Positions 1 to 64,000 of a stretch of 64,000 nucleotides of DNA are shown here, in pieces. The stretch is from an uncultured Ignavibacteriota bacterium (GTDB lineage Bacteria > Bacteroidota > Ignavibacteria > UBA10030 > UBA8401): assembly GCA_903861125.1 (NCBI GenBank), contig CAIOTF010000017.1, positions 248,001 to 312,000 on the forward strand, written 5' to 3'. A program made the translations under genes and the position numbers. The notes beneath the pieces were generated by a model. It made no database searches, was not told the origin of the DNA, and worked only from the letters and a program-made list of their open reading frames with translations. Numbering within the stretch: the first letter of the stretch is position 1; each line of letters starts with the position of its first letter.

Positions 1-1
1 T

Positions 2-1669
2 TCTATCGACGATATTATTGTTGTTGGTGCTGGTCCGCATATTGTCAGCGGAATACCGTACGAATCGAATATTAAACCGAACAGTCTTACCTTCACATGG
101 TTAACCGATAGTCCCGGCAATTCCATCATCAATTATGGGACGACAACTGCATACGGAAACTCGGTGACCGATACGAATAAAACATTACTGCACTCTGTAA
201 CGATCAATGGATTGATTCCGGCAACAGTATACCATGCCCAGATCGGCACAGCGAACAGCAATGGTACAACTTATACACAGGATAATCTTGTGTCGACAGC
301 ATCTCTCACATCGACCGGGGTTATCAATGTTTATTTTAGCCAAAGTGTGAACACTGCACTGTCACGCGGCGAACAGTCGCAGGTAGTGAATCTTTCTCAA
401 AAATTGATCTCGAGAATTAATGCAGCGACATTTTCCATCGATGCAGCATTATACAGTCTGAGCGGCACGGTCGGATCGAATGTTGCCAATGCACTTATCA
501 GTGCTAAGAATCGGGGAGTGAAAGTGCGCGTGATCGGTGAGGCAGACAACAGCAGTACTGCTCCATGGACCGCGTTGAATAATGCCGGCATTACGGTTGT
601 TTTTGATTCCTATGATGCGCTGAATGCCGGTGCAGGACTAATGCATAATAAATTTGTTGTGATTGATAACAGAGATGCTGTCAGTGATCTGGATGACTGG
701 GTGTGGACGGGTTCATGGAATGCTACGGATCCCGGGAATGATAACGATGCACAAAATGTCGTTGAGATCCAGGATAAAGCTTTGGCGAATGCCTACACAA
801 CGGAATTCAATGAAATGTGGGGAAGTGATACAGAAACACCGAGTGCAGCTATTTCCCGTTTTGGAGCACGAAAACTCAACAACACTCCGCATTCTTTTGT
901 CGTAAATGGTACACGGATGGAATTGTATTTCAGTCCGTCGGATGCCACAAACAGTCAGTTAGTTAAAACACTGAACAGAGCAACCGAATCTATCAATTTT
1001 GCCATTCTCTCGTTTACACAAAACGATATCGGCAAAGCGTTGATTGCAAAGAAAACTGCCGGAGTAAAAGTGAGAGGCGTTGTGGATAACAGGACGGATA
1101 CCGGAGCCGAATATGATACGCTGCTTGCGAGCGGGATTGATATTCATCTTAAAGCAAATCTCGCCGGCTTCCTTCATCACAAATATGCGATCATTAATGC
1201 CAATGGAGTGGATTCTACTAAATATGTGATCACCGGTTCACACAATTGGAGCAGTTCTGCGGAAACAAAGAACAACGAAAATACATTGATCATTCGCAGT
1301 GCGAGGCTTGCGAATCTTTATGTTCAGGAATTTTCGAAACGCTACACCGATGCCGGGGGAACGGATGTTCTGTTGAGTGTCAATAGATCGGAAGGTGATG
1401 TTCCTGCCGTGTATCAATTATCGCAAAACTATCCCAACCCGTTCAATCCTTCAACGCAAATTCAATTCACCGTAGCACACGCGGGAATGGTAACGGTGAC
1501 AGTATTTGACATACTGGGAAGAGCAGTCGCTCATCTTGTGAACGGACAACTTGCAGCGGGTAGCTATACGTTAGATTGGAATGCCGCTCGATTCTCCAGC
1601 GGAATTTATTTTTACAGAATGCAGTCCGGCAATTTCAGCAACACAAAGAAGATGATCTTGCAAAAATAG
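2..1669 (+). CDS. Secreted phospholipase D-like protein with T9SS sorting domain (5' partial)
   Basis: The frame is open from base 2 with no convincing start, so the N terminus and any signal peptide lie left of the window. A GTG at 164 falls inside the FN3-like segment and is not believable as the start. Order of parts: a fibronectin/phosphatase-N-like beta segment (about bases 60-310), then two phospholipase-D-type halves. The first HKD motif is HNKFVVID (644-667), followed by a GSWN motif. The second is HHKYAIIN (1175-1198), where the usual final Asp is Asn, followed by GSHNWS. From about base 1423 comes QNYPNPFNP and a C-terminal beta domain ending KKMILQK, the sorting signal of type IX secretion cargo. 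The family hydrolyses phosphodiester bonds in DNA or phospholipids; which substrate applies here cannot be told. Export to the surface or outside the cell is inferred from the sorting domain. Confidence 0.85.
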   Translation, partial: SIDDIIVVGAGPHIVSGIPYESNIKPNSLTFTWLTDSPGNSIINYGTTTAYGNSVTDTNKTLLHSVTINGLIPATVYHAQIGTANSNGTTYTQDNLVSTASLTSTGVINVYFSQSVNTALSRGEQSQVVNLSQKLISRINAATFSIDAALYSLSGTVGSNVANALISAKNRGVKVRVIGEADNSSTAPWTALNNAGITVVFDSYDALNAGAGLMHNKFVVIDNRDAVSDLDDWVWTGSWNATDPGNDNDAQNVVEIQDKALANAYTTEFNEMWGSDTETPSAAISRFGARKLNNTPHSFVVNGTRMELYFSPSDATNSQLVKTLNRATESINFAILSFTQNDIGKALIAKKTAGVKVRGVVDNRTDTGAEYDTLLASGIDIHLKANLAGFLHHKYAIINANGVDSTKYVITGSHNWSSSAETKNNENTLIIRSARLANLYVQEFSKRYTDAGGTDVLLSVNRSEGDVPAVYQLSQNYPNPFNPSTQIQFTVAHAGMVTVTVFDILGRAVAHLVNGQLAAGSYTLDWNAARFSSGIYFYRMQSGNFSNTKKMILQK

Positions 1670-1686
1670 GGATATGTATTTTACCG

Positions 1687-1723
1687 GGGGTGAATATCAT
1701 TTTTAATGATGTTCACCCCTTTC
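1687..1723 (+). terminator. Rho-independent terminator
   Basis: GGGGTGAA (1687-1694) pairs with TTCACCCC (1712-1719). An inner ATCAT/ATGAT pair extends the stem around a short T-rich loop, and a short T run follows. It lies just after the stop of the phospholipase-D-like gene. Confidence 0.8.
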
Positions 1724-1877
1724 TATTAGGCGAAAACAGTGTTCCTTTCGCAGATAACAGTGAGATTGCACGGGTTTCATCAAATATGGATAAAAAGAAG
1801 TCTGCCATCATTCTCATTATTGCTTCTCCACTTCTCATTCGCTATTTTTCAGCCTAATTGAAACCTATCCGGATCTG

Positions 1878-2414
1878 ATGCTCACACAAACAGAAATACG
1901 CTACATATTCAACAACTCAAAGAATTTCAACGAATTATTCGATGCCTTTGACTCTGCATTGAAACAGGGTGTTGATGATGTTGAACTGTACCGGATCCTA
2001 TTCTGGAACGACTCGCTCGGTTCCGACGAGTTGATTCTGTTCGGAGAAAAACTGGCGCGACAGTACCGGCATCTTGCGTACGATGTCTATATGTGGCTGG
2101 CGAGTATTTTTGAAGTGCTGTTCGGGAAAAAAGATAATTTTGAACTGGCTCTGAGCTATTATCAAAAAGCTGCAGCGATCAGACCGAATGAATCTGATCC
2201 GTATCTTGATGCTTGCGACTGCTACAATCCTGATCTTAATATTCCGCCGGCAAAGATACTGATAGAATTTTTGAAGATCGGATATGAATTTGTTCCGATT
2301 AATAAAAACATCTCTCTCCGACTTGCCGTTCTCCATCAGGCCATTGGCGAAACTGATCTTGCGGAATATTATCGGGTAAAAGCCGATGAATCAGGGGAGA
2401 GTCCCATCAAATGA
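1878..2414 (+). CDS. Hypothetical TPR-like helical protein
   Basis: A 178-residue soluble protein with no signal peptide. Residues about 85-115 (NFELALSYYQKAAAIRPNESDPYLD) read as one tetratricopeptide-like repeat, and the C-terminal stretch around residues 150-170 looks like a second helical pair. TPR helices usually mediate protein-protein contacts; no catalytic motif is visible. Its last bases overlap the start of the next gene (ATGA at 2411-2414), so it is probably co-translated with the EamA transporter. I do not recognise a named family. The role is unknown. Confidence 0.7.
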   Translation: MLTQTEIRYIFNNSKNFNELFDAFDSALKQGVDDVELYRILFWNDSLGSDELILFGEKLARQYRHLAYDVYMWLASIFEVLFGKKDNFELALSYYQKAAAIRPNESDPYLDACDCYNPDLNIPPAKILIEFLKIGYEFVPINKNISLRLAVLHQAIGETDLAEYYRVKADESGESPIK

Positions 2415-3313
2415 GGCACCTTAAAGGGTACATCGCAATCTCTCTTGCAGCGATCATGTGGGGAGTTGCGGCCTCTGTCGCAAAATCATTCTTCAACAAA
2501 GCCTACGAACCGCTGATCCTCGTACAAATGCGCGTTACGCTTTCCTTTGCGGTGATGTTCCTTTTCTTCCATACGACAAATCGTTCGCTGCTTGTATTCA
2601 GACTCAGGGATATTCCGCATGTTCTTATCGTCGGCATTCTGGGAGTGGCTGGATCAAATTATTTCTACTATGCAGCCATCAAGGAAACAAATGTTTCAAC
2701 CTCGATCCTCGTGCAATACACTGCTCCGATCATGGTCATGTTGTATGCGGTACTATTTCAGAAAGAAAAATTAACGGTTGCAAAACTGTCAGCGCTGATT
2801 TTATCTATTGGGGGAATTGTTTTGGCTGTCGGGGCATACAATCCGGAAGTGATCAAGGGTTCGCAGAAGGGGATTATCTTTGCGCTGCTTGCTGCTGTCT
2901 CATTTTCTATCTTTAACATCAGCGGAAAATCCTTAACACAAAAATATTCGATTTGGACTGGACTGATCTATCTGCTGGGCGCAGCCACACTCTTCTGGAG
3001 TTTCATCAATACTCCTCTCGACATCGTTCGGGCGAATTATTCAGCGGAAGATTGGAAAGTATTTTGCATCATTGCGCTGATTTCAATATTGATCCCGTAT
3101 TCGCTTTATTATTATGGTTTGAAACATATCCAGTCCAGCAAAGCGATCATCATCAGTACATTAGAACCGGTTGTAGCTATCGTATCGGAGTGGCTGTTTC
3201 TGAACGGGAAGATGGGAATACTGCAGATAACCGGTGCGGTTAGTGTGATCACTGCTATTCTGCTTCTGCAGCGTGATTCAAAAAAAGGGGAACCGATCAT
3301 TGTCAGCGAATGA
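2411..3313 (+). CDS. EamA/DMT-family inner-membrane transporter
   Basis: A 300-residue protein with about ten hydrophobic helices in two halves, the usual size and layout of the drug/metabolite transporter (EamA) family. The first half starts with the family-like GYIAISLAAIMWGVAASVAK. The second half ends with a positive-inside tail after the last helix (LLLQRDSKKGEP), and the conserved ISTLEPVVAIVSEWLFLNG segment near residue 250 is typical of EamA repeat two. These proteins export or import small metabolites such as amino acids or nucleotides; the substrate cannot be read from sequence. It overlaps the upstream TPR-like gene by 4 bases. Confidence 0.85.
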   Translation: MRHLKGYIAISLAAIMWGVAASVAKSFFNKAYEPLILVQMRVTLSFAVMFLFFHTTNRSLLVFRLRDIPHVLIVGILGVAGSNYFYYAAIKETNVSTSILVQYTAPIMVMLYAVLFQKEKLTVAKLSALILSIGGIVLAVGAYNPEVIKGSQKGIIFALLAAVSFSIFNISGKSLTQKYSIWTGLIYLLGAATLFWSFINTPLDIVRANYSAEDWKVFCIIALISILIPYSLYYYGLKHIQSSKAIIISTLEPVVAIVSEWLFLNGKMGILQITGAVSVITAILLLQRDSKKGEPIIVSE

Positions 3314-3368
3314 ATGATTGGGATGCTGACAACAAAATCGACGTTGTAATTTCTGCACTGCATAAACT

Positions 3369-3950
3369 ATGAGACTTGAACGCAGAAAAAATAAGATCTA
3401 TACAGTGCTTGAACGGCGCCAGCCCGATCTGACTATTGTGATGGAAAATATCCATGATCCGCACAATGTCAGCGCGATGCTCCGTTCCGCCGATGCCGTA
3501 GGAATCCACGAAGTGAATCTGATCTATACGGCAGCAAAATATCCGAAGATTGGAAGCAAAAGTTCATCCAGTGCAAATAAATGGGTCACACGAACAAAGT
3601 ATCCTTCGGTGAAGGATTGTTACGATCATTTGCGCAGTGACGGTTTCCAAATTCTTGCCACGCGGCTGGATGATAAAGCACAGCAATTGTATGATTTTGA
3701 TCTGACGAAACCGACTGCATTTGTTTTCGGGAACGAACATGCCGGGGTTACGGATGAAGCAGCGGAACAAGCCGATGCAACCGTTTACATTCCGATGATG
3801 GGAATGATCCAAAGTCTAAATGTTTCAGTTGCCTGTGCGGTGACAATCTACGAAGCTCTTCGTCAGCGGATGCTGAAGGGATATTATAACAATGCGCGAT
3901 TTCAGGAAAATGTGCTGGAAAAACTGAAAGAGGAATGGTTGAAAAAATAG
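3369..3950 (+). CDS. trmH: TrmH-family tRNA/rRNA 2'-O-methyltransferase
   Basis: A SPOUT methyltransferase using S-adenosylmethionine to methylate a ribose 2'-OH, most likely G18 of tRNA. The three family motifs are visible: motif 1 NIHDPHNVSAMLRSADAVGI with its Asn and Arg (residues about 26-45), motif 2 FGNEHAGV (about 119), and motif 3 IPMMGMIQSLNVSVACAV (about 137), which forms the knot. At 193 residues it is slightly shorter than E. coli TrmH and lacks an N-terminal RNA-binding extension of the RlmB type, which favours TrmH over RlmB. It starts at ATG 3369 and stands alone, convergent with the next gene. Confidence 0.88.
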   Translation: MRLERRKNKIYTVLERRQPDLTIVMENIHDPHNVSAMLRSADAVGIHEVNLIYTAAKYPKIGSKSSSSANKWVTRTKYPSVKDCYDHLRSDGFQILATRLDDKAQQLYDFDLTKPTAFVFGNEHAGVTDEAAEQADATVYIPMMGMIQSLNVSVACAVTIYEALRQRMLKGYYNNARFQENVLEKLKEEWLKK

Positions 3951-4004
3951 AAGCGAAACATCTCTGAAGGCCGGTTTACTTTTTTTATCTACGTCTTTGC
4001 AAGA

Positions 4005-4505
4005 TCAATCGGGATTTGTGAAAAGATACACCTGCACCAGCAGCGCCAGGAAGATCAGCAGCGGCCAGCCTACAACAATCCACATCCATCCGACAGAAAG
4101 TGCGGTCAACAGAAGCAAACATGAAACAACCAGTGAAAACAGGTCGACTGATTTTGTGATGAACAAAGTATTGGCTGTCAATAAAACCGTCATCGAAAGT
4201 ATAGCAATGGGTATTGTGAATTCAATGCTTGAAAATAATGCAAGACTATAGACGGCCGCAATAATTACTAATGAAAGCCAGCTTTTCCGCACCCCTTTGT
4301 TGAATATATTTTTATAACTTCTCCAATACGGCATTTCTTTCTCGCCGGTTATTTGCCGTATCAGAAACTCCGATAAATATCCATTGATCATCACTATTCC
4401 AATACCAAACGGTATCAACAAAAGGTAAAATCCGCCGACAAGTACCTTGTTAAACCATTCATTGTCGGAAAAGACATACGAAAAAGCATTGGTAAGGCGT
4501 TTCAT
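4005..4505 (-). CDS. DUF4013-like membrane protein
   Basis: A 166-residue integral membrane protein with about four to five hydrophobic segments. The N-terminal pattern (FSYVFSDNEWFNKVLVGGFYLLLIPFG, then a Gly-Tyr and a short charged loop ending MPYWRSY) matches what I know of DUF4013 proteins, which have no assigned function. Its start overlaps the end of the serine-hydrolase gene by 4 bases (ATGA on the minus strand), so the two form one leftward transcription unit. Confidence 0.65.
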   Translation of the reverse strand: MKRLTNAFSYVFSDNEWFNKVLVGGFYLLLIPFGIGIVMINGYLSEFLIRQITGEKEMPYWRSYKNIFNKGVRKSWLSLVIIAAVYSLALFSSIEFTIPIAILSMTVLLTANTLFITKSVDLFSLVVSCLLLLTALSVGWMWIVVGWPLLIFLALLVQVYLFTNPD

Positions 4506-5383
4506 TTAGGTATCCGCCGTCCGTACTGATTGGAATTAGCTTTTCGTTCAAAATACGAATATGCATTTTTTGAAATATCCGTAATAATTTTTCCGCCGTC
4601 GGTATCATCGGAGAGCATTTTCGTCATGACGCAAATGATGTAAGGATTGTTCTCGAGATAGACGATACCGGCGTCGCACTTGATCCCTTCGATATCTCCG
4701 GCCTTGTTTGCAATGGAAACGGAGGAGGGTAATCCGCTCTTCAACCATCCTTCTTTGTCCAATGTCATAATGCTCAGTATATCATCGCTTGCCTGCCGTG
4801 AAACGATCTCTCCGCGATGAAGTTTTTCAAGAATAGTGCAAAAATCTGCAGGCGAACTTATGTTCTCCCGTCCTTCTTTTGCAGCCTGTGTGTCCATCAT
4901 AATTCTCTGCAATTTTGTTGCCGGACAGCCGTTCTTTGCAGCAAAGTCGTTGATGTTTTTCATCCCAACGAGATTTATAAGAAAATTCGTCGCACTGTTG
5001 TCACTCAGGTTCATCATCAGCACGCAGTAATCCCGGATCGACATTGAGACAGATTTCTCACCTAACATTGACAGTACGCCGCTGCCGGCGACACGGACTT
5101 CGGTAGGAAAAGCTTTGACATCGGTCAGTTTGAATTTCCCTTCGGCGGCCTGTCGGTATACTTCTGCAAGAATAAAAACTTTGATTGAACTGGCTGTTGG
5201 GAATAACTCTTTATCGTTGATCGAACATTGTTCGCCCGAGCGAAAATCCTTAATGACCACGCCGACAATTGCATCGGACTGGTCGGAGATCGTCTTGATC
5301 CGGGCGAAGAATTTTTGCTGAAGAAGACCGGTTTGAGCGAATAGTAATTGAGCAACGAAGCAAAAAAGAAGGAGGGAGCGCAT
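4502..5383 (-). CDS. Class A beta-lactamase-like serine hydrolase, exported
   Basis: Start chosen at ATG 5383 because AAAGGA lies about 8 bases upstream and the protein then begins with a clean signal peptide (MRSLLLFCFVAQLLFAQ). An in-frame ATG at 5401 and one at 5428 are less likely. With this start, SSIK (residues 65-68) is the SxxK nucleophile motif and SDN (127-129) the second active-site motif. The third motif reads KAGD where KTG is usual. In the omega-loop region (MMDTQAAKEGRENISSP) I do not find the ExxLN sequence carrying the deacylating Glu of true class A beta-lactamases. It therefore looks like the beta-lactamase2 branch of periplasmic serine hydrolases rather than a resistance enzyme. 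Substrate unknown; a peptidoglycan or peptide role is possible. Confidence 0.8.
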   Translation of the reverse strand: MRSLLLFCFVAQLLFAQTGLLQQKFFARIKTISDQSDAIVGVVIKDFRSGEQCSINDKELFPTASSIKVFILAEVYRQAAEGKFKLTDVKAFPTEVRVAGSGVLSMLGEKSVSMSIRDYCVLMMNLSDNSATNFLINLVGMKNINDFAAKNGCPATKLQRIMMDTQAAKEGRENISSPADFCTILEKLHRGEIVSRQASDDILSIMTLDKEGWLKSGLPSSVSIANKAGDIEGIKCDAGIVYLENNPYIICVMTKMLSDDTDGGKIITDISKNAYSYFERKANSNQYGRRIPK

Positions 5384-5513
5384 GGAATAATCCTTTATCA
5401 TGGTCCATACTAAAGAAAGATTGTACAAAATTCAAGGAAGCCAGATGTATTCCGCTGGTATGGAACTATTCGATTAACATTGAAATATTTTCCGGCCTAC
5501 CGTTTGTACAATT

Positions 5514-7550
5514 CTATTTTATAAGCATCATCCGTTTTGTTTCGGAATAATTTCCTGATTGAAGGCGGTAAAAATAAATTCCGCTTGGCACATTCGATGC
5601 ATCCCATACAACGCTGTATGAACCGGCATTCAATTGGCCGTTGATGAGTGTTGAAATGCGCCGGCCTAAAAGATCGAAAATGTATAACGATGTTTGGACA
5701 GTAGTTCGTATTCCCGTAAATGGATTATTATTTTTTTCAATTGAAAATGAAATTGTTGTAGCCGGATTGAATGGGTTTGGATAATTTTGTTCCAATACAA
5801 AGACGGACGGGGCGGCAGATACACTTTCTTTAACTCTTGTCGGCACAAGATTTTTGTAGAAGGAGAAATTACCATTATACTCACCAACGATCATATCCTG
5901 CTTACCGTCACCATCAAAATCGGCGAAGGCAGGTGTTGCATCCTGGTGAACTTCAATCTTGTCAAAGAGAAGATCATTTCTTTTCCATACTAGAGTTGAT
6001 GCGTTTCCCGTATTCTCATAATAGTAAATCAAACCGCCGCTGATACCGATGGCAAGATCAAGGTCGCCATCCTTGTCCAGGTCTACGAATGCCGGATGTG
6101 CGTCGCGTGACGCTGTGATGCCATCAATAAAACTGTTATCAACAACAAAAAGATTATTGCCGGAATTAAGGTAAAAAGTGAGTTTGGCAGCATCTTCTGC
6201 GCCGACTAGCATGTCAATATTCCCATCGTTGTTTAAGTCTGCAAAAGCAGGTGCACTTCGGTATCCTACGTTAATGCCTGCAAAGATGGAAGTATTTTGT
6301 GCGAAAGTTCCGTTAGTATTTATGTAACAAAGAATTCCTCCAAGCAGTGCGCCGGAGACAATATCCAGGTCACCATCTTTATCGATATCAATGAACACAG
6401 GTGAACTGTAAGAACCGACATCGATGGATGAAAAAGATGCTGTGGTCTTTTTGAAGTCCGGATGTGACGAGGTACCATCGTTTCTGAAATATTGGAATTT
6501 CCCAAGCCAGTCTCCGCTTACCATATCAAGATCTCCGTCCTTATCGTAGTCTCCGAAGGAAACTGTTGATGCATTTCCGTCCGTACGGATCATCTGGAAA
6601 TATGACAAATTCTGCTGCAGCAGCGGGGCGGATTTTGTCCCGATGTTTTGATAATAAATAATGGTTCCATCCGATGTGCCGTACGTTAGATCAAAATCGC
6701 CGTCACCGTCTAAATCGCACAGTACCGGATTTTTCCAATACGTTACGGATTCAAGAACCGATACAATTCCGCCGGTGGATGTCCATACGGGAGAATATTT
6801 TGTCCCGGTATTTTTATAATACAACATCGTTTGAAGGTCGCGTCCCATTACAAGATCGAAATCGCCGTCGTTGTCCAAATCCTTGAATGCCGGATAGGCA
6901 TTCAAGCCAACATCAGGTATTCCCGTGATGAGCGAATTGTCGGCGACAAAATTCGGAACCATAGCGCTTCCGTTGTTTAGGAATGCCATCGAAATTCCCG
7001 GTGTCGGTCCACCAAAAAGCGATTCGCCTATTCCTACAACCAGATCCTCGTCACCATCGCCGTCGAGATCTGCCAATGCAGGTTTCGGATCCGTTCCGAT
7101 CAGTACGTTCACTGCGGAAAAAACTGTTGTATCTATTTTCCAGACAGCTTCCGTTGAATCTCCTACGTTCCAATAAAGATAGAGACCGTTGTATCCAGCA
7201 ATTACAAGATCAAAATCGCCGTCGTTATCAATGTCTGTCGTAGCGACATATTCCGAATTGGTAAATTGATAACCTTGCGCATATATAGAAGCAAACATGT
7301 TCGTGTCGCGTCGAAAGAGAGGGGTTGTTGCATTTCCTTTGTTTACGAAATATTCAATTCTATCCGCGCTGAGGCTTCCTATGATCAGATCGAGATCTCC
7401 GTCGCCGTCCAGATCGCAGTATTCAGGTGCAGAAAAATTTTGCGACGTAACACCGAATGGGCTGAAGACGGAATCGATCTTCGTCCAATATTGCGAATAC
7501 GAAATTACTGTAACAAAGAAAAGTAGAACGAATTGTCGGCGAAGTATCAT
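5514..7550 (-). CDS. Secreted VCBS/FG-GAP repeat protein with T9SS sorting domain
   Basis: A 678-residue protein with a signal peptide (MILRRQFVLLFFVTVISYSQ). It carries ten copies of a calcium-binding DxDxDGDxD loop followed by a hydrophobic strand and Gly (for example DLDGDGDLDLIIGS, DIDNDGDFDLVIAG, DYDKDGDLDMVSGD), spaced roughly 45-60 residues apart. This is the pattern of a beta-propeller of VCBS/FG-GAP repeats. The C terminus has LEQNYPNPFNP and ends KRMMLIK, a T9SS sorting domain. Such proteins are usually surface adhesins or scaffolds stabilised by Ca2+; no enzymatic domain is visible. It appears to be monocistronic. Confidence 0.88.
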   Translation of the reverse strand: MILRRQFVLLFFVTVISYSQYWTKIDSVFSPFGVTSQNFSAPEYCDLDGDGDLDLIIGSLSADRIEYFVNKGNATTPLFRRDTNMFASIYAQGYQFTNSEYVATTDIDNDGDFDLVIAGYNGLYLYWNVGDSTEAVWKIDTTVFSAVNVLIGTDPKPALADLDGDGDEDLVVGIGESLFGGPTPGISMAFLNNGSAMVPNFVADNSLITGIPDVGLNAYPAFKDLDNDGDFDLVMGRDLQTMLYYKNTGTKYSPVWTSTGGIVSVLESVTYWKNPVLCDLDGDGDFDLTYGTSDGTIIYYQNIGTKSAPLLQQNLSYFQMIRTDGNASTVSFGDYDKDGDLDMVSGDWLGKFQYFRNDGTSSHPDFKKTTASFSSIDVGSYSSPVFIDIDKDGDLDIVSGALLGGILCYINTNGTFAQNTSIFAGINVGYRSAPAFADLNNDGNIDMLVGAEDAAKLTFYLNSGNNLFVVDNSFIDGITASRDAHPAFVDLDKDGDLDLAIGISGGLIYYYENTGNASTLVWKRNDLLFDKIEVHQDATPAFADFDGDGKQDMIVGEYNGNFSFYKNLVPTRVKESVSAAPSVFVLEQNYPNPFNPATTISFSIEKNNNPFTGIRTTVQTSLYIFDLLGRRISTLINGQLNAGSYSVVWDASNVPSGIYFYRLQSGNYSETKRMMLIK

Positions 7551-7815
7551 AATGTCTTAGTGAAAAATTATAGATGTGGAAAGAATCGTAGTTTTTTGAA
7601 GATGAAAAATAAAGAGAATGATCATTATATATCCTCAAGAAGTATTCTAATACTACCGAAAGATTACCTGAAATTCCACGTACGGCAACTGCATCCAAAA
7701 TATTCAAATGAAAAATATACTGCAGAGTTTTGAACAATACGGATGTAATCAATGCGTATTCATTAACAACGAGTGAATTGCAACTCTTCCCGATTTTCTC
7801 TATTTTCCATAACGG

Positions 7816-8715
7816 ATGATGAAACAATACAGCCCACAGACAATAACGCTTCAACGACTTCTCGTACTCCATTCCGATTACGTGAACGACCTTCAGCGGA
7901 GGAATCCAGAAACGCGCGGAACCTATGAACGCACGCTACGGGAATTTATGCGCTGGGTCCGTTTAGAACCCGAATTGGAATGCTCAGCGAAGGAGATCGA
8001 ACGGTATAAAAAATTCCTCCTCACAAAACGTAAACTTTCACCTGTTTCTGTAACGATGTACCTATCATCCGTCAGAAAATTCTTTGACTATCTGGTCGGT
8101 AGGGGTGTTCTTGTGAGTAATGCGGCGAAACTTGTAAAAGGCGGCGCTCCTATACAACAGCATACGCGCAAGAGCATCACCATACAGGAAGTGCAGGCGC
8201 TGATCCAGGCGATTGAACGGAAGGACGAGATCGGATTCAGGGATTTTGCCGTTGTGAAATTGATGATCAGCTGCGGATTGTCGGAGATCGAACTCATCAG
8301 AGCCGACATAGGGGATTTGAAGACAAAAAAAGGTGCCATGTCGATCGCCCTGCAATTAAAGGGGATGAAAACGAAGGAAAGAACAATCACAGTTCCCCAG
8401 GATGTGAAAGATGCACTGAAAAGCTATCTTGTATTCCGTACGAATGCAAAAGATACTGAACCTCTTTTTATGAGTGCCGGCAACAGAACCCGCGGACAGC
8501 GAATGACATCCCGCGGATTGCGCGAACGGATCAATTTCTATCTTGAAAAATCGGGAGTGAAGAACGGCGAGGTACGGAAGATCACCGCTCTTTCGCTTCG
8601 GTTGACAGCCATTACGATGATGGCACAGCAAGGTGCAAGTATTGATGAGATTAAAAAGAAATTCCATATCGTAAAAGAATTGACCGTCCGGCGTTATCTG
8701 GAGAATTTAATTTGA
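7816..8715 (+). CDS. Tyrosine recombinase-like protein, probably catalytically impaired
   Basis: A 299-residue XerC/XerD-sized protein. An N-terminal SAM-like core-binding domain (residues about 10-105) is followed by a catalytic-like domain. Aligning by eye to XerD: the first Arg (GLRxSEL) is Ser156 in CGLSEIEL; the beta-hairpin Lys is kept (KGMKTKER, about 182-188); the HxLR His is Leu259 while Arg262 is kept; the His of the LGH motif is Ile285; the nucleophilic Tyr is kept (RRYL, Tyr294). Three of the six catalytic positions are thus replaced. It may bind DNA without full recombination activity, or be decaying. It begins with two consecutive ATG codons at 7816 and has no adjacent phage or transposon genes. 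Confidence 0.75.
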   Translation: MMKQYSPQTITLQRLLVLHSDYVNDLQRRNPETRGTYERTLREFMRWVRLEPELECSAKEIERYKKFLLTKRKLSPVSVTMYLSSVRKFFDYLVGRGVLVSNAAKLVKGGAPIQQHTRKSITIQEVQALIQAIERKDEIGFRDFAVVKLMISCGLSEIELIRADIGDLKTKKGAMSIALQLKGMKTKERTITVPQDVKDALKSYLVFRTNAKDTEPLFMSAGNRTRGQRMTSRGLRERINFYLEKSGVKNGEVRKITALSLRLTAITMMAQQGASIDEIKKKFHIVKELTVRRYLENLI

Positions 8716-8739
8716 CGCTGAGAAGAAAGATCCGTCATC

Positions 8740-9198
8740 GTGATCAGTAAAACGTACATCGCTCTTGCAGCCATATGTATTGGATGCGGTTCCACCGGAT
8801 CAAACATCGGCAATCGCGAAACCAAGATAGAATCCGGAACGTGGCTGGTGTATGAAGGAAGTCTGCCGTGTGCCGATTGCAGTGAGATAAAAACACGCCT
8901 GGAATTGTTTATTGATTACTCGAATCCGGAGCCTCCTTACATCATTAAGCAGGCTTATATCGGAAAAAAAGATGAGGACCAGGCTGTGATCGATCATGGG
9001 TTCTACGGGATACTGAAAGAATCAATTCATGGTAAGGAAGCAACGGTGTACGAACTGTCAGGGAACAGTCCTGAAAAAAGAATGTTTCTTTTGCGTATCA
9101 ATGATGATACACTTCAATTGGTTGACCAAAACAGAAATTCCATCAGATCGGATATACCGTACCGGTTGCTACATACTGAAACAATAAAAGAACGATAG
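8740..9198 (+). CDS. NlpE-like lipoprotein
   Basis: A 152-residue protein starting at GTG 8740 behind a purine-rich AGAAGAAAGA. The N terminus is a short hydrophobic signal followed by CIGCGSTG, a slightly non-canonical lipobox (Cys rather than Leu at -3), so outer-membrane lipoprotein anchoring is likely. The segment [19 protein letters not shown] (residues about 38-56) is the NlpE N-terminal signature, a CxxC motif in a small beta domain. E. coli NlpE senses envelope and copper stress and contacts CpxA. Here only the N-terminal domain is present, and its partner is unknown. Confidence 0.75.
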
Positions 9199-9289
9199 GC
9201 AATATCGAATAAGATTATTTGTTCCATTGAAATATAATCCGGAATACGCACTGGGCGAAATGCCGGCCATTAATAAATTACAAAAGACA

Positions 9290-11899
9290 ATGAGCTATAA
9301 CTTTACAGAAATAGAAAAAAAGTGGCAGGAGTATTGGGAAAAGAATCACACGTATGCAACGGGTGACAATACTTCCGGAAAAAAAATATACGTACTCGAT
9401 ATGTTTCCATATCCGAGCGGTGCCGGTCTGCATGTCGGTCATCCGGAAGGGTATACTGCAACGGATATCTTCACCCGTTTTCAGCGTTTGAATGGCGTTA
9501 ATGTGCTCCATCCGATGGGATGGGATGCATTCGGTCTTCCGGCGGAACGGTATGCGATGCAGACCAACATCCATCCATCCGTCACCACCGAACAAAATAT
9601 CAACAACTTTCGCCGCCAGATAAAAAGCCTCGGGCTAAGTTATGACTGGGACCGGGAAGTGAATACGACCGATCCGCACTATTATAAATGGACACAGTGG
9701 ATTTTTTTGAAAATCTATGATTCGTGGTATGATGTCCGTGTAAAAAAAGCGCGCCCCATTCCGGAATTAATTAGCGAATTTGAAAGCTACGGCTGTTCAA
9801 AGATCGACTGCACAATATATAGCAGCAATAATGATAGCTGCTTTACTGCTGATGGATGGAAGGCGATGAACGAGCTTCAGCGACAGACTGTGCTGAAGGA
9901 TTTTCGTCTTGCCTTCATCTCAGAGATTCCGGTCAACTGGTGCGATAAATTGGGTACCGTTCTCGCCAACGAAGAGGTCGATGAGTGGGTGGAAAAAGGA
10001 TACACCGTGGAACGAAGACCGATGCGGCAATGGATGATGCGCATTACTGCGTACTGCGAACGGCTGCTGGAGGATGCAGCTACACTGGATTGGCCGGCAT
10101 CAACAGTGGAGATGCAGAAAAATTGGATCGGACGTTCAGAAGGGGCCGAGGTAGATTTCGCCGTAGCGAAGAGTACTGAGAACATCAGAGTCTTTACGAC
10201 TCGTCCTGATACGATTTTCGGTGCTACGTATATGGTGCTTGCGCCGGAACATCCGCTCGTTGATTCGATAACGATAGCCGAAAAAAAATCAGAGGTTGAC
10301 GAATACCGCAGACGGGCAACATTGAAATCCGAACTTGATCGAGGAATCGACAAGGATAAAAGCGGTGTGTTCACAGGCGGATATGCGGTGAACCCGGCAA
10401 ATGGAAAGCAGATTCCTGTGTGGATAGCCGATTATGTGCTGATGGGATACGGTTTCGGCGCTATCATGGCGGTACCTGCACACGATGAACGCGATTGGGA
10501 ATTTGCAAAAAAATATGATCTTCCCATCATCGAAGTTGTTGCATCGCCGCACAACGTAAATGAAAAAGTATTCGTAGCAAAAGATGAGAAGTGCGTTAAT
10601 TCGTCCAACAGCGAAGTCTCACTCAATGGACTTTCCTACAACGATGCGTTTGCAAAGATCGCATTGTGGTTTGAAACAAAAGGGATAGGCAGAAAAAAAA
10701 TAAATTTCAAACTTCGTGACTGGCTTTTTTCCCGTCAGCGATATTGGGGAGAGCCGATTCCGATCATTCATTGGGACGACGGAACAATGAGTGCCATTGA
10801 TGTAAAAGAGCTTCCGCTTGTGCTTCCGGAACTGCAAAAATTTCAGCCCAGCGGCACGACGGAATCTCCTCTTGCACTTGCTGTGGATTGGGTGAATGTC
10901 GTTGATCCCAAGAGCGGGAAAAAAGGGAGGCGTGAAACCAACACGATGCCGCAGTGGGGCGGAAGCTGCTGGTATTATCTGCGCTATATCGATCCGAAGA
11001 ATGACACGATCTTCTGCGATCTTGAAAAACAAAAATATTGGATGCCGATTGATCTTTATGTGGGTGGTTCGGAACATGCCGTTCTGCATCTGATGTATGC
11101 ACGATTCTGGCATAAGGTGCTGTTCGATCTTGGATATGTTACCACGGCCGAACCGTTTATGAAATTGCGTCATCAAGGGATCATCCTCGGCGAAAATTCG
11201 AAAAAAATGTCAAAGTCGCTGGGAAATGTTGTTAATCCGGACGATGTAACAAAAGAGTACGGCGCGGATGCACTCCGATTGTTTGAAATGTTCATGGGGC
11301 CTCTTGAAGAGATGAAACCGTGGAGCACAAAGGGCGTAGAAGGTGTCTTCCGGTTCCTGAATCGTGTCTGGCGGTTATATGTTGCGGAAGATGAATCCAT
11401 AAGCAAGAGCATTGCTGATGTAGAACCATCGGCGGATTTTTTGCGTCTGTTTCATCAGACGGTGAAAAAAGTTACGGAAGATATTCCTGCGCTGCGTTTC
11501 AATACCGCGATTTCGCAAATGATGATCTTCATGAACGAAGCCTATAAGCAGGAACAACTTCCGAAGAAACTGATGCAGGATTTTCTGATCGTCCTTGCGC
11601 CGTTTGCTCCGCACATCACGGAAGAATTATGGCACCGGATGGGAAATTCGGGATCGCTCTTCACGAACGCGCGTTGGCTGCACCATGATGAAGCGTTGAC
11701 GGTAATGGATCAGGTAGAGGTTGTTGTTCAGGTGAATGGAAAGATACGGGCAAAGTTCAATGCACCTACCGATACGGCCGAAACCGATCTGAAAAATATG
11801 GCGCATGCAGAACCGAACGTACGGCTCCATCTGGACGGGAAACAGATCGTGAAAGAGATTGTGGTGAAAAATAAGCTGGTGAATATAGTCGTAAAATAG
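9290..11899 (+). CDS. leuS: Leucyl-tRNA synthetase
   Basis: Charges tRNA-Leu with leucine in the cytoplasm. Start chosen at ATG 9290 ([16 protein letters not shown]), the conserved LeuRS beginning. Upstream in-frame TTG 9227 and ATG 9260 would add a non-conserved extension. The class I signatures are HVGH (residues 48-51) and KMSKS (639-643). The CP1 editing domain lies between them, with the [18 protein letters not shown] segment. An insertion around residues 145-205 (ending [27 protein letters not shown]) is one I associate with Bacteroidota LeuRS. At 869 residues it is full length. The C-terminal domain ends [11 protein letters not shown] and [14 protein letters not shown] as expected. Confidence 0.97.
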
Positions 11900-11939
11900 A
11901 ATTGATCGTTGCACGATTACCATAGTAGAAAAGTAAATC

Positions 11940-12743
11940 ATGGTTTCCGTTATTCTCATTACAAAAAATGAAGAAGTGAACATCGAACGATGTCTTCAAA
12001 GCGTTCAATGGGCGGATGAGATCATAGTGGTTGATGCAGAAAGTACGGACCAGACAGTTGCCAAAGCGAAAGCGTTACATGCAACCGTGTTCGTTAAACA
12101 TTGGGAAGGTTATGCAAAGCAAAAAGAATTTGCAATGCATCAAACGAAACATGATTGGGTATTTTCGATTGATGCCGACGAAGAAGTGACAGAACAATTA
12201 AAGAAAGAGATACTTCATATTGTTCAACAAAGCAGTGCACTGAACGGATACGAAGTACCACGTAAAAGTTTTTTCCTGGGAAAGTGGATCCGTTACGGCG
12301 GATGGTATCCCGGTTATCAATTGCGGCTTTTCAAAAAATCAAAAGCGCGGATGAACCATCGTCCTGTGCATGAAGGTTTCCTGATTGATGGAATGATCGG
12401 ATTGTTGAGTGCTGATCTCAACCATTATACATACAATTCAATCCGGCACTATATAGAGAAGATGAATGATTATTCTTCCCTCGATGTGATCAATACTGTT
12501 GCCCGCGGCAGAACTGTCCGCTGGTATAATTTTATTTTGAATCCACTCTCGGCATTTTTACGGATGTATTTTTCCTTACACGGGTACAGGGACGGATTTC
12601 ACGGTTTTCTTTTGGCATACTATTCTGCCCTACATTCGCTGACGATCTTCGCAAAAAGCTGGGAATATCAGATTTCGCTGCGCCAGCAAACGTCACTGCC
12701 GCCGGTTACAGCCGGAGCAGTTGCTCAACAGAAAAAATTTTAG
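11940..12743 (+). CDS. Family 2 glycosyltransferase, WaaE/KdtX-like
   Basis: A 267-residue GT-A-fold enzyme. It opens with VSVILITKNEEVNIERCL, followed by EIIVVDAESTDQT and a DxD-like SIDADEEV (residues about 78-85). The middle has FFLGKWIRYGGWYPG and HRPVHEG, the pattern of lipopolysaccharide core glucosyltransferases of the WaaE/KdtX type. It probably adds a sugar to the lipid A core on the cytoplasmic face of the inner membrane. The next genes are an MsbA-like exporter, an O-antigen ligase-like protein and a second, clearly paralogous GT2, which supports a lipooligosaccharide role. The acceptor and sugar cannot be read. Confidence 0.85.
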   Translation: MVSVILITKNEEVNIERCLQSVQWADEIIVVDAESTDQTVAKAKALHATVFVKHWEGYAKQKEFAMHQTKHDWVFSIDADEEVTEQLKKEILHIVQQSSALNGYEVPRKSFFLGKWIRYGGWYPGYQLRLFKKSKARMNHRPVHEGFLIDGMIGLLSADLNHYTYNSIRHYIEKMNDYSSLDVINTVARGRTVRWYNFILNPLSAFLRMYFSLHGYRDGFHGFLLAYYSALHSLTIFAKSWEYQISLRQQTSLPPVTAGAVAQQKKF

Positions 12744-12792
12744 TACGCCGGATGAATTTTACCGGCAGCATGATTCAGGAACATAAAAAGAC

Positions 12793-14652
12793 ATGAAAAT
12801 ATTCATTCGCATACTTTCATACGTAAAGCCATATTGGCGGATACTGGCCCTCTCTATCGGCTGTACGTTCATGTTCTCCATGTTCAGCGGTGCCTCGATA
12901 TATCTGACTATCCCGCTGATGGAAACGCTTTTCGATCAGACACCCATGGAAGTCTCCGCAACACAAACACCGCCAAAGAACCAGCTTGTGCCGAACGAGA
13001 TCGTTGGTGCCAAACGGTATGTGGAAACCACCATTCGTTCGTATCTTTTTGCAGGCACAAAATCGGAAGCACTATTCAAAATTTGCGGCTTGATATTTTT
13101 CGTCTTTATGATGAAGAACATCTTCGATTATTGTCAGTCATATCTTATGGCACGAGTCGAACAGAGTTTAATGCGTGATCTTCGGAATGCATTATACGAG
13201 CATCTTCACAACCTGTCGCTCAGCTATTTTTCCAACGAACGGACCGGCAATCTCATCTCGCGCGTAACGAATGATGTTAACGTTGTGAACGGCGGCGTCT
13301 CAGCCAGTTTTGTTACGCTCATTAAAGAGCCGCTCTTGATAATAGTATTTCTTACCATGGCATTTACACTCAGTTGGAAATTGACGCTGCTGGCGTTCAT
13401 CGTCTTTCCGCTGATCCTACTTATTATTTCAGGTATCGGTCTGCGTCTTCACAAACAAAGCGGCATCATGCAGGAGAAGATGGCGGACATTACCTCCGTG
13501 CTGCAGGAAACGATCTCCAACGTTAAGGTGGTGAAAGCATTTGCGATGGAAGAGTTTGAGAACAGAAAATTCCGGCGAGAAACGCAAAGTTACTTCAAGA
13601 CGATTCTTAAGATGACACGGATTCGAAATCTTTCTTCTCCGTCTACGGAACTGCTGTCGATCCTTGCCGGCGCCGTCATTATCTGGTTCGGCGGTCAGCA
13701 GGTGCTGATCACAGGGGAGATGAAGGCCTCGGAATTTTTGGGATTTTTATTTGCCATTTTTCAGATCATGCCTCCGGTGAAAGATCTTGCAAGCGTGAAC
13801 AACCGGCTGCAGGAATTTTCCGCAGCAGGTAAACGGATCTTTGAAATTCTGGATACGAAACCGGCGATTCAAAATTCTCCGGGTGCAGTTTCAATTTCGG
13901 ATATTAAAGAATCAGTGGAATACAGGGATGTGGCATTCGGTTACGCCGCAGACGACGGGGAAAAACGTTTGGTCCTGTCGGGAATTACTGTGCGTGTACG
14001 AAAAGGTGAGTTGATAGCACTTGTCGGACCGAGCGGTGGAGGCAAAACAACGTTTGTCGATCTTCTTCCGCGTTTCTACGATCCGGTCAGCGGAGGTATC
14101 TTTATCGATGGAATGGATATTAGAAACATCGATGTGAAATCCCTTCGCGAAAAAATCGGTATCGTTACGCAGGAGACGATCCTCTTCAACGATTCTGTCC
14201 GAAACAATATCGCGTATGGACTTGATGACTGCTCGATAGAAAAGATACGCGATGCGGCAAAAGCGGCCAACGCGCTTTCGTTTATCGAAGAGATGCCGCA
14301 TGGATTTGATTCCATGATCGGCGATCGCGGCGTAAAGCTCTCCGGCGGTCAGCGTCAGCGGTTATCCATCGCACGTGCTTTATTGAAAAATCCCCCGATC
14401 ATGATCTTTGACGAAGCGACATCCGCGCTCGATTCCGAAAGCGAGATTCTTGTTCAGGAAGCGATGGAACGGCTGATGCAAAACAGGACATCATTTGTTA
14501 TTGCACACAGGCTCTCTACAATTAGAAATGCCGACAGAATTATTGTGCTGGAAAGCGGGAAGATTGTGCAGGAGGGAAAACATGTTGAACTGATGAAACA
14601 AAAGAACGGTCTGTATAAAAAACTTCATGATATGCAATTTGACCGGCAATGA
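12793..14652 (+). CDS. msbA: MsbA-like ABC exporter (lipid A flippase)
   Basis: A 619-residue half transporter: six-helix transmembrane domain (residues about 10-330), then an ATPase domain. Walker A is GPSGGGKTT (from residue 412), the signature LSGGQRQR (from 516), and Walker B IMIFDEATSALD. This is the layout of MsbA, which flips the lipid A core across the inner membrane. The sequence alone does not exclude another lipid or peptide substrate, but placement between glycosyltransferases and an O-antigen ligase-like gene makes lipid A core the likely cargo. It overlaps the next gene by 4 bases (ATGA at 14649). Confidence 0.85.
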   Translation: MKIFIRILSYVKPYWRILALSIGCTFMFSMFSGASIYLTIPLMETLFDQTPMEVSATQTPPKNQLVPNEIVGAKRYVETTIRSYLFAGTKSEALFKICGLIFFVFMMKNIFDYCQSYLMARVEQSLMRDLRNALYEHLHNLSLSYFSNERTGNLISRVTNDVNVVNGGVSASFVTLIKEPLLIIVFLTMAFTLSWKLTLLAFIVFPLILLIISGIGLRLHKQSGIMQEKMADITSVLQETISNVKVVKAFAMEEFENRKFRRETQSYFKTILKMTRIRNLSSPSTELLSILAGAVIIWFGGQQVLITGEMKASEFLGFLFAIFQIMPPVKDLASVNNRLQEFSAAGKRIFEILDTKPAIQNSPGAVSISDIKESVEYRDVAFGYAADDGEKRLVLSGITVRVRKGELIALVGPSGGGKTTFVDLLPRFYDPVSGGIFIDGMDIRNIDVKSLREKIGIVTQETILFNDSVRNNIAYGLDDCSIEKIRDAAKAANALSFIEEMPHGFDSMIGDRGVKLSGGQRQRLSIARALLKNPPIMIFDEATSALDSESEILVQEAMERLMQNRTSFVIAHRLSTIRNADRIIVLESGKIVQEGKHVELMKQKNGLYKKLHDMQFDRQ

Positions 14653-15812
14653 TAACGTCCGACAGACTCAAAAAATATCTCTATTGGTTTTTAGTTGCAG
14701 AGGTGTGTCTTATTTCGGTCTCCATCGCAGCAGCATCCATTCTTCTCGGATTGATCATCCTTTCGGTCGTGACTCTCTTTTTTCTTGAAAAAAAATGGGT
14801 TCTTCCTAGAACGGCGATTGATATCGCATTTCTTGCATACATACTCATTGAATTCATTACCGCGTTTAATTCCGATCTTCCGTTCGATGCGCTGCGGAAC
14901 ACAAAAAGATTGCTGCTCATAATCCTCGTCTACGCAGTTATCATCTCTTTTGAATCGCAGGAAAAGATCAAGAAAGCAGTACTGCTGCTGGTCGGTTCGG
15001 TTGCATTTCTATCCGTGGCAGAAATGATATTCTACTTCTACGAAGGCATTGCCCGATTATTTGTTTTCCAGCATTATATGACTACCGGCGGACTTAAAAT
15101 GATCGTGTCGCTGATGCTGATACCGTTCATCATGAGCAATGAAACAGTGAAAAAAGAGAGAATATATTTCTTGATTGCATTTATCCCAACATTCATGGCA
15201 CTGATTCTGACAAATACACGAAGCGCCTGGATGGGTTTTGTTGCCGGTGTGATCGTGATGAGTGTTCTGCACTATCGCAGACTGTTTGGAATTCTTATAG
15301 TTACGGTCATTCTCTTCTTCTCCTTTGCACCGGAATCGCAAGTGATGCGTGCAAAAAGCATCGTCGACTTTACGAATTCAACGAATATCGGACGGCTGAA
15401 TATGTGGACCACTGGATTACGCATGTGGAACGATAAACCTCTGCTCGGTTTCGGCGATATTGATCTGTATAAAACATACCTTACGTATAGAACACCGACA
15501 GGGGACGAACCGGCCGGACATCTTCACAATATTTACGTGCATCTGCTGGTGACACTCGGCGCTGTCGGTTTGGCCGTCGTGCTCTTTATGTTCATCAGAA
15601 TATTGATGGAGGAATACTCAATCTTTTCTGCATTCAAAAAAGATCCGCTGATACGGAGCATTGCACTCGGTTCGATAGCGGTGTTTTCTGGATTCATGGT
15701 GAACGGAATCTTTGAATGGAATTTCGGCGATCACGAGATTATGGTGTTCGTGTGGTTTTCCGTGGGTCTTTGTCTTGCAGCAAAGAACATCGGCAGGCGG
15801 GGAACAGTATGA
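14649..15812 (+). CDS. O-antigen ligase/polymerase-like membrane protein (Wzy/WaaL family)
   Basis: A 387-residue protein with about ten to twelve membrane helices. The conserved periplasmic region contains NTRSAWMGFVAG (about residue 188) and later GRLNMWTTGLRMWNDKPLLGFG and HLHNIYVHLLVTLGAVGL, the Wzy_C-type pattern with the His implicated in ligase function. Such enzymes join O-antigen or a sugar to the lipid A core on the periplasmic side. It sits directly between an MsbA-like exporter and a GT2, overlapping each by 4 bases, so it is almost certainly in one operon with them. Ligase versus polymerase cannot be decided. Confidence 0.8.
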   Translation: MITSDRLKKYLYWFLVAEVCLISVSIAAASILLGLIILSVVTLFFLEKKWVLPRTAIDIAFLAYILIEFITAFNSDLPFDALRNTKRLLLIILVYAVIISFESQEKIKKAVLLLVGSVAFLSVAEMIFYFYEGIARLFVFQHYMTTGGLKMIVSLMLIPFIMSNETVKKERIYFLIAFIPTFMALILTNTRSAWMGFVAGVIVMSVLHYRRLFGILIVTVILFFSFAPESQVMRAKSIVDFTNSTNIGRLNMWTTGLRMWNDKPLLGFGDIDLYKTYLTYRTPTGDEPAGHLHNIYVHLLVTLGAVGLAVVLFMFIRILMEEYSIFSAFKKDPLIRSIALGSIAVFSGFMVNGIFEWNFGDHEIMVFVWFSVGLCLAAKNIGRRGTV

Positions 15813-16564
15813 CAGGACTATCTGTTATTGTCATCACGAAAAATGAATCGCACAATATTGATGCGTGCTTGCAAAGCGTTTCGTTCTGCAGCGATATTGT
15901 TGTTGTGGACGCCGACAGCATTGATGACACCGTCGCAAAAGCAAAAAAATATACAGATAAGGTTTTTATACGGCAGTGGGACGGCTTTGCTGCTGCGAAA
16001 CAATTTGCTGTAGCACAAACATCGCATCCATGGATTTTGTGGCTCGATGCAGATGAGAGGGTATTACCGGAATTAGCACAAGAGATTCAGCAGATACTTG
16101 AGTCGAAGCCGAACGATGCAGCGTTCACCGTTGCGCGACGAGCGTATTTTTTGGGAAAATGGATACGCCATTCAGGATGGTATCCTGGTCGGGTAGCCCG
16201 TCTGTTTCATAAGGAACGGGCCGTATTCAACGATGCAAAAGTCCATGAAGGACTGGAAATCAGCGGAACAACAGGAGCGTTACATCACGATCTTTTGCAT
16301 TATACTGACCCGAATATCTACCATTATTTTACGAAGCTTAACCGATATACGAGTCTGGCAACAGAAGAACTTGAGAAGAAGGGAAAAATTTTCAAAATTA
16401 CGGATATCATCATACGTCCCTGGTGGCAATTTGTGAAAATGTATTTTGTGCGGCTTGGTTTTTTGGACGGTATGCAGGGACTGCTCCTTGCTTTATTTTC
16501 GTCCGCCTATGTTTTTACGAAATATGCCAAACTTTGGGAACGGAATTCTCTCACTACAAAATAA
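15809..16564 (+). CDS. Family 2 glycosyltransferase, second WaaE/KdtX-like copy
   Basis: Start set at ATG 15809, which overlaps the upstream stop (ATGA); the open frame extends back to 15716, but that part lies inside the ligase gene and is not conserved. The 251-residue product has VIVITKNESHNIDACL, DIVVVDADSIDDT and WLDADERV, plus FFLGKWIR-like YFLGKWIRHSGWYPG and KVHEG. These match the GT2 gene at 11940 over their whole length by eye, so they are paralogues. A role in adding a neighbouring core sugar is inferred. Confidence 0.85.
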   Translation: MTGLSVIVITKNESHNIDACLQSVSFCSDIVVVDADSIDDTVAKAKKYTDKVFIRQWDGFAAAKQFAVAQTSHPWILWLDADERVLPELAQEIQQILESKPNDAAFTVARRAYFLGKWIRHSGWYPGRVARLFHKERAVFNDAKVHEGLEISGTTGALHHDLLHYTDPNIYHYFTKLNRYTSLATEELEKKGKIFKITDIIIRPWWQFVKMYFVRLGFLDGMQGLLLALFSSAYVFTKYAKLWERNSLTTK

Positions 16565-16573
16565 TAACGTCTT

Positions 16574-16846
16574 ATGGATACCAACGAAAAACAACAAATG
16601 CTTTTTGTCCAGCTGGTTTCGTCTCTACATGGCGCATCTCTGATGCATATGGGAAAGATCAAGAATCCGGCCACCGATAAACTTGAACGGAATCTGGAAC
16701 AGGCCGAAATGACAATTGAGATGCTGGATATGCTGAAGGAAAAAACGAAAGGCAACCTCTCTGCCGACGAGGAAAAATTCTTTTCCACAGTCATCAGTGA
16801 ATTGAAGCTCAATTACGTCGATGAAAAATCGAAAGAACCGAAATGA
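16574..16846 (+). CDS. DUF1844-family small protein
   Basis: A 90-residue soluble protein. The N-terminal helix (QQMLFVQLVSSLHGASLMHMGK) followed by a helix beginning ERNLEQAEMTIEMLDMLKEKTKG and a third helix fits DUF1844, a helical-hairpin family of unknown function. The last bases overlap the start of nadK (ATGA at 16843), so it is translated together with NAD kinase. I know of no proven function. Confidence 0.8.
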   Translation: MDTNEKQQMLFVQLVSSLHGASLMHMGKIKNPATDKLERNLEQAEMTIEMLDMLKEKTKGNLSADEEKFFSTVISELKLNYVDEKSKEPK

Positions 16847-17742
16847 AAATCGGCATTTATGGGAACAATATTAAAGAATCCGTTGCCGGAGCTGTTGATG
16901 CTCTGTTGAAATTGGATGCAAAGTACGGTGCGGAATTTTTTCTTCATGCCGATCTTGAACGCAGCCTGAATGAAAAATATCCTGATACGGCAGTCAACAG
17001 AAAATTTCTACCGTCAGATGAATTGGTGGCGGAAAGCGACATCATTGTTGCGTTTGGCGGCGACGGAACGATCCTTTCGGCGGCGCGTATGGTCGGACGC
17101 TCGCAGGTTCCCATTCTTGGCGTCAATCTCGGCAAACTTGGATTCATGGCGGAAGTTTCTCTTCATGAACTCGAATCATTCATCCGCGATATCGTTCAAG
17201 GGAAACATCTCACCGAAGAGCGTATGGTATTGAAAACGACTCTTGAAAAGAACGATTCCGATATCTTTGCACTCAACGATGTGGTGATCGACAATGGCAG
17301 TTCATCACGACTTATTCATATTTCCGTTTATGTTGACGATGATTATCTTGTCAGTTATTCAGGTGACGGCATCATTCTTGCCACTCCGACCGGTTCAACA
17401 GCGTACTCTTTAGCAGCCGGCGGACCGATTGTTGTTCCAGCAACCGGAGTGATCGTAATTCAGCCGATCTCTCCACATTCGCTGTCGGCACGGACAGTTA
17501 TTGTACCTGATACAAGCATGATCAGAATAGTAGTGGAACATCTATCCAACGAAGCCCGGGTCACTGCGGACGGACAATTGGTAAAGACGTTCACGCCGCC
17601 TGTAAATATAACCATCAGCAAAGCAAGCCACTCGGTACAGCTGATAAAACAAAAAAACAGAAGCTATTACGATGTTCTCAGAGCAAAACTGTTCTGGGGA
17701 AGCGACATCCGTATGGTAAAAGGAAAAGAACATGAACAGTAA
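16843..17742 (+). CDS. nadK: NAD kinase
   Basis: Phosphorylates NAD to NADP using ATP or polyphosphate. The catalytic GGDGT motif is at residues 72-76 (FGGDGTILSAARM), followed by ILGVNLGKLGFMAEV. The second conserved block is SGDGIILATPTGSTAYSLAAGG (around residues 165-190). The length of 299 is normal. It follows the DUF1844 gene with a 4-base overlap and overlaps the next lipoprotein gene by 11 bases, so these three are one transcription unit. Confidence 0.95.
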   Translation: MKIGIYGNNIKESVAGAVDALLKLDAKYGAEFFLHADLERSLNEKYPDTAVNRKFLPSDELVAESDIIVAFGGDGTILSAARMVGRSQVPILGVNLGKLGFMAEVSLHELESFIRDIVQGKHLTEERMVLKTTLEKNDSDIFALNDVVIDNGSSSRLIHISVYVDDDYLVSYSGDGIILATPTGSTAYSLAAGGPIVVPATGVIVIQPISPHSLSARTVIVPDTSMIRIVVEHLSNEARVTADGQLVKTFTPPVNITISKASHSVQLIKQKNRSYYDVLRAKLFWGSDIRMVKGKEHEQ

Positions 17743-18244
17743 GACGGTTTTTATTTTTGCATTCTTCAGTGCGGTTCTGATGTACGGCTGCGCATCACCT
17801 TCGTATACAGTCGAAACAGAACCGGGCGGCGCGAAGATTATTAAAGGATTATTTGATAGGGATGTTTTTAAAAACGACACATTGTGTTCTTGGTTCAAGT
17901 ATAATTATGATTCTTATGCACTGGATAGTGCTTCAATCATAGAAATGAAACCGTTGTTGAATGAGTTTCATTTTATTGTCGTGCTTGGAACATGGTGTGG
18001 AGACTCCAAACGGGAAGTGCCGAAGCAATTGAAGATCTTTGATGTAGCCGGTGTTGCAGAAAATAAAATTATGATATTTGGCGTTGACCGTTCCAAGAAA
18101 AGTCCGGATGGAACAACGGATAAATATAATGTTCTCCGTGTGCCGACGCTGATTGTAATGAAGGGTGGGGAAGAAGTAGGAAGGATTGTCGAGAATCCGA
18201 GAACGAGCCAGGAAAAAGATCTGCTGCATTTGCTTCAAAAATGA
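17732..18244 (+). CDS. Thioredoxin-like lipoprotein with WCGDS site
   Basis: A 170-residue protein starting at ATG 17732, inside the end of nadK, behind AAAGGAAAAG. The signal ends LMYGC, a plausible lipobox, so it is probably membrane-anchored in the periplasm. The C-terminal two thirds is a thioredoxin fold: VVLGTWCGDSKRE, with only the first Cys of CxxC, then a central helix and the cis-Pro loop RVPTLIVMKGGEEVGRI. With Ser in the second position it cannot form the usual intramolecular disulfide; a monothiol role or a disulfide with a partner is possible. Substrate unknown. Confidence 0.75.
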   Translation: MNSKTVFIFAFFSAVLMYGCASPSYTVETEPGGAKIIKGLFDRDVFKNDTLCSWFKYNYDSYALDSASIIEMKPLLNEFHFIVVLGTWCGDSKREVPKQLKIFDVAGVAENKIMIFGVDRSKKSPDGTTDKYNVLRVPTLIVMKGGEEVGRIVENPRTSQEKDLLHLLQK

Positions 18245-18249
18245 ACGAC

Positions 18250-18283
18250 GATGATACCCGGCAGAAATATAGTCGGGATCATC
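18250..18283. terminator. Stem-loop between convergent genes
   Basis: GATGAT (18250-18255) plus CCCG (18257-18260) pair with CGGG (18274-18277) plus ATCATC (18278-18283), with one bulged base and a 13-base loop. It lies exactly between two convergent genes, but no clear T run follows on either strand, so termination is only likely. Confidence 0.4.
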
Positions 18284-18680
18284 AGAACGTGTCTGTTGCA
18301 CCTTCCATAATCCACTGTTTAAACCCGCGGACCTGATTACTATTCAGCGGCCGATGCCACTGTGACGATACCAGTCTGCCATCAATATACCATACCAATC
18401 TGCTTGCAACGGTATCGCGTACGATAACAACATCGTAAAACCGCTGTTTGATCCCGATGTAATCCGACAGGTCCAGAGAACTTGCACGCGACTGCACATC
18501 GTGACAGCCGGTCACGGCGCAGCCGATATTGAAAAGCGGCTGTATCGTTTTATAGTAACTGACCTTTGAATCCGGGAAGACGATCTTGTTAAGGTCGTTC
18601 ACCGTGTTCGTTGTTGAGTCTTCGCACCCAAGAAGGAACACGGCTACGGCGCTACACCATATGATGAAGAGAACTTTCAT
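18282..18680 (-). CDS. Cytochrome-like lipoprotein with CX4CH motif
   Basis: A 132-residue protein with lipobox LLGC (Cys19), hence probably a membrane-anchored periplasmic lipoprotein. The sequence IQPLFNIGCAVTGCHD (residues 46-61) has CAVTGCH, a CX4CH variant of the haem c attachment motif in a context reminiscent of the Planctomycete-cytochrome-type domain. Whether haem is really bound is uncertain because the spacing is two residues longer than the standard CXXCH. It starts 5 bases after the stop of the 5'-nucleotidase gene and is probably co-transcribed with it. Confidence 0.65.
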   Translation of the reverse strand: MKVLFIIWCSAVAVFLLGCEDSTTNTVNDLNKIVFPDSKVSYYKTIQPLFNIGCAVTGCHDVQSRASSLDLSDYIGIKQRFYDVVIVRDTVASRLVWYIDGRLVSSQWHRPLNSNQVRGFKQWIMEGATDTF

Positions 18681-18685
18681 TGCTG

Positions 18686-20182
18686 TTACTCTTCCGTTTC
18701 CTTAATGCGTCCTTCAATCTGAGAATTGATCACCTTTTGCTGACGGACAGCATCGATCAGCACATCCCGGTCAGAGACATTCAGTTGCTTGATCTCAGCG
18801 GCAGACAGTTCAATACCGAAATATTTTTTTGCCTGTGCGGCGACGTAATTGTTCGTTGCAATGGTGTAGGTGACGGTATCAACAACCAGTGCATTGTTCA
18901 CTTTCAGGTTATGCAAAATCCGTTCGCCGTTTTTGTTGCTATAGACTACCTTCATACCGGAGATTTGGCAGAAATCGTCTCCGATTGTCAGTTGATATTG
19001 TATCATCTTGCGTAACGTAGCGCCATTAACGGAAAACGTAACCAGGCCATTACCAAACGGACTGATTTCCCACAGGTCGCGTACGATAATCTTTCCGGCC
19101 AGAAGCTCTTTGCGGATACCGCCGTTGTTCTGAATTCCGATATCGGTTTTTGCAAATGAACGAACCGCATCGGCGATCCAATTACCGATATTACTTTCAC
19201 CTCTTCCTTCGCGCTTCCAATCCGTTTTAAGTTCACCGATAACTTCATCCAATCCTTTTGCAGCAAGTTTTTCAAGTTCCGCTACTTTAACAGCAATGGC
19301 TGAATCAGGAGCAATGTCGGCTGTACGGCATTCAATCAATTCTGAGTACAATTTTACAACGGTATCTTTTTCCGTATCAACAGTAAGATCGATCTTGCCG
19401 AGCCATCGTCCGCGGGAACCTGCTTGTGCAATCAGAATTCCATTCACTCGCAGTGGACGAAAAATGGGAGTATGGCTGTGTCCGCCGATAATAACATCCA
19501 GATCTGGTGAGTTCATTGCCAGCACGCTGTCGTAATCAACACCGGCATGTGTTAAGGCAATGATCAGGTCCACCTTCAGTTTCTTAAGTTCGGGGATGAT
19601 ATCGTTTACGCTCTTTGACATTTCTTTCACTTCGAAATCCCTAACATTATCCGGCAAGGAGAGATTCGAAAGTTCTGTGGTCATCACTCCGATAACTGCA
19701 ACTTTCACATTTCCCATCTGTTTGATAATGTATGGTTTTGCATACGAATGGTTCGTCCGCTTATCGATGATATTCCCGCCGAGGATCGGAAAGCGCGCAG
19801 TTTTCAAATATTCCGACATTTGGTCCCGACCGTAATCAAAATCATGGTTTCCAAGTTCCATTGCGTCGGGATTGATCATGTTCATCAGTTCGATCTGCGA
19901 TTTTCCTTTGGTAATTGTTGAGATCGGACTTCCCTGAAAATCATCGCCGGCGTTCAGCACCAATACATTCTGAGAAGCGCTTTTATATTTTTTTATATAT
20001 GACGAAAGTGTGGCACTGCCTCCTACGAGGAATGACGTGTCAGTACCCGTTGCTCTGTTCTTTGTCTTCACCTGGAACGGCAGGTTTTGTGTGTGAAAAT
20101 CATTCCAATGAAGTATGGTGATCTGATTCTGCTGCGCAAAGAGGAGAGAGGTCAGAAACAAGAGGACAATGAATTTATTCAT
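18686..20182 (-). CDS. Periplasmic 5'-nucleotidase/UshA-like metallophosphatase
   Basis: A 498-residue protein with a signal peptide (MNKFIVLLFLTSLLFAQ). Metallophosphatase motifs appear in order: HWNDFHTQ, NAGDDFQGSP, LGNHDFDYG, ALTHAG and GGHSHT, which ligate two metal ions. The C-terminal 5'-nucleotidase domain starts around residue 320 and has IQNNGGIRKELLAGK with the substrate-binding Asn/Gly/Arg. The family removes phosphate from nucleotides or UDP-sugars outside the inner membrane so that nucleosides can be taken up. Downstream is a haem-motif lipoprotein, an unusual partner. Confidence 0.9.
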   Translation of the reverse strand: MNKFIVLLFLTSLLFAQQNQITILHWNDFHTQNLPFQVKTKNRATGTDTSFLVGGSATLSSYIKKYKSASQNVLVLNAGDDFQGSPISTITKGKSQIELMNMINPDAMELGNHDFDYGRDQMSEYLKTARFPILGGNIIDKRTNHSYAKPYIIKQMGNVKVAVIGVMTTELSNLSLPDNVRDFEVKEMSKSVNDIIPELKKLKVDLIIALTHAGVDYDSVLAMNSPDLDVIIGGHSHTPIFRPLRVNGILIAQAGSRGRWLGKIDLTVDTEKDTVVKLYSELIECRTADIAPDSAIAVKVAELEKLAAKGLDEVIGELKTDWKREGRGESNIGNWIADAVRSFAKTDIGIQNNGGIRKELLAGKIIVRDLWEISPFGNGLVTFSVNGATLRKMIQYQLTIGDDFCQISGMKVVYSNKNGERILHNLKVNNALVVDTVTYTIATNNYVAAQAKKYFGIELSAAEIKQLNVSDRDVLIDAVRQQKVINSQIEGRIKETEE

Positions 20183-20300
20183 AACTTCCTTATAGTGACA
20201 TTGAGATGCGGTTACGGATTATCAAATATTTTTATATGGACTGGTAAATGCGAACGTCTAAATATAATGAATGTTAACGGAAAATATGTTATTATCTCGT

Positions 20301-21002
20301 ATGAAAAAAGTCGTTTTCTCAATTTTTGTTTTGTGCTCTTTTGTGCGTGCGCAGGATTTTGGATATGAATATCTGATGCTGACAGAGTATAGATCACTCG
20401 GTGCAAGTTACAATCTTCAGCGATTTAAGGCATCGTCATCCAACACTCTATCCGATTCAAACAGGATCACATTTTCATCCAGCCTTCCGTTTATCGAATT
20501 CAGACAGAACAACGGCAGACTTGCTGTTGGATATCAGACTTTTACGGATATCAGAGGAAAGAGCAAAGAATCGTTCTCCGTGTACGGTGAAACGCATAAT
20601 GATTATTCAATTGGTGGAACGAAGGAATCGAAAGGAGCATTTGCACTTCCTGTTGTCGTGTCGGCAAATTATGTGCGTGCTCAATCATCAAATCCGTCTC
20701 TTGCAGATTTTGACATAGGAAGTTTAGGCCTTGGGACAGGGATAAAATTTAAGCATTTCGAACATTCGTTTGGTATACAGGCGTTTGCCGTCGGTTCGCT
20801 TATGTATGCATCCGAAGGATTCGGAACTGATTATGGATCGCAGGCATCGTTATGCGGAGAGGTGCAATTGATCTTTCCGGAATTGATCTATCGGGGAATT
20901 TTGGTGGGATATCGTTTCGAGTATCAGCGCTGGAATATGAACAATAGTCTGCTCGATTATCAGCGTCGATATCAGGGAATGTTCGTAGGAATTATGTTCT
21001 GA
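20301..21002 (+). CDS. Outer-membrane beta-barrel-like protein of unknown function
   Basis: Start chosen at ATG 20301, which gives a clean signal peptide (MKKVVFSIFVLCSFVRAQ); the open frame goes back to 20271. The mature part is about 215 residues of alternating hydrophobic and polar strands rich in Gly, Tyr and Phe, ending in an aromatic residue (GMFVGIMF), as outer-membrane barrels do. No named family recognised. It is divergent from the 5'-nucleotidase gene and convergent with the photolyase gene. Confidence 0.65.
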   Translation: MKKVVFSIFVLCSFVRAQDFGYEYLMLTEYRSLGASYNLQRFKASSSNTLSDSNRITFSSSLPFIEFRQNNGRLAVGYQTFTDIRGKSKESFSVYGETHNDYSIGGTKESKGAFALPVVVSANYVRAQSSNPSLADFDIGSLGLGTGIKFKHFEHSFGIQAFAVGSLMYASEGFGTDYGSQASLCGEVQLIFPELIYRGILVGYRFEYQRWNMNNSLLDYQRRYQGMFVGIMF

Positions 21003-21034
21003 CCAGACAGAGCAGCATCCGGTCTGAGTGCTGT

Positions 21035-22453
21035 TTATGATTGTTCCGCGATTATCCGCATCTGCTTCACATACTCATCCACATTAAACTTGCGTTTGCA
21101 TCCGTTTTCGTTCATGTATCTGATTTTTCCGAATACCGGTCGATCGAACCACGCACGATCGTGAACGCCGCCGATACTCCATGCAACACCGGCGTAGCCG
21201 TTCGGGTCGCATCCGTCAAGTTCATATTTGTTGTTGAGAAAATTTGCGATCAGCATTGATTCTTCTACTGCCGGCGTCCATTCAAGTATCTTCTTTGCCC
21301 AATACATTCTCATGTATCCGTGCATTTTCCCTGTATAGACCATCTGTTGTTGAGCAGCATTCCAGAGTGCGTCGTGTGTTGCTGCATTTTCAAACTGCTC
21401 CAGCGTGTAGATCTTTTCGCGCTTATCGTTCCTGTGTTCGTTAATAGATACCTTGGCCCATTGCGGGAAACCTTCGAACGAATCATAGTTCTTATTGTAG
21501 AACGTAAAATTATCCGATAGTTCTCTTCTCACAATCAATTCCTCGAGCAGCGCCGCTTCATTTCCACGGTTGTCCGATGAACCGTTACTGTCTGTTAAAA
21601 CAATGTTGCGAATATCCTTACCGGTTAGTTTGATGACCTCCAATGCAACACGCTGCGGTGCAAGATGGCCGAAGTGAAAGTATGGGGAGAGGTTGGACTG
21701 TCCGTTTTTTATGGGATCATTTCTGTCCGTTTCATACGTGTTCAGCCGTTCGCTGAGAAAATGAACCATGCATTTTTCTGCGGCACGTTCACCGGGAACG
21801 ATCCATTCTACTTCCTTCACCGTGCGGTCAATAGTAAGGCTCTTCTGTAATTTTTGCCAATCGATTACAAGTACTGTATGGTTCCAATCGAACGGGTGTT
21901 TCCTCACCGGTGGAAATTCATCCAAAAATTCCGGAAGAAGCCGGTGTAGTTTCGGTCGGAGAGTGTAAGCTCCGTATTCCTGCTTTTGCGAGGCCATCCT
22001 AACCGGGACGATATTATGAGCGTCTACTTCGTAGAATGAAATTTTAATTTTGTCTGCGACCGATATTTTATACTGGTCAACAATATTGAGAGGATTGAAA
22101 TCGGCGACGAGTTTAGTAACGTTGTGCTGCTGTACGAATTTCGGGATCACTTTTTCCGGAGTTCCGGGGAGCAGATAGAAGGGGATATTCTTTTTTTTCA
22201 GCAGCTGTTCAGTTTCCTGCAATCCTTTCAGTAAGAATCCGTAGGACCGTTCTGTGGCTTCAAGAAATGATGGAGGCAGCACGAATGCAACGGCCATCGG
22301 CATGCGGTACCGTATGGCCAATGATTGAGCGAACAGTAATGCCCAATTATCCTCCATCCGCATATCGCGCCCCATCCAATAAAGAACGGTTCCGTTGGTA
22401 TGGGGAAATTCTCGAAGTACATGGACACGCTGTGGATTGACCGGTGAAGCCAT
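21035..22453 (-). CDS. phr: Class II CPD photolyase
   Basis: A flavoprotein that repairs cyclobutane pyrimidine dimers with blue light. The N-terminal antenna/Rossmann domain starts TVLYWMGRDMRMEDNWAL. The C-terminal FAD domain has the class II pattern: MRMYWAKKILEWTPA, then LNNKYELDGCDPNGYAGVAW and SIGGVHDRAWFDRPVFGKIRYM. The length of 472 is normal. Its ATG immediately follows the TAA of the upstream aminopeptidase gene (TAA at 22456-22454, ATG at 22453), so it is probably translated from the same transcript by re-initiation. Confidence 0.93.
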   Translation of the reverse strand: MASPVNPQRVHVLREFPHTNGTVLYWMGRDMRMEDNWALLFAQSLAIRYRMPMAVAFVLPPSFLEATERSYGFLLKGLQETEQLLKKKNIPFYLLPGTPEKVIPKFVQQHNVTKLVADFNPLNIVDQYKISVADKIKISFYEVDAHNIVPVRMASQKQEYGAYTLRPKLHRLLPEFLDEFPPVRKHPFDWNHTVLVIDWQKLQKSLTIDRTVKEVEWIVPGERAAEKCMVHFLSERLNTYETDRNDPIKNGQSNLSPYFHFGHLAPQRVALEVIKLTGKDIRNIVLTDSNGSSDNRGNEAALLEELIVRRELSDNFTFYNKNYDSFEGFPQWAKVSINEHRNDKREKIYTLEQFENAATHDALWNAAQQQMVYTGKMHGYMRMYWAKKILEWTPAVEESMLIANFLNNKYELDGCDPNGYAGVAWSIGGVHDRAWFDRPVFGKIRYMNENGCKRKFNVDEYVKQMRIIAEQS

Positions 22454-24457
22454 TTATTTGATCAAGCTCATTTTTTTCGTCTCTGTAAAAAATCCGCTCT
22501 GCAGCCGGTAATAGTACATTCCGGACGGATATTTGGAAGCGTTCCAAACAATATTGTAAACGCCGCCGTTCATAGTTTGGTTCAACAGCGTCTCAACGTT
22601 ACGTCCGGCAACATCGAATATTTGCAGAAGAACATGCCCGGAGCGCGGAATATTGAATTCGATGGTTGTTGCAGGATTGAATGGATTGGGAAAATTCTGC
22701 ATGAGTGAAAAATCAGCCGGTGCTGCAGGTTCATCCCGTATCGACGATACTTTTTGAGTTACGGCTGTCTTAAGCAAGATATCGTTGTCAGGATCAAATG
22801 TCATGGAAAGCGGCGGAGACAAAAATTTAAATAAGAACGAATCTTTGTTTGCGGCATTAAAAACTCTTACTGTTGTATCCTTGCCGTTCTGCAGTGAAAA
22901 TTTCAAAACGACAGGCATTTTCCAATACGTTCCTGTAGTCTGCGTCTGGGAGATGGAGACCTTTGCAGTGCTGTCAATGTTATTGACCGAATATTGTACC
23001 GAATACAATGGATGATTTGCAACTTTTACCCACTGTTCAAAAAACCATGTAAGATCCTGTTTTGTGTTTGTATTCATTATCTGGATGAAATCATCGGTAG
23101 TTATCGTACCGAATTTTAATGACGGATTGCTGCCATAGTCATGCAGAGCGGAAAAGAATGTTGAATCGCCTAATACATACCGGAGCATATGCAGAACGCA
23201 TGCTCCTTTATTATAAGTAACTGCTGTGTTGAACAAGAGACCGGTTGACGGAGTTGTGATAGCCCATGCCGGCATGTACATGGCACGACCGGGATTTGAA
23301 CTGAGATATCCGGACGCATCGGCTACAATATCTGTTTTGTACCGAGTGTATCCGCCGGTATATTCGTACCACAACGCTTCGCAGTATGTTGCAAAGCCTT
23401 CATTCAGCCAGATGTCGCCCCACGTAGCGCAGGTAACCATATCGCCGAACCATTGGTGCGCATATTCATGCGAGACAAGATTTTCATTATTAAGACCGTT
23501 CGGCAATAGGCTGGTCAATGTTTGATTCTCCATTCCGCCCCAAGTAAATGAACCGTTCATGGTTGCAAATCCGTTCTTCTGGAACGGATGTTCACCGAAC
23601 AATTCCGAATAGCGCGTTGTCATGGAAATAATTTTTGTTTTGATGTTGTTCACACCGGTTGCAGATTCTCCCTGGTTCCAATACAAAAAGATCGGGATGC
23701 TGTCTTTTTGATTTGAGAGTTTTTTCCAATACACAATGTCAAGGTTATAGTTGACCTTGGATGAAATAACAACAAGATATGTGGAGACCGGTTCTTTGCT
23801 GACCCAATGGTAAATAAGTGTATCGGCGATACGCGTTGTATCCTTCAGGATACCGTTCGATCCGAGTTTCACCGAAGTAGGAACTTTGGCTGTCAGCTCA
23901 ACGGTAGCTTTGTCCGACGGCTTGTCCCAGCACGGGAACCAATATCTTGCCCCTTCCGGTTCTGCATCGGTAAAGACCATGCCGTCTGACCCGACATAGA
24001 ATGCAGCATCTGCAACATCCTTATGCTGATAATAGATAGTGACAGAGAATGTATCGTTCTGTTGATACGTCTTGTTCAGTTGGATTGTGAGCATATTGCC
24101 CGAATGAGTGAATGATATGCCGGCTGATTGAATCGAATCGATCGTCAACGACGTATTTACTGCATTGAGTGAAATTGATGAAATTGCACTGTCTGCACGT
24201 GCGGTCATTTGCACAGAAGCTTTGAATGATTTTGGAAACGGGGTAGCATAATTTTTATAGAGATCAAGCGTGAGTGCATAATGAAGCATGTCAAAAGAAT
24301 GCTTCGGCGAACCGGGTGACAATTGCTTGCCGAATGCTTCAGCGCGCTTTTGCTTTCCTTCGGAACACATTTCGGCTCCTGTCTTGATTTTTTCCTGTGC
24401 CCGAACACTGAAACAATACAGCAATGCCACGACGAGCAGAATCGAATATTTTTTCAT
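22454..24457 (-). CDS. Secreted M1-family aminopeptidase with T9SS sorting domain
   Basis: Start set at ATG 24457, giving the signal peptide MKKYSILLVVALLYCFSVRAQ; the frame is open back to 24592. A zinc aminopeptidase: the N-terminal beta-sandwich is followed by the substrate-anchoring GGMENQT, the zinc motif HEYAHQWFGD, and 18 residues later NEGFATY with the third zinc ligand. The C terminus carries LMQNFPNPFNP and ends KKMSLIK, marking it as type IX secretion cargo. It probably digests peptides at the cell surface. The C-terminal ERAP-like helical domain of large M1 enzymes is not evident. Confidence 0.92.
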   Translation of the reverse strand: MKKYSILLVVALLYCFSVRAQEKIKTGAEMCSEGKQKRAEAFGKQLSPGSPKHSFDMLHYALTLDLYKNYATPFPKSFKASVQMTARADSAISSISLNAVNTSLTIDSIQSAGISFTHSGNMLTIQLNKTYQQNDTFSVTIYYQHKDVADAAFYVGSDGMVFTDAEPEGARYWFPCWDKPSDKATVELTAKVPTSVKLGSNGILKDTTRIADTLIYHWVSKEPVSTYLVVISSKVNYNLDIVYWKKLSNQKDSIPIFLYWNQGESATGVNNIKTKIISMTTRYSELFGEHPFQKNGFATMNGSFTWGGMENQTLTSLLPNGLNNENLVSHEYAHQWFGDMVTCATWGDIWLNEGFATYCEALWYEYTGGYTRYKTDIVADASGYLSSNPGRAMYMPAWAITTPSTGLLFNTAVTYNKGACVLHMLRYVLGDSTFFSALHDYGSNPSLKFGTITTDDFIQIMNTNTKQDLTWFFEQWVKVANHPLYSVQYSVNNIDSTAKVSISQTQTTGTYWKMPVVLKFSLQNGKDTTVRVFNAANKDSFLFKFLSPPLSMTFDPDNDILLKTAVTQKVSSIRDEPAAPADFSLMQNFPNPFNPATTIEFNIPRSGHVLLQIFDVAGRNVETLLNQTMNGGVYNIVWNASKYPSGMYYYRLQSGFFTETKKMSLIK

Positions 24458-24677
24458 AAAAGACTTTCTGAAGCGGCTGTTAGCACGCGCATTAAAATGA
24501 TGAAAAAGATTACTGTAAAGATACGGAAAAGATTGCGAAGTATTATTATGATTGAAGTTCAAATACGGAAAATAAATCACTGACCCGATCAACGCAAGTA
24601 TTGCACGTTTCTTGATGGAAACGCCGGAATCGTATGGACAAAATATCAGCCGGGGCTTTACATGCGGCTGCGTATCG

Positions 24678-27113
24678 TTACTTACATAGGATCATTTTTT
24701 TCGTTTGCGTGAATTCAGAAGTATGCAGCCGGTAAAAATAGACGCCGCTTGGGTAATGATCTGCATTCCAATAACAAGTGTAAGATCCGGCTGACAATTT
24801 TTGTTTCAAAAGTGTTTCAATTTCCCGGCCAAGAATATCAAATACGGAAAGCGATACGACACTGCTGTTAGGAATGGTAAACTCGATTTTCGTTGCGGGA
24901 TTAAACGGATTGGGATAATTTTGCGACAGTGAATACTGCATTGGAAGCGTGTTCAATCCGCTCAATATTTTGGTAAGATTAGGGATGAACAGATACGAAT
25001 CATTCTTTGACAAAGGTTTCATGATTTTGATCCTGTATGTGTCGCCGCTTACAGGATTTGCTGCAGTTTCGTTGCCGACAAACTGAACATGCCACGTCAG
25101 TATCTGGTCGTTCACTGAATCCTTTTCTACGAAGTATAACTCGTCATTCCTGCTGAGATATCCGTTTCCGTCCAATTCAACAAAAATAAATTTTGTTTTT
25201 CTGTTCAGACTTGTGTTCCACACCTGAAAATTCACCGGGAGTGCTGCTGCGCCAAACAACGAAAGGGATGTGTCGACGACAGAATTTTTAATCCGTATCT
25301 CATAATCCGATGCGAATGGAATTGCGGTAACGGTTCCCGATTCCGTAACAACATCGATCAATCGAATCTCTGCGGATAGGGGAGATGCACCGGCAATCCA
25401 CCGTGACGAATCCGTATTGACCACAGGCTTCGGAAAATCCTTAATCAGCAGCCGGATACTATTAAACAATGGTCCTTCCGTTTTACCGTCAAGTTCAGTG
25501 GCATTGCTCACTATTTCAATTCCATCAGCATTGAAGACGGAATACATTTTCTTTCCTGCAGATTCATTGAATGAGATAGTGTAGTGTTTAAAAGCAAGAG
25601 CATCGTTTGTAATTCCCACCGCACTGATCACGGCGTCGCTGAAACCGGATTGATGAACGAAGAGAGCATTCTTCAGTGGAATCCGTTTGTTATAGAGAAT
25701 TAGTTTTACCGATGTCGACTGTGAAGAAAGTAAACCGTCCTGTGCAGTAATTCTAAACATCAGGTTATTGCTGTTCGGGTATGACCGTGTGTCGAATGAA
25801 TAATTTCCTGTATTTGCAATTGATGAGGCAAGCGGACTAAATGTAATTCCTCCGTTATGGGATATTTCCAAATTGATGGAAATTGAATCTCCGTCGGCAT
25901 CAGCCGCATGCCATTGAACAGTATACAATTGAGAAACCGAATCCCCTTCATTCATGAAAATATAATCTACATCGGGCGCTGCATTGCCGGGATTGTTAAT
26001 GGTAAATGCTCCGGTCACGGAGGATCCATACAGCGAATCGCCGGCGGCCAGAATTTTTAATTTGTATCGAGTTCCATCAGCGAGCAGAGAAGTGTTTAGT
26101 GTTGCGGATGAATCATTTCCATTTGTCGTAAAGAGAGTGTTCCACTGTTTCCCTAAATCGGATGAAATTAAAAGATAGGTAGCAATTTTATTGGGGACCA
26201 ATGTGCGTGACCATTCAACAGTTGATGATCCTGCGAGTACTTGTCCGGCATACTGTTTTTTGAACGTAAGGTTAAGATTGTTTTCCGCTAAGTACATTTT
26301 TTGCCAATGCAGCGGAAGCGTAACTGACATATGCAGGTCTGCATAATACCAATTATGCTGTGCGTTGGGATCAAGTAAAAATGAGGGGAGCGAATTGTAA
26401 ATCCCTTTGCTGTTAAGAATGTTGAATACAGCAGTATTGTTGGAATTATTGTTTCCGCCGACCGACCCTGTATGATACAGCAGCTGAATCTTTTGGATTG
26501 CGTAGATAAGCTGACTGTTTGCATTGCTGAACTTGGTATTATCGAAGTACGGAGAATTCAGCGTGCCGTCGTATGAGCCGACAGAGCAGAATGAATTTGG
26601 AACTGCAGCAAGCAGATTTGTTACGATCGTTCCTCCTAATGAAAAACCATCCATTGCCCGGTGCCAGCGGTCGGGAATTGTTCTGTAATTTGCATCGATG
26701 AACGGAAGAAGATCATTGATAAGGTAGGTGTATTCATTCTGTGTTGCAGGAGCAGAAAGGCCCGGCATAATAAGGATCATCTTTCCTATATTTTTCTTTG
26801 CATACAGCGAATCAAACACGGTTTTAATATTTCCCCGCCGCGCAGCATCTTCCGCCGGATCTGCCCATTCATCCACCGCACCGCGAAAAAGATAGATAAC
26901 AGGATAACGGTTTGTTTCCGCATCATATCCTTCGGGGAAGAAAACATTGAATTCTTTTACGGCGGAAAGAGAAGGGGAATAATGTGACTTTAATTCAATA
27001 CGGCTTGGCTGCGCAAAGGAGCGTGCTGTGCCAAACAAAACGAAAATCAAACAAAGCAAAAGAGAAGTATATAACTTCGGCTTATTATTGTCAGGATGGA
27101 CTAGATCATTCAT
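24678..27113 (-). CDS. Secreted esterase-like protein with T9SS sorting domain
   Basis: An 811-residue exported protein (signal peptide around residues 15-35, ending ARSFAQ). Residues about 40-290 are an alpha/beta hydrolase of the esterase D/putative esterase type: NVFFPEGYDAETNRYPVIYLFRG, ILIMPG, and the nucleophile elbow GFSLGG. The middle has FN3-like beta segments (for example SSTVEWSRTLVPN, VQWHAADADGDSI). The C terminus has LSQNYPNPFNP and ends KKMILCK. It likely cleaves an ester in an extracellular polymer or siderophore; the substrate is unknown. Acid and His of the triad were not placed with certainty. Confidence 0.85.
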   Translation of the reverse strand: MNDLVHPDNNKPKLYTSLLLCLIFVLFGTARSFAQPSRIELKSHYSPSLSAVKEFNVFFPEGYDAETNRYPVIYLFRGAVDEWADPAEDAARRGNIKTVFDSLYAKKNIGKMILIMPGLSAPATQNEYTYLINDLLPFIDANYRTIPDRWHRAMDGFSLGGTIVTNLLAAVPNSFCSVGSYDGTLNSPYFDNTKFSNANSQLIYAIQKIQLLYHTGSVGGNNNSNNTAVFNILNSKGIYNSLPSFLLDPNAQHNWYYADLHMSVTLPLHWQKMYLAENNLNLTFKKQYAGQVLAGSSTVEWSRTLVPNKIATYLLISSDLGKQWNTLFTTNGNDSSATLNTSLLADGTRYKLKILAAGDSLYGSSVTGAFTINNPGNAAPDVDYIFMNEGDSVSQLYTVQWHAADADGDSISINLEISHNGGITFSPLASSIANTGNYSFDTRSYPNSNNLMFRITAQDGLLSSQSTSVKLILYNKRIPLKNALFVHQSGFSDAVISAVGITNDALAFKHYTISFNESAGKKMYSVFNADGIEIVSNATELDGKTEGPLFNSIRLLIKDFPKPVVNTDSSRWIAGASPLSAEIRLIDVVTESGTVTAIPFASDYEIRIKNSVVDTSLSLFGAAALPVNFQVWNTSLNRKTKFIFVELDGNGYLSRNDELYFVEKDSVNDQILTWHVQFVGNETAANPVSGDTYRIKIMKPLSKNDSYLFIPNLTKILSGLNTLPMQYSLSQNYPNPFNPATKIEFTIPNSSVVSLSVFDILGREIETLLKQKLSAGSYTCYWNADHYPSGVYFYRLHTSEFTQTKKMILCK

Positions 27114-27258
27114 TGTAGTATTCGTGCAAACGAAGAGAATGAAATATGTTGAGTAGAAACAATGCCGGCAGATACCACACAGGCTCTCAACTATGCTTCT
27201 GTAAGATACTAAAAATTAAGATTTTGTATGGAGAAAAAATGAGAATGATGAGCAGAAA

Positions 27259-27702
27259 TCAAAACCGCAAAGGATGAATTTCTCCGGAATTATTGATCAT
27301 AGTATATGCGTCGAGCGAATCTATTTTGTCGATCAGAATTTCATCAAGTTCTTCATAATCATCTTTCCAAAGATCATAAAGTTCATATTGCATTGATACA
27401 ATTTTATTATCCTTTTTATCCTTGTACAGAACCGGCAGATTTTTATGTTTATACATCCACAATAAGGCAAAGTAATTGCCATTAATTTCGCAACCGGTAC
27501 CATACCGGACATTCTCTCCAATAAACTTAATTGAAAGGTACAGCGGTGAACGGCACGATTCATATTCCAGCTTTAACATTTCATTAATGTCATAAAAAGG
27601 GAGCAGGTCATCATTCGTTATTGAGAGTTGTATCTGTCCATCAATAAGTGCAAAGACCCGCCGTATATTTTCTTCTAAATATGCTTCTGCTGATTTTGAC
27701 AT
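27259..27702 (-). CDS. Hypothetical protein
   Basis: A 147-residue acidic protein without signal peptide or membrane helix. It starts MSKSAEAYLEENIRRVFALIDG and contains a YDLWKDDYEELDEILIDKID acidic helix near residue 110. I recognise no family. The DNA is AT-rich and the gene sits at the edge of the tandem-repeat/tRNA accessory patch. It could be an immunity or small regulatory protein, but nothing in the sequence shows that. Confidence 0.55.
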   Translation of the reverse strand: MSKSAEAYLEENIRRVFALIDGQIQLSITNDDLLPFYDINEMLKLEYESCRSPLYLSIKFIGENVRYGTGCEINGNYFALLWMYKHKNLPVLYKDKKDNKIVSMQYELYDLWKDDYEELDEILIDKIDSLDAYTMINNSGEIHPLRF

Positions 27703-27753
27703 TATTTTGCTATAAAATTATCGCGTATGTGTTACGATTGCAATTCTTAAACT

Positions 27754-28143
27754 GTGTCGATCCGTTCTTTCCGTGGTGAATGCTCTTTTCAATATTGTAA
27801 CCGTGTCGATCCGTTCTTTCCGTGCAAATCTGTGGTGAATGCTCTTTTCAATATTGTAACCGTGTCGATCTGTTCTTTCCGTGCAAATCTGTGGTGAATG
27901 CTCTTTTCAATATTGTAACCTTGTCGATCTGATCTTTTCGTGCAAATCTGTGGTGAATGCTCTTTCCAATATTGTAACCGTGTCGATCTGATCTTTCCGT
28001 GCAATTCCGTGGTGAATGCTCTTTTCAATATTGTAACTGTGTCGATCTGATCTTTTCGTGCAAATCTGTGGTGAATGCTCTTTCCAATATTGTAACCGTG
28101 TCGATCCGTTCTTTCCGTGTTTTTCCGTGGTGAATGCTCTTGT
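27754..28143. repeat. 59-bp tandem repeat, seven units
   Basis: Units begin at 27754, 27803, 27862, 27921, 27980, 28039 and 28098. Spacing is 59 bp throughout except the first unit (49 bp, missing about 10 bases) and a truncated last unit. Each unit reads roughly GTGTCGATCCGTTCTTTCCG, then GTGCAAATCTGTGGTGAATG, then CTCTTTTCAATATTGTAACC. Units differ at a few positions (TCCGTT/TCTGAT, CTTTTC/CTTTCC). Because 59 is not a multiple of three, long spurious frames run through the array on the minus strand. It sits between the hypothetical gene and tRNA-Thr. There are no unique spacers, so it is not CRISPR. Confidence 0.92.
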
Positions 28144-28230
28144 AAGAGGGTAGACATTAAAATCAGGAAACACAACATAAACGAAAATATTTTATGGTTG
28201 AGGTTGTATGCTAAAAATTGTATATTGATT

Positions 28231-28236
28231 TATAAT
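28231..28236 (+). promoter_or_regulatory. Possible -10 element of the tRNA-Thr promoter
   Basis: A perfect TATAAT lies 31 bases upstream of the tRNA in an AT-rich stretch. I see no good -35 hexamer at normal spacing, so this rests on the -10 box and position alone. Confidence 0.35.
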
Positions 28237-28266
28237 CGTTGAACATTTGTTTAGCGATGTTGTCAA

Positions 28267-28339
28267 GCTGGCGTAGCTCAGTTGGTAGAGCAGCTGATTC
28301 GTAATCAGCAGGTCAGGAGTTCAAATCTCCTTGCCAGCT
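28267..28339 (+). tRNA. tRNA-Thr (anticodon CGT)
   Basis: A 73-base cloverleaf can be drawn completely. Acceptor GCTGGCG/TGCCAGC (last pair G-T), D stem GCTC/GAGC with loop AGTTGGTA, anticodon stem GCTGA/TCAGC with loop TTCGTAA, T stem AGGAG/CTCCT with loop TTCAAAT, discriminator T. The loop places CGT at the anticodon, reading ACG threonine codons. CCA is not encoded. Confidence 0.96.
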
Positions 28340-28383
28340 CAAGATTTCGGCACTTTTGTCCGAAGGCGGGCTAAAAAAACACT

Positions 28384-28447
28384 AAACTGTCAGAAGGATT
28401 GTCAGAAACCCATTGAGGTTTTTGATGTCTCTCGACAGTTTTTTTAT
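28384..28447 (+). terminator. Terminator-like branched hairpin after tRNA-Thr
   Basis: AAACTGTC (28384-28391) pairs with GACAGTTT (28434-28441), which runs into a T tract. The enclosed segment contains a second small stem, AAACC/GGTTT. The remainder up to the Fic promoter has a short dyad CGTAGT...ACTACG (28455-28473) and no recognisable gene. Confidence 0.65.
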
Positions 28448-28588
28448 TTATAGGCGTAGTGCTACATACTACGTTCAGTTTACATACCACACGCTGTAGC
28501 AAATCTATACTTTCATACCAACCCCAGGGCAATAGTAAAATATTACCATCCAAAGTACCACTAGGCAAACATTCTCAATCTCATTTGC

Positions 28589-28649
28589 TTGACAAGATGG
28601 TAACAAAGTGGTATACTTTGTTACCATTCAAAAAAAGATGGCAACAAAC
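28589..28649 (+). promoter_or_regulatory. Consensus promoter overlapped by a perfect palindrome (Fic operator)
   Basis: TTGACA (28589-28594) and TATACT (28612-28617) are 17 bases apart, a near-perfect sigma70-type promoter. A perfect inverted repeat overlaps it: ATGGTAACAAAG (28597-28608), a 7-base spacer, then CTTTGTTACCAT (28616-28627). It covers the spacer and the -10 box, so a dimeric protein bound here would block RNA polymerase. A third, imperfect half-site ATGGCAACAAAC (28638-28649, 10 of 12 identical) begins at the Fic start codon, 41 bases from the first half-site and in the same orientation. This looks like autoregulation by the Fic protein's own winged-helix domain, by inference. 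Confidence 0.8.
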
Positions 28650-29792
28650 ATGAAATCAGTAGAAATAGGTGTAAAAAAAGATCAATCAGCCGGCTTTAAG
28701 GCTTTTATACCTCATCCATTCCCGCCAAAGCGAGGCTTTTCTTTCCCGCCAATAATTATGAAAAAGGGAACTGAAGCAACGCGTTTACTCGGCAAGCTCG
28801 ACGGAATTACGTTGCTGCTTCCTAATGTCGATTTTTTCCTGAAAATGTACATTAGAAAAGATGCCGCAGCATCAAATCAAATAGAAGGAACAAAAGCGAC
28901 AATGGTTGACGCCATTGAAGCGGGTGCAAATATTAATACAAATATTTCGTCGGATGTAGATGATATCTTACATTATATTGACGCGTTGAATTATGGTATG
29001 AAGCGGGTGAGAAATGACAATTTCCCGGTTTCGTTACGATTTGTCCGTGAACTTCATAAAAAATTGATGGAGAAAGCCAGAGGAACACACTTCTCCGATC
29101 CCGGAGAATTTCGTAAGAGTCAAAACTGGATCGGCGGAACGCGTCCTGATTCTGCCCGGTATGTTCCTCCTCCGGTGGCAGAGATGCATAAGGCATTACA
29201 CGATCTTGAATTATTCATCCACGCGGATGATGCAATTCCTGCAGTAATAAAAGCAGGCTTACTCCATTCGCAATTTGAAACAATACATCCATTCTTAGAC
29301 GGTAACGGAAGAACAGGCCGGATGTTGATTACATTTTATTTATGGAAAGAAGGTCTGTTGGAAAAACCTGTATTGTTCTTATCATCATATTTTAAAAAAC
29401 ATCAGAATGTGTATTATGAGAAATTGAGCGGCTATCATAACGGAAAAGTATTTGAGTGGACAGAGTTTTTTCTTGATGGAGTAATTGCTATTGCAAATGA
29501 AGCGATCGACACGGTCGGAAACATCACACTTCTCCATGAAAAAGATATGGCGAAGATACATACCTTCGGGAAACGCGCTGCAGAAAGCGCAATGATGGTA
29601 CTGCCGAAATTGTATGAACAACCGATCGTCAATGTTGCACTTGTACAGGCAATGACCGGCTTTACAAGGCAAGGTGTTCAAATAGTCATTGATCGTTTTG
29701 TTGATAAAAAGATACTCTACCCAAAAAACGAAGATCTGAAATACGGTCAGTCGTATGTCTATAGAGAGTATCTTGATATCTTTGCCGAATAA
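28638..29792 (+). CDS. Fic-family AMPylase-like protein with C-terminal winged helix
   Basis: Start set at ATG 28638, downstream of the promoter; the open frame from GTG 28608 lies inside the operator, and ATG 28650 is an alternative. The 384-residue protein has an N-terminal Fic-N domain with the inhibitory helix SNQIEG (S79...E83-G84), which blocks ATP in this class. The Fic core follows with HPFLDGNGRTGR (217-228), the complete AMP-transfer motif. The C-terminal part (about 325-384; MTGFTRQGVQIVIDRFVDKKIL) reads as a winged helix-turn-helix. Such proteins transfer AMP to a target protein hydroxyl. It is a single gene with no obvious antitoxin partner, so self-inhibition and autorepression are likely. 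Confidence 0.92.
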   Translation: MATNMKSVEIGVKKDQSAGFKAFIPHPFPPKRGFSFPPIIMKKGTEATRLLGKLDGITLLLPNVDFFLKMYIRKDAAASNQIEGTKATMVDAIEAGANINTNISSDVDDILHYIDALNYGMKRVRNDNFPVSLRFVRELHKKLMEKARGTHFSDPGEFRKSQNWIGGTRPDSARYVPPPVAEMHKALHDLELFIHADDAIPAVIKAGLLHSQFETIHPFLDGNGRTGRMLITFYLWKEGLLEKPVLFLSSYFKKHQNVYYEKLSGYHNGKVFEWTEFFLDGVIAIANEAIDTVGNITLLHEKDMAKIHTFGKRAAESAMMVLPKLYEQPIVNVALVQAMTGFTRQGVQIVIDRFVDKKILYPKNEDLKYGQSYVYREYLDIFAE

Positions 29793-29872
29793 TAGTGAAT
29801 TCAGTATAGCACTTATTCAGAATAAAGAAGGGCAGAATGGTAGTTGACTCGCTGCTTACGTATAATAATGCG

Positions 29873-30115
29873 AGACATCTGAAAAATCTCACATCAATGT
29901 CATTCCCCCAAAGGTGTCACTTTATGACGAGGAGCGCCCGCTCCGAAGGCCCAAAGGGCCGTGGAGTCTTTTGGACCTAACCGACCAGCCCGCTTCGCGT
30001 TCTGGCGGGCGTCAGTCGGGCAGGAAGCGACTGAAGAATCCAGAAACTGGATCCTTCACTTGCCCCTTTGGGGCTTCGTTCAGGATGACAATGGACAACC
30101 TAATTTTCAGATGTC
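29873..30115. mobile_element. 243-bp MITE-like element with terminal inverted repeats
   Basis: GACATCTGAAAA (29873-29884) at the left end is repeated exactly in inverse at the right end (TTTTCAGATGTC, 30104-30115). A second, imperfect inverted pair lies just inside (ATGTCATTCC on the left, GGATGACAAT on the right). The interior is much richer in GC than its flanks and has several hairpins (for example GGCCCAAAGGGCC, GATCCAGAAACTGGATC, TGCCCCTTTGGGGC). No transposase is encoded; the 78-codon frame inside is not protein-like. No clear target-site duplication was found. It resembles a non-autonomous repeat element. Confidence 0.65.
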
Positions 30116-30433
30116 ACAATGCAAAAAAAAGTTTCTATGAATTACTGTGAACTTGAAATATTTATCAAAAAGAAAATGCGCATGTTGAATATTCGTGGAA
30201 AGAAATGAAATGATGAGCTGAAAAATGATGTCATTTTTATTATTGAACAATATCATCAGATTGCCTATCTTTTCTCAATCTTAAAGCGAGGGATTTCATC
30301 GGTCTAATTAAGTCCGCACCTGCTTGATTCGCAAGGTTGTAGCAAAAATTGTTTGCGCAGACATTAACAAAACACTCATAAACTGATTCATTTTATTAAT
30401 TCACTTATTTCTTTTCACTATCCAGGGGTTTCT
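30116..30433. other. AT-rich intergenic stretch, no gene seen
   Basis: These 318 bases separate the MITE-like element from the lipoprotein gene. I see only a small dyad (AAAAATGA...TCATTTTT, 30221-30238) and no coding frame, tRNA or clear promoter. The leader of the next gene probably starts in its right half. Confidence 0.5.
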
Positions 30434-31588
30434 ATGATACAAAAAAACATTTTCACAAAGGCATTCACAGTTATTACTGCTCTTGCGCTGCTGTTTGTGG
30501 CAAGCTGCGATAAATCATCCAGTCCTACAGGTCCCTCAACTGCGAATGCATTAGTTGCTTCGCCGACTTCTGTTTCCGTGCTGGTTGGTTCAACAGGCCA
30601 TGTAACTATTTCCAGCGGTAAAATTCCATACTCAATTCAATCGAATTCAGATACTACAAAGGTACGAGCCACAATTTCCGGTACGATACTTTCCGTAACT
30701 GGTCTTGCTGTCGGATCTTCAACCATCGTTGTTAAAGACAGCGCCGGTGCATCAACGGTCAGCGTGCCGGTTACAGTTGCCAGTATGGTCGCATCACCGA
30801 GTTCAATCTCCGTTGTCAGCGGATCGAACACAACTGCGGTGATAAGCGGTGGAACTACTCCATACTCTATTCAGACTGCACCTACTTCAACGGTCGCTAC
30901 TGCATCCATCAACGGCTCAACTTTAACGGTAACCGGTGTGGCGGCAGGTTCCACAAGTGTAACAGTAAAAGATAATTCTGTGACCCCGAAAACTGTCACC
31001 ATTCCGATCACTGTTACAGCTGCTGGCGGCGGCGGTGGAAGTACATTCACGACGGCAGGTACAGTTGCATTTTCATCCAATGTCTCAAATTTTTCGGCAA
31101 ATGGAATTTTCAACGATGCTACAACGACAGGAAGCGGTGCCGGAGGGTTTAGAATGGATACAACCGGACAGTCGCAGTTGGTTATTTATGGATATAAATA
31201 TAATTCACCAACAAGTGTTGACCTTGCAATTATAGTATTTTTCGACGTTGCACCGATCAGTGCGGCAACGTATGTCTATCCGCCGACAACATCTAAATTT
31301 GTAATGATCTCTTATGCGCCCGCATTAAATCCGAATTCTTCAACGTCGGAATCGTATATACTTTCGACATCTGCAACCGCAACAATTTCTGCAGTTTCCA
31401 CAAGCAGTGCTGCAGGCTCGTTCAGCGGAAGCGGCGTGTTTTCTTCGAACGGTGTTCCGAATCTGACAAAAACAATTTCCGTCACGAACGGTACATTTAA
31501 TGTCCCGGTTATTTCCGGATCTGGACCGAAACAGGCCGATGGCAGAATTGAAGCGATCGTGAAGAGGATGGTGAAAGTGCAGCATTAA
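30434..31588 (+). CDS. Lipoprotein with two bacterial Ig-like repeats
   Basis: A 384-residue Ser/Thr-rich protein. The signal ends LFVASC, a good lipobox, followed by a short linker (DKSSSPTGPS). Two similar modules of about 75 residues follow: LVASPTSVSVLVGSTGHV...PVTVA and MVASPSSISVVSGSNTTAV...PITVTA. Both have the Big_2-type pattern of small beta strands ending TVTGVAAGSTSVTVKD. A GGGGG linker leads to a C-terminal beta-rich domain of about 170 residues that I do not recognise. It is likely anchored in the outer membrane and involved in surface contact. No partner genes adjoin; a terminator follows. Confidence 0.8.
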   Translation: MIQKNIFTKAFTVITALALLFVASCDKSSSPTGPSTANALVASPTSVSVLVGSTGHVTISSGKIPYSIQSNSDTTKVRATISGTILSVTGLAVGSSTIVVKDSAGASTVSVPVTVASMVASPSSISVVSGSNTTAVISGGTTPYSIQTAPTSTVATASINGSTLTVTGVAAGSTSVTVKDNSVTPKTVTIPITVTAAGGGGGSTFTTAGTVAFSSNVSNFSANGIFNDATTTGSGAGGFRMDTTGQSQLVIYGYKYNSPTSVDLAIIVFFDVAPISAATYVYPPTTSKFVMISYAPALNPNSSTSESYILSTSATATISAVSTSSAAGSFSGSGVFSSNGVPNLTKTISVTNGTFNVPVISGSGPKQADGRIEAIVKRMVKVQH

Positions 31589-31637
31589 AACGATGCGTCT
31601 CTGAAAAAGAGAGAGTATCGTTGGTTGATCAATAATG

Positions 31638-31674
31638 ATCCCGTTAGTCATTCGATTAACGGGATTTTAATTTT
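31638..31674 (+). terminator. Rho-independent terminator
   Basis: ATCCCGTTA (31638-31646) pairs perfectly with TAACGGGAT (31657-31665) around a 10-base loop. TTTAATTTT follows. It ends the lipoprotein transcript. Confidence 0.85.
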
Positions 31675-31701
31675 CTGACTTGAGAAAAATATTTTCATTC
31701 T

Positions 31702-32196
31702 ATGAATTTCCTTGCAATCGATTTTGAAACTGCCAACCGTCAACCGAACAGCGCATGCTCCGTTGGATTGGTGACGGTGAGCGACGGGAAGATTACAGCA
31801 AAGAAAACATACCTGATAAAACCGCCATATGAATATTTTGAATTTTCGGATATACACGGCATAACCTGGAATGATGTGAAGAAGAAGCCGACATTCAAAG
31901 AATTATGGAAGAAGATTGAAAACTCTTTCAACGGAATCGATTTTGCCGTAGCACATAACGCATCGTTCGACAAGCGCGTGCTTACATCGTGCTGTTCCAC
32001 TTACGGATTGACAGTGCCTGACGTAGAATTCCGATGCACAGTCCGTTTGGCCCGGTCAGTCCTAAAGATACGCCCTGCCAATCTTGCAAACGTCTGCAGA
32101 GAACTGTTCATTCCTCTCAATCATCACGAAGCCGGATCGGATGCCGAAGCGTGTGCGAATATCATGCTTGAAGTGCTGCGTCGGTCGGAAAGTTGA
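31702..32196 (+). CDS. DnaQ-like 3'-5' exonuclease (DEDDh)
   Basis: A 164-residue stand-alone exonuclease domain. Exo I is AIDFETAN (residues 5-12, with the catalytic Asp and Glu), Exo II is VAHNASFD (about 84-91), and Exo III is HHEAGSDAEAC with the DEDDh-type His and Asp. It removes nucleotides from 3' ends of DNA or RNA using two metal ions. Length and lack of other domains fit a polymerase III epsilon-like or a stress exonuclease, not the replicative DnaQ for certain. Confidence 0.88.
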   Translation: MNFLAIDFETANRQPNSACSVGLVTVSDGKITAKKTYLIKPPYEYFEFSDIHGITWNDVKKKPTFKELWKKIENSFNGIDFAVAHNASFDKRVLTSCCSTYGLTVPDVEFRCTVRLARSVLKIRPANLANVCRELFIPLNHHEAGSDAEACANIMLEVLRRSES

Positions 32197-32322
32197 TAAC
32201 ACCGCCGCATTTTATTTCGTGAAACCTGCCAGTCTATCACAGAACACACTACATTTTTGCTGAATGCAGGGATTGATCAATTCTTTCGTATATTAAAGAA
32301 AACACTACCAAATAATTGACCT

Positions 32323-33552
32323 ATGAATCAGCGCTCCCTTTATAAGACCATTGAAAGTTTTGACAGCAAAAAATTCTCTTCAACGGAAGAGATGCTGGCA
32401 CACATTATTCATCAGATTGTCTCCAATGACCGTATTGAGATCAGGGGAGGACGCGTATGGAAGCTGGATGCGTCGAAATTCTCTTACGAGGTAATTGCAC
32501 AACATGGTGTTGTGGAGAAAATTAAGCCGCACTTCTCCATTAAAGTGGATGAATACAAGATGTTCAAGCAGATAGCGCTGCATCGGACGATCGTAGCCAA
32601 AGAAACGAACGAATATCTGCGAAGTAAAGGGATCCTTAAGTATTCCGCGACCGGCGTCGGCGAAGTTGTGAATGTGAAGGGTGTGGACCTCTATCAGTAT
32701 ATTCTCTCCTTTAATACGGATGTGCAGCATGAAAACGTTGCACCAACGCTGAATATCATCAGTCTTGCTGTTACTTCCATGATGAAGAACAGAAAGATCG
32801 AGCGGAGTACATCGCAGCTTCAGAAAGATCTTGATAAAGCCAGAGAGATACAGAAAAGCATCCTTCCTGCACATGAACTGCAATTTCATAACTACGAAAT
32901 GTTCGGTATATCGATTGCCGACAGGATCGTCGGCGGTGATTTTTTTGATTATATCATGAGTGAAGAGAAGGACCGCGTGGGTATCGTCATCGGTGATGCT
33001 GCAAGCAAAGGGATCTCGGCGGCAGTACAGGCATTATATGTTTCCGGCGCACTCAGAATGGGAGCAAGTTATCAGACGAAGATCAGCAACCTGATCCACA
33101 ACATCAACGAGCTTGTTCATCACACATTTTCCGATGATCGGTTTTTGACACTGTTCTATGCTGAATTGACGAACGATCAGAAAGGGTTGTGCGTCTATGT
33201 GAATGCCGGTCACAGCAGTCCGATCGTATATCGTGCGGCCACCCGTACAACCGAATTTTTAGAAGCAACAGGAAATATTGTCGGTCCTTTTCCGAAACAG
33301 TTATACCGCAGCGAAGGGATCATGCTGGCCAAAGGGGATATTATGCTTTTATATACTGATGGTGTTTCAGAGGCAATGGATACTCTCGGCATTCAATATT
33401 CAGAGGGGCGCCTTGCGGCAAAACTGATAGAATACCGTAATGAGAAAGCGCAGAATATTGCCCGATTGCTTGTAGAAGATGTTCAAATTCACAACGCGAA
33501 GAGCAAATATTCAGACGATAAAACCATCGTTGTGGTAAAGCGAGTAAAATAG
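32323..33552 (+). CDS. PP2C-type (SpoIIE/RsbU) serine phosphatase
   Basis: A 409-residue cytoplasmic protein. Residues 1-165 form a GAF-like sensing region. A coiled segment (STSQLQKDLDKAREIQKSILPAHE) is the usual RsbU linker. The phosphatase domain (about 190-409) has ADRIVGGDFFDY with metal-binding Asp, IGDAASKGISAAVQA, NAGHSSPIVY, LYTDGVSEAMD and YSDDKTIVVVKR. Such enzymes dephosphorylate anti-anti-sigma factors in partner-switching cascades. No sigma factor or STAS partner is adjacent, so the target is unknown. Confidence 0.9.
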   Translation: MNQRSLYKTIESFDSKKFSSTEEMLAHIIHQIVSNDRIEIRGGRVWKLDASKFSYEVIAQHGVVEKIKPHFSIKVDEYKMFKQIALHRTIVAKETNEYLRSKGILKYSATGVGEVVNVKGVDLYQYILSFNTDVQHENVAPTLNIISLAVTSMMKNRKIERSTSQLQKDLDKAREIQKSILPAHELQFHNYEMFGISIADRIVGGDFFDYIMSEEKDRVGIVIGDAASKGISAAVQALYVSGALRMGASYQTKISNLIHNINELVHHTFSDDRFLTLFYAELTNDQKGLCVYVNAGHSSPIVYRAATRTTEFLEATGNIVGPFPKQLYRSEGIMLAKGDIMLLYTDGVSEAMDTLGIQYSEGRLAAKLIEYRNEKAQNIARLLVEDVQIHNAKSKYSDDKTIVVVKRVK

Positions 33553-33631
33553 TTTTTAAATTTTGTTCAGCAGCCTTGCCAAGGTGTAGACGTATTCAAA
33601 CCTGAGCATAAGCTGGCAAACAGTGTTAGTG

Positions 33632-35509
33632 TCAGCCATTCTTTAATTTTTCCAGTTCGGTCCACCGCGCATACAACCGTTCCACTTTTTCTTTTCCGGC
33701 ATCAAGTTCTTTCGTAAGCGATTCGACTTTGTCTCCGTGTTTTTGATAGAAATCATCGGTTGCAAAAATTGCTTCTATGCGATGGACTTCTTCTTCCGCT
33801 TTCAAAATGTCCTGCTCAATGGTTTCAAGTTCTTTTGCTTCTTTCCACTTCAGTTTTTTCGGCTCCGGTTTCGCCGATGTTTCCAGTTTCTTTTGTTTCT
33901 CAATTTCAATGTCTGCAGCAAACCGCGCATCACGTTTTTCGATATAATAGTCGTAGTTTCCTTCGCTGAAATGGACTTTGCCGTCACCTTCAAAGGCAAG
34001 TATGCCGTTGCAGACGCGGTTCAGAAAGTACCGGTCATGGCTAACGGCAATAACGCAGCCGTTAAAATCAGCAAGCGCTTCTTCCAAAACACGAAGCGTC
34101 GGAAGGTCCAGATCGTTGGTCGGTTCGTCAAGGATTAGGAAGTTGCCGCCGTTCTTCAGGATCTTTGCGAGCAGCAGCCTGCTGCGCTCACCGCCGGAAA
34201 GTTTCCCCACTTTAGTATTAATGCGGTCATCGGCAAACAGAAATCGGCGGAGATAGTTCCAGACGGTCGTTTTATTCTCACCGAACATGATCCAGTCGTT
34301 TCCTTCGCCAATTTCCTTCAAGACCGTATTCTCGTCGTTCAGTGCAATGCGCGCCTGATCGATGTAATTAATCTCCGTACGTTCGCCGAGTTCAATGGAT
34401 CCTTCAGTAGGCTGAAGTTCACTTAAGATAAGTTTGAGCAGTGTAGTTTTTCCAAGTCCGTTACGGCCGATGATTCCCAATTTTCTTTTTTTGTCGAACA
34501 GCAGATCTACTTTTGTGAATAATTTTCTCCCTCCGAGTTCCATACCGACATGTTTCAGATTCAGAATTGTGGAGCCGAGTCCGGCCGGCGGGGGAATAAG
34601 AAGATCGACCTCTTTCTCAACATGAAAACCTTCTTTATCCGCGATCTCAAAATAATTCTTAAGTCTGCTTTTGGATTTTGTTGTACGCGCTTTTGGTCCA
34701 CGGCGTACCCATTCCAGTTCGCGGCGGAGAAAATTATTCCGCTTTTTCTCTTCGGTGGCCAGTTGTGCCTGCCGTTCCGCTTTGTCGATAAGATAATCTG
34801 TGTAATTGCCTGTGTGTGGATAGCATAATCCGCCGGAAAGTTCTACGATTCTGTTAGCAATGGAATCGAGAAAATAACGGTCATGCGTTACAAACAGACA
34901 TGCGCCGGAATAATCTTCCAGAAAATCTTCCATCCACTCGATGGATTCTGTATCAAGATGGTTCGTCGGTTCATCCAGAATCAGCAGATCCGGACGTGCA
35001 ATAATCGAGCGGCACAACGCCACGCGGCGTTTCTCTCCGCCGGAAAGCGTGGTGATATCACGGTTCTTGTCCGGAACATTCAGCGAATGCATCGCTGCGT
35101 CGACTCTGTTCTCAAGGTTCCATCCGTCCAGTAAATGGATATGTTCTTCAAGGATGTGCCGCCGTTCCGAATCATACGGAAGTGATTCATATTCACGGAG
35201 GATGTCAATAACATCGTGCGCGCCGTCCATGATATTTTCAAAGACAGATTTGGATTCATCCAGCGTAAAATCCTGCGAAAGGTAGCCGGTGATAAGTTCC
35301 CGTTTTCGCGAGATATTGCCCGCATCGGGTGGTATCAGGCCGGCAATAATCTTGATGAGTGTTGATTTTCCCGATCCGTTTGTTCCGATCAGTCCGATGC
35401 GGTCGGTTTGATGGATGTTGAGCGATGCTTCCTGAAGAACCACCTGTTCGCCGAAGCGAATTGATATGTCTTTTGCTGCGATAAGAACAGGACTGATCTG
35501 TTTGGCCAT
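33632..35509 (-). CDS. uup: ABC-F ATPase, Uup-like
   Basis: A 625-residue soluble protein with two ABC ATPase domains and no membrane segments. Domain one has Walker A GTNGSGKST, signature LSGGEKRR and Walker B LLILDEPTNHLD. Domain two has GRNGLGKTT, LSGGERSR and FLILDEPTNDLD. The inter-domain linker has the RRELEWVRRGPKARTTKSKSR motif of Uup. The C-terminal 85 residues are a charged coiled coil (KKLKWKEAKELETIEQDILK onward), which distinguishes Uup from EttA. ABC-F proteins act on the ribosome; Uup also affects DNA transposition and Holliday junctions in E. coli. Confidence 0.9.
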   Translation of the reverse strand: MAKQISPVLIAAKDISIRFGEQVVLQEASLNIHQTDRIGLIGTNGSGKSTLIKIIAGLIPPDAGNISRKRELITGYLSQDFTLDESKSVFENIMDGAHDVIDILREYESLPYDSERRHILEEHIHLLDGWNLENRVDAAMHSLNVPDKNRDITTLSGGEKRRVALCRSIIARPDLLILDEPTNHLDTESIEWMEDFLEDYSGACLFVTHDRYFLDSIANRIVELSGGLCYPHTGNYTDYLIDKAERQAQLATEEKKRNNFLRRELEWVRRGPKARTTKSKSRLKNYFEIADKEGFHVEKEVDLLIPPPAGLGSTILNLKHVGMELGGRKLFTKVDLLFDKKRKLGIIGRNGLGKTTLLKLILSELQPTEGSIELGERTEINYIDQARIALNDENTVLKEIGEGNDWIMFGENKTTVWNYLRRFLFADDRINTKVGKLSGGERSRLLLAKILKNGGNFLILDEPTNDLDLPTLRVLEEALADFNGCVIAVSHDRYFLNRVCNGILAFEGDGKVHFSEGNYDYYIEKRDARFAADIEIEKQKKLETSAKPEPKKLKWKEAKELETIEQDILKAEEEVHRIEAIFATDDFYQKHGDKVESLTKELDAGKEKVERLYARWTELEKLKNG

Positions 35510-35710
35510 AAATACACTTCACACAGGATAAATATTCCTGTGTGTCCGGAAAATACAATAACGCAAAGGTCAAACGAGTATGTTTGACCGGAAATAATAT
35601 CATAAAATACAAAATAATTATGCGGCATCAGAGTAATATTTACGCCGCCAGAAATTGCAGTCGGGAAGAAAAACGGTTACATTTACCACTACTAACATAT
35701 GAAATGAATT

Positions 35711-35878
35711 ATGGCCAAATCGCGCGAAGAAAAACCTCTTGAAATAAAATGTCCAAACTGCAAACAGACACGTGAACCGGATTTAAATGAGACCACGCGT
35801 CGTTACGTTTGTTCGGTGTGCAACGAACCGGTGGACGTGCAGGTGATTGTTGAAAAGAAAAAAAGGGGAATAAAATAA
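35711..35878 (+). CDS. 55-residue zinc-ribbon protein
   Basis: A short gene starting ATG 35711 (MAKSREEKPLEIKCPNCKQT) and ending TAA 35876-35878. It contains CPNC (Cys14, Cys17) and CSVC (Cys34, Cys37), spaced as a small zinc ribbon, and a basic tail (EKKKRGIK). Codon pattern and the paired CxxC motifs support it as real. Role unknown; small zinc ribbons often bind nucleic acid or ribosomes. It lies 17 bases before the deacetylase gene. Confidence 0.6.
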   Translation: MAKSREEKPLEIKCPNCKQTREPDLNETTRRYVCSVCNEPVDVQVIVEKKKRGIK

Positions 35879-35895
35879 AATCCGATTGAGTCCTT

Positions 35896-36792
35896 ATGAG
35901 AACAAAAATAATTATCACCCAAATATTTCTCTTGTCATTTTTTGTCTTTCCGCAGCCTCGGTCAGGTACAACTGTCGATAAAAAAATACCGATTCTCGTT
36001 CGTTGTGACGATGCGGGAATGTGTCATTCCGTGAATCTTGCTGTAAAAAAAGTTCTCGAGAGTAATTTTCCTGTATCCGTGTCGGTTATGTTTACATGTC
36101 CCTGGTATCAGGAAGCGGCGGCGATATTGAAGCAATACCCACAAGCATCTGTCGGAATCCATTTGACGCTGAATGCAGAGTGGAAGAATTACCGGTGGGG
36201 TCCGGTTGCCGGCGCTCGTTCGGTACCGACACTTGTCGACAGTAGCGGATATTTTTTCCCTTCACGCGCCTCCTTATTCGGGAATAATCCTAAACTTTCT
36301 GAAATTGAAACGGAGTTGCGTGCTCAGATAGAACGTGCAATTCACTCAGGCGTGAGGATCGACTATCTGGACTATCACATGGGTGCCGCAGTTCAAACTG
36401 AGGAAACACGAACCATTGTAGAAAAACTTGCAGAAGAATACCATCTTGCCATATCGCGCTATTTTGATGAAGTTGATGTGGAGACCGGATATGGCGCTGT
36501 GCCTGAACATAAGCTCGACACATTACTATTGAAAATGAAAACATTGGAAGCCGGTGGAACGAAATTATTTGTATTCCATGTAGGATTAGATGACGCAGAA
36601 TTGGGCGCAATGGAAGATCTGAATGTGTTTGGTCCGAAGAATATGAGCATGAACCGCCAATCGGAGCTGAACTCGCTGCTGTCGCCTCAATTCCAGGCAC
36701 TGCTTCATGCTCCTGCGATCCGTACGGTTAATTACCATACGTTGATCTTGGAAAAAGGATTGCGCTCCATGAAACGACCGGCAGTATTGTGA
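35896..36792 (+). CDS. Exported ChbG/YdjC-family carbohydrate deacetylase
   Basis: A 298-residue protein with a signal peptide (MRTKIIITQIFLLSFFVFPQ). The YdjC-fold motifs are ILVRCDDAGMCHSVNLAV (the DD metal ligands), VGIHLTLNAEW (the metal-binding His) and DYLDYHMGAA (the second His), and FHVGLDDAEL near the C terminus. ChbG removes N-acetyl groups from chitooligosaccharides. Export of this copy suggests a periplasmic or surface oligosaccharide substrate. It lies just before a serine hydrolase gene in the same direction. Confidence 0.85.
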   Translation: MRTKIIITQIFLLSFFVFPQPRSGTTVDKKIPILVRCDDAGMCHSVNLAVKKVLESNFPVSVSVMFTCPWYQEAAAILKQYPQASVGIHLTLNAEWKNYRWGPVAGARSVPTLVDSSGYFFPSRASLFGNNPKLSEIETELRAQIERAIHSGVRIDYLDYHMGAAVQTEETRTIVEKLAEEYHLAISRYFDEVDVETGYGAVPEHKLDTLLLKMKTLEAGGTKLFVFHVGLDDAELGAMEDLNVFGPKNMSMNRQSELNSLLSPQFQALLHAPAIRTVNYHTLILEKGLRSMKRPAVL

Positions 36793-36851
36793 CAGATATT
36801 TCAGTCCAAGGATGAATACATGAAAAATATTTCAAATGAAAGGAAGCAGCA

Positions 36852-38390
36852 ATGAGGTCTGTAACTGCCATCGTATTAATGATCTGTTCATTTGTGAACG
36901 CACAACAGATGCCGAAAGATTTTGACGCAAATGTCGAGAAGGTTCTGAAAACATTCAACGTTCCCGGTGTTGCCGTTGCGATTGTAAAAGATGGGAAAGT
37001 GGTGCTCGCAAAAGGATATGGCGTGAAGACTATCGGAACGAATGATAGGGTGGACAGCAAAACAAATTTCAGTATAGCGTCGAATACAAAAGCATTCGTC
37101 GGTACATCGCTTGGGATCCTGGTGGACGAAGGAAAAATAAAATGGAACGACCGTGTAGTGGATCATCTTCCATGGTTTCAGCTCTCCGATCCGTATGTGA
37201 CGAAGGAAATGCGTGTTATCGATCTTCTTGTCCACCGGAGCGGATTAAGCCTTGGAGCCGGCGACCTGTTGATCTGGCCGACAAACACCTACAATCAGAA
37301 AGATGTTGTAAAACGATTTAAGAACATTCCTCTTTCAACAAGTTTCCGCAGTACGTATGCGTATGACAATATTCTCTATCTGATTGCCGGTGAATTGATC
37401 GAGGCAGTTACAGGAATGACGTGGGATACGTTTGTTCGTACGCGCATTTATCAGAGACTGGGAATGAACAATAGCGCTTTAACTTTTGCTGAAGCGGTCA
37501 GGAATGGAAATTCAGCAACGCCGCACGGCGAGATCAACGGCATTGTCCGTCCGGTTGCAGCGTCGGACAGTGCAAAGACGAATCCTGCCGCAACCGTAAA
37601 TACAAATGCAGAGGATATTGCAAAATGGATGATCTGCCAGTTGGATTCCGGAAAACTTTCTGACGGCACTACGCTTGTAACACCTGCAACAGTCCGCACG
37701 TTATGGTCTGTTGTTACGCCTCTTCCGGTAAGTAAAGTCGCGAAAGAACTTGCACCGCTGCAGCCGAATTTTGCCGGGTACGGTGCCGGATTTTCACTGC
37801 GCGACTATCGCGGTAAAAAATTAGTCTGGCATACAGGCGGACTGTCAGGATTTGTTTCTCTGGTGGCAATGATACCGGAATTACGGGCTGGTGTGGCTGT
37901 CTTTACCAATCAGGAGGAGTCAGGAGCGCTCTATTCCATCGGCTGGCGTGTATTGGATCAATATCTGAACGCTAACTATGATTGGATATCAGCATATAAA
38001 ACGATAAAAGACCGTACCGATTCAACGAACAACGCTGCTGAAGCAAAAAGTGCTGTATCACGCGATTCGCTTTCCACACCGTCGCTGCCGTTGGCAAAAT
38101 ATGCCGGCAAATACAACGACGTGTGGTATGGCGATGTAAGAATTGACTTGAAGGATGGAAAATTGTTCATGCAGATGCTACCGACGCCGTCACTGGGCGG
38201 ATACATGGAACATTATCAGTATAATACATTCATCGTCCGCTGGAGCGATCCTGAGATGCGTGCTGATGCATTCGCGACCTTCTCAATGAATCCTGATGGA
38301 ACTATAGAATTGATAAAAATGAAGGCGGTCTCTCCGGCAACAGATTTTAGTTTTGATTTCCACGATCTGCTGCTGAAGCCGGTTAAATAA
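36852..38390 (+). CDS. Class C beta-lactamase-like serine hydrolase with DUF3471
   Basis: A 512-residue exported protein (signal peptide ends VNAQ). The hydrolase domain has SNTK (residues 77-80, the SxxK nucleophile), YDN in AYDNILYLIAGELIEAVTG (the YxN motif), and HTGG (the HxG third motif). The last 110 residues fit DUF3471, starting near LPLAKYAGKYNDVWYGDVRI, a beta domain common in these hydrolases. The family includes D-aminopeptidases, esterases and penicillin-binding proteins. A role in peptide or peptidoglycan processing is a guess; the substrate is not readable. Confidence 0.88.
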   Translation: MRSVTAIVLMICSFVNAQQMPKDFDANVEKVLKTFNVPGVAVAIVKDGKVVLAKGYGVKTIGTNDRVDSKTNFSIASNTKAFVGTSLGILVDEGKIKWNDRVVDHLPWFQLSDPYVTKEMRVIDLLVHRSGLSLGAGDLLIWPTNTYNQKDVVKRFKNIPLSTSFRSTYAYDNILYLIAGELIEAVTGMTWDTFVRTRIYQRLGMNNSALTFAEAVRNGNSATPHGEINGIVRPVAASDSAKTNPAATVNTNAEDIAKWMICQLDSGKLSDGTTLVTPATVRTLWSVVTPLPVSKVAKELAPLQPNFAGYGAGFSLRDYRGKKLVWHTGGLSGFVSLVAMIPELRAGVAVFTNQEESGALYSIGWRVLDQYLNANYDWISAYKTIKDRTDSTNNAAEAKSAVSRDSLSTPSLPLAKYAGKYNDVWYGDVRIDLKDGKLFMQMLPTPSLGGYMEHYQYNTFIVRWSDPEMRADAFATFSMNPDGTIELIKMKAVSPATDFSFDFHDLLLKPVK

Positions 38391-38411
38391 TTTCAGGATG
38401 TAATTAGAATA

Positions 38412-38639
38412 ATGATTGAAAAAAAAGATCAGCTAAATAATCCACTTCATGGTGTCACACTGGAAATGATTCTAAATCATCTCGTGACACATTTCGGATG
38501 GGAGGGACTGGGGAAGTGTATTCGTATTAGATGCTTCAATGAAAATCCAAGCATCAAATCGAGTTTAACATTTTTACGGAAAACACCCTGGGCAAGAAAA
38601 AAAGTAGAGGAATTATATCTGGAAGTGATCCGCGAATAA
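38412..38639 (+). CDS. VF530-family (DUF2132) small DNA-binding-like protein
   Basis: A 75-residue protein. It has [50 protein letters not shown] and KVEELYL, which match the family consensus I know almost word for word. The structure of Vibrio VF530 shows a SAP-like helical fold thought to bind DNA. It follows the serine hydrolase by 21 bases and ends at a shared bidirectional terminator. Confidence 0.9.
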
Positions 38640-38643
38640 CAAC

Positions 38644-38680
38644 AAAGACTTCCGGCATCGTTACGATATCGGAAGCCTTT
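38644..38680. terminator. Bidirectional terminator between convergent operons
   Basis: AAAG and CTTCCG (38644-38647, 38649-38654) pair with CGGAAG and CTTT (38670-38675, 38677-38680). An inner ATCG/CGAT pair gives a long stem that works on both strands. It separates the VF530 gene from the end of the leftward respiratory operon. Confidence 0.7.
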
Positions 38681-38688
38681 GCAAAGTA

Positions 38689-39513
38689 CTACGCTTCTAA
38701 AAACATCTGTCCGAGTATACCATCCCAATCAGCATTCGGGAAGTGCCGGTGAAAATCAGGCACAAGTTCGCCTCCGTCGGCAAGTGTTATTCCAACACCG
38801 CTTGTTGCCATTGATATCTGCAGGCGTTCCATTTCCCTCAAAATCCAATTCGGTACTTCGTCGGTTTTCAGAAGATGATCAGTAACTTTTTTTGAATCAT
38901 TTGCTTTTACTTTTAGGTACCATCCTTTTTCGGAATCACCCTGTTCAATCACTTCACCGTCGATTGGGGAGAGAAGACGAATGTCCATATTAGCTTTCTT
39001 TACGACCATACCTTTTCCATTGACCGATAAGCGCGTTCCGATAGGCGGAAGTTCAACTGAATAGGTGCTGCCGATAATTCGCGTGCCGAAATCATCAATG
39101 CCGATCTTGTACGTTCCATCATCCTCTTGCTGAACCCACGTATGTCCCCGATGATACATTCTGTACGGCGGCATTGTGAATCCATACACTTCAAATTGCA
39201 GGAGGGGAGTTTTCGTCTGTTTCGATATCAGCAGTGGATGCACAGAACATGATCTGCAATCGAATCCGTGATCGCATACTCGGTGTTTCACGTCGCCATT
39301 CATTTCGTGGCGGCAGACTTTCATTGCCGGAGACAGGTCTGCAAAATCGGATCGCCATTGGATTTCATCCATGGTCCGATTCTGTTCGGCCCGCTGCGTT
39401 CGCTTCACTGCTACGAACACTGTGGATACTACAACTGCAAAAACGGTAAAGAAAATTGATAAAAATGTAATGTGAAATGCTGTCCAATGAAATTCATATA
39501 CCCAGGGTAACAT
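38689..39513 (-). CDS. Membrane-anchored GcvH-like protein with four-Cys motif and ADGG tail
   Basis: Last gene of the leftward operon. Start at ATG 39513 (GGAGAAG about 5 bases upstream); the open frame continues back to 39621 without good support. The 274 residues contain one N-terminal membrane helix (about 10-36), a four-Cys segment (Cys67, 80, 86, 89 in CRHEMNGDVKHRVCDHGF-DCRSC), and a GcvH-like lipoyl-type domain (about 120-205, GHTWVQ...KIGIDDFGTRIIG...SPIDGEV). Lys173 falls where the lipoylated lysine of GcvH would be. The tail has EMERLQ then GITLADGGEL (245-248 ADGG) and a C-terminal W..IL..MFL. A role in electron or sulfur-carrier transfer to the adjacent complex is inferred, not shown. 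Confidence 0.8.
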   Translation of the reverse strand: MLPWVYEFHWTAFHITFLSIFFTVFAVVVSTVFVAVKRTQRAEQNRTMDEIQWRSDFADLSPAMKVCRHEMNGDVKHRVCDHGFDCRSCSVHPLLISKQTKTPLLQFEVYGFTMPPYRMYHRGHTWVQQEDDGTYKIGIDDFGTRIIGSTYSVELPPIGTRLSVNGKGMVVKKANMDIRLLSPIDGEVIEQGDSEKGWYLKVKANDSKKVTDHLLKTDEVPNWILREMERLQISMATSGVGITLADGGELVPDFHRHFPNADWDGILGQMFLEA

Positions 39514-39535
39514 AGCTTCTCCGTATTGATCGTTA

Positions 39536-40876
39536 TTATGACTTTGTTGAAACAAACTTATTGAGCAGATCCGAAATAAACTTCGGCTGCCATGATTTCT
39601 TTGCATTTCCACTGTCTGCAAATTCCTGCTGAGAAAGTTCTCCGTTTAATTGTGCCAACTCACGTTCTTGTGGGAATATTACGGAATAGCGGTATGTGAA
39701 TGAATAGAGAAGCATACCGTACGCTACAACAAAAAGGAATGTTGCAACTTCTTCCCAACTTGGCGCATAGGTTAAGAAATCGTCAAAAGGCAGTGTCGGC
39801 AGAGCCAGCGTCTGTATCGTCATGACAAAACGGTTGAGCATGATTCCGGTGCAAACCAGGAATCCTGCACCAAGAAGAATTTTTCTATTCTCACGCAAAC
39901 GGCTGCTGAGAAGAATCAGTGCCGGAATGAGACCTAAAATGACGATCTCAGTAAAAAGTATCCACGTTCCAAATGATTGTGTTGCATAAAATTCGAATGC
40001 CGGAAAACCGTTTCCGGGCGACGTACTGTTGATCCAGAAAAGTGTATCGATCGATTTCAGCAGAACGTATGCAATCAGCATTGTTCCGGAGACCTTGCCG
40101 AGGAATTTATACACTTCCGGTTTCACTAACTGTTTTCTGGTGATCTTCTCTACGAGCCAAGTTGTAAGCATGATAAAACTTGGGCCTGCAGCCGCAGCTG
40201 AGATCACGAATAAAAAGAATGTTGACGGCCAGATTCCAAGTTCCTCTCTAAATGCGAACGGACGACCGCGCAGCACACCAAACAGACCGCCGAGCGATCC
40301 CTGATGAAAGAACGAAAGGAATGTTCCGATTCCTGCAAACACAGGCATCAATTTGTGCAGTTCAAATTCGAACACCAGAAATTTCGGTATCGAACGTAAT
40401 TGCCTGTTCTTGAGAATGATAGGAATGTATTCGATAAATAGGACGATCAGATAGCATGTTAGGCAGAATGTCACTTCTGTAAGCATGGAATGGACATTGG
40501 GATGCCAGAACGTAAACCAGGCACGAATCGGCTGTCCAACATCTACTGCCAGCACAAGAATTGCGCCGCTGTAGCAGATAAGTCCGATAACGACAGCACT
40601 GTTGATTACCGCTTTCAATTCCTTCCGGCGTAGAATGTAAAGAAGAAATCCGGTGAAGAATGCGCCGGCTCCAAGAGCTATAACGGTAAGATCCAGAAAT
40701 ATCCATATACCGAAAGCAAAACGGTTGTCCATGTTTGTATGGAACAATCCTTCCGCTAAACAGAGATAGATCGCATAGATGCCGAGTGATAATAATGCGA
40801 TCCATGGGAATATCCAGATCAAAAATTTCGTGAACGAGGTTCGTTGTAACCCGCGCGGGATCAATATTTTATCCAT
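39536..40876 (-). CDS. NrfD-family quinone-interacting membrane subunit (QrcD-like)
   Basis: Start at ATG 40876 behind a strong GGAGGAAA; the open frame back to 40909 overlaps the upstream gene. The 446-residue protein has about ten membrane helices, in the NrfD/PsrC pattern (for example LVLAVDVGQPIRAWFTFWHPN and the FSFFHQGSLGGLFGVLRG region). Such subunits take electrons from or give them to menaquinone on the periplasmic side and pass them to a ferredoxin subunit. Gene order with the ferredoxin, molybdopterin and cytochrome genes is the same as qrcD. It overlaps the ferredoxin gene by 8 bases. Confidence 0.87.
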   Translation of the reverse strand: MDKILIPRGLQRTSFTKFLIWIFPWIALLSLGIYAIYLCLAEGLFHTNMDNRFAFGIWIFLDLTVIALGAGAFFTGFLLYILRRKELKAVINSAVVIGLICYSGAILVLAVDVGQPIRAWFTFWHPNVHSMLTEVTFCLTCYLIVLFIEYIPIILKNRQLRSIPKFLVFEFELHKLMPVFAGIGTFLSFFHQGSLGGLFGVLRGRPFAFREELGIWPSTFFLFVISAAAAGPSFIMLTTWLVEKITRKQLVKPEVYKFLGKVSGTMLIAYVLLKSIDTLFWINSTSPGNGFPAFEFYATQSFGTWILFTEIVILGLIPALILLSSRLRENRKILLGAGFLVCTGIMLNRFVMTIQTLALPTLPFDDFLTYAPSWEEVATFLFVVAYGMLLYSFTYRYSVIFPQERELAQLNGELSQQEFADSGNAKKSWQPKFISDLLNKFVSTKS

Positions 40877-41663
40877 GGATTTCCTCCTGTGCGAGACCGT
40901 TGGCTGCATGTGTGCGGGTCAACGTTTTTTCAGTCATTTCGCGGACCCATTTTTTTTCGGAATGATAATGAACCTTCGGTTCCGTCCCGAGTCGGGAAAG
41001 GAACCGGAATGTGTTTTCACTTTTTGCCAGTTGTGCAACTGCCGTTGTTTCGTCGATCAGGTCGCCGAATGTGATTGCTTTGTTCGGACATGATTCAACG
41101 CAAGCGGGAATATATTCCGCAGGATCGATCTCTCTGTTGCCCTGTGATGCTGCTTTTTGTTTTGCAGCGTGGAGTCGTCCGTGGCAGAAATTGCACTTTT
41201 CCACAACACCGCGCATGCGTGGTGCCACATCGGGATTAAGCTGTTGCTTCATCCCTTCGGTCCATTCCGGATCCCACCAATTGAAATACCGCGCATGATA
41301 CGGACACGCCGTCATGCAGTAACGGCATCCAAGGCATCGCTGCGGAATTTGTCCTACAATACCGGTTGTCGGATCAACGTCAACTGCATTTTGCGGACAA
41401 ACAGTCATACACGGGGTTTCTTTCTCGCATTGCTGGCAGAACATCGGCACAAACACAGATTCGCTTTTTGGAAATTGTTCTTTATTCGAGACCGTGGAGA
41501 TATTCATCCAGGTAATACCGTTGCGTTTATTCATTTTTTCTACAGCAGGAGGGACATTATTCTCAACAGCACACGCAACAGCGCATGCTCCGCAGCCGTT
41601 GCATTTGTCGAGATCAATCACCATTCCATACTTAAATTTTTTATCAGTCATTGTTTCCATCAT
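40869..41663 (-). CDS. Ferredoxin subunit with four [4Fe-4S] motifs (QrcC-like)
   Basis: A 264-residue iron-sulfur protein with no signal of its own. Cys groups: CNGCGACAVAC; CQQCEKETPCMTVCP; CLGCRYCMTACP; and CNFC plus CVESCP further on. Together they give 16 ligands for four clusters, as in DmsB/PsrB/QrcC. Its job is to carry electrons between the NrfD subunit and the molybdopterin-like subunit. ATG 41663 directly follows the TAA of the upstream gene (41666-41664), indicating translational coupling; ATG 41660 and 41651 are alternatives. Without a signal it would be co-exported with its Tat partner. Confidence 0.9.
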   Translation of the reverse strand: MMETMTDKKFKYGMVIDLDKCNGCGACAVACAVENNVPPAVEKMNKRNGITWMNISTVSNKEQFPKSESVFVPMFCQQCEKETPCMTVCPQNAVDVDPTTGIVGQIPQRCLGCRYCMTACPYHARYFNWWDPEWTEGMKQQLNPDVAPRMRGVVEKCNFCHGRLHAAKQKAASQGNREIDPAEYIPACVESCPNKAITFGDLIDETTAVAQLAKSENTFRFLSRLGTEPKVHYHSEKKWVREMTEKTLTRTHAANGLAQEEIHG

Positions 41664-43769
41664 TTACGCTTTCAGAAGTGTTGCGGTGGTAATTCTCCAT
41701 GTTCCATCGTTGTTGACTTCACAGAGATTTAGAATATTGTTTGCCGTTAAATGCAGCGGGGTTTGACTGCCGTTCGGTTGCGGGCCGACCGAAGCTTCAA
41801 TAACACCCTGCCTGATTGCCGAATCGATTTTAATGCGGACCTTCATCGGGCCATTACTTGTTGAAATTGTAGCCGGTTCTTCTTGTGAAAGACCAAGTTG
41901 TTGTGCCGTTAAGGGATTGATCGACACTATTCCATTCACGCTTCGCAGTTCTGTCTCCTGAAATACTTTGCTGAGAATAGGGGACATCTGTGATGCCGAT
42001 GTAGTTCCGCGCCATCCGTGTACGATCATTGTAAGTTCTGCAATTTCTTTTGCCGGCTCTGTTGCCGTTTTCAGCGCGAACGTGAATTTTTTCGGCATTG
42101 TTTGCCGTGTTTTTACATCCATCCATTGTGCGCCGGTTGTTAAAATGTTCCATAATTCGCCGGTTGTTGGAATATCGGCAACATTGATCGTCCGTTGATC
42201 GGAGTAAGAAAAGACAGTTCCGCTTTTTTTGGAATGGATTGATTCCGTTTTTGCTTTCAGCAATTCTTCGTATGTAGGAATAGCCAACGAATAATTCAAA
42301 CTGGTGCTTAATGCCTTGATCACGTCGATAGGTTCAGTAGTAAATTCCTGTTTTTTCAACAGAGGTACTGATAGAGAAAATCCGGCAACACTATTTCCGG
42401 AAGGTGTAGGAATATCGCACAGTGTTTCCAAATGACCGGAAGACGGTATGAGATAATCTGAATGAGCCGAGAGTTCATTTAGGATCGGTGACAAACTGAT
42501 TACAAAATTTTTGCCGGGAATCAGTTTCTTTTCAATCAGTTTCCAGGGAAGTGCATATCCTGATTCGGCTCCGTCAACAATAAGCACTTCGATCGAATGA
42601 TCGGGGATATCGGACCATCGGCTTATTTCGGAACTTTGCTTATCGCTTGAATTTGTATTGCGCGAAATAATGCCGCCGGTTTTTCCTACACTGCCGATTA
42701 ACAGATTCAGTGATGCGATAGCTTTTTCAGTTTCATAATCGAACGGACCGCCGCCCGGATCTGCACCGCTCAGCACTATCGCCGATTCCGCATGGATAAG
42801 TTCACTGGCAATCGCCGTGATCACTCCGGGTTCAATTCCAGTAACGGAAAAAGTTTTTTCCGGACTGAAGTTTTGCACAATATTTTTGAAACCTGCTGCA
42901 TCAACTGCAGAACGATTTACATGTTGAGCAATGCGGCTATCGTTGATTAAAACATATGCGATACTTAATGCTGCTGTCTTTTCGGTTCCCGGCTTCAGTG
43001 CAATCCACTTGTCGGACTGCATCGCTGTTCGGGAATATCTGCTGTCGAACTGAATGAATTTTGCAGTGCGTGAATTTCGAAGTGTGGTCATTCGTCCTGG
43101 TGTTCCCCAGCCGTCAAGCAGCGGAGCACCGAACGAAAGGATCAATTTTGTATTTTCAAAGTCAAAGCCAAACGATTCTGATTTTCGGTCCATCATTATT
43201 TGCAATGCAGTGATGGTGGCATCTTCGCACGAAGGGGAGGTCAGATAAACACCGTTCGTCGTCTTTGCAACGAAGGTACGATAGATCTCGGAAAGAACGC
43301 GGGTCGGCTGTTGGTCGATGACTGCAACTGTGCCTGTTGAATTTTTAATTCGTAATGCAATTTCATCCAGCGCATTTTGAAGAGAAACCGCGGTCATTTT
43401 GCTCTTGCCGGATTTTCCTTCAAACTTGTGCGGATGAACAATGCGTAACGGATGATGCGCCATGTGGTGCCCAGCTAATCCGTTTACACAAAGTGTTCCA
43501 TTCGTGATCGGATGATGTTGAACTCCGCTGATAAAATACGGCATCCCTGAAACGCATTGTGCTTTAATTGCACATCCGCCTCCGCACAAAGTGCAGTGCG
43601 AAAATGCAGTTGAAATCGGTCCATGTGCGAGTTTCGGTATCAGCGACCAATTCTGCGTCCAAATTGCTGAATCATCCAGCATTTTCCATGGAAGCGGGGA
43701 TAAGATGACGCCGAGAATTCCGCCGCCGGTGAATTTTAGAATATCTCTTCGTGTGATTGTCTTTGACAT
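41664..43769 (-). CDS. Tat-exported molybdopterin oxidoreductase-like subunit (QrcB/PsrA-like)
   Basis: A 701-residue protein of the DMSO-reductase superfamily. It begins with a twin-arginine signal (TRRDILK, Arg7-Arg8). Cys59, 62, 66 and 94 (CTLCGGGC...TLCVNG) form the N-terminal [4Fe-4S] motif. Later segments (DSRYSRTAMQSDKWIALKPGTEKT, SGADPGGG, YLIPSSGHLE) fit the family. A Cys in LTSPSCEDAT is in the zone of the Mo-ligand Cys of PsrA, but I cannot show it binds Mo; QrcB is known to lack Mo. The length is close to QrcB. The substrate (quinone-linked or a sulfur compound) is unresolved. Confidence 0.87.
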   Translation of the reverse strand: MSKTITRRDILKFTGGGILGVILSPLPWKMLDDSAIWTQNWSLIPKLAHGPISTAFSHCTLCGGGCAIKAQCVSGMPYFISGVQHHPITNGTLCVNGLAGHHMAHHPLRIVHPHKFEGKSGKSKMTAVSLQNALDEIALRIKNSTGTVAVIDQQPTRVLSEIYRTFVAKTTNGVYLTSPSCEDATITALQIMMDRKSESFGFDFENTKLILSFGAPLLDGWGTPGRMTTLRNSRTAKFIQFDSRYSRTAMQSDKWIALKPGTEKTAALSIAYVLINDSRIAQHVNRSAVDAAGFKNIVQNFSPEKTFSVTGIEPGVITAIASELIHAESAIVLSGADPGGGPFDYETEKAIASLNLLIGSVGKTGGIISRNTNSSDKQSSEISRWSDIPDHSIEVLIVDGAESGYALPWKLIEKKLIPGKNFVISLSPILNELSAHSDYLIPSSGHLETLCDIPTPSGNSVAGFSLSVPLLKKQEFTTEPIDVIKALSTSLNYSLAIPTYEELLKAKTESIHSKKSGTVFSYSDQRTINVADIPTTGELWNILTTGAQWMDVKTRQTMPKKFTFALKTATEPAKEIAELTMIVHGWRGTTSASQMSPILSKVFQETELRSVNGIVSINPLTAQQLGLSQEEPATISTSNGPMKVRIKIDSAIRQGVIEASVGPQPNGSQTPLHLTANNILNLCEVNNDGTWRITTATLLKA

Positions 43770-43820
43770 ATTGTTTTCCGGTAAAAAAATCAGAAGGGTT
43801 CACCGTGAAGTGAACTCTAT

Positions 43821-44402
43821 TTATTTATGACATTCAATACAGCCGTCCCGCCGTCCGTTGTCGCCGTGGCATCGTACGCATTTACTCATTTTCATCCCTT
43901 CCCACGAATTGGACGAAAAACCTGAAATATTCGCTCCCCAAATATCCCTGCTGTAACCGGATATCCTGTTCGTCTGTTGAGTCCGTAAAAATTCGGAACT
44001 TCCGTGCTGACCATGACACTCTTCGCATTTTAATCCACCAAGTTTAACGTGCGGTGCATGGGAAAAAAATGCATTATCCGGCTGCCGTGAGTACACGAAC
44101 CAGGGAATCTCTTTGTTTGGTGTTATGTAATCCTCAACCATCCGTTTTTCATTTTTTGATTCACCGATCGGAGAGGAATGACATTCGGCGCATTTTGCTA
44201 TTGCAGGAATACCTTGAAAACGACCTTCCGAGTTGGTTGAATGACAGTCTTCACATGCCATTCCTCCTTTTTCGCCTGTATGAGCAATATGACTGAACTG
44301 CAACGGCTGTTGATTGTTCCGATACAGAGCATAAGGAAAAACATACCAGCCGATGATTAATCCGAATAGTATGCCGCCGATTGAAATGATCTTTGATCTC
44401 AT
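43821..44402 (-). CDS. Pentaheme cytochrome c, membrane-anchored (QrcA/ActA-like)
   Basis: A 193-residue protein. An N-terminal hydrophobic helix (ISIGGILFGLIIGWYVFPYALY) serves as signal anchor. Five CXXCH sites follow at residues 50-54 (CEDCH), 71-75 (CAECH), 126-130 (CEECH), 175-179 (CVRCH) and 188-192 (CIECH). Extra His (HIAH, HAPH) can be distal ligands. It resembles the QrcA and ActA cytochromes: QrcA has six haems and ActA five, so this one is intermediate. It would accept or donate electrons on the periplasmic face. It overlaps the upstream gene by 4 bases (ATGA). Confidence 0.92.
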   Translation of the reverse strand: MRSKIISIGGILFGLIIGWYVFPYALYRNNQQPLQFSHIAHTGEKGGMACEDCHSTNSEGRFQGIPAIAKCAECHSSPIGESKNEKRMVEDYITPNKEIPWFVYSRQPDNAFFSHAPHVKLGGLKCEECHGQHGSSEFLRTQQTNRISGYSRDIWGANISGFSSNSWEGMKMSKCVRCHGDNGRRDGCIECHK

Positions 44403-45355
44403 TTGTATGATTTCCAGAGGGTTAGGGGTGAAAAAAAATCGTTGTAAAGTTTTAGCAGTTCTTCACGCGTCAATTGATGCACAAATCCTTTTTGGAAAAA
44501 TCCGCCGTCGGCCATCAGCACCGCGCCGCGCATATCGGGTTGTGCTGATATCTGGTGTGCAAGTGATGTCATTCGTTCCATTTCCTGTTTCATCCAGGGT
44601 TGAACGTCGCAGCCGGAGATCAATCCTTCAATTTTGTTGCTTCTGCTTTTTGTTTTTTCTTCCGTTGTCTCGAATAGCCACCCAACCGTATACGGGTCGG
44701 CCATGATCTTGTCCGGATTTGTCCGCAGGTATGTATTTGCCCGTGTGATGTTCATGTGCAACGGAAAAACAAATTGAAGATCAACACCGCCTACAGAGAA
44801 TGAAATTGCCGGACGATGATATCCTTTTGTCGTAACAAAGGTGATGTGATCGACTGTTCCGAGAGCTTTTGCAAGGAATGCATCTATACCGATATGGCAG
44901 ACGCCATCATTCCCGATTTCCATCCACATATGATTGGGTGTGTAGAAAAGATTTCCTGGACATGTAACATCATCAATTGTGTGATCGGGGCAGTGAGCAA
45001 GCATATCCGACGAACCGGTAATTGTTACAGATTCATTCGGCTGTGCAAGTCCCAGATATAATTCGCAGTATTTGTGACTGTCCGTACCGCATTGCGATAG
45101 AACGGATTCGGTGTAGGGAATATATTTTGTAACTGCTGCGGCAGTACAGTATTGAACAAGCGATTCATGAAGGAAGGGGCAATGATCGATGCTCGGACGA
45201 TCTTCCATGTGCTGCTTTGCAGCAGGACAGTTAACGTATTCACGAGACGAGCACCGTTCATTCTCCGGCTGTTCTGAGAGTCGGACGATCATTTTTCTGT
45301 ACGCAGAGGCACGGCAGAATTTTACCTGTGCTTCTCTTAAAAATGGACATCGCAT
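44399..45355 (-). CDS. GcvH-like protein with duplicated four-Cys module and ADGG tail
   Basis: A 318-residue soluble protein. Residues 1-100 are an internal duplication: RCPFLREAQVKFCRASA (Cys3, Cys14) with Cys35 and Cys43, and again HCPFLHESLVQYCTAAA (Cys59, Cys70) with Cys89 and Cys97. Spacing is nearly identical (11, 19-21, 8), suggesting two metal or iron-sulfur sites. Residues about 140-230 look GcvH-like (HMWMEIGNDG, CHIGIDAFLAKALG), but the lipoyl-lysine zone (FVFPLHMNITRAN) has no lysine. The tail has EMERM and LMADGGFF, as in the gene at 38689. It is preceded by GAGAGG. No catalytic role is evident; an electron-transfer or assembly role is inferred from context. Confidence 0.75.
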   Translation of the reverse strand: MRCPFLREAQVKFCRASAYRKMIVRLSEQPENERCSSREYVNCPAAKQHMEDRPSIDHCPFLHESLVQYCTAAAVTKYIPYTESVLSQCGTDSHKYCELYLGLAQPNESVTITGSSDMLAHCPDHTIDDVTCPGNLFYTPNHMWMEIGNDGVCHIGIDAFLAKALGTVDHITFVTTKGYHRPAISFSVGGVDLQFVFPLHMNITRANTYLRTNPDKIMADPYTVGWLFETTEEKTKSRSNKIEGLISGCDVQPWMKQEMERMTSLAHQISAQPDMRGAVLMADGGFFQKGFVHQLTREELLKLYNDFFSPLTLWKSYK

Positions 45356-45384
45356 ATTATACCTCTCGCTTCATTGTTGCTGCT

Positions 45385-45666
45385 TCAATTCTCAGAACGT
45401 TGAATGTTCTTATTGTCTTCGTCTATTCCGTATTTTTCTTTTTCATCGATCACTTTGCCGCCGTCTGCCATGGTAATGCCCAGGTCCTGCAGCATAAATG
45501 AATGATCATCCTGCAATTGGGGAACGCGTACTTTACTGCGAACATCTGCAAAGAGTTCTTTTGCGATAACAACGCCGACTGCGGCAATGCATACCAATGT
45601 TACAATACCTAAACCTGCATTTGTGATAGTCAGCCAAAGTGTTTCCGAATCCATTGAAGTAAACAT
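45385..45666 (-). CDS. Small one-helix membrane protein with ADGG tail
   Basis: First gene of the leftward operon, 93 residues, with a strong site TAAGGAGATA just before ATG 45666. One membrane helix (about 14-35, AGLGIVTLVCIAAVGVVIAKELF) is followed by a polar tail containing GITMADGGKV (ADGG at 67-70). This matches the GITLADGGEL of the gene at 38689 and LMADGGFF of the gene at 44399. It may anchor or recruit the others to the complex, by inference. I do not recognise a family. Confidence 0.7.
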   Translation of the reverse strand: MFTSMDSETLWLTITNAGLGIVTLVCIAAVGVVIAKELFADVRSKVRVPQLQDDHSFMLQDLGITMADGGKVIDEKEKYGIDEDNKNIQRSEN

Positions 45667-45738
45667 AATATATCTCCTTATTTTTTTGGGTTGTCGGTTT
45701 TTACAATTACTGTTAATCTTTGATTCATACTATTACAT

Positions 45739-45754
45739 GACAAAAGCCGTGCCT
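45739..45754 (-). promoter_or_regulatory. Sigma54-like -24/-12 element for the leftward operon
   Basis: On the minus strand, AGGCACGGCTTTTGTC matches the sigma54 consensus TGGCACG-N4-TTGCA. The GG and the following G are correctly 10 bases apart, but GT stands where the invariant GC is expected. It is about 70 bases before the ATG at 45666. The mismatch lowers confidence; the divergent sigma54 activator gene raises it. Confidence 0.45.
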
Positions 45755-45796
45755 CGTTTTTCAATATTCGTGTAACTTATTATAAAATAATGAGTT

Positions 45797-45985
45797 ATGG
45801 AAATATTGATGACGGAAAGATACTATGAAGTGTATTCTTGCATGTGGGAAATTCCCTCAGGCAGTGTAGGAAATATCAACACGATAGGAATATTCCACTG
45901 ATTTAAACGACAATGTTCAATGGAAATTCTGCACTACATTTGTGTCTCTAAATACACACTTAAATGAAGTTGAAAATATCAACAC
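45797..45985. promoter_or_regulatory. Cluster of repeated candidate activator sites
   Basis: Between the two divergent operons, GGAAA-type motifs recur: GGAAATATTG (45799), the perfect dyad GGGAAATTCCC (45846-45856), GGAAATATC (45869), the perfect dyad GGAATATTCC (45887-45896) and GGAAATTC (45922). AAATATCAACAC occurs exactly twice, at 45871-45882 and 45974-45985, 103 bases apart. The placement between two outward sigma54-like elements fits upstream activator sites for the response regulator at 48360. Binding is inferred. Confidence 0.45.
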
Positions 45986-46084
45986 ACAAAAAGGTATGAA
46001 ATAGCTCGAACGATTTACCACGCACCATAAACGCTGAAAACATCGTTAAATAGGCACATTATAGAATGTCTAAACGGAGGTTTG

Positions 46085-46100
46085 TGGCATGAATGATGCA
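46085..46100 (+). promoter_or_regulatory. Sigma54-like -24/-12 element for the kinase operon
   Basis: TGGCATGAATGATGCA has GG and GC exactly 10 bases apart and differs from TGGCACG-N4-TTGCA at two positions. Transcription would begin near 46112, leaving about 24 bases before the kinase ATG at 46136. If used, the kinase/regulator operon would be activated by its own product. It overlaps the possible leader ORF, so the two readings compete. Confidence 0.5.
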
Positions 46101-46136
46101 TTATTCATCAATAGAAAATACTTGAAAGCAAAATAA
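46089..46136 (+). CDS. Possible 15-codon leader peptide coupled to the kinase
   Basis: ATG 46089 lies 8 bases after a strong GGAGG (46076-46080). It would encode MNDALFINRKYLKAK, ending at TAA 46134-46136, whose last A is the first base of the kinase ATG. The kinase itself has no visible ribosome site, so re-initiation from this leader would make sense. Against it: the same bases make a good sigma54 element, and if transcription starts there, the leader start would not be in the message. Confidence 0.35.
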   Translation: MNDALFINRKYLKAK

Positions 46137-47797
46137 TGAATCTTAAACAAATAGCGTTGCGACTTCCGCCTAAAAAGATCTCGCAAAAACTTATCCTCTC
46201 GTTTACGGTTATCATGACGATTGTAGGAATTATCTCCAGTTATTTTCATGTGAAGATTCAGGAAAATCAATTGGTGCAAACAATGATGATTGGGGCCGAT
46301 CAGTTATCCGGTAGTATTTCGAGTGCAACGTGGCATGCCATGCTTGCAGACCAGCGCGAGGCAGCATATCAAACAATGGAAACGATCGCACAAAAACAAG
46401 GGATCACGCGGATACGTATCTTCAATAAAGAAGGACGAATCATGTTCTCAACGGTGAAATCGGATACCGGTATTGTAGATAAATATGCAGAAGCATGCTT
46501 TATGTGTCATTCTGCCGAAACGCCGTTAGTGAAAGTAGATGTTCCAACACGAGCGCGCGTTTACAAAACGCCTGACAAGCACCGTACACTTTCTATGATC
46601 ACTCCCATATACAATGAACCTTCTTGCAGTCAGGCAGATTGTCATGCTCATCCCAAATCGCAAAATGTGCTTGGTGTTCTCGATGTTTCCATGACGCTCG
46701 ATGTTGTAGACGCAGAAATGGCGCAGCTTCAATGGCGTGTCTTCATCATTTCATTCTCGATTGTTGCTATCATGAGTCTGTTCATTATTTATTTTACAAA
46801 ACATTTTATTGATGCTCCCATCCAGCACCTGATTGCCGGAACACATGCAGTAAGTGAAATGATGCTCGACAAACCAATTGTCATTGAATCGAGTGAAGAA
46901 CTTGGCGAGTTGGCGAAGTCGTTTGATATTATGCGTGTGCGGCTGAAATCGGCACTGGAAGAAATCAACGAATTCACCGAAGGATTGGAGCGCAAAATTC
47001 GTGAACGGGCCGACCAATTGAAAATTGCTCATCAAAAATTATTACAAAGCGACCGGCTTGCATCGCTCGGACAGCTTTCGGCCAGCGTAGCGCATGAGAT
47101 CAACAATCCTGTTTCCGGTGTTCTCAATCTTGCAATGCTGATGCAGCGTATTATGAAGGAAGATGGTGTACCCAAGGAACGGGTCGAAGAGTTCCGAAAA
47201 TATCTTTCTCAGGTTGTGACCGAAACTGCGCGCGTTGGAAGGATCGTACAGGATCTGCTTGCGTTCTCTCGCCGTTCTAAGCCGTTCCGCGCTAAGATCG
47301 ATTTCAATACCATGATCAGATCCACATTAAATCTATTGGACCACAAATTGAAATTGTCCGCCGTTAAGGTTGAATTGGATCTGATGCACGATCTTCCCAC
47401 TGTCCATTGCGATGGTTCACAAATGCAGCAGGTTGTGATCAATTTAATTATGAATGGAGCGGAAGCAGCGCAGGGTAAACCTGATGGAAAAGTTAAAGTG
47501 AAAACAATCGTTAATGATAAGCGCGATCAGCTATTGTTTTCGGTATGCGATAATGGCGATGGAATACCAGATGAGAATCTTTCAAAGATATTCAGTCCGT
47601 TCTTTACCACGAAGGGTGAAGGAAAAGGGGTAGGGCTTGGACTTGCGGTGGTCTTCGGTATTATCGAGGCGCACAAAGGGGATATCGACGTGAAGAGCGA
47701 ACTGACTGTTGGAACGACGTTCGTCGTCACACTTCCGTTTGACGAAACAAAAAAACCGGAATCTCCTCAAGAAGAAAAATTAGGAACACTGGCGTGA
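46136..47797 (+). CDS. Sensor histidine kinase with c-type-haem-like periplasmic motifs
   Basis: A 553-residue membrane kinase. Two membrane helices (about 18-37 and 202-221) enclose a periplasmic domain. That domain contains CFMCH (residues 121-125), a standard haem c site, and CSQADCH (164-170), a CX4CH variant. A HAMP linker (about 222-275) follows. The kinase core has His320 in SVAHEINNPVSGV, the N box NLIMNGAEAA, GDGIPDE, and FTTKGEGKGVGLGLAV. It probably senses redox state, O2 or NO through haem and phosphorylates the regulator encoded two genes downstream. It overlaps the metzincin gene by 4 bases. Confidence 0.9.
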   Translation: MNLKQIALRLPPKKISQKLILSFTVIMTIVGIISSYFHVKIQENQLVQTMMIGADQLSGSISSATWHAMLADQREAAYQTMETIAQKQGITRIRIFNKEGRIMFSTVKSDTGIVDKYAEACFMCHSAETPLVKVDVPTRARVYKTPDKHRTLSMITPIYNEPSCSQADCHAHPKSQNVLGVLDVSMTLDVVDAEMAQLQWRVFIISFSIVAIMSLFIIYFTKHFIDAPIQHLIAGTHAVSEMMLDKPIVIESSEELGELAKSFDIMRVRLKSALEEINEFTEGLERKIRERADQLKIAHQKLLQSDRLASLGQLSASVAHEINNPVSGVLNLAMLMQRIMKEDGVPKERVEEFRKYLSQVVTETARVGRIVQDLLAFSRRSKPFRAKIDFNTMIRSTLNLLDHKLKLSAVKVELDLMHDLPTVHCDGSQMQQVVINLIMNGAEAAQGKPDGKVKVKTIVNDKRDQLLFSVCDNGDGIPDENLSKIFSPFFTTKGEGKGVGLGLAVVFGIIEAHKGDIDVKSELTVGTTFVVTLPFDETKKPESPQEEKLGTLA

Positions 47798-48363
47798 AAG
47801 CAATATATCTGGCGCAGTTTGGAACTATTGATGAAGAACTGATGTCTGCGCTTGAAGTGTGTGCGTGGCAGATTTTCGGCTATGATGTGAAACGAATGCC
47901 GAATCTTCCTGATCCTTCGTATGCATTGGATACAAAAACGAACCAGTACAGTTCCGTCCTTCTATTAAAAAATCTGATAAGCCAGGTTCCGAAAGATGCA
48001 GTGAGAGTGTTAGGTGTTACAAACCACGATCTTTTTATACCGATGCTCAGTTTTGTATTCGGTCACGCACAACTGAATGGTCCAGCGGCAGTGATTTCGC
48101 TGGCTCGATTGCATCAGAGTTTTTATCAGCTGCAGGAAAATAAGCAGCTGTTGATCCATCGTATGATGAAAGAAGCCGTTCATGAACTCGGACACACGTT
48201 CGGCTTGATCCATTGCTCGGACAGTCGCTGTGCTATGTCACTGTCGAATGCGATACAACAAGTAGATAAAAAAACAGAGGAGCTATGTGCAAATTGCTCT
48301 ATACTTCTCGAAGATTCCACTAAACAAAAAAGCCGTGAAAACGGTATGGAGATGCAGCGATGA
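47794..48363 (+). CDS. Archaemetzincin-like zinc protease
   Basis: A 189-residue protein. The zinc site HELGHTFGLIHC (His130, His134, His140, Cys141) is followed by SDSR-C-A-M and, 17 residues later, CANC. This is the archaemetzincin pattern with a second, Cys-rich zinc site. No signal peptide, so it is probably cytoplasmic. Archaemetzincins have aminopeptidase activity on some substrates, but their bacterial role is poorly known. Here it lies exactly between a kinase and its regulator, overlapping both by 4 bases, so a regulatory role in that pathway is plausible but unproven. Confidence 0.88.
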   Translation: MKAIYLAQFGTIDEELMSALEVCAWQIFGYDVKRMPNLPDPSYALDTKTNQYSSVLLLKNLISQVPKDAVRVLGVTNHDLFIPMLSFVFGHAQLNGPAAVISLARLHQSFYQLQENKQLLIHRMMKEAVHELGHTFGLIHCSDSRCAMSLSNAIQQVDKKTEELCANCSILLEDSTKQKSRENGMEMQR

Positions 48364-49721
48364 AAAAATTATGGAACATTATGGTCGTAGACGATGAAGA
48401 AGTGATGCGGGAATCTCTCGCGGCATGGCTGCGTGAGGACGGATATTCCGTAGATACATCCGAATCAGGAAAAGAGGCGATCGAAAAAACAAAATTAAAA
48501 ACGTACGCCATCTATTTCATCGATCTCAAAATGCCAGGAGGGCACGACGGCATAGAGACGATGATGGAAATCCGGAAGATACAGCCGGAAGCATCCATCA
48601 TCATCGTTACGGCGTATGCAACGGTCGATACGGCGATCACAGCAATGAAAGAAGGAGCGCAGGAATATATTGTAAAGCCGTGCAATCCGGAGGAGATATC
48701 ATTACTGGTCAGCCGCATCATTAAGATCAAGAATCTGCAGCGGGAGAATTCCATTCTTCGGAAGAAACTGACGAAGCAGTATAGCTTCTGCGATATTATC
48801 AGTAAAAATCCGAAGATGATGGAGATTTTTGGATTGATCAAAGAAGTTGCGAGTCTTCGCAGCACCGTTATGATACAGGGTGAAAGCGGAACGGGGAAGG
48901 AACTGATAGCACGCGCCATCCATTATTCCGGAGACAGGGCAGCAAAACCATTCATCGGCGTATCCTGTGCCGCATTGACCGAATCGCTGCTGGAATCCGA
49001 ATTGTTCGGCCATGAAAAAGGATCCTTCACCGGAGCCACCGGACAAAAGAAAGGGAAGTTCGAGATTGCGGAAGGGGGCACAATTTTTCTTGATGAGATC
49101 GGCGATATCTCGCCGAAGCTTCAACTGAACTTACTGCGGATCCTGCAGGAGAGAAATTTTTACCGCGTAGGAGGATCGGAACAGATAAATGTGGATGTCC
49201 GCGTTATTGCTGCAACAAATAGGAATCTTGAAGAAGCGGTGCACGAAGGAAAATTCCGCGACGATCTTTTTTACCGGTTGAACGTGATTAACATCCATCT
49301 TCCTGCGCTGAGGGACCGCAAAGAGGATATTCCGTTGCTTGTCCATAATTTTATTGAACGCATCGGTCCTGAACTGGGAAGGGAAGTCACCGATATCTCT
49401 GAAGGTGCTTTGAAAATATTGTTAAACCACAATTGGCCCGGTAACGTGCGTGAGATCGAAAATGCAGTGGAGCGTGCTATTGTAACATGCAAAGCTAAAA
49501 TTTTAACGGAGGATGATTTCGCATTTCTTGCGAATCACGGTAACGAAAAGAAACAATGGAATATTCCTTCCGAATTAACTCTCGAGGAGATCGAGAATCA
49601 GGCGATAACGGCAACGCTTCAGCGTACGCACGGTAACATTAAGGAAGCATCGGCCATCCTCGGCGTTGACCGTTCAACATTATACGACAGGATAAAAAAG
49701 TATAACCTTCCGAGAAATTGA
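48360..49721 (+). CDS. Sigma54-dependent response regulator (NtrC family)
   Basis: A 453-residue three-domain regulator. The receiver domain has Asp11-Asp12 and phosphoacceptor Asp55 (IYFIDLKMPG). The AAA+ domain has Walker A GESGTGKE, the sigma54-contact loop GSFTGA (Ser where Ala is usual), and Walker B GGTIFLDEIGD. The C-terminal Fis-type helix-turn-helix reads IKEASAILGVDRSTLYDRIKKY. When phosphorylated by the upstream kinase it should remodel sigma54 polymerase. The likely targets are the divergent respiratory operon and its own operon, which both have -24/-12-like elements. Confidence 0.94.
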   Translation: MKKLWNIMVVDDEEVMRESLAAWLREDGYSVDTSESGKEAIEKTKLKTYAIYFIDLKMPGGHDGIETMMEIRKIQPEASIIIVTAYATVDTAITAMKEGAQEYIVKPCNPEEISLLVSRIIKIKNLQRENSILRKKLTKQYSFCDIISKNPKMMEIFGLIKEVASLRSTVMIQGESGTGKELIARAIHYSGDRAAKPFIGVSCAALTESLLESELFGHEKGSFTGATGQKKGKFEIAEGGTIFLDEIGDISPKLQLNLLRILQERNFYRVGGSEQINVDVRVIAATNRNLEEAVHEGKFRDDLFYRLNVINIHLPALRDRKEDIPLLVHNFIERIGPELGREVTDISEGALKILLNHNWPGNVREIENAVERAIVTCKAKILTEDDFAFLANHGNEKKQWNIPSELTLEEIENQAITATLQRTHGNIKEASAILGVDRSTLYDRIKKYNLPRN

Positions 49722-49763
49722 ACTCGAAGAAAATATTGGCTACATTCTAATAATGAATTATAG

Positions 49764-49790
49764 ATCCGTCGAATACCCGGCGGATTTTTT
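49764..49790 (+). terminator. Rho-independent terminator
   Basis: ATCCGTCG (49764-49771) pairs with CGGCGGAT (49778-49785) including one G-T pair, a 6-base loop, then six T. It ends the kinase-metzincin-regulator operon. Confidence 0.88.
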
Positions 49791-49805
49791 ATTGTCGATT
49801 ATCAT

Positions 49806-50768
49806 ATGTTAGATATCATCATCGTTGGTGCAGGACCTTCAGGACTTTCCGTTGCTATTGAAGCGCAGAATAAAGGATTGGAATATTTACTGATCGAAAA
49901 AGGGGGCATCGTACATTCGATCCAAAATTTTCCGGCGGAGATGACATTCTTTTCAACTCCCGAATTGCTGGAAGTCGGCAATGTGCCTTTCACATCGGCT
50001 CACATGCGTCCGACGCGCGCAGAAGGACTTGAATATTATTCCCGCGTTGCCGCTCACTATCATTTGAAATGTCGATTCTTTGAATCGGTCATTTCTATTA
50101 TCCGCACGGAATCTAGTTTTACCGTGAAGACTTCCCGCATGGAATATCAGGCAAAGAACATTGTGCTTGCGACCGGCTACTACGACAATCCGAATTACCT
50201 AAATATTGCAGGCGAAGAACTTCCAAAAGTTTCACACTATTATAAAGAGCCGTACGCATTCTACGGTCAACGCGTTATGGTGATCGGTGCAAAAAATTCC
50301 GCTGCTATCGCCGCATTGGAATTGTTCCGCCACGGTGCATCCGTCACTCTGGTTCATCGTGGAAACGGTCTTTCCGATAAAATAAAATATTGGATTCTGC
50401 CGGACATTGAGAATAGGATCAAAGAAAATTCCATCAAGGCGTTTTTCAATACGCAGGTCATTTCAATAGAGGAGAAGAGCGTCCTACTGAAAAATGAAGA
50501 GGGCGAAATTGAGCTGGAAAACGATTTTGTCTTTGCACTTACGGGATATCACCCCGACTATGAATTTCTTCAATCCTGCAGCATTGCCTTGGATGCAACG
50601 ACGTGTGCTCCTATTCTTGATCCTGTAACATTGGAAACAAATGTATCTGGCATCTATGCAGCCGGTTCTATCATATCCGGAAAGAATAACAATTCCATCT
50701 TCATTGAAAATGGTCGGCTGCACGGGAAAATTATTGTCGATTCTATACTGAAAAGCACTAAAAGATAA
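49806..50768 (+). CDS. YpdA-like FAD/NAD(P) disulfide reductase
   Basis: A 320-residue flavoprotein. FAD-binding GAGPSG is at residues 8-13 (IIIVGAGPSGLSVAIEA). NAD(P)-binding is VMVIGAKNSAAIAALEL in the middle, and GIYAAGSIISG closes the FAD domain. It resembles thioredoxin reductase but lacks the CxxC redox site, as YpdA does. In Firmicutes YpdA reduces bacillithiol disulfide. Whether this organism makes bacillithiol is not visible here, so the exact substrate remains open. Monocistronic after a terminator. Confidence 0.85.
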   Translation: MLDIIIVGAGPSGLSVAIEAQNKGLEYLLIEKGGIVHSIQNFPAEMTFFSTPELLEVGNVPFTSAHMRPTRAEGLEYYSRVAAHYHLKCRFFESVISIIRTESSFTVKTSRMEYQAKNIVLATGYYDNPNYLNIAGEELPKVSHYYKEPYAFYGQRVMVIGAKNSAAIAALELFRHGASVTLVHRGNGLSDKIKYWILPDIENRIKENSIKAFFNTQVISIEEKSVLLKNEEGEIELENDFVFALTGYHPDYEFLQSCSIALDATTCAPILDPVTLETNVSGIYAAGSIISGKNNNSIFIENGRLHGKIIVDSILKSTKR

Positions 50769-50787
50769 ATTTTCTTGAAGTTTTACA

Positions 50788-52276
<1,489 letters not shown>

Positions 52277-52282
52277 TATATT

Positions 52283-52693
52283 ATGGCAGATAAAAATTTT
52301 CAATTGGATATAGTCACCCCTGCAAAAACGGTTTATTCCGGCGACGTAAGCAGCTTTACTGCGCCGGGAGTTGTTGGGAATTTTCAGGTGTTGTTCAGCC
52401 ACGCTCCGCTTCTTTCTGCTATCGGTATCGGGGAAATAAAAGTTGTAGAATCCGGCGGTACACAGCTTCATTTTGCAACAAGCGGCGGATTTGTTGAAGT
52501 GAAGTCTAACAAAGTGATTCTCCTTGCGGAATCTGCGGAGAGCAAAGAGGAGATCAATGTAGACAGAGCGGAAAAATCAAAACAACGTGCGGCTGAACGT
52601 CTGGCAGCAAAAAAATCCGATGTGGATGTTGAACGGGCACGTGTAGCGTTGGTCCGATCGTTGAACCGATTGAAGATAGCGTCAAAAAAATAA
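52283..52693 (+). CDS. atpC: ATP synthase F1 subunit epsilon
   Basis: A 136-residue subunit of the ATP synthase central stalk. The N-terminal beta-sandwich (FQLDIVTPAKTVYSGDVSSFTAPGVVGNFQVLFSHAPLLSA) is followed by the C-terminal helical hairpin (DRAEKSKQRAAERLAAKKSDVDVERARVAL), which restrains hydrolysis. It is in operon with atpD and followed by a strong terminator. Confidence 0.95.
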   Translation: MADKNFQLDIVTPAKTVYSGDVSSFTAPGVVGNFQVLFSHAPLLSAIGIGEIKVVESGGTQLHFATSGGFVEVKSNKVILLAESAESKEEINVDRAEKSKQRAAERLAAKKSDVDVERARVALVRSLNRLKIASKK

Positions 52694-52713
52694 ATGAACA
52701 TTTGAGTAATCAT

Positions 52714-52747
52714 AGCCCACTGAAGTGTTCTTCTGTGGGCTTTTTTG
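52714..52747 (+). terminator. Rho-independent terminator of atpDC
   Basis: AGCCCAC (52714-52720) and GTGGGCT (52735-52741) pair perfectly with a 14-base loop and a T run. The open frame of the next gene begins inside this hairpin at 52725, which argues for the later start at 52764. Confidence 0.9.
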
Positions 52748-52763
52748 TTTGAATCCGAACGAT

Positions 52764-53882
52764 ATGCGTCCTACATTTGCTGAAATAGATCTTAGTGCCA
52801 TCAACTCGAACTTGAAGAATATCAGGAAGAGGATCGGTCGCCTTCCGTTGATCATGGCGGTTGTCAAGGCCAATGCGTACGGACACGGTGTTATTCCGGT
52901 TGCCCAATCGATTATTCGAAACAGAACTGCGCAATATTTCGGTGTGGCGATTGTGGAGGAAGGAGTAGAACTCCGCGCCGCAAAGATACATTTTCCCATT
53001 CATGTATTTACTGCTCCTCTGCAAAACCAACTCGGACTGTACGTCGAGAATGATCTTGAAGCTACACTTTGCAACATGGCTGTAGCGCGTTCGTTGAACA
53101 CGATTGCGAAAAAGAAGGGGAAGACTGCATCAGTGCATATCAAAGTCGATACCGGAATGGGCAGAATCGGCATTCCGGAAAAAGATGCTGTTCAATTTAT
53201 CGAATCGGTTCACGCCATGTCCAATATTTCCGTAAAAGGGATCTGGACACACTTTGCCACATCCGATGAAGAGGATTTATCATTCTCGAACGGGCAGCTG
53301 CAAAGATTTCGATCAATCGTTACTCAACTGGAATTAAAAGGGATTCATATTCCTCTTGTGCATTGCGCAAATAGCGGCGCCATAATGCAGATGCCAGATT
53401 CATATTTTGACATGGTGCGTCCCGGAATAATGATGTATGGCTATACACCTTCAACTGAGACGAGAAAAACAGTAGAATTGAGGGAGGCTCTTTCCGTAAA
53501 AGGAAAAATAGGTTTTATTAAAACGGTGGAAAAAGGAACAAGCATAAGTTATTCCAGACGCTACTTCGCTAAAAAAAGAACAACTATTGCCAGTGTCACC
53601 GTTGGATATGCTGATGGATATTTTCGTACATTAACGAATAAGGCGGCAGTGCTTATCAACGGCAAAAGATTTCCGGTTGCCGGCACAGTATGTATGGACC
53701 AAATAATGATCGATGTGGGAAATGAACCAGTGAAGGTGGGAGATGAAGTTGTGTTGATAGGGAAAAGCGGCAAGAAAAAAATTACGGCTTGGGATATTTC
53801 CCGGGCGATTGGTACAATTCCGTATGAAGTGACCTGCGCTGTTTCACAGCGGGTTCCAAGAAAATATATCAATGGAAAGTAA
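52764..53882 (+). CDS. alr: Alanine racemase
   Basis: Start at ATG 52764 (MRPTFAEIDLSAINSNL), because the earlier in-frame ATG lies in the atpDC terminator. PLP-dependent interconversion of L- and D-alanine for peptidoglycan. The PLP lysine is Lys35 in MAVVKANAYGHG, and the catalytic Tyr is Tyr263 in SISYSRRYF. CMDQIMIDVG near the C terminus is also typical. At 372 residues it is full length. It overlaps the next gene by 11 bases. Confidence 0.95.
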   Translation: MRPTFAEIDLSAINSNLKNIRKRIGRLPLIMAVVKANAYGHGVIPVAQSIIRNRTAQYFGVAIVEEGVELRAAKIHFPIHVFTAPLQNQLGLYVENDLEATLCNMAVARSLNTIAKKKGKTASVHIKVDTGMGRIGIPEKDAVQFIESVHAMSNISVKGIWTHFATSDEEDLSFSNGQLQRFRSIVTQLELKGIHIPLVHCANSGAIMQMPDSYFDMVRPGIMMYGYTPSTETRKTVELREALSVKGKIGFIKTVEKGTSISYSRRYFAKKRTTIASVTVGYADGYFRTLTNKAAVLINGKRFPVAGTVCMDQIMIDVGNEPVKVGDEVVLIGKSGKKKITAWDISRAIGTIPYEVTCAVSQRVPRKYINGK

Positions 53883-54819
53883 CGAAGAATATTTATTGCG
53901 TGCACTTCGTCGTACCAGCAGCGGTTTGGCTGACAGTCTGATCCCTGCTCATAGTGCGAAGTTGAACAAACTTCTTGAGAGATTTGAATCTGCCGGGTCG
54001 GTTGCCAGTCAGGTTCAAACGCTGCTGAATGTACAGGGATTCGGGAAATGTGCCCTTGCTATGGAATGGCTCCTTGAGCGTACAAAATTAACGATCGACT
54101 ACGACGCGCCGGAACAATTTGAAAGCGATGTGCTGCTCCTGAATGAAAAATTATTCGAAGCATTTCTCAAACAACCATTCGATATGCCGGATTTCTCACG
54201 CACTTTTGAAGCACCTGCAAGACCAATACAGCAGAATATTCAGATCTCTGATGATGAGTTTATAGGAACAGGATTTGCAGTTCAGGAAAAGCCCACAATT
54301 TTGGAATCCGAAAATTCTGCCGGCACTGATACAACGTACGAATCTATTGCAGGACCAAATTGGGATACTGCCGTTCCCGCTTCTTCCGATTCAAAGATTT
54401 CCGCTGTACCAGCAACAGTAGCAGTTGATCGTGGTGATACTCCGGCACTCAGGGACATGATGAATGTCGATCTCTTTGAAGCAACAGAAAGGATATCGCA
54501 AACATCGGGCGAATTTATGGATAAACTGCCTCAAGATCGTCCGATAGCTATGGCGGTCCTGCGGGTCACTGTTCGTGCAGCTCTGGAGTCGGCGAAGATG
54601 TCGGGTCTTGTTATCGCTCAGGATTTTTTCGAATCACTCCTTCGCTTCATTGCTTATGCAGATGAACATGAAAAGATCCGCACTGATACGTGCGCTGATG
54701 TCATTAGAGATCTTGGCGATAGACTTACTTCGGCACTAAAGCAGCCTAATGGAGGCGTTGCGCTGCTGACAAATCTCACTAACTATATTAACAATCCAAA
54801 AGAACTTCTTTCTAAATGA
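53872..54819 (+). CDS. Hypothetical protein between alr and manC
   Basis: A 315-residue acidic protein with no signal or membrane helix. Residues 1-105 are helical (for example SGLADSLIPAHSAKLNKLLERF), 110-200 are low-complexity and Ser/Ala/Pro-rich, and 205-315 are again helical (LFEATERISQTSGEFMDKLP and later). I recognise no family. It overlaps alr by 11 bases and manC by 4, so it is expressed with cell-wall and sugar-nucleotide genes. Function unknown. Confidence 0.7.
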   Translation: MESNEEYLLRALRRTSSGLADSLIPAHSAKLNKLLERFESAGSVASQVQTLLNVQGFGKCALAMEWLLERTKLTIDYDAPEQFESDVLLLNEKLFEAFLKQPFDMPDFSRTFEAPARPIQQNIQISDDEFIGTGFAVQEKPTILESENSAGTDTTYESIAGPNWDTAVPASSDSKISAVPATVAVDRGDTPALRDMMNVDLFEATERISQTSGEFMDKLPQDRPIAMAVLRVTVRAALESAKMSGLVIAQDFFESLLRFIAYADEHEKIRTDTCADVIRDLGDRLTSALKQPNGGVALLTNLTNYINNPKELLSK

Positions 54820-55922
54820 CTATTATGGAAAACCAACAAACTATCTATGCAGTGATTATGGCCGGCGGTGTCGGCTCGCGATTCTGGCCGCGCAGTCGTG
54901 AAAAAAATCCGAAACAATTATTGGAGATCATTGGTGAAGGGACCATGATTCAGAATACCGTGAAACGTCTTCATGGTTTCGTTGATGAAAAAAATGTTTT
55001 TATCGTGACGAATAAACTGCAGAAGAACGCTATCATCAAACAGCTGCCGAACGTCCCTGTGGAGAATATCATCGTCGAACCGGTGGGAAGGAACACAGCT
55101 CCTTGTATTGGTCTTGCTGCACTGTTCGTTGAAAGGCTCGATCCCAAAGGGATCATGATTGTTCTTCCGGCTGATCATCTTATTGCAAATGAACCGGAAT
55201 TCATTCGCGTTCTGCAGACTGCTTCTCAGGTGGCGCATATTACGGCAGGTTTAGTGACGATCGGTATACATCCGACGCATCCCGAAACAGGATACGGTTA
55301 TATTCAGGCAAAGGACAAGAGCGAAGAAACACAGCCGGTGAATATTACCGGAGTATTTGAAGTTAAGACATTTGCAGAGAAACCGAATTATGCAATGGCG
55401 GTTACGTTTTTGGAGAGCGGCGACTTTTTTTGGAACAGCGGCATGTTCATTTGGCGGGTTGATACAATCTTACATGAAATTCAACGAAGTCTTCCGGAAC
55501 TGCACGGACAATTGGTCAATCTGCGTCCTTCGATCGGTACATCGTTGTTTGAACAAAACCTTGAGATCGCCTACGGCATGATGCGCGGTATCTCGATTGA
55601 TTATGGCGTGATGGAAAAAGCATTGCGGGTGTATGTTGTGAAAGGTGACTTCGGATGGAACGATCTCGGCTCATGGGATGAAGTGTACAGAATGTCAAAA
55701 AAAGACGAAGATGGAAATCACAGCTATGGGAAAGTGATCTCCGTAAATTCGAAGAACACCTATGTGCATACATCGGATAAACTGATCGCAACTGTCGGAG
55801 TTGAAGATATCATTGTCATCAATACACCCGACGCAATTTTGGTTTGCAAAAAAGGTGCTTCACAGGATGTAAAGGAAATAGTAGATCATCTGAAACGAAA
55901 ACAGATGAATGAATACCTCTAA
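54816..55922 (+). CDS. manC: Mannose-1-phosphate guanylyltransferase
   Basis: Makes GDP-mannose from mannose-1-phosphate and GTP. The nucleotidyltransferase motif AVIMAGGVGSRFWPRSREKNPKQ is at residues about 12-34, followed by VEPVGRNTAPCIGLAA, LPADHLI, ETGYGYIQ, KPNYAMA and FFWNSGMFIW. At 368 residues it has the GT-A transferase and left-handed helix but no phosphomannose isomerase domain. It overlaps both neighbours. GDP-mannose probably feeds surface glycans. Confidence 0.93.
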   Translation: MTIMENQQTIYAVIMAGGVGSRFWPRSREKNPKQLLEIIGEGTMIQNTVKRLHGFVDEKNVFIVTNKLQKNAIIKQLPNVPVENIIVEPVGRNTAPCIGLAALFVERLDPKGIMIVLPADHLIANEPEFIRVLQTASQVAHITAGLVTIGIHPTHPETGYGYIQAKDKSEETQPVNITGVFEVKTFAEKPNYAMAVTFLESGDFFWNSGMFIWRVDTILHEIQRSLPELHGQLVNLRPSIGTSLFEQNLEIAYGMMRGISIDYGVMEKALRVYVVKGDFGWNDLGSWDEVYRMSKKDEDGNHSYGKVISVNSKNTYVHTSDKLIATVGVEDIIVINTPDAILVCKKGASQDVKEIVDHLKRKQMNEYL

Positions 55923-56415
55923 CCATAGTACACATCAGATCACCCATTCCGCATATTCCTTCCTCCCGAAGGAATATTGGAATCTTCTTTTAATTTTCAT
56001 TCTTTCCCTTCTAATCGTCTCATGCGCTTCAGCGCCCCGTTTCACTAAAGAACGGTATGCGGAACCGAAAGTCAATTCTTCGAAACCGGTATCGAACAGT
56101 CCAAATGGAAAAGCAACATCGTATAAAGGGATTGCTTCATATTACGGGAATGATTTTCACGGAAAAAAAACTGCGAACGGCGAGATGTTCGACATGCACG
56201 GATTGACTGCTGCCCACCGTTCTTTTCCGTTCGGTACGAAAGTCCGTGTAACGAATACTGATAACGGAAAATCGTGTATCGTTCGTGTAAACGACAGAGG
56301 TCCGTTCAAATTAGAACGTATCATGGACCTTTCAATGGGTGCAGCAGAAATGTTGGACATGATGAAGTCCGGTACTGCGAACGTTGCTCTGGAAGTTTTA
56401 GAGTGGGGAGAATAA
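55909..56415 (+). CDS. rlpA: RlpA-like lipoprotein (septal lytic transglycosylase family)
   Basis: A 168-residue lipoprotein. The membrane signal ends LIVSCASA with a good lipobox. The double-psi beta-barrel has GIASYYGNDFHGKKTANGE, AAHRSFPFGTKVRVTN and RVNDRGPF, with the Asp and His used in RlpA catalysis. No C-terminal SPOR domain is present, so septal targeting may differ from E. coli. RlpA cleaves denuded glycan strands at division. It overlaps manC by 14 bases. Confidence 0.9.
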   Translation: MNTSNHSTHQITHSAYSFLPKEYWNLLLIFILSLLIVSCASAPRFTKERYAEPKVNSSKPVSNSPNGKATSYKGIASYYGNDFHGKKTANGEMFDMHGLTAAHRSFPFGTKVRVTNTDNGKSCIVRVNDRGPFKLERIMDLSMGAAEMLDMMKSGTANVALEVLEWGE

Positions 56416-56437
56416 ATAAAACTGTTGTCTTTTTAGG

Positions 56438-57319
56438 TTACCTCTTAGCCGCTTCTTCATATGTAGTTTGGTGTGCCTGGTCCACTTGGATCAATGTTTG
56501 ATACACATTTACGTCTTTATATCCCTTCATCACCTCTGCAAGTTCACCATACTTCGTATCAAAGAACGTTTTGAAAAGTATCGCCCTCGGGTTTGAATTT
56601 TGTTTCAGCGATTTTATATTGTTGAGCATGCCGAGGATATTTTCATATCCCTTCTCGGGTTTTGTTGCCAGCAGATCTAAACCGCGGAAATGATATGCGT
56701 GCCATCCTTCACGGAATGGTTGATTGGTAGGATTGAGGATCTCTTCAGTGAAATTATATTTGCTGTATGTCGATCCTGTTCCGCGGTCCCAGCCGGTTGC
56801 GCTGGAAGGCGCCTGACTGCAGATCGAGAATGCCTTTCGAAAATATTGCGTGCCGCTCAGTTTTTCGTATGAATCATAATCAAATCCGATAATAACAAAC
56901 ATGTAGAAATCCAGAAAGTCCGTGAAGGCATCATATTGAGACTCATTACGGAACAGAGGTTGTCCTTGAACATAGACGAAATCCCATTTGTCATCGAAGA
57001 TTCTGATCATGGGTGTCTTTTTCTGGGATGGATTCTTCCCGACGAACACGGGGCGCGAACTGCCGATGAATGCCTGTGCTTTGTATGAATTTCCGTCGGC
57101 AGCGGTAAAAAAAATGTTCATGGTACACTTTATCTTTTCTCCGCCAAGGTCATCCGTGGACCATTTTTGTGAGTTGATGTACGTTTCCACGTCGCGTTCG
57201 AAGTTAACAAGTTTATCTTTTGCTGCAGAGACCTGGTCGAAGTTTACCGTTACATCGCAATCAATTTGAGCATATCCTGCGATTGTGAGAGAACAAAAAA
57301 TGATTGCATACCGCAACAT
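56438..57319 (-). CDS. porD: PorD-like T9SS-associated protein (DUF4835)
   Basis: A 293-residue exported protein (signal MLRYAIIFCSLTIAGYAQ). The pattern DCDVTVNFDQ..., CTMNIFFTAADG, FVYVQGQPLFRNESQYDAFTDFLDFYMFVIIGFDYDSY and GWHAYHFRGLDLL matches what I know of DUF4835, also called PorD in type IX secretion. The presence of four T9SS-sorted cargo proteins in this window agrees. The exact mechanistic role is not established. Confidence 0.75.
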   Translation of the reverse strand: MLRYAIIFCSLTIAGYAQIDCDVTVNFDQVSAAKDKLVNFERDVETYINSQKWSTDDLGGEKIKCTMNIFFTAADGNSYKAQAFIGSSRPVFVGKNPSQKKTPMIRIFDDKWDFVYVQGQPLFRNESQYDAFTDFLDFYMFVIIGFDYDSYEKLSGTQYFRKAFSICSQAPSSATGWDRGTGSTYSKYNFTEEILNPTNQPFREGWHAYHFRGLDLLATKPEKGYENILGMLNNIKSLKQNSNPRAILFKTFFDTKYGELAEVMKGYKDVNVYQTLIQVDQAHQTTYEEAAKR

Positions 57320-57342
57320 ACAAGAACCTTTCAGAGGATGTT

Positions 57343-58158
57343 ATGCGACAATATAAAGTTTTCATCGTCATCATTCAAGTTATTATCAACGTTCAAAGTA
57401 TGCAGTGCGGATTTGAAAGGATCTCTCAACCGACCTCTGTCTTCTCCCGCGCATACAGCGGAACTGGAATGTTTGCACCCGATGCTCTTTGGCTCAATCC
57501 GGCATCGCTTGGCTCACTTTCATCATTCAGTTCATCAATTTACTATTCACCTTCGCCGTTTCAACTTCCGCAGTTATCAAATTACGGGATTGTCATTGCG
57601 CAGCAGTACGATGGTTGCAGTATTGCACTGGGCCTTCAATCGTTCGGATTTTCGCTCTACAGAGAGAGCGCCGGTTCTTTGTGCACTGCAAAAATGATCA
57701 CTGATGAATTTAGTGCAGGAATGAATATTCATCTATATCATCTTACAATTGCAAAATACGGAACATCGTTGTCCGCTGTTCTCGATTTCGGTGCGATCTA
57801 TTCAATAACGGAACAATGGAATATCGGCTTTGCTATGCATAATGTAACCGCATCTTCTTTTGGGGTAGACGATGACATACCGCAGTCATTAATGACAGGA
57901 ATCTCATACCGCTTAGATGATCAGGTTGTTGTCAATCTCGATCTTGTCAAAGATATCCGATATGAATTAACGTATCGTGCAGGAATGGAATTCGCGCCGC
58001 TGGAGGTCATAACTCTGCGAGCAGGAACTGATGGAGTATCGGGGCGTTTGTTCGGCGGTATAGGAATCCACATCAATTCTATTCTGATCAATTATGGAGT
58101 TTCGGCACATCCGGAACTCGGGTTAACTCATTCCATAGGAACAACGTTCAGTCTGTAA
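57343..58158 (+). CDS. PorV/PorQ-like outer-membrane barrel protein
   Basis: Start at ATG 57343 with AGAGGA nearby; the open frame back to 57304 is unlikely. The 271-residue protein has a signal (MRQYKVFIVIIQVIINVQS) and then RAYSGTGMFAPDALWLNPASLGSL, the N-terminal pattern of the FadL/PorV/PorQ group. The rest is beta-strand rich, with short turns and a Phe-containing C terminus (THSIGTTFSL). PorV helps process T9SS cargo. Whether this protein has that role or is another barrel of the same type is open. Confidence 0.7.
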   Translation: MRQYKVFIVIIQVIINVQSMQCGFERISQPTSVFSRAYSGTGMFAPDALWLNPASLGSLSSFSSSIYYSPSPFQLPQLSNYGIVIAQQYDGCSIALGLQSFGFSLYRESAGSLCTAKMITDEFSAGMNIHLYHLTIAKYGTSLSAVLDFGAIYSITEQWNIGFAMHNVTASSFGVDDDIPQSLMTGISYRLDDQVVVNLDLVKDIRYELTYRAGMEFAPLEVITLRAGTDGVSGRLFGGIGIHINSILINYGVSAHPELGLTHSIGTTFSL

Positions 58159-58159
58159 G

Positions 58160-60118
58160 ATGAGATCAGCAACTTCATTGATATTGCTTACTGTTTTAAT
58201 AACTCTTGTCAGTGCGCAGGATACTTTGCACAGGAATGATCAGGATATTATTGAAAATATACTCGACAATTCTTCCGATGAGCAGGATGTGCAGCTGCAA
58301 GGAGAGGAACTTGAATATTTCAAGTCTCATCCTATTAATCTTACACAACCACGGTACGGCGACTTTATGAAGCTGCCATTTGTTTCACCCATGCTGGCCG
58401 AATCGATTATTCTTTTATGTGATACGGTTTCTATTACCACAGTTGAGCAAATCAGGTCTGCATCTCTCATGACCGATGCGATGTATGATAAATTGCGACC
58501 GTTCGTTACTGTAAAGGACAAGTGGACATCAGCGTCAGCGTTTGAATATTTACCGTCCCAATTTGAATCACGCTTCCGTGCTGAACAACGGCTGCAGAAA
58601 ACAAAAGGAGTTACACAGAATAAATACTTAAGTAATGAACTGAATTCATATGAAAGGTTGCGGATCAGCAGCTCAAATCTGGAAATCGGGGCTGTGTTCG
58701 AGAAAGATGCCGGTGAATTATATGCTGACGGATTGATTGGAGGATATGTTTCTATGAAGGATGCGGCATTTATTCGGCAGATTGTTGTAGGGAACTTTAC
58801 GATTTCATCCGGCGAAGGTCTTCTCTTTGCAAAGAACATTGCATCATCGAAAGGGAGTAATGCTGTAGGTCAGATTAGAAAAAGGAGCAGCATCATTTCA
58901 CCGAACATATCGACGGATGAATTCAGATATTTTCAAGGTGCGGCATCACAACTACAATTCGGTGAAATGTCAGTCGTTGGATTCTATTCTCAGAGAAAAC
59001 TTCCTGCAACCATAGACTCCAATGGAAGTGTGATAAGTTTTTATACTTCCGGTCTCTATAGAACGGTCGGGGATCTAGAACGCCGCAATACGTTAGATGA
59101 AAAAACTGTCGGAGGGAAAATTGAATATTCTTTAAATCAGTCCGGTACGTTTTCATTGATGCTGATGAATGTCCGCTATGATCATTCAATCGATCGGGGA
59201 TTGTTTGACTTTGCAGATAAAAGATCATTATCTGCCGGGAGTTTTGCTTGGGAGATCCCGATTCATGGAGTAATTGCATTTGGAGAAGCTGCAACGAATG
59301 ATGTCGACACGTTTAGCAAGATCTTTGGATTTATAATCCCGGTATCGAAATCTTTTGCAGTAAGTTACCACCATCGTGCATTCAGCAATGGTTATGTCAA
59401 CCCGTTTGCACGGCCGTTTGGCGAAAGAAGTAATATCGCAGAAGGCGAGCTTGGGAATTACCTTGGTGTTGAGATCAAAAAAGAAAAGGTTACGGTAAAT
59501 GCCTACCTCGAATATTTTACACTTCCGCCGTCAACCTTGGAATTTGAAACCGTCGGCCGAGAAACATTTGCCAATGTTTCTTTCCCTATCAGTCGAATGA
59601 TGGATATTGTTTTTCAGATGAGGAACAAAGAACGATCGCAGACCGGAATCAGAAATGCGGATGATGCTCGGTTGCAGTCAAATTATCGGGCCTCATTTAC
59701 GATAAAAGTGTCACGATGTTTTTCTATCACAAACAGGATCGAAGCCGTGAAGGTATCATATAGACCTTCAAAATATTTTGAAAGAGGTCTTTTAACATTC
59801 ATGGAAGGATCGTATCGCGACAATAATTCCGGTGTACGCTTACGGTCGAGAATGATATTTTATGACACGAAGTCATATGATTCCCGTTTATATCAGTATG
59901 AATCCGATGTTGCCGGCAACTTCTCGAATCCGCCCATGTATGGGAAGGGAGTGCGATGGTACATTGTGGCAGGAGTGGAATTGTTCAGGGAATTTGTTCT
60001 ATCGTTCAAATATTCTGAAACGAAAAAACTCAACGAGGTGATTCTCGGCAGCGGTGATGATGAGATCATCGGTAATTTTGATAACCGCATCGCACTGCAA
60101 CTCGATTTTCAGTTCTAA
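58160..60118 (+). CDS. Helix-hairpin-helix plus outer-membrane barrel-like protein
   Basis: A 652-residue exported protein (signal ends VSAQ). Residues about 30-115 are alpha-helical, with a helix-hairpin-helix-like pair (KLPFVSPMLAESIILLCD and TTVEQIRSASLMTDAMYDKLRPFVTV), as in ComEA-type DNA-binding modules. From about residue 130 to the end it is a long series of amphipathic beta strands ending LQLDFQF, typical of an outer-membrane barrel. A role in DNA or polymer handling at the outer membrane is conceivable. It starts 1 base after the previous gene's stop. Confidence 0.75.
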   Translation: MRSATSLILLTVLITLVSAQDTLHRNDQDIIENILDNSSDEQDVQLQGEELEYFKSHPINLTQPRYGDFMKLPFVSPMLAESIILLCDTVSITTVEQIRSASLMTDAMYDKLRPFVTVKDKWTSASAFEYLPSQFESRFRAEQRLQKTKGVTQNKYLSNELNSYERLRISSSNLEIGAVFEKDAGELYADGLIGGYVSMKDAAFIRQIVVGNFTISSGEGLLFAKNIASSKGSNAVGQIRKRSSIISPNISTDEFRYFQGAASQLQFGEMSVVGFYSQRKLPATIDSNGSVISFYTSGLYRTVGDLERRNTLDEKTVGGKIEYSLNQSGTFSLMLMNVRYDHSIDRGLFDFADKRSLSAGSFAWEIPIHGVIAFGEAATNDVDTFSKIFGFIIPVSKSFAVSYHHRAFSNGYVNPFARPFGERSNIAEGELGNYLGVEIKKEKVTVNAYLEYFTLPPSTLEFETVGRETFANVSFPISRMMDIVFQMRNKERSQTGIRNADDARLQSNYRASFTIKVSRCFSITNRIEAVKVSYRPSKYFERGLLTFMEGSYRDNNSGVRLRSRMIFYDTKSYDSRLYQYESDVAGNFSNPPMYGKGVRWYIVAGVELFREFVLSFKYSETKKLNEVILGSGDDEIIGNFDNRIALQLDFQF

Positions 60119-60138
60119 GTAAAGTTTTGTAAATTAAA

Positions 60139-61269
60139 ATGATGATCAATTCAAGCAAAAATAAGACAGTTGTTCTGGGTATGTCCGGCGGTGTCGATTC
60201 GTCCGTCTGTGCTGCTCTTCTTGTAGAACAGGGTTATAATGTGATAGGCATAACGATAAAGACCTTCAATTATGACGATGTAGGCGGTACTATAGAAGGG
60301 GACAAAAGCTGCTGTTCATTGGACGGCATCAATGATGCGCGTTTGATTGCAGCAAAACTTGGATTTCCGCACTATGTGATGGATTTCTCTGAAGTATTCG
60401 GTAAGCAGGTGATTGAAAATTTTATTGAAGAATATATGCACGGCCGTACGCCGAATCCGTGCGTAATCTGCAATAGAAAGATTAAATGGGAAGAATTACT
60501 GCGAAAAGGTAAACAACTTGGTGCGGATTATGTTGCGATGGGCCATTATGCAAAATTGCGTTTTGATGAAACGACAGCCCGCTATGCGATCTCTCGTGGA
60601 AAAGATGAAAATAAAGATCAATCATATATGTTATGGAATGTTACTCAGGAATCGCTGGCACACACTCTGTTTCCTCTTGCCGATCTTACGAAAGAGGAAG
60701 TTCGCGCGCTCGCTGTGAAATATGGACTGCGAACCGCCGCAAAGGGAGAGAGTTTTGAGATCTGCTTCATTACTGACAATAATTATGAACGTTTCCTGAA
60801 ACATAAAATTCCGCATCTTGAGCGTGATGTTGCCGGCGGTGAAATAGTTCTGCATGGAGTGAAAGCCGGAGTCCATTCGGGATTTCCTTTCTATACCATA
60901 GGTCAGCGGAAAGGACTCGGTATTGCACATCCCGATCCGCTGTACGTTACCTCAATCGATTACAAAGAGAATAGAATCAATGTCGGGTATGAGAACGAAC
61001 TTCAGCACCGTCGTCTTTTTGCATCCCAGCTGAATTTGATCAAATACGATAACTTACACGATGGAAAAACTCTGACCGTGAAAATCCGCTATAAAGATAC
61101 TGATGAACCTGCAACCGTTACTCAGATTGACGGTACCGGAAACGGTGATGGTCGCATCTCTATTGAATTTCAAAAACCTAAACGTGCAGTTACGCCCGGT
61201 CAATCGGTTGTATTCTATGAAGGGGCTGATCTTGTCGGCGGCGCAGTCATTGACGAAGCATTGCCGTAA
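60139..61269 (+). CDS. mnmA: tRNA 2-thiouridylase MnmA
   Basis: Makes 2-thiouridine at position 34 of tRNA-Lys, Glu and Gln using ATP and a sulfur relay. The PP-loop GMSGGVDSS is at residues about 14-22. Cys111 (CNRKIKW) and Cys209 (EICFITD) are the expected catalytic pair. GHYAKL and YTIGQRKGLGI are also present. The length of 376 is normal. The first two codons are both ATG, and the second could be the start. It is monocistronic or in operon with the barrel gene. Confidence 0.95.
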   Translation: MMINSSKNKTVVLGMSGGVDSSVCAALLVEQGYNVIGITIKTFNYDDVGGTIEGDKSCCSLDGINDARLIAAKLGFPHYVMDFSEVFGKQVIENFIEEYMHGRTPNPCVICNRKIKWEELLRKGKQLGADYVAMGHYAKLRFDETTARYAISRGKDENKDQSYMLWNVTQESLAHTLFPLADLTKEEVRALAVKYGLRTAAKGESFEICFITDNNYERFLKHKIPHLERDVAGGEIVLHGVKAGVHSGFPFYTIGQRKGLGIAHPDPLYVTSIDYKENRINVGYENELQHRRLFASQLNLIKYDNLHDGKTLTVKIRYKDTDEPATVTQIDGTGNGDGRISIEFQKPKRAVTPGQSVVFYEGADLVGGAVIDEALP

Positions 61270-61342
61270 AACAATTTCTTCCAAACGTATCGGACCCGTG
61301 ATCATTAATTCAAAGATTAACGGGACAAATCCGAATGATTAG

Positions 61343-62557
61343 ATGATGAAACCAACGAAAGCAAATTTTCTTTCCGCTCAATTATTCATTCTTATGGTCA
61401 CGCTATTTTCCTTGTATCCATCTCTTTCTAATGGATGGACATCATGGGATGACAACATCTATGTAACCGATAATCCTGTTATCACAGATATCTCAATTCA
61501 GAATGTTAAAACTGTCTTTACCAGGGTTCTGGACGGTTCATATGCTCCTCTGACGCTGATCTCGTATATGATTGATTACAAGATCGGCGGTTACGATCCG
61601 GCCGTGTATCATCGAACAAATCTTCTGCTTCATCTTTGCAACGCCTGTTTGGTATTTTGGCTTGCCTACATGTTGTCAGGAAATGTCGTTGCGGCGCTGG
61701 TGACCGGTCTGTTGTTCGGCATTCATCCCATGCGTGTGGAGTCGGTGGCATGGATATCGGGCAGGAAAGATGTTCTGTCGATGTTTTTCTTTCTGATCTC
61801 ATCGATCAGTTATCTCGAATATCTAAGGAACCCTGAAAATAAAAAATGGCTCACGGTATCGTTTGTGGTTTTTGTATGCGCTCTGTTATCGAAGATCATA
61901 GTTCTTACATTCCCGGTCATCCTGTTCTTGTATGACTACTCTCAAAAGCGTCACTATACGACTGCTATGGTAGTTGAGAAAATCCCGTTTGTTTTGAGTG
62001 CCGGAGCATTGGCTTTTGTAGGTTATTTTGGTCAAGCAAGCATCCATGCTATTAAAAGAGGGTCGAACGCTGCAGAAAATATAATCGTCTCATTGCACGG
62101 AGTTGTTTTTTATCTTGAGAAGTTTCTGTTCCCGGTCCGCCTTTCTAATGTGTATCCGTATCCGTTAACACTGACACCGGTATTTTATCTCTATGCAGTA
62201 TTATGCATTGCAGCAGCATTTATTTTATGGAGAATGCGGAAGAATGAATTGGTCCTCTTTGGTTCTCTCTTCTATTTAGTTTCACTACTTCCGGTACTTC
62301 AATTCATCCGTTTCAGCAAAATATTTGCTGCTGATAGATTTACATACTTCGCCTATATAGGACTGTTCTATATCGTTGGCGTATATGCATCCGCTGCATT
62401 CGGAAAATTGAATAAAAAGATCGTCTATACTGCATTAGCAGCCATCGTGTTTACACTTGCGATGATAACGCGGGACAGGTGCGGAGTGTGGGGTAATAAT
62501 GAAACATTGTGGAAGGATATGCTCTCAAAATATCCGGAAGGGATGCAGAGTTTCTAA
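61343..62557 (+). CDS. TMTC-like membrane protein lacking the TPR half
   Basis: A 404-residue protein with about ten to eleven membrane helices. WDDNIYVTDNP, YHRTNLLLHLCNACLVFWLAY and GIHPMRVESVAWISGRKDVLSMFFFL match the TMTC/O-mannosyltransferase-like (DUF1736-type) membrane region. These proteins usually continue, right after LWKDMLSKYPEG, into several TPR repeats. Here the reading frame stops eight codons later and overlaps the end of the convergent gene by 4 bases. It may be naturally short or truncated. Function likely a lipid-linked sugar transferase. Confidence 0.8.
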   Translation: MMKPTKANFLSAQLFILMVTLFSLYPSLSNGWTSWDDNIYVTDNPVITDISIQNVKTVFTRVLDGSYAPLTLISYMIDYKIGGYDPAVYHRTNLLLHLCNACLVFWLAYMLSGNVVAALVTGLLFGIHPMRVESVAWISGRKDVLSMFFFLISSISYLEYLRNPENKKWLTVSFVVFVCALLSKIIVLTFPVILFLYDYSQKRHYTTAMVVEKIPFVLSAGALAFVGYFGQASIHAIKRGSNAAENIIVSLHGVVFYLEKFLFPVRLSNVYPYPLTLTPVFYLYAVLCIAAAFILWRMRKNELVLFGSLFYLVSLLPVLQFIRFSKIFAADRFTYFAYIGLFYIVGVYASAAFGKLNKKIVYTALAAIVFTLAMITRDRCGVWGNNETLWKDMLSKYPEGMQSF

Positions 62558-64000
62558 GCATTGCTGTTGATCTTGATCTCGGAAAAAATGTGATGCACTT
62601 CGGACCGGTCAGCGGCATTCAGCACACGATCATAGATGGATTCATTTTTGATGTTTGTGGCGATCATGCGCAATGCATTGAGATATTGTTTTTCGTTCGT
62701 ACCGGTTGATACCAGGAAGATTAATTTAACTTTTTCCCCGGTTTGTTCGTTGTAGGTGATTTCATCTTTCAGCCGCGCAAAAATCACAACAATTTTTTCC
62801 TTTTCGCTTGGCACCCTGCCGTGAGGAACCGCAACACCTTTGCCGATGCTTGTCGGCATCAGCAATTCTCGTTCAACTACACTTTGTAAAAATTCCGATT
62901 TATTTTTGATCAGACCTGTCTTTGCTGCTTGTGAGATCAAGGTCATAAAAAGTTCTTCTTTCGACTGTGCAACAACATCCAACAAGATTAGTTTTTCGGG
63001 AATGAATGAAGCAAGATGTTCGTGAACGGTGTTTTTGTTGACTATATCAAAAGAATATTGGATGGCTTCATTCATTGTCGGGATAAAGTTTCCGATTCCG
63101 ATCTTTTGCGTGACACCGAGATTATACAATACCTGCCGTACGGCAGGGCGTATCCCAACAATCAACAGGCGTTTGTGATCTGCATAGAGACGATGGACGA
63201 TATTTTCCATCGCAACGGCTCCGGTCGTATCAATGATCGGTACGTTTTCTACATCGAGGATGACCACATTCAAATCAAAATTCTTCTCTAAAATGTCCAC
63301 AAATGAACGTGCGGCGCCGAAAAACAGAGCACCTTCAATATCATATATCACAATTTTATTTTCTTCGAGTTTTTTCCTGGTCTCTTCGTCGAGATTAACG
63401 CGGGAATTTCCGTCCATATCATTCGCACTGACCATTCCAAGTTCGCTCATTCTATGCACGAAAAGGAACGCTGCCATGACCATTCCTACTTCAACAGCCG
63501 TAATAAGATCTACAAATACGGTTATGGCTATGGTGGTAAGCATAACAACAGAATCCGGAAGAGGAGATTTTGGTATAAGAACGATTGGTTCTGTCTCGAA
63601 CATCCCGACGGCTGTCATCATCAGCACTCCGGCCAGCGCGGCCAGCGGAATAGTTGCTGCTAATCCTCCAAGAAAAAGAACTACTATTATGAGTATCATT
63701 CCGTGGATGATACCGGATAATTTTGTTTTTGCTCCCGCTTTGATATTCACCATCGTCCGAACGATCGCTCCCGTTCCGGCAACTCCTCCGAAAAATGGGG
63801 CCGCGAAATTTGCAATTCCCTGACCGACAAGTTCTTTATTGCTGTTGTGCCGTGTATTTGTTGCGTTATCGGCTACAACGGATGCAAGCAATGTTTCAAT
63901 CGCACCAAGCAGGGATATCGTAAACCCGGCCGGTAAAACCTTTTGCCATGTGTCCCATGAAATGAGCGGTAATCGCGGAATTTGAAACGAAGAGGGAATA
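62554..64000 (-). CDS. SulP anion transporter fused to STAS and PTS EIIA domains (5' partial)
   Basis: The frame runs off the right edge: the sequence between 63892 and 64000 continues the frame (SLLGAIETLLASVVADN-type SulP motif), so TTG 63891 is not the start. The visible part has the last SulP helices (GQGIANFAAPFFGGVAGTGAI, VVLFLGGLAATIPLAALAGVLMMTAVGMFE), then a STAS domain (IVIYDIEGALFFGAARSFVDIL, IIDTTGA), and a C-terminal EIIA-like domain with PHGR around the phosphorylatable His. SulP proteins import sulfate, bicarbonate or other anions. The EIIA domain suggests control by a phosphotransferase cascade, by inference. Confidence 0.87.
   Translation of the reverse strand, partial: IPSSFQIPRLPLISWDTWQKVLPAGFTISLLGAIETLLASVVADNATNTRHNSNKELVGQGIANFAAPFFGGVAGTGAIVRTMVNIKAGAKTKLSGIIHGMILIIVVLFLGGLAATIPLAALAGVLMMTAVGMFETEPIVLIPKSPLPDSVVMLTTIAITVFVDLITAVEVGMVMAAFLFVHRMSELGMVSANDMDGNSRVNLDEETRKKLEENKIVIYDIEGALFFGAARSFVDILEKNFDLNVVILDVENVPIIDTTGAVAMENIVHRLYADHKRLLIVGIRPAVRQVLYNLGVTQKIGIGNFIPTMNEAIQYSFDIVNKNTVHEHLASFIPEKLILLDVVAQSKEELFMTLISQAAKTGLIKNKSEFLQSVVERELLMPTSIGKGVAVPHGRVPSEKEKIVVIFARLKDEITYNEQTGEKVKLIFLVSTGTNEKQYLNALRMIATNIKNESIYDRVLNAADRSEVHHIFSEIKINSNA

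Follow-up and report, generated by a model that had tools for sequence, protein, structure and literature searches.

Previous descriptions of Qrc concern a complex of four subunits from sulfate reducers, and a 2021 survey of NrfD-like subunits found QrcD in Deltaproteobacteria only (PMC8076601). The DNA analysed here, a 64,000-nucleotide stretch from an uncultured Ignavibacteriota bacterium (the window), carries a qrcABCD-like gene set flanked by three further genes, which raises the question of whether this is a genuine Qrc and what its additional partners might do. Seven ORFs, whose positions and tight spacing agree with an earlier note on this DNA, form one operon on the minus strand (38689-45666) in the order TM1-G6-QrcA-B-C-D-G7:

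45385-45666, minus: TM1, 93 aa, one-helix protein with LGITMADGG and a soluble tail predicted to be cytoplasmic
44399-45355, minus: G6, 318 aa, soluble pseudo-GcvH protein in which two CPFL-type four-Cys repeats lie at the N-terminus and MADGG at the C-terminus
43821-44402, minus: QrcA, 193 aa, membrane-anchored pentahaem cytochrome c (NF041781, 208.4 bits, cut-off 180)
41664-43769, minus: QrcB, 701 aa, Tat-type, molybdopterin-oxidoreductase-like (NF041783, 330 bits, cut-off 440, best family)
40869-41663, minus: QrcC, 264 aa, four-cluster ferredoxin-type (NF041782, 347 bits, cut-off 400, best family)
39536-40876, minus: QrcD, 446 aa, NrfD-type integral membrane quinone subunit (NF041784, 585 bits, cut-off 570)
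38689-39513, minus: G7, 274 aa, N-terminal TM helix, Cys module, pseudo-GcvH domain and LADGG

The ORF list places the start of G7 too far upstream (310 aa); the corrected length is 274 aa. The same seven-gene order was found again in nearly every complete related locus from several phyla, so the operon is not a chance arrangement.

On profile scores, used in place of direct alignment to a canonical Qrc sequence, Qrc models were best for all four core subunits, which lie in the qrcABCD order that the earlier note had recognised. QrcA and QrcD exceed the NCBIfam cut-offs and are recognised family members; QrcB and QrcC fall below the curated cut-offs, yet the Qrc model is by far the best for both. 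Subunits and gene order are those of QrcABCD from Desulfobacterota sulfate reducers. QrcD, which has an ATG start with a good RBS and overlaps QrcC by 8 nt, is identical at 16/16 published D. vulgaris quinone-site and proton-path residues with a near-constant offset, while QrcC has 16 conserved Cys and a Y115 that matches the essential Y113 of D. vulgaris (PMC13059093); residue lists were taken from PMC8076601 and PMC13059093, and positions were mapped by offset, not by alignment to the D. vulgaris sequence. QrcB may also resemble its Desulfobacterota counterpart in lacking a Mo site: the position of the Mo-ligand Cys is not conserved. D. vulgaris QrcB is reported to have no redox cofactors, whereas QrcB here keeps a C-x2-C-x3-C-xn-C (FS0-like) motif, retained in 63/71 sequences. 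Exactly five CXXCH motifs are present in QrcA, in line with the earlier count, and in 63/64 homologues, instead of the six haems of Desulfobacterota QrcA, and the complex is therefore filed as a Qrc variant. The assignment of the core as a genuine Qrc-type complex, together with its predicted function, is well supported.

Analysis of related genomes revealed that TM1, G6 and G7 are near-obligate companions of this core. G7 is present in 13/13 genomes with QrcD and in 0/482 others (two phylum samples), and full-length G6 in exactly 10/10 versus 0/286 (sample of the window's phylum). At the level of loci, G7 occurs at 77/77, and TM1 plus G6 at 55 of the 56 with enough upstream sequence. Locus L047 has no G6 and L094 has neither TM1 nor G6, so neither protein is strictly required. 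The co-occurrence proposed earlier is thus borne out; a standard Psr/Phs core with scattered or absent accessory genes, the pattern that the earlier note had set against its own reading, was searched for and was not what the homologues displayed. Qrc was seen in Ignavibacteria, Acidobacteriota, KSB1, Eisenbacteria, Kryptoniota and one Myxococcales MAG, every time with at least one extra gene. One of these loci, L072, is the acidobacterial qrcABCD published for Ca. Sulfopaludibacter MAG CO124, and its operon comprises all seven genes; the paper on this MAG reports anoxic transcription of qrcABCD and, in its passages on Qrc, names these four genes alone (PMC10564751). The four D. vulgaris qrc genes suffice to restore function in that organism (PMC13059093). 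No published description of TM1, G6 or G7 was found in the literature, and given their near-unbroken linkage to the core, the idea that they form an unrecognised layer of subunits or regulators can be tested directly.

The fold of the glycine cleavage H-protein forms the central domain of both G6 and G7, as supported by Pfam GCV_H (32.1 and 47.0 bits, respectively, versus a cut-off of 22.2) and by AF2 models with pLDDT values of 90 for G6 and 89 for G7. Target-normalised TM-scores against the E. coli H-protein are about 0.77-0.84, with G7 at 0.77. Unlike the H-protein, both have extra Cys modules, an xDGG motif and no lipoyl lysine, and G7 has a membrane anchor; 'glycine cleavage H protein' is a misleading name for proteins of this type. 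The G7 motif C-x12-C-x5-C-x2-C is invariant (79/79), and the eight conserved Cys of G6 form a double four-Cys repeat found by pattern search in 54/58; these modules matched no Pfam Fe-S family. TM1, G6 and G7 all end in xDGG (58/59 TM1; LADGG in 74/79 G7), followed in G7 and G6 by long, partly conserved stretches. In TM1, N16, G63, T65, M66, A67, D68, G69 and G70 are conserved in 57-59/59, and DGG is the sole strongly conserved part outside the helix. Both TM1 and G7 are N-terminally anchored, and their soluble parts are predicted to be cytoplasmic, a point missed in the earlier note: in 67/68 G7 and 21/21 TM1, K+R are more numerous after the helix than before it, and the trend is reversed in the control, QrcA. 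All three accessory proteins are thus predicted to be cytoplasmic, on the other side of the membrane from the haem/Fe-S arm, and the Cys sets of G6 and G7 may form a metal or redox site there.

The same conserved locus includes an adjoining regulatory triad, also missed in the earlier note, and a candidate promoter:

46136-47797, plus: HK, sensor histidine kinase with CX2CH and CX4CH haem c-type motifs in the sensor region
47794-48363, plus: AMZ, archaemetzincin-family Zn protease (NF033823, 159.6, cut-off 145; Peptidase_M54, 91 bits)
48360-49721, plus: RR, NtrC-type sigma-54 response regulator, REC-AAA+-HTH (Response_reg, 99.5; Sigma54_activat, 237 bits)
45740-45754, minus: sigma-54-type -24/-12 promoter-like site AGGCACGGCTTTTGT, 88 nt upstream of TM1, score 8.4

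HK matches Pfam HisKA and HATPase_c and, weakly, the sensor domain Mcp40H-20; its CX4CH motif is found in 34/35 homologues and CX2CH in 29/35. An NO-sensing sCache_heme kinase (PMC12889525) was considered and rejected, since PF11845 (DUF3365/Tll0287) is not among the Pfam matches of HK. AMZ has the complete active-site motif of archaemetzincins (peptidase M54), HEXXHXXGXXHCX4CXM...CXXC, as do 38/38 homologues from these loci, and differs from the known enzyme in its gene-order coupling to a histidine kinase and an NtrC regulator. The biological importance of archaemetzincin has been described as little known (PMC3427221), and no paper in the library searched mentions both 'archaemetzincin' and 'histidine kinase'. 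Among 30 Qrc loci with enough flank, HK and RR occur at 21 and AMZ at 20; the triad is out of reach in nine, mostly from Acidobacteriota, and is present at L072. The best upstream sigma-54-like sites cluster at -66 to -91 and score at least 9/10.4 in 37% of 57 loci, versus 1% of shuffles. Three more conserved genes, a regulatory triad and an occurrence in Bacteroidota (Ignavibacteria), Acidobacteriota and other phyla also distinguish these loci from Desulfobacterota Qrc.

A similar GcvH-like kit, with HK, RR and AMZ, accompanies HybAB (Hyd-2)/HmcBC-like modules in the window's class and in Acidobacteriota. Such modules likewise combine an NrfD-type with an Fe-S subunit, without QrcA or QrcB; the proteins of L027 score below the HmcB/HmcC cut-offs, and in the HybAB case of G055 the triad lies elsewhere in the genome. 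An alternative form of the kit has the GcvH-like domain fused with a receiver domain (Response_reg 108.8, GCV_H 54.2 bits). Where the GcvH-like proteins are separate, all genomes have AMZ (57/57); where only the fusion occurs, none do (0/32; Fisher p about 6e-25, uncorrected for phylogeny). Many matches were classed by ORF length, and direct reading covered 12 of the 32 fusions and, among the other genomes, a minority. This all-or-none link is a lead to the role of archaemetzincin in bacteria. Tentatively, bacterial NrfD-type respiratory complexes (Qrc, HybAB/HmcBC-like) could have a cytoplasmic signalling layer of their own, built from retired H-proteins and wired in one of two interchangeable ways: a receiver-GcvH fusion that a haem kinase phosphorylates directly, or free xDGG GcvH-like proteins under the control of AMZ. 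If so, archaemetzincin would have substrates in bacteria and take part in the control of respiration.

In the proposed mechanism, periplasmic QrcA with its five haems, QrcB as a scaffold whose Mo ligand is not conserved and QrcC as an Fe-S wire would exchange electrons between periplasmic c-type cytochromes and menaquinone at QrcD. Judging from the conserved residues, protons would be taken from the cytoplasm and turnover would thus be electrogenic. Across the membrane from the periplasmic arm, TM1, G6 and G7 would form a conserved cytoplasmic layer, in which G6 and G7 are retired H-proteins (the fold without the lipoyl lysine) with added four-Cys modules that probably bind metal, and TM1 and G7 are each held to the membrane by one helix. 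This layer would link signalling to the state of the quinone module: HK may sense a periplasmic redox or ligand state, the sigma-54 regulator RR may drive the operon and AMZ may remove or process the xDGG proteins. We infer physical binding of the layer to QrcD, metal binding by its modules, phospho- or redox signalling through it and proteolysis of the DGG proteins. The putative signalling link comes from neighbourhood and from domain fusion in paralogous systems, not from the Qrc proteins themselves. Because the partner proteins are constant, are predicted to face the cytoplasm and are tied to a signalling system, Qrc outside the sulfate reducers is probably a regulated variant of a known enzyme; for a Qrc variant with a cytoplasmic regulatory or adaptor layer, as drawn here, we see an even chance.

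One alternative, in which the enzyme is of an ordinary Psr/Phs or ACIII type and its neighbours are unrelated to it, is highly improbable. PhsA is the second-best match of QrcB (155 bits), but the Qrc models score best for every subunit, the Mo ligand is not conserved and G7 co-occurs without exception. ACIII comprises ActB, with fused Mo-like and Fe-S parts, two NrfD-type subunits (ActC and ActF), pentahaem ActA and ActD/E, whereas QrcB and QrcC are separate here and there is one NrfD gene; membership of ACIII or Psr was rejected on subunit layout and model scores. Scarcely credible, too, is the lipoyl-like carrier suggested in the earlier note. Sequence and predicted structure both confirm the H-protein fold, but the lipoyl-lysine position is N in G7 of the window (K in just 5/68 homologues) and G in 49/57 G6. 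With this lysine replaced in the window proteins and unconserved in their families, the idea fails at the sequence level, barring lipoylation of another lysine. Its companion suggestion of a Cys-based carrier may hold as far as a metal or redox site goes, but such a site would lie on the predicted cytoplasmic side.

In another reading, which we find rather doubtful, the four-Cys modules bind Fe-S clusters and give Qrc a cytoplasmic electron branch, for example in exchange with a soluble cytoplasmic donor. The Cys sets are as strict as in redox proteins, and the related complex DsrMKJOP has a cytoplasmic Fe-S subunit. Against this, QrcD has no cofactor for electron transfer across the membrane (PMC13059093), the operon contains no b-type cytochrome gene, the modules resemble no Pfam Fe-S family and the alternative kit substitutes a receiver fusion for the separate proteins. 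Receiver-domain fusions and HK, RR and protease neighbours speak for a regulatory role and not for electron carriage, although the modules could be redox clusters instead of structural elements, which would count against a regulatory layer. TM1, G6 and G7 might instead be assembly or quality-control factors that keep hold of QrcD and accept the periplasmic arm once it has folded, with AMZ cutting at or near xDGG once assembly is done, like hydrogenase maturation proteases. This possibility, unlikely but a serious contender, would account for the intact AMZ motif, its all-or-none distribution, the conservation of DGG in TM1 and the near-obligate linkage to the core. However, the long, partly conserved stretches after DGG in G7 and G6 are unlike a short tail that could be removed, AMZ is also present in genomes that lack these proteins and is grouped with HK and RR rather than with structural genes, and receiver-domain fusions would be odd for a chaperone.

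Neighbourhood clustering gave no frequent partner besides the seven genes and the triad; the remaining clusters looked like antisense or overlapping ORFs. A plasmid search for canonical Desulfovibrio Qrc returned only distant NrfD-type proteins, and no Qrc relative was found in viral contigs. G000:C42 carries a separate 1043-aa molybdopterin-family ORF, labelled at family level only. The operon is not linked to a hydrogenase; the genome's large NiFe hydrogenase is located elsewhere, where it adjoins an apparent cytochrome b subunit and maturation genes, as judged by eye and not by profile.

ORF calls confirmed the seven genes that the earlier note had placed at 38689-45666; they lie on the minus strand, in the order TM1 (a one-helix protein), G6 (soluble, GcvH-like), QrcA, QrcB, QrcC, QrcD and G7 (membrane-anchored, GcvH-like), with spacing from an 8-nt overlap up to about 51 nt. 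A triad of a histidine kinase (HK), an archaemetzincin and an NtrC-type sigma-54 regulator (RR) adjoins the operon.

Start 39513, minus strand: G7, 274 aa
Start 40876, minus strand: QrcD, 446 aa
46136-49721: HK, archaemetzincin and RR triad

The proposed Qrc-like identity of the core was borne out by NCBIfam scores and by retention of published QrcD and QrcC residues. QrcA (208 bits, cut-off 180) and QrcD (585, cut-off 570) exceed their cut-offs, while QrcC (347, cut-off 400) and QrcB (330, cut-off 440) fall below theirs; second-best families are far weaker (HmcC 121 for QrcD, DsrO 162 for QrcC, PhsA 155 for QrcB). All 16 residues selected from a published list and mutagenesis set for D. vulgaris QrcD, mapped by an offset of 12-13 in alignment numbering, are identical in the window, including D70, Y110, S138 and Y150, where mutation abolishes function (PMC8076601, PMC13059093). 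Y113 of D. vulgaris QrcC corresponds to Y115 here and is invariant (75/75). The five CXXCH sites noted in QrcA were also verified; five haems are constant in 63/64 homologues, whereas canonical QrcA has six. In QrcB the position of the Mo-ligand Cys is not conserved, and unlike the D. vulgaris protein, reported to lack a redox cofactor, it carries an FS0-like C-x2-C-x3-C-xn-C motif (63/71). With high confidence, the core is predicted to be an electrogenic cytochrome c/menaquinone oxidoreductase.

Comparative evidence, which is used throughout, revealed that the accessory genes are near-obligate partners of this core. The NCBIfam QrcD model, a query independent of the accessory genes, was run on two genome samples. 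QrcD occurs in 10/296 genomes of the window's phylum. Exactly those 10 also have full-length G7, scoring over 340 bits against 113 for the next hit, and full-length G6, at over 370 bits against 90. Of 199 genomes in the phylum to which Ca. Sulfopaludibacter MAG CO124 belongs, the same 3 carry full QrcD and full-length G7 and no others carry either; the two of these loci that were inspected contain the whole operon and triad. A named scan returned 80 loci, a set biased by a query derived from seven-gene loci and mostly from metagenome-assembled genomes, in Ignavibacteria/Bacteroidota, Acidobacteriota, KSB1, Eisenbacteria, Kryptoniota and one Myxococcales MAG. G7 is present in 77/77 of these with sufficient downstream sequence, and TM1 with G6 in 55/56 with sufficient upstream sequence. 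As to whether the accessory genes always accompany the core, G7 is found in every QrcD genome of both samples, and TM1 and G6 have rare exceptions: L094 has neither upstream of 5440, and L047 (1231-2139), slightly under the length threshold, is without G6. Both are useful natural deletions. In a further exception, L032, upstream sequence is present and QrcA is not recognisable there. The CO124 operon has all seven genes, and its qrcABCD are transcribed under anoxia (PMC10564751). Dispensability of the accessory genes in Desulfobacterota rests on a published four-gene complementation (PMC13059093).

G6 and G7 have the H-protein fold, by sequence and by confident AlphaFold2 models (pLDDT 90 and 89). 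A lipoyl-like carrier, as previously proposed, was not supported: in the window's G7 the lipoyl-lysine position holds N, K stands there in just 5/68 homologues, and 49/57 G6 proteins have G. In G7 a C-x12-C-x5-C-x2-C module is invariant (79/79), and GcvH-like proteins from HybAB-type operons have it too, identically spaced. G6 has two four-Cys repeats of CPFL type, and an xDGG motif is common to TM1, G6 and G7. Stand-alone G6 N-terminal Cys modules of 74-80 aa begin HybAB operons in L148 (7203-7427) and L149 (13575-13817). The side after the single helix is the more positively charged in 67/68 G7 and 21/21 TM1 proteins, the QrcA control shows the reverse trend, and G6 has no helix; this predicts a cytoplasmic location for the soluble parts, across the membrane from the QrcABC arm. 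A cytoplasmic redox branch is a possible but unlikely role for this layer.

The HK (46136-47797) has a sensor region with CX2CH and unusual CX4CH motifs, which suggests a two-haem sensor; comparison with named sensor families gave no strong match. The placement of the triad differs among loci: upstream and divergent in the closest relatives of the window, downstream and convergent at most of the others. HK and RR are present in 21/30 and archaemetzincin in 20/30 loci with sufficient flank. Many loci carry a sigma-54-like site 66-91 nt 5' of TM1, scoring at least 9 in 37% of loci versus 1% of mononucleotide shuffles.

Similar kits recur in other NrfD-type operons. In a second locus of the window's genome (L027, G000:C5:1-9458), two GcvH-like proteins flank HmcBC/HybAB-like genes, followed by their own haem-type HK, sigma-54 RR and archaemetzincin; related genomes have similar arrangements, some with a small TM-DGG protein. 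An alternative kit, HybA-HybB-(cytochrome)-HK-(RR)-[TM-receiver-GcvH], joins the GcvH-like domain to a receiver and lacks DGG; all nine Acidobacteriota ORFs read (9/9) are such fusions.

TM-receiver-GcvH fusions without DGG in HybA-HybB-HK operons
L108, 11499-12656
L109, 11388-12548
L116, 7300-8451
Further loci: L139-L145, L151, L152

With GcvH-like ORFs classed partly by direct reading and otherwise by length, archaemetzincin is present in 23/23 and 34/34 genomes with separate proteins and in 0/15 and 0/17 fusion-only genomes (two samples; Fisher 6e-11 and 7e-14, ignoring relatedness). The best-supported reading, for which we judge the chances about even, is that the accessory layer may be a cytoplasmic regulatory or adaptor module connected with two-component signalling and, for the version seen here, also with archaemetzincin. 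Archaemetzincin has a complete active site, and assembly with proteolytic processing is a possible but rather unlikely role, though less so than the redox branch. Literature searches found no paper on these accessory genes and none tying archaemetzincin to histidine kinases.

One genome (L119, 6701-10192) has an HK-RR-archaemetzincin triad with no separate GcvH-like protein detected, and in another (L121, 6275-9829) the triad sits away from its separate GcvH-like proteins; within the stretch read, both triads lie apart from any NrfD operon. In L146 (5327-10733), with no NrfD gene nearby, an HK with an N-terminal ferredoxin-like Cys motif adjoins archaemetzincin and a sigma-54 RR, and the neighbourhood includes a CPFL-Cys plus GcvH-like DGG protein.
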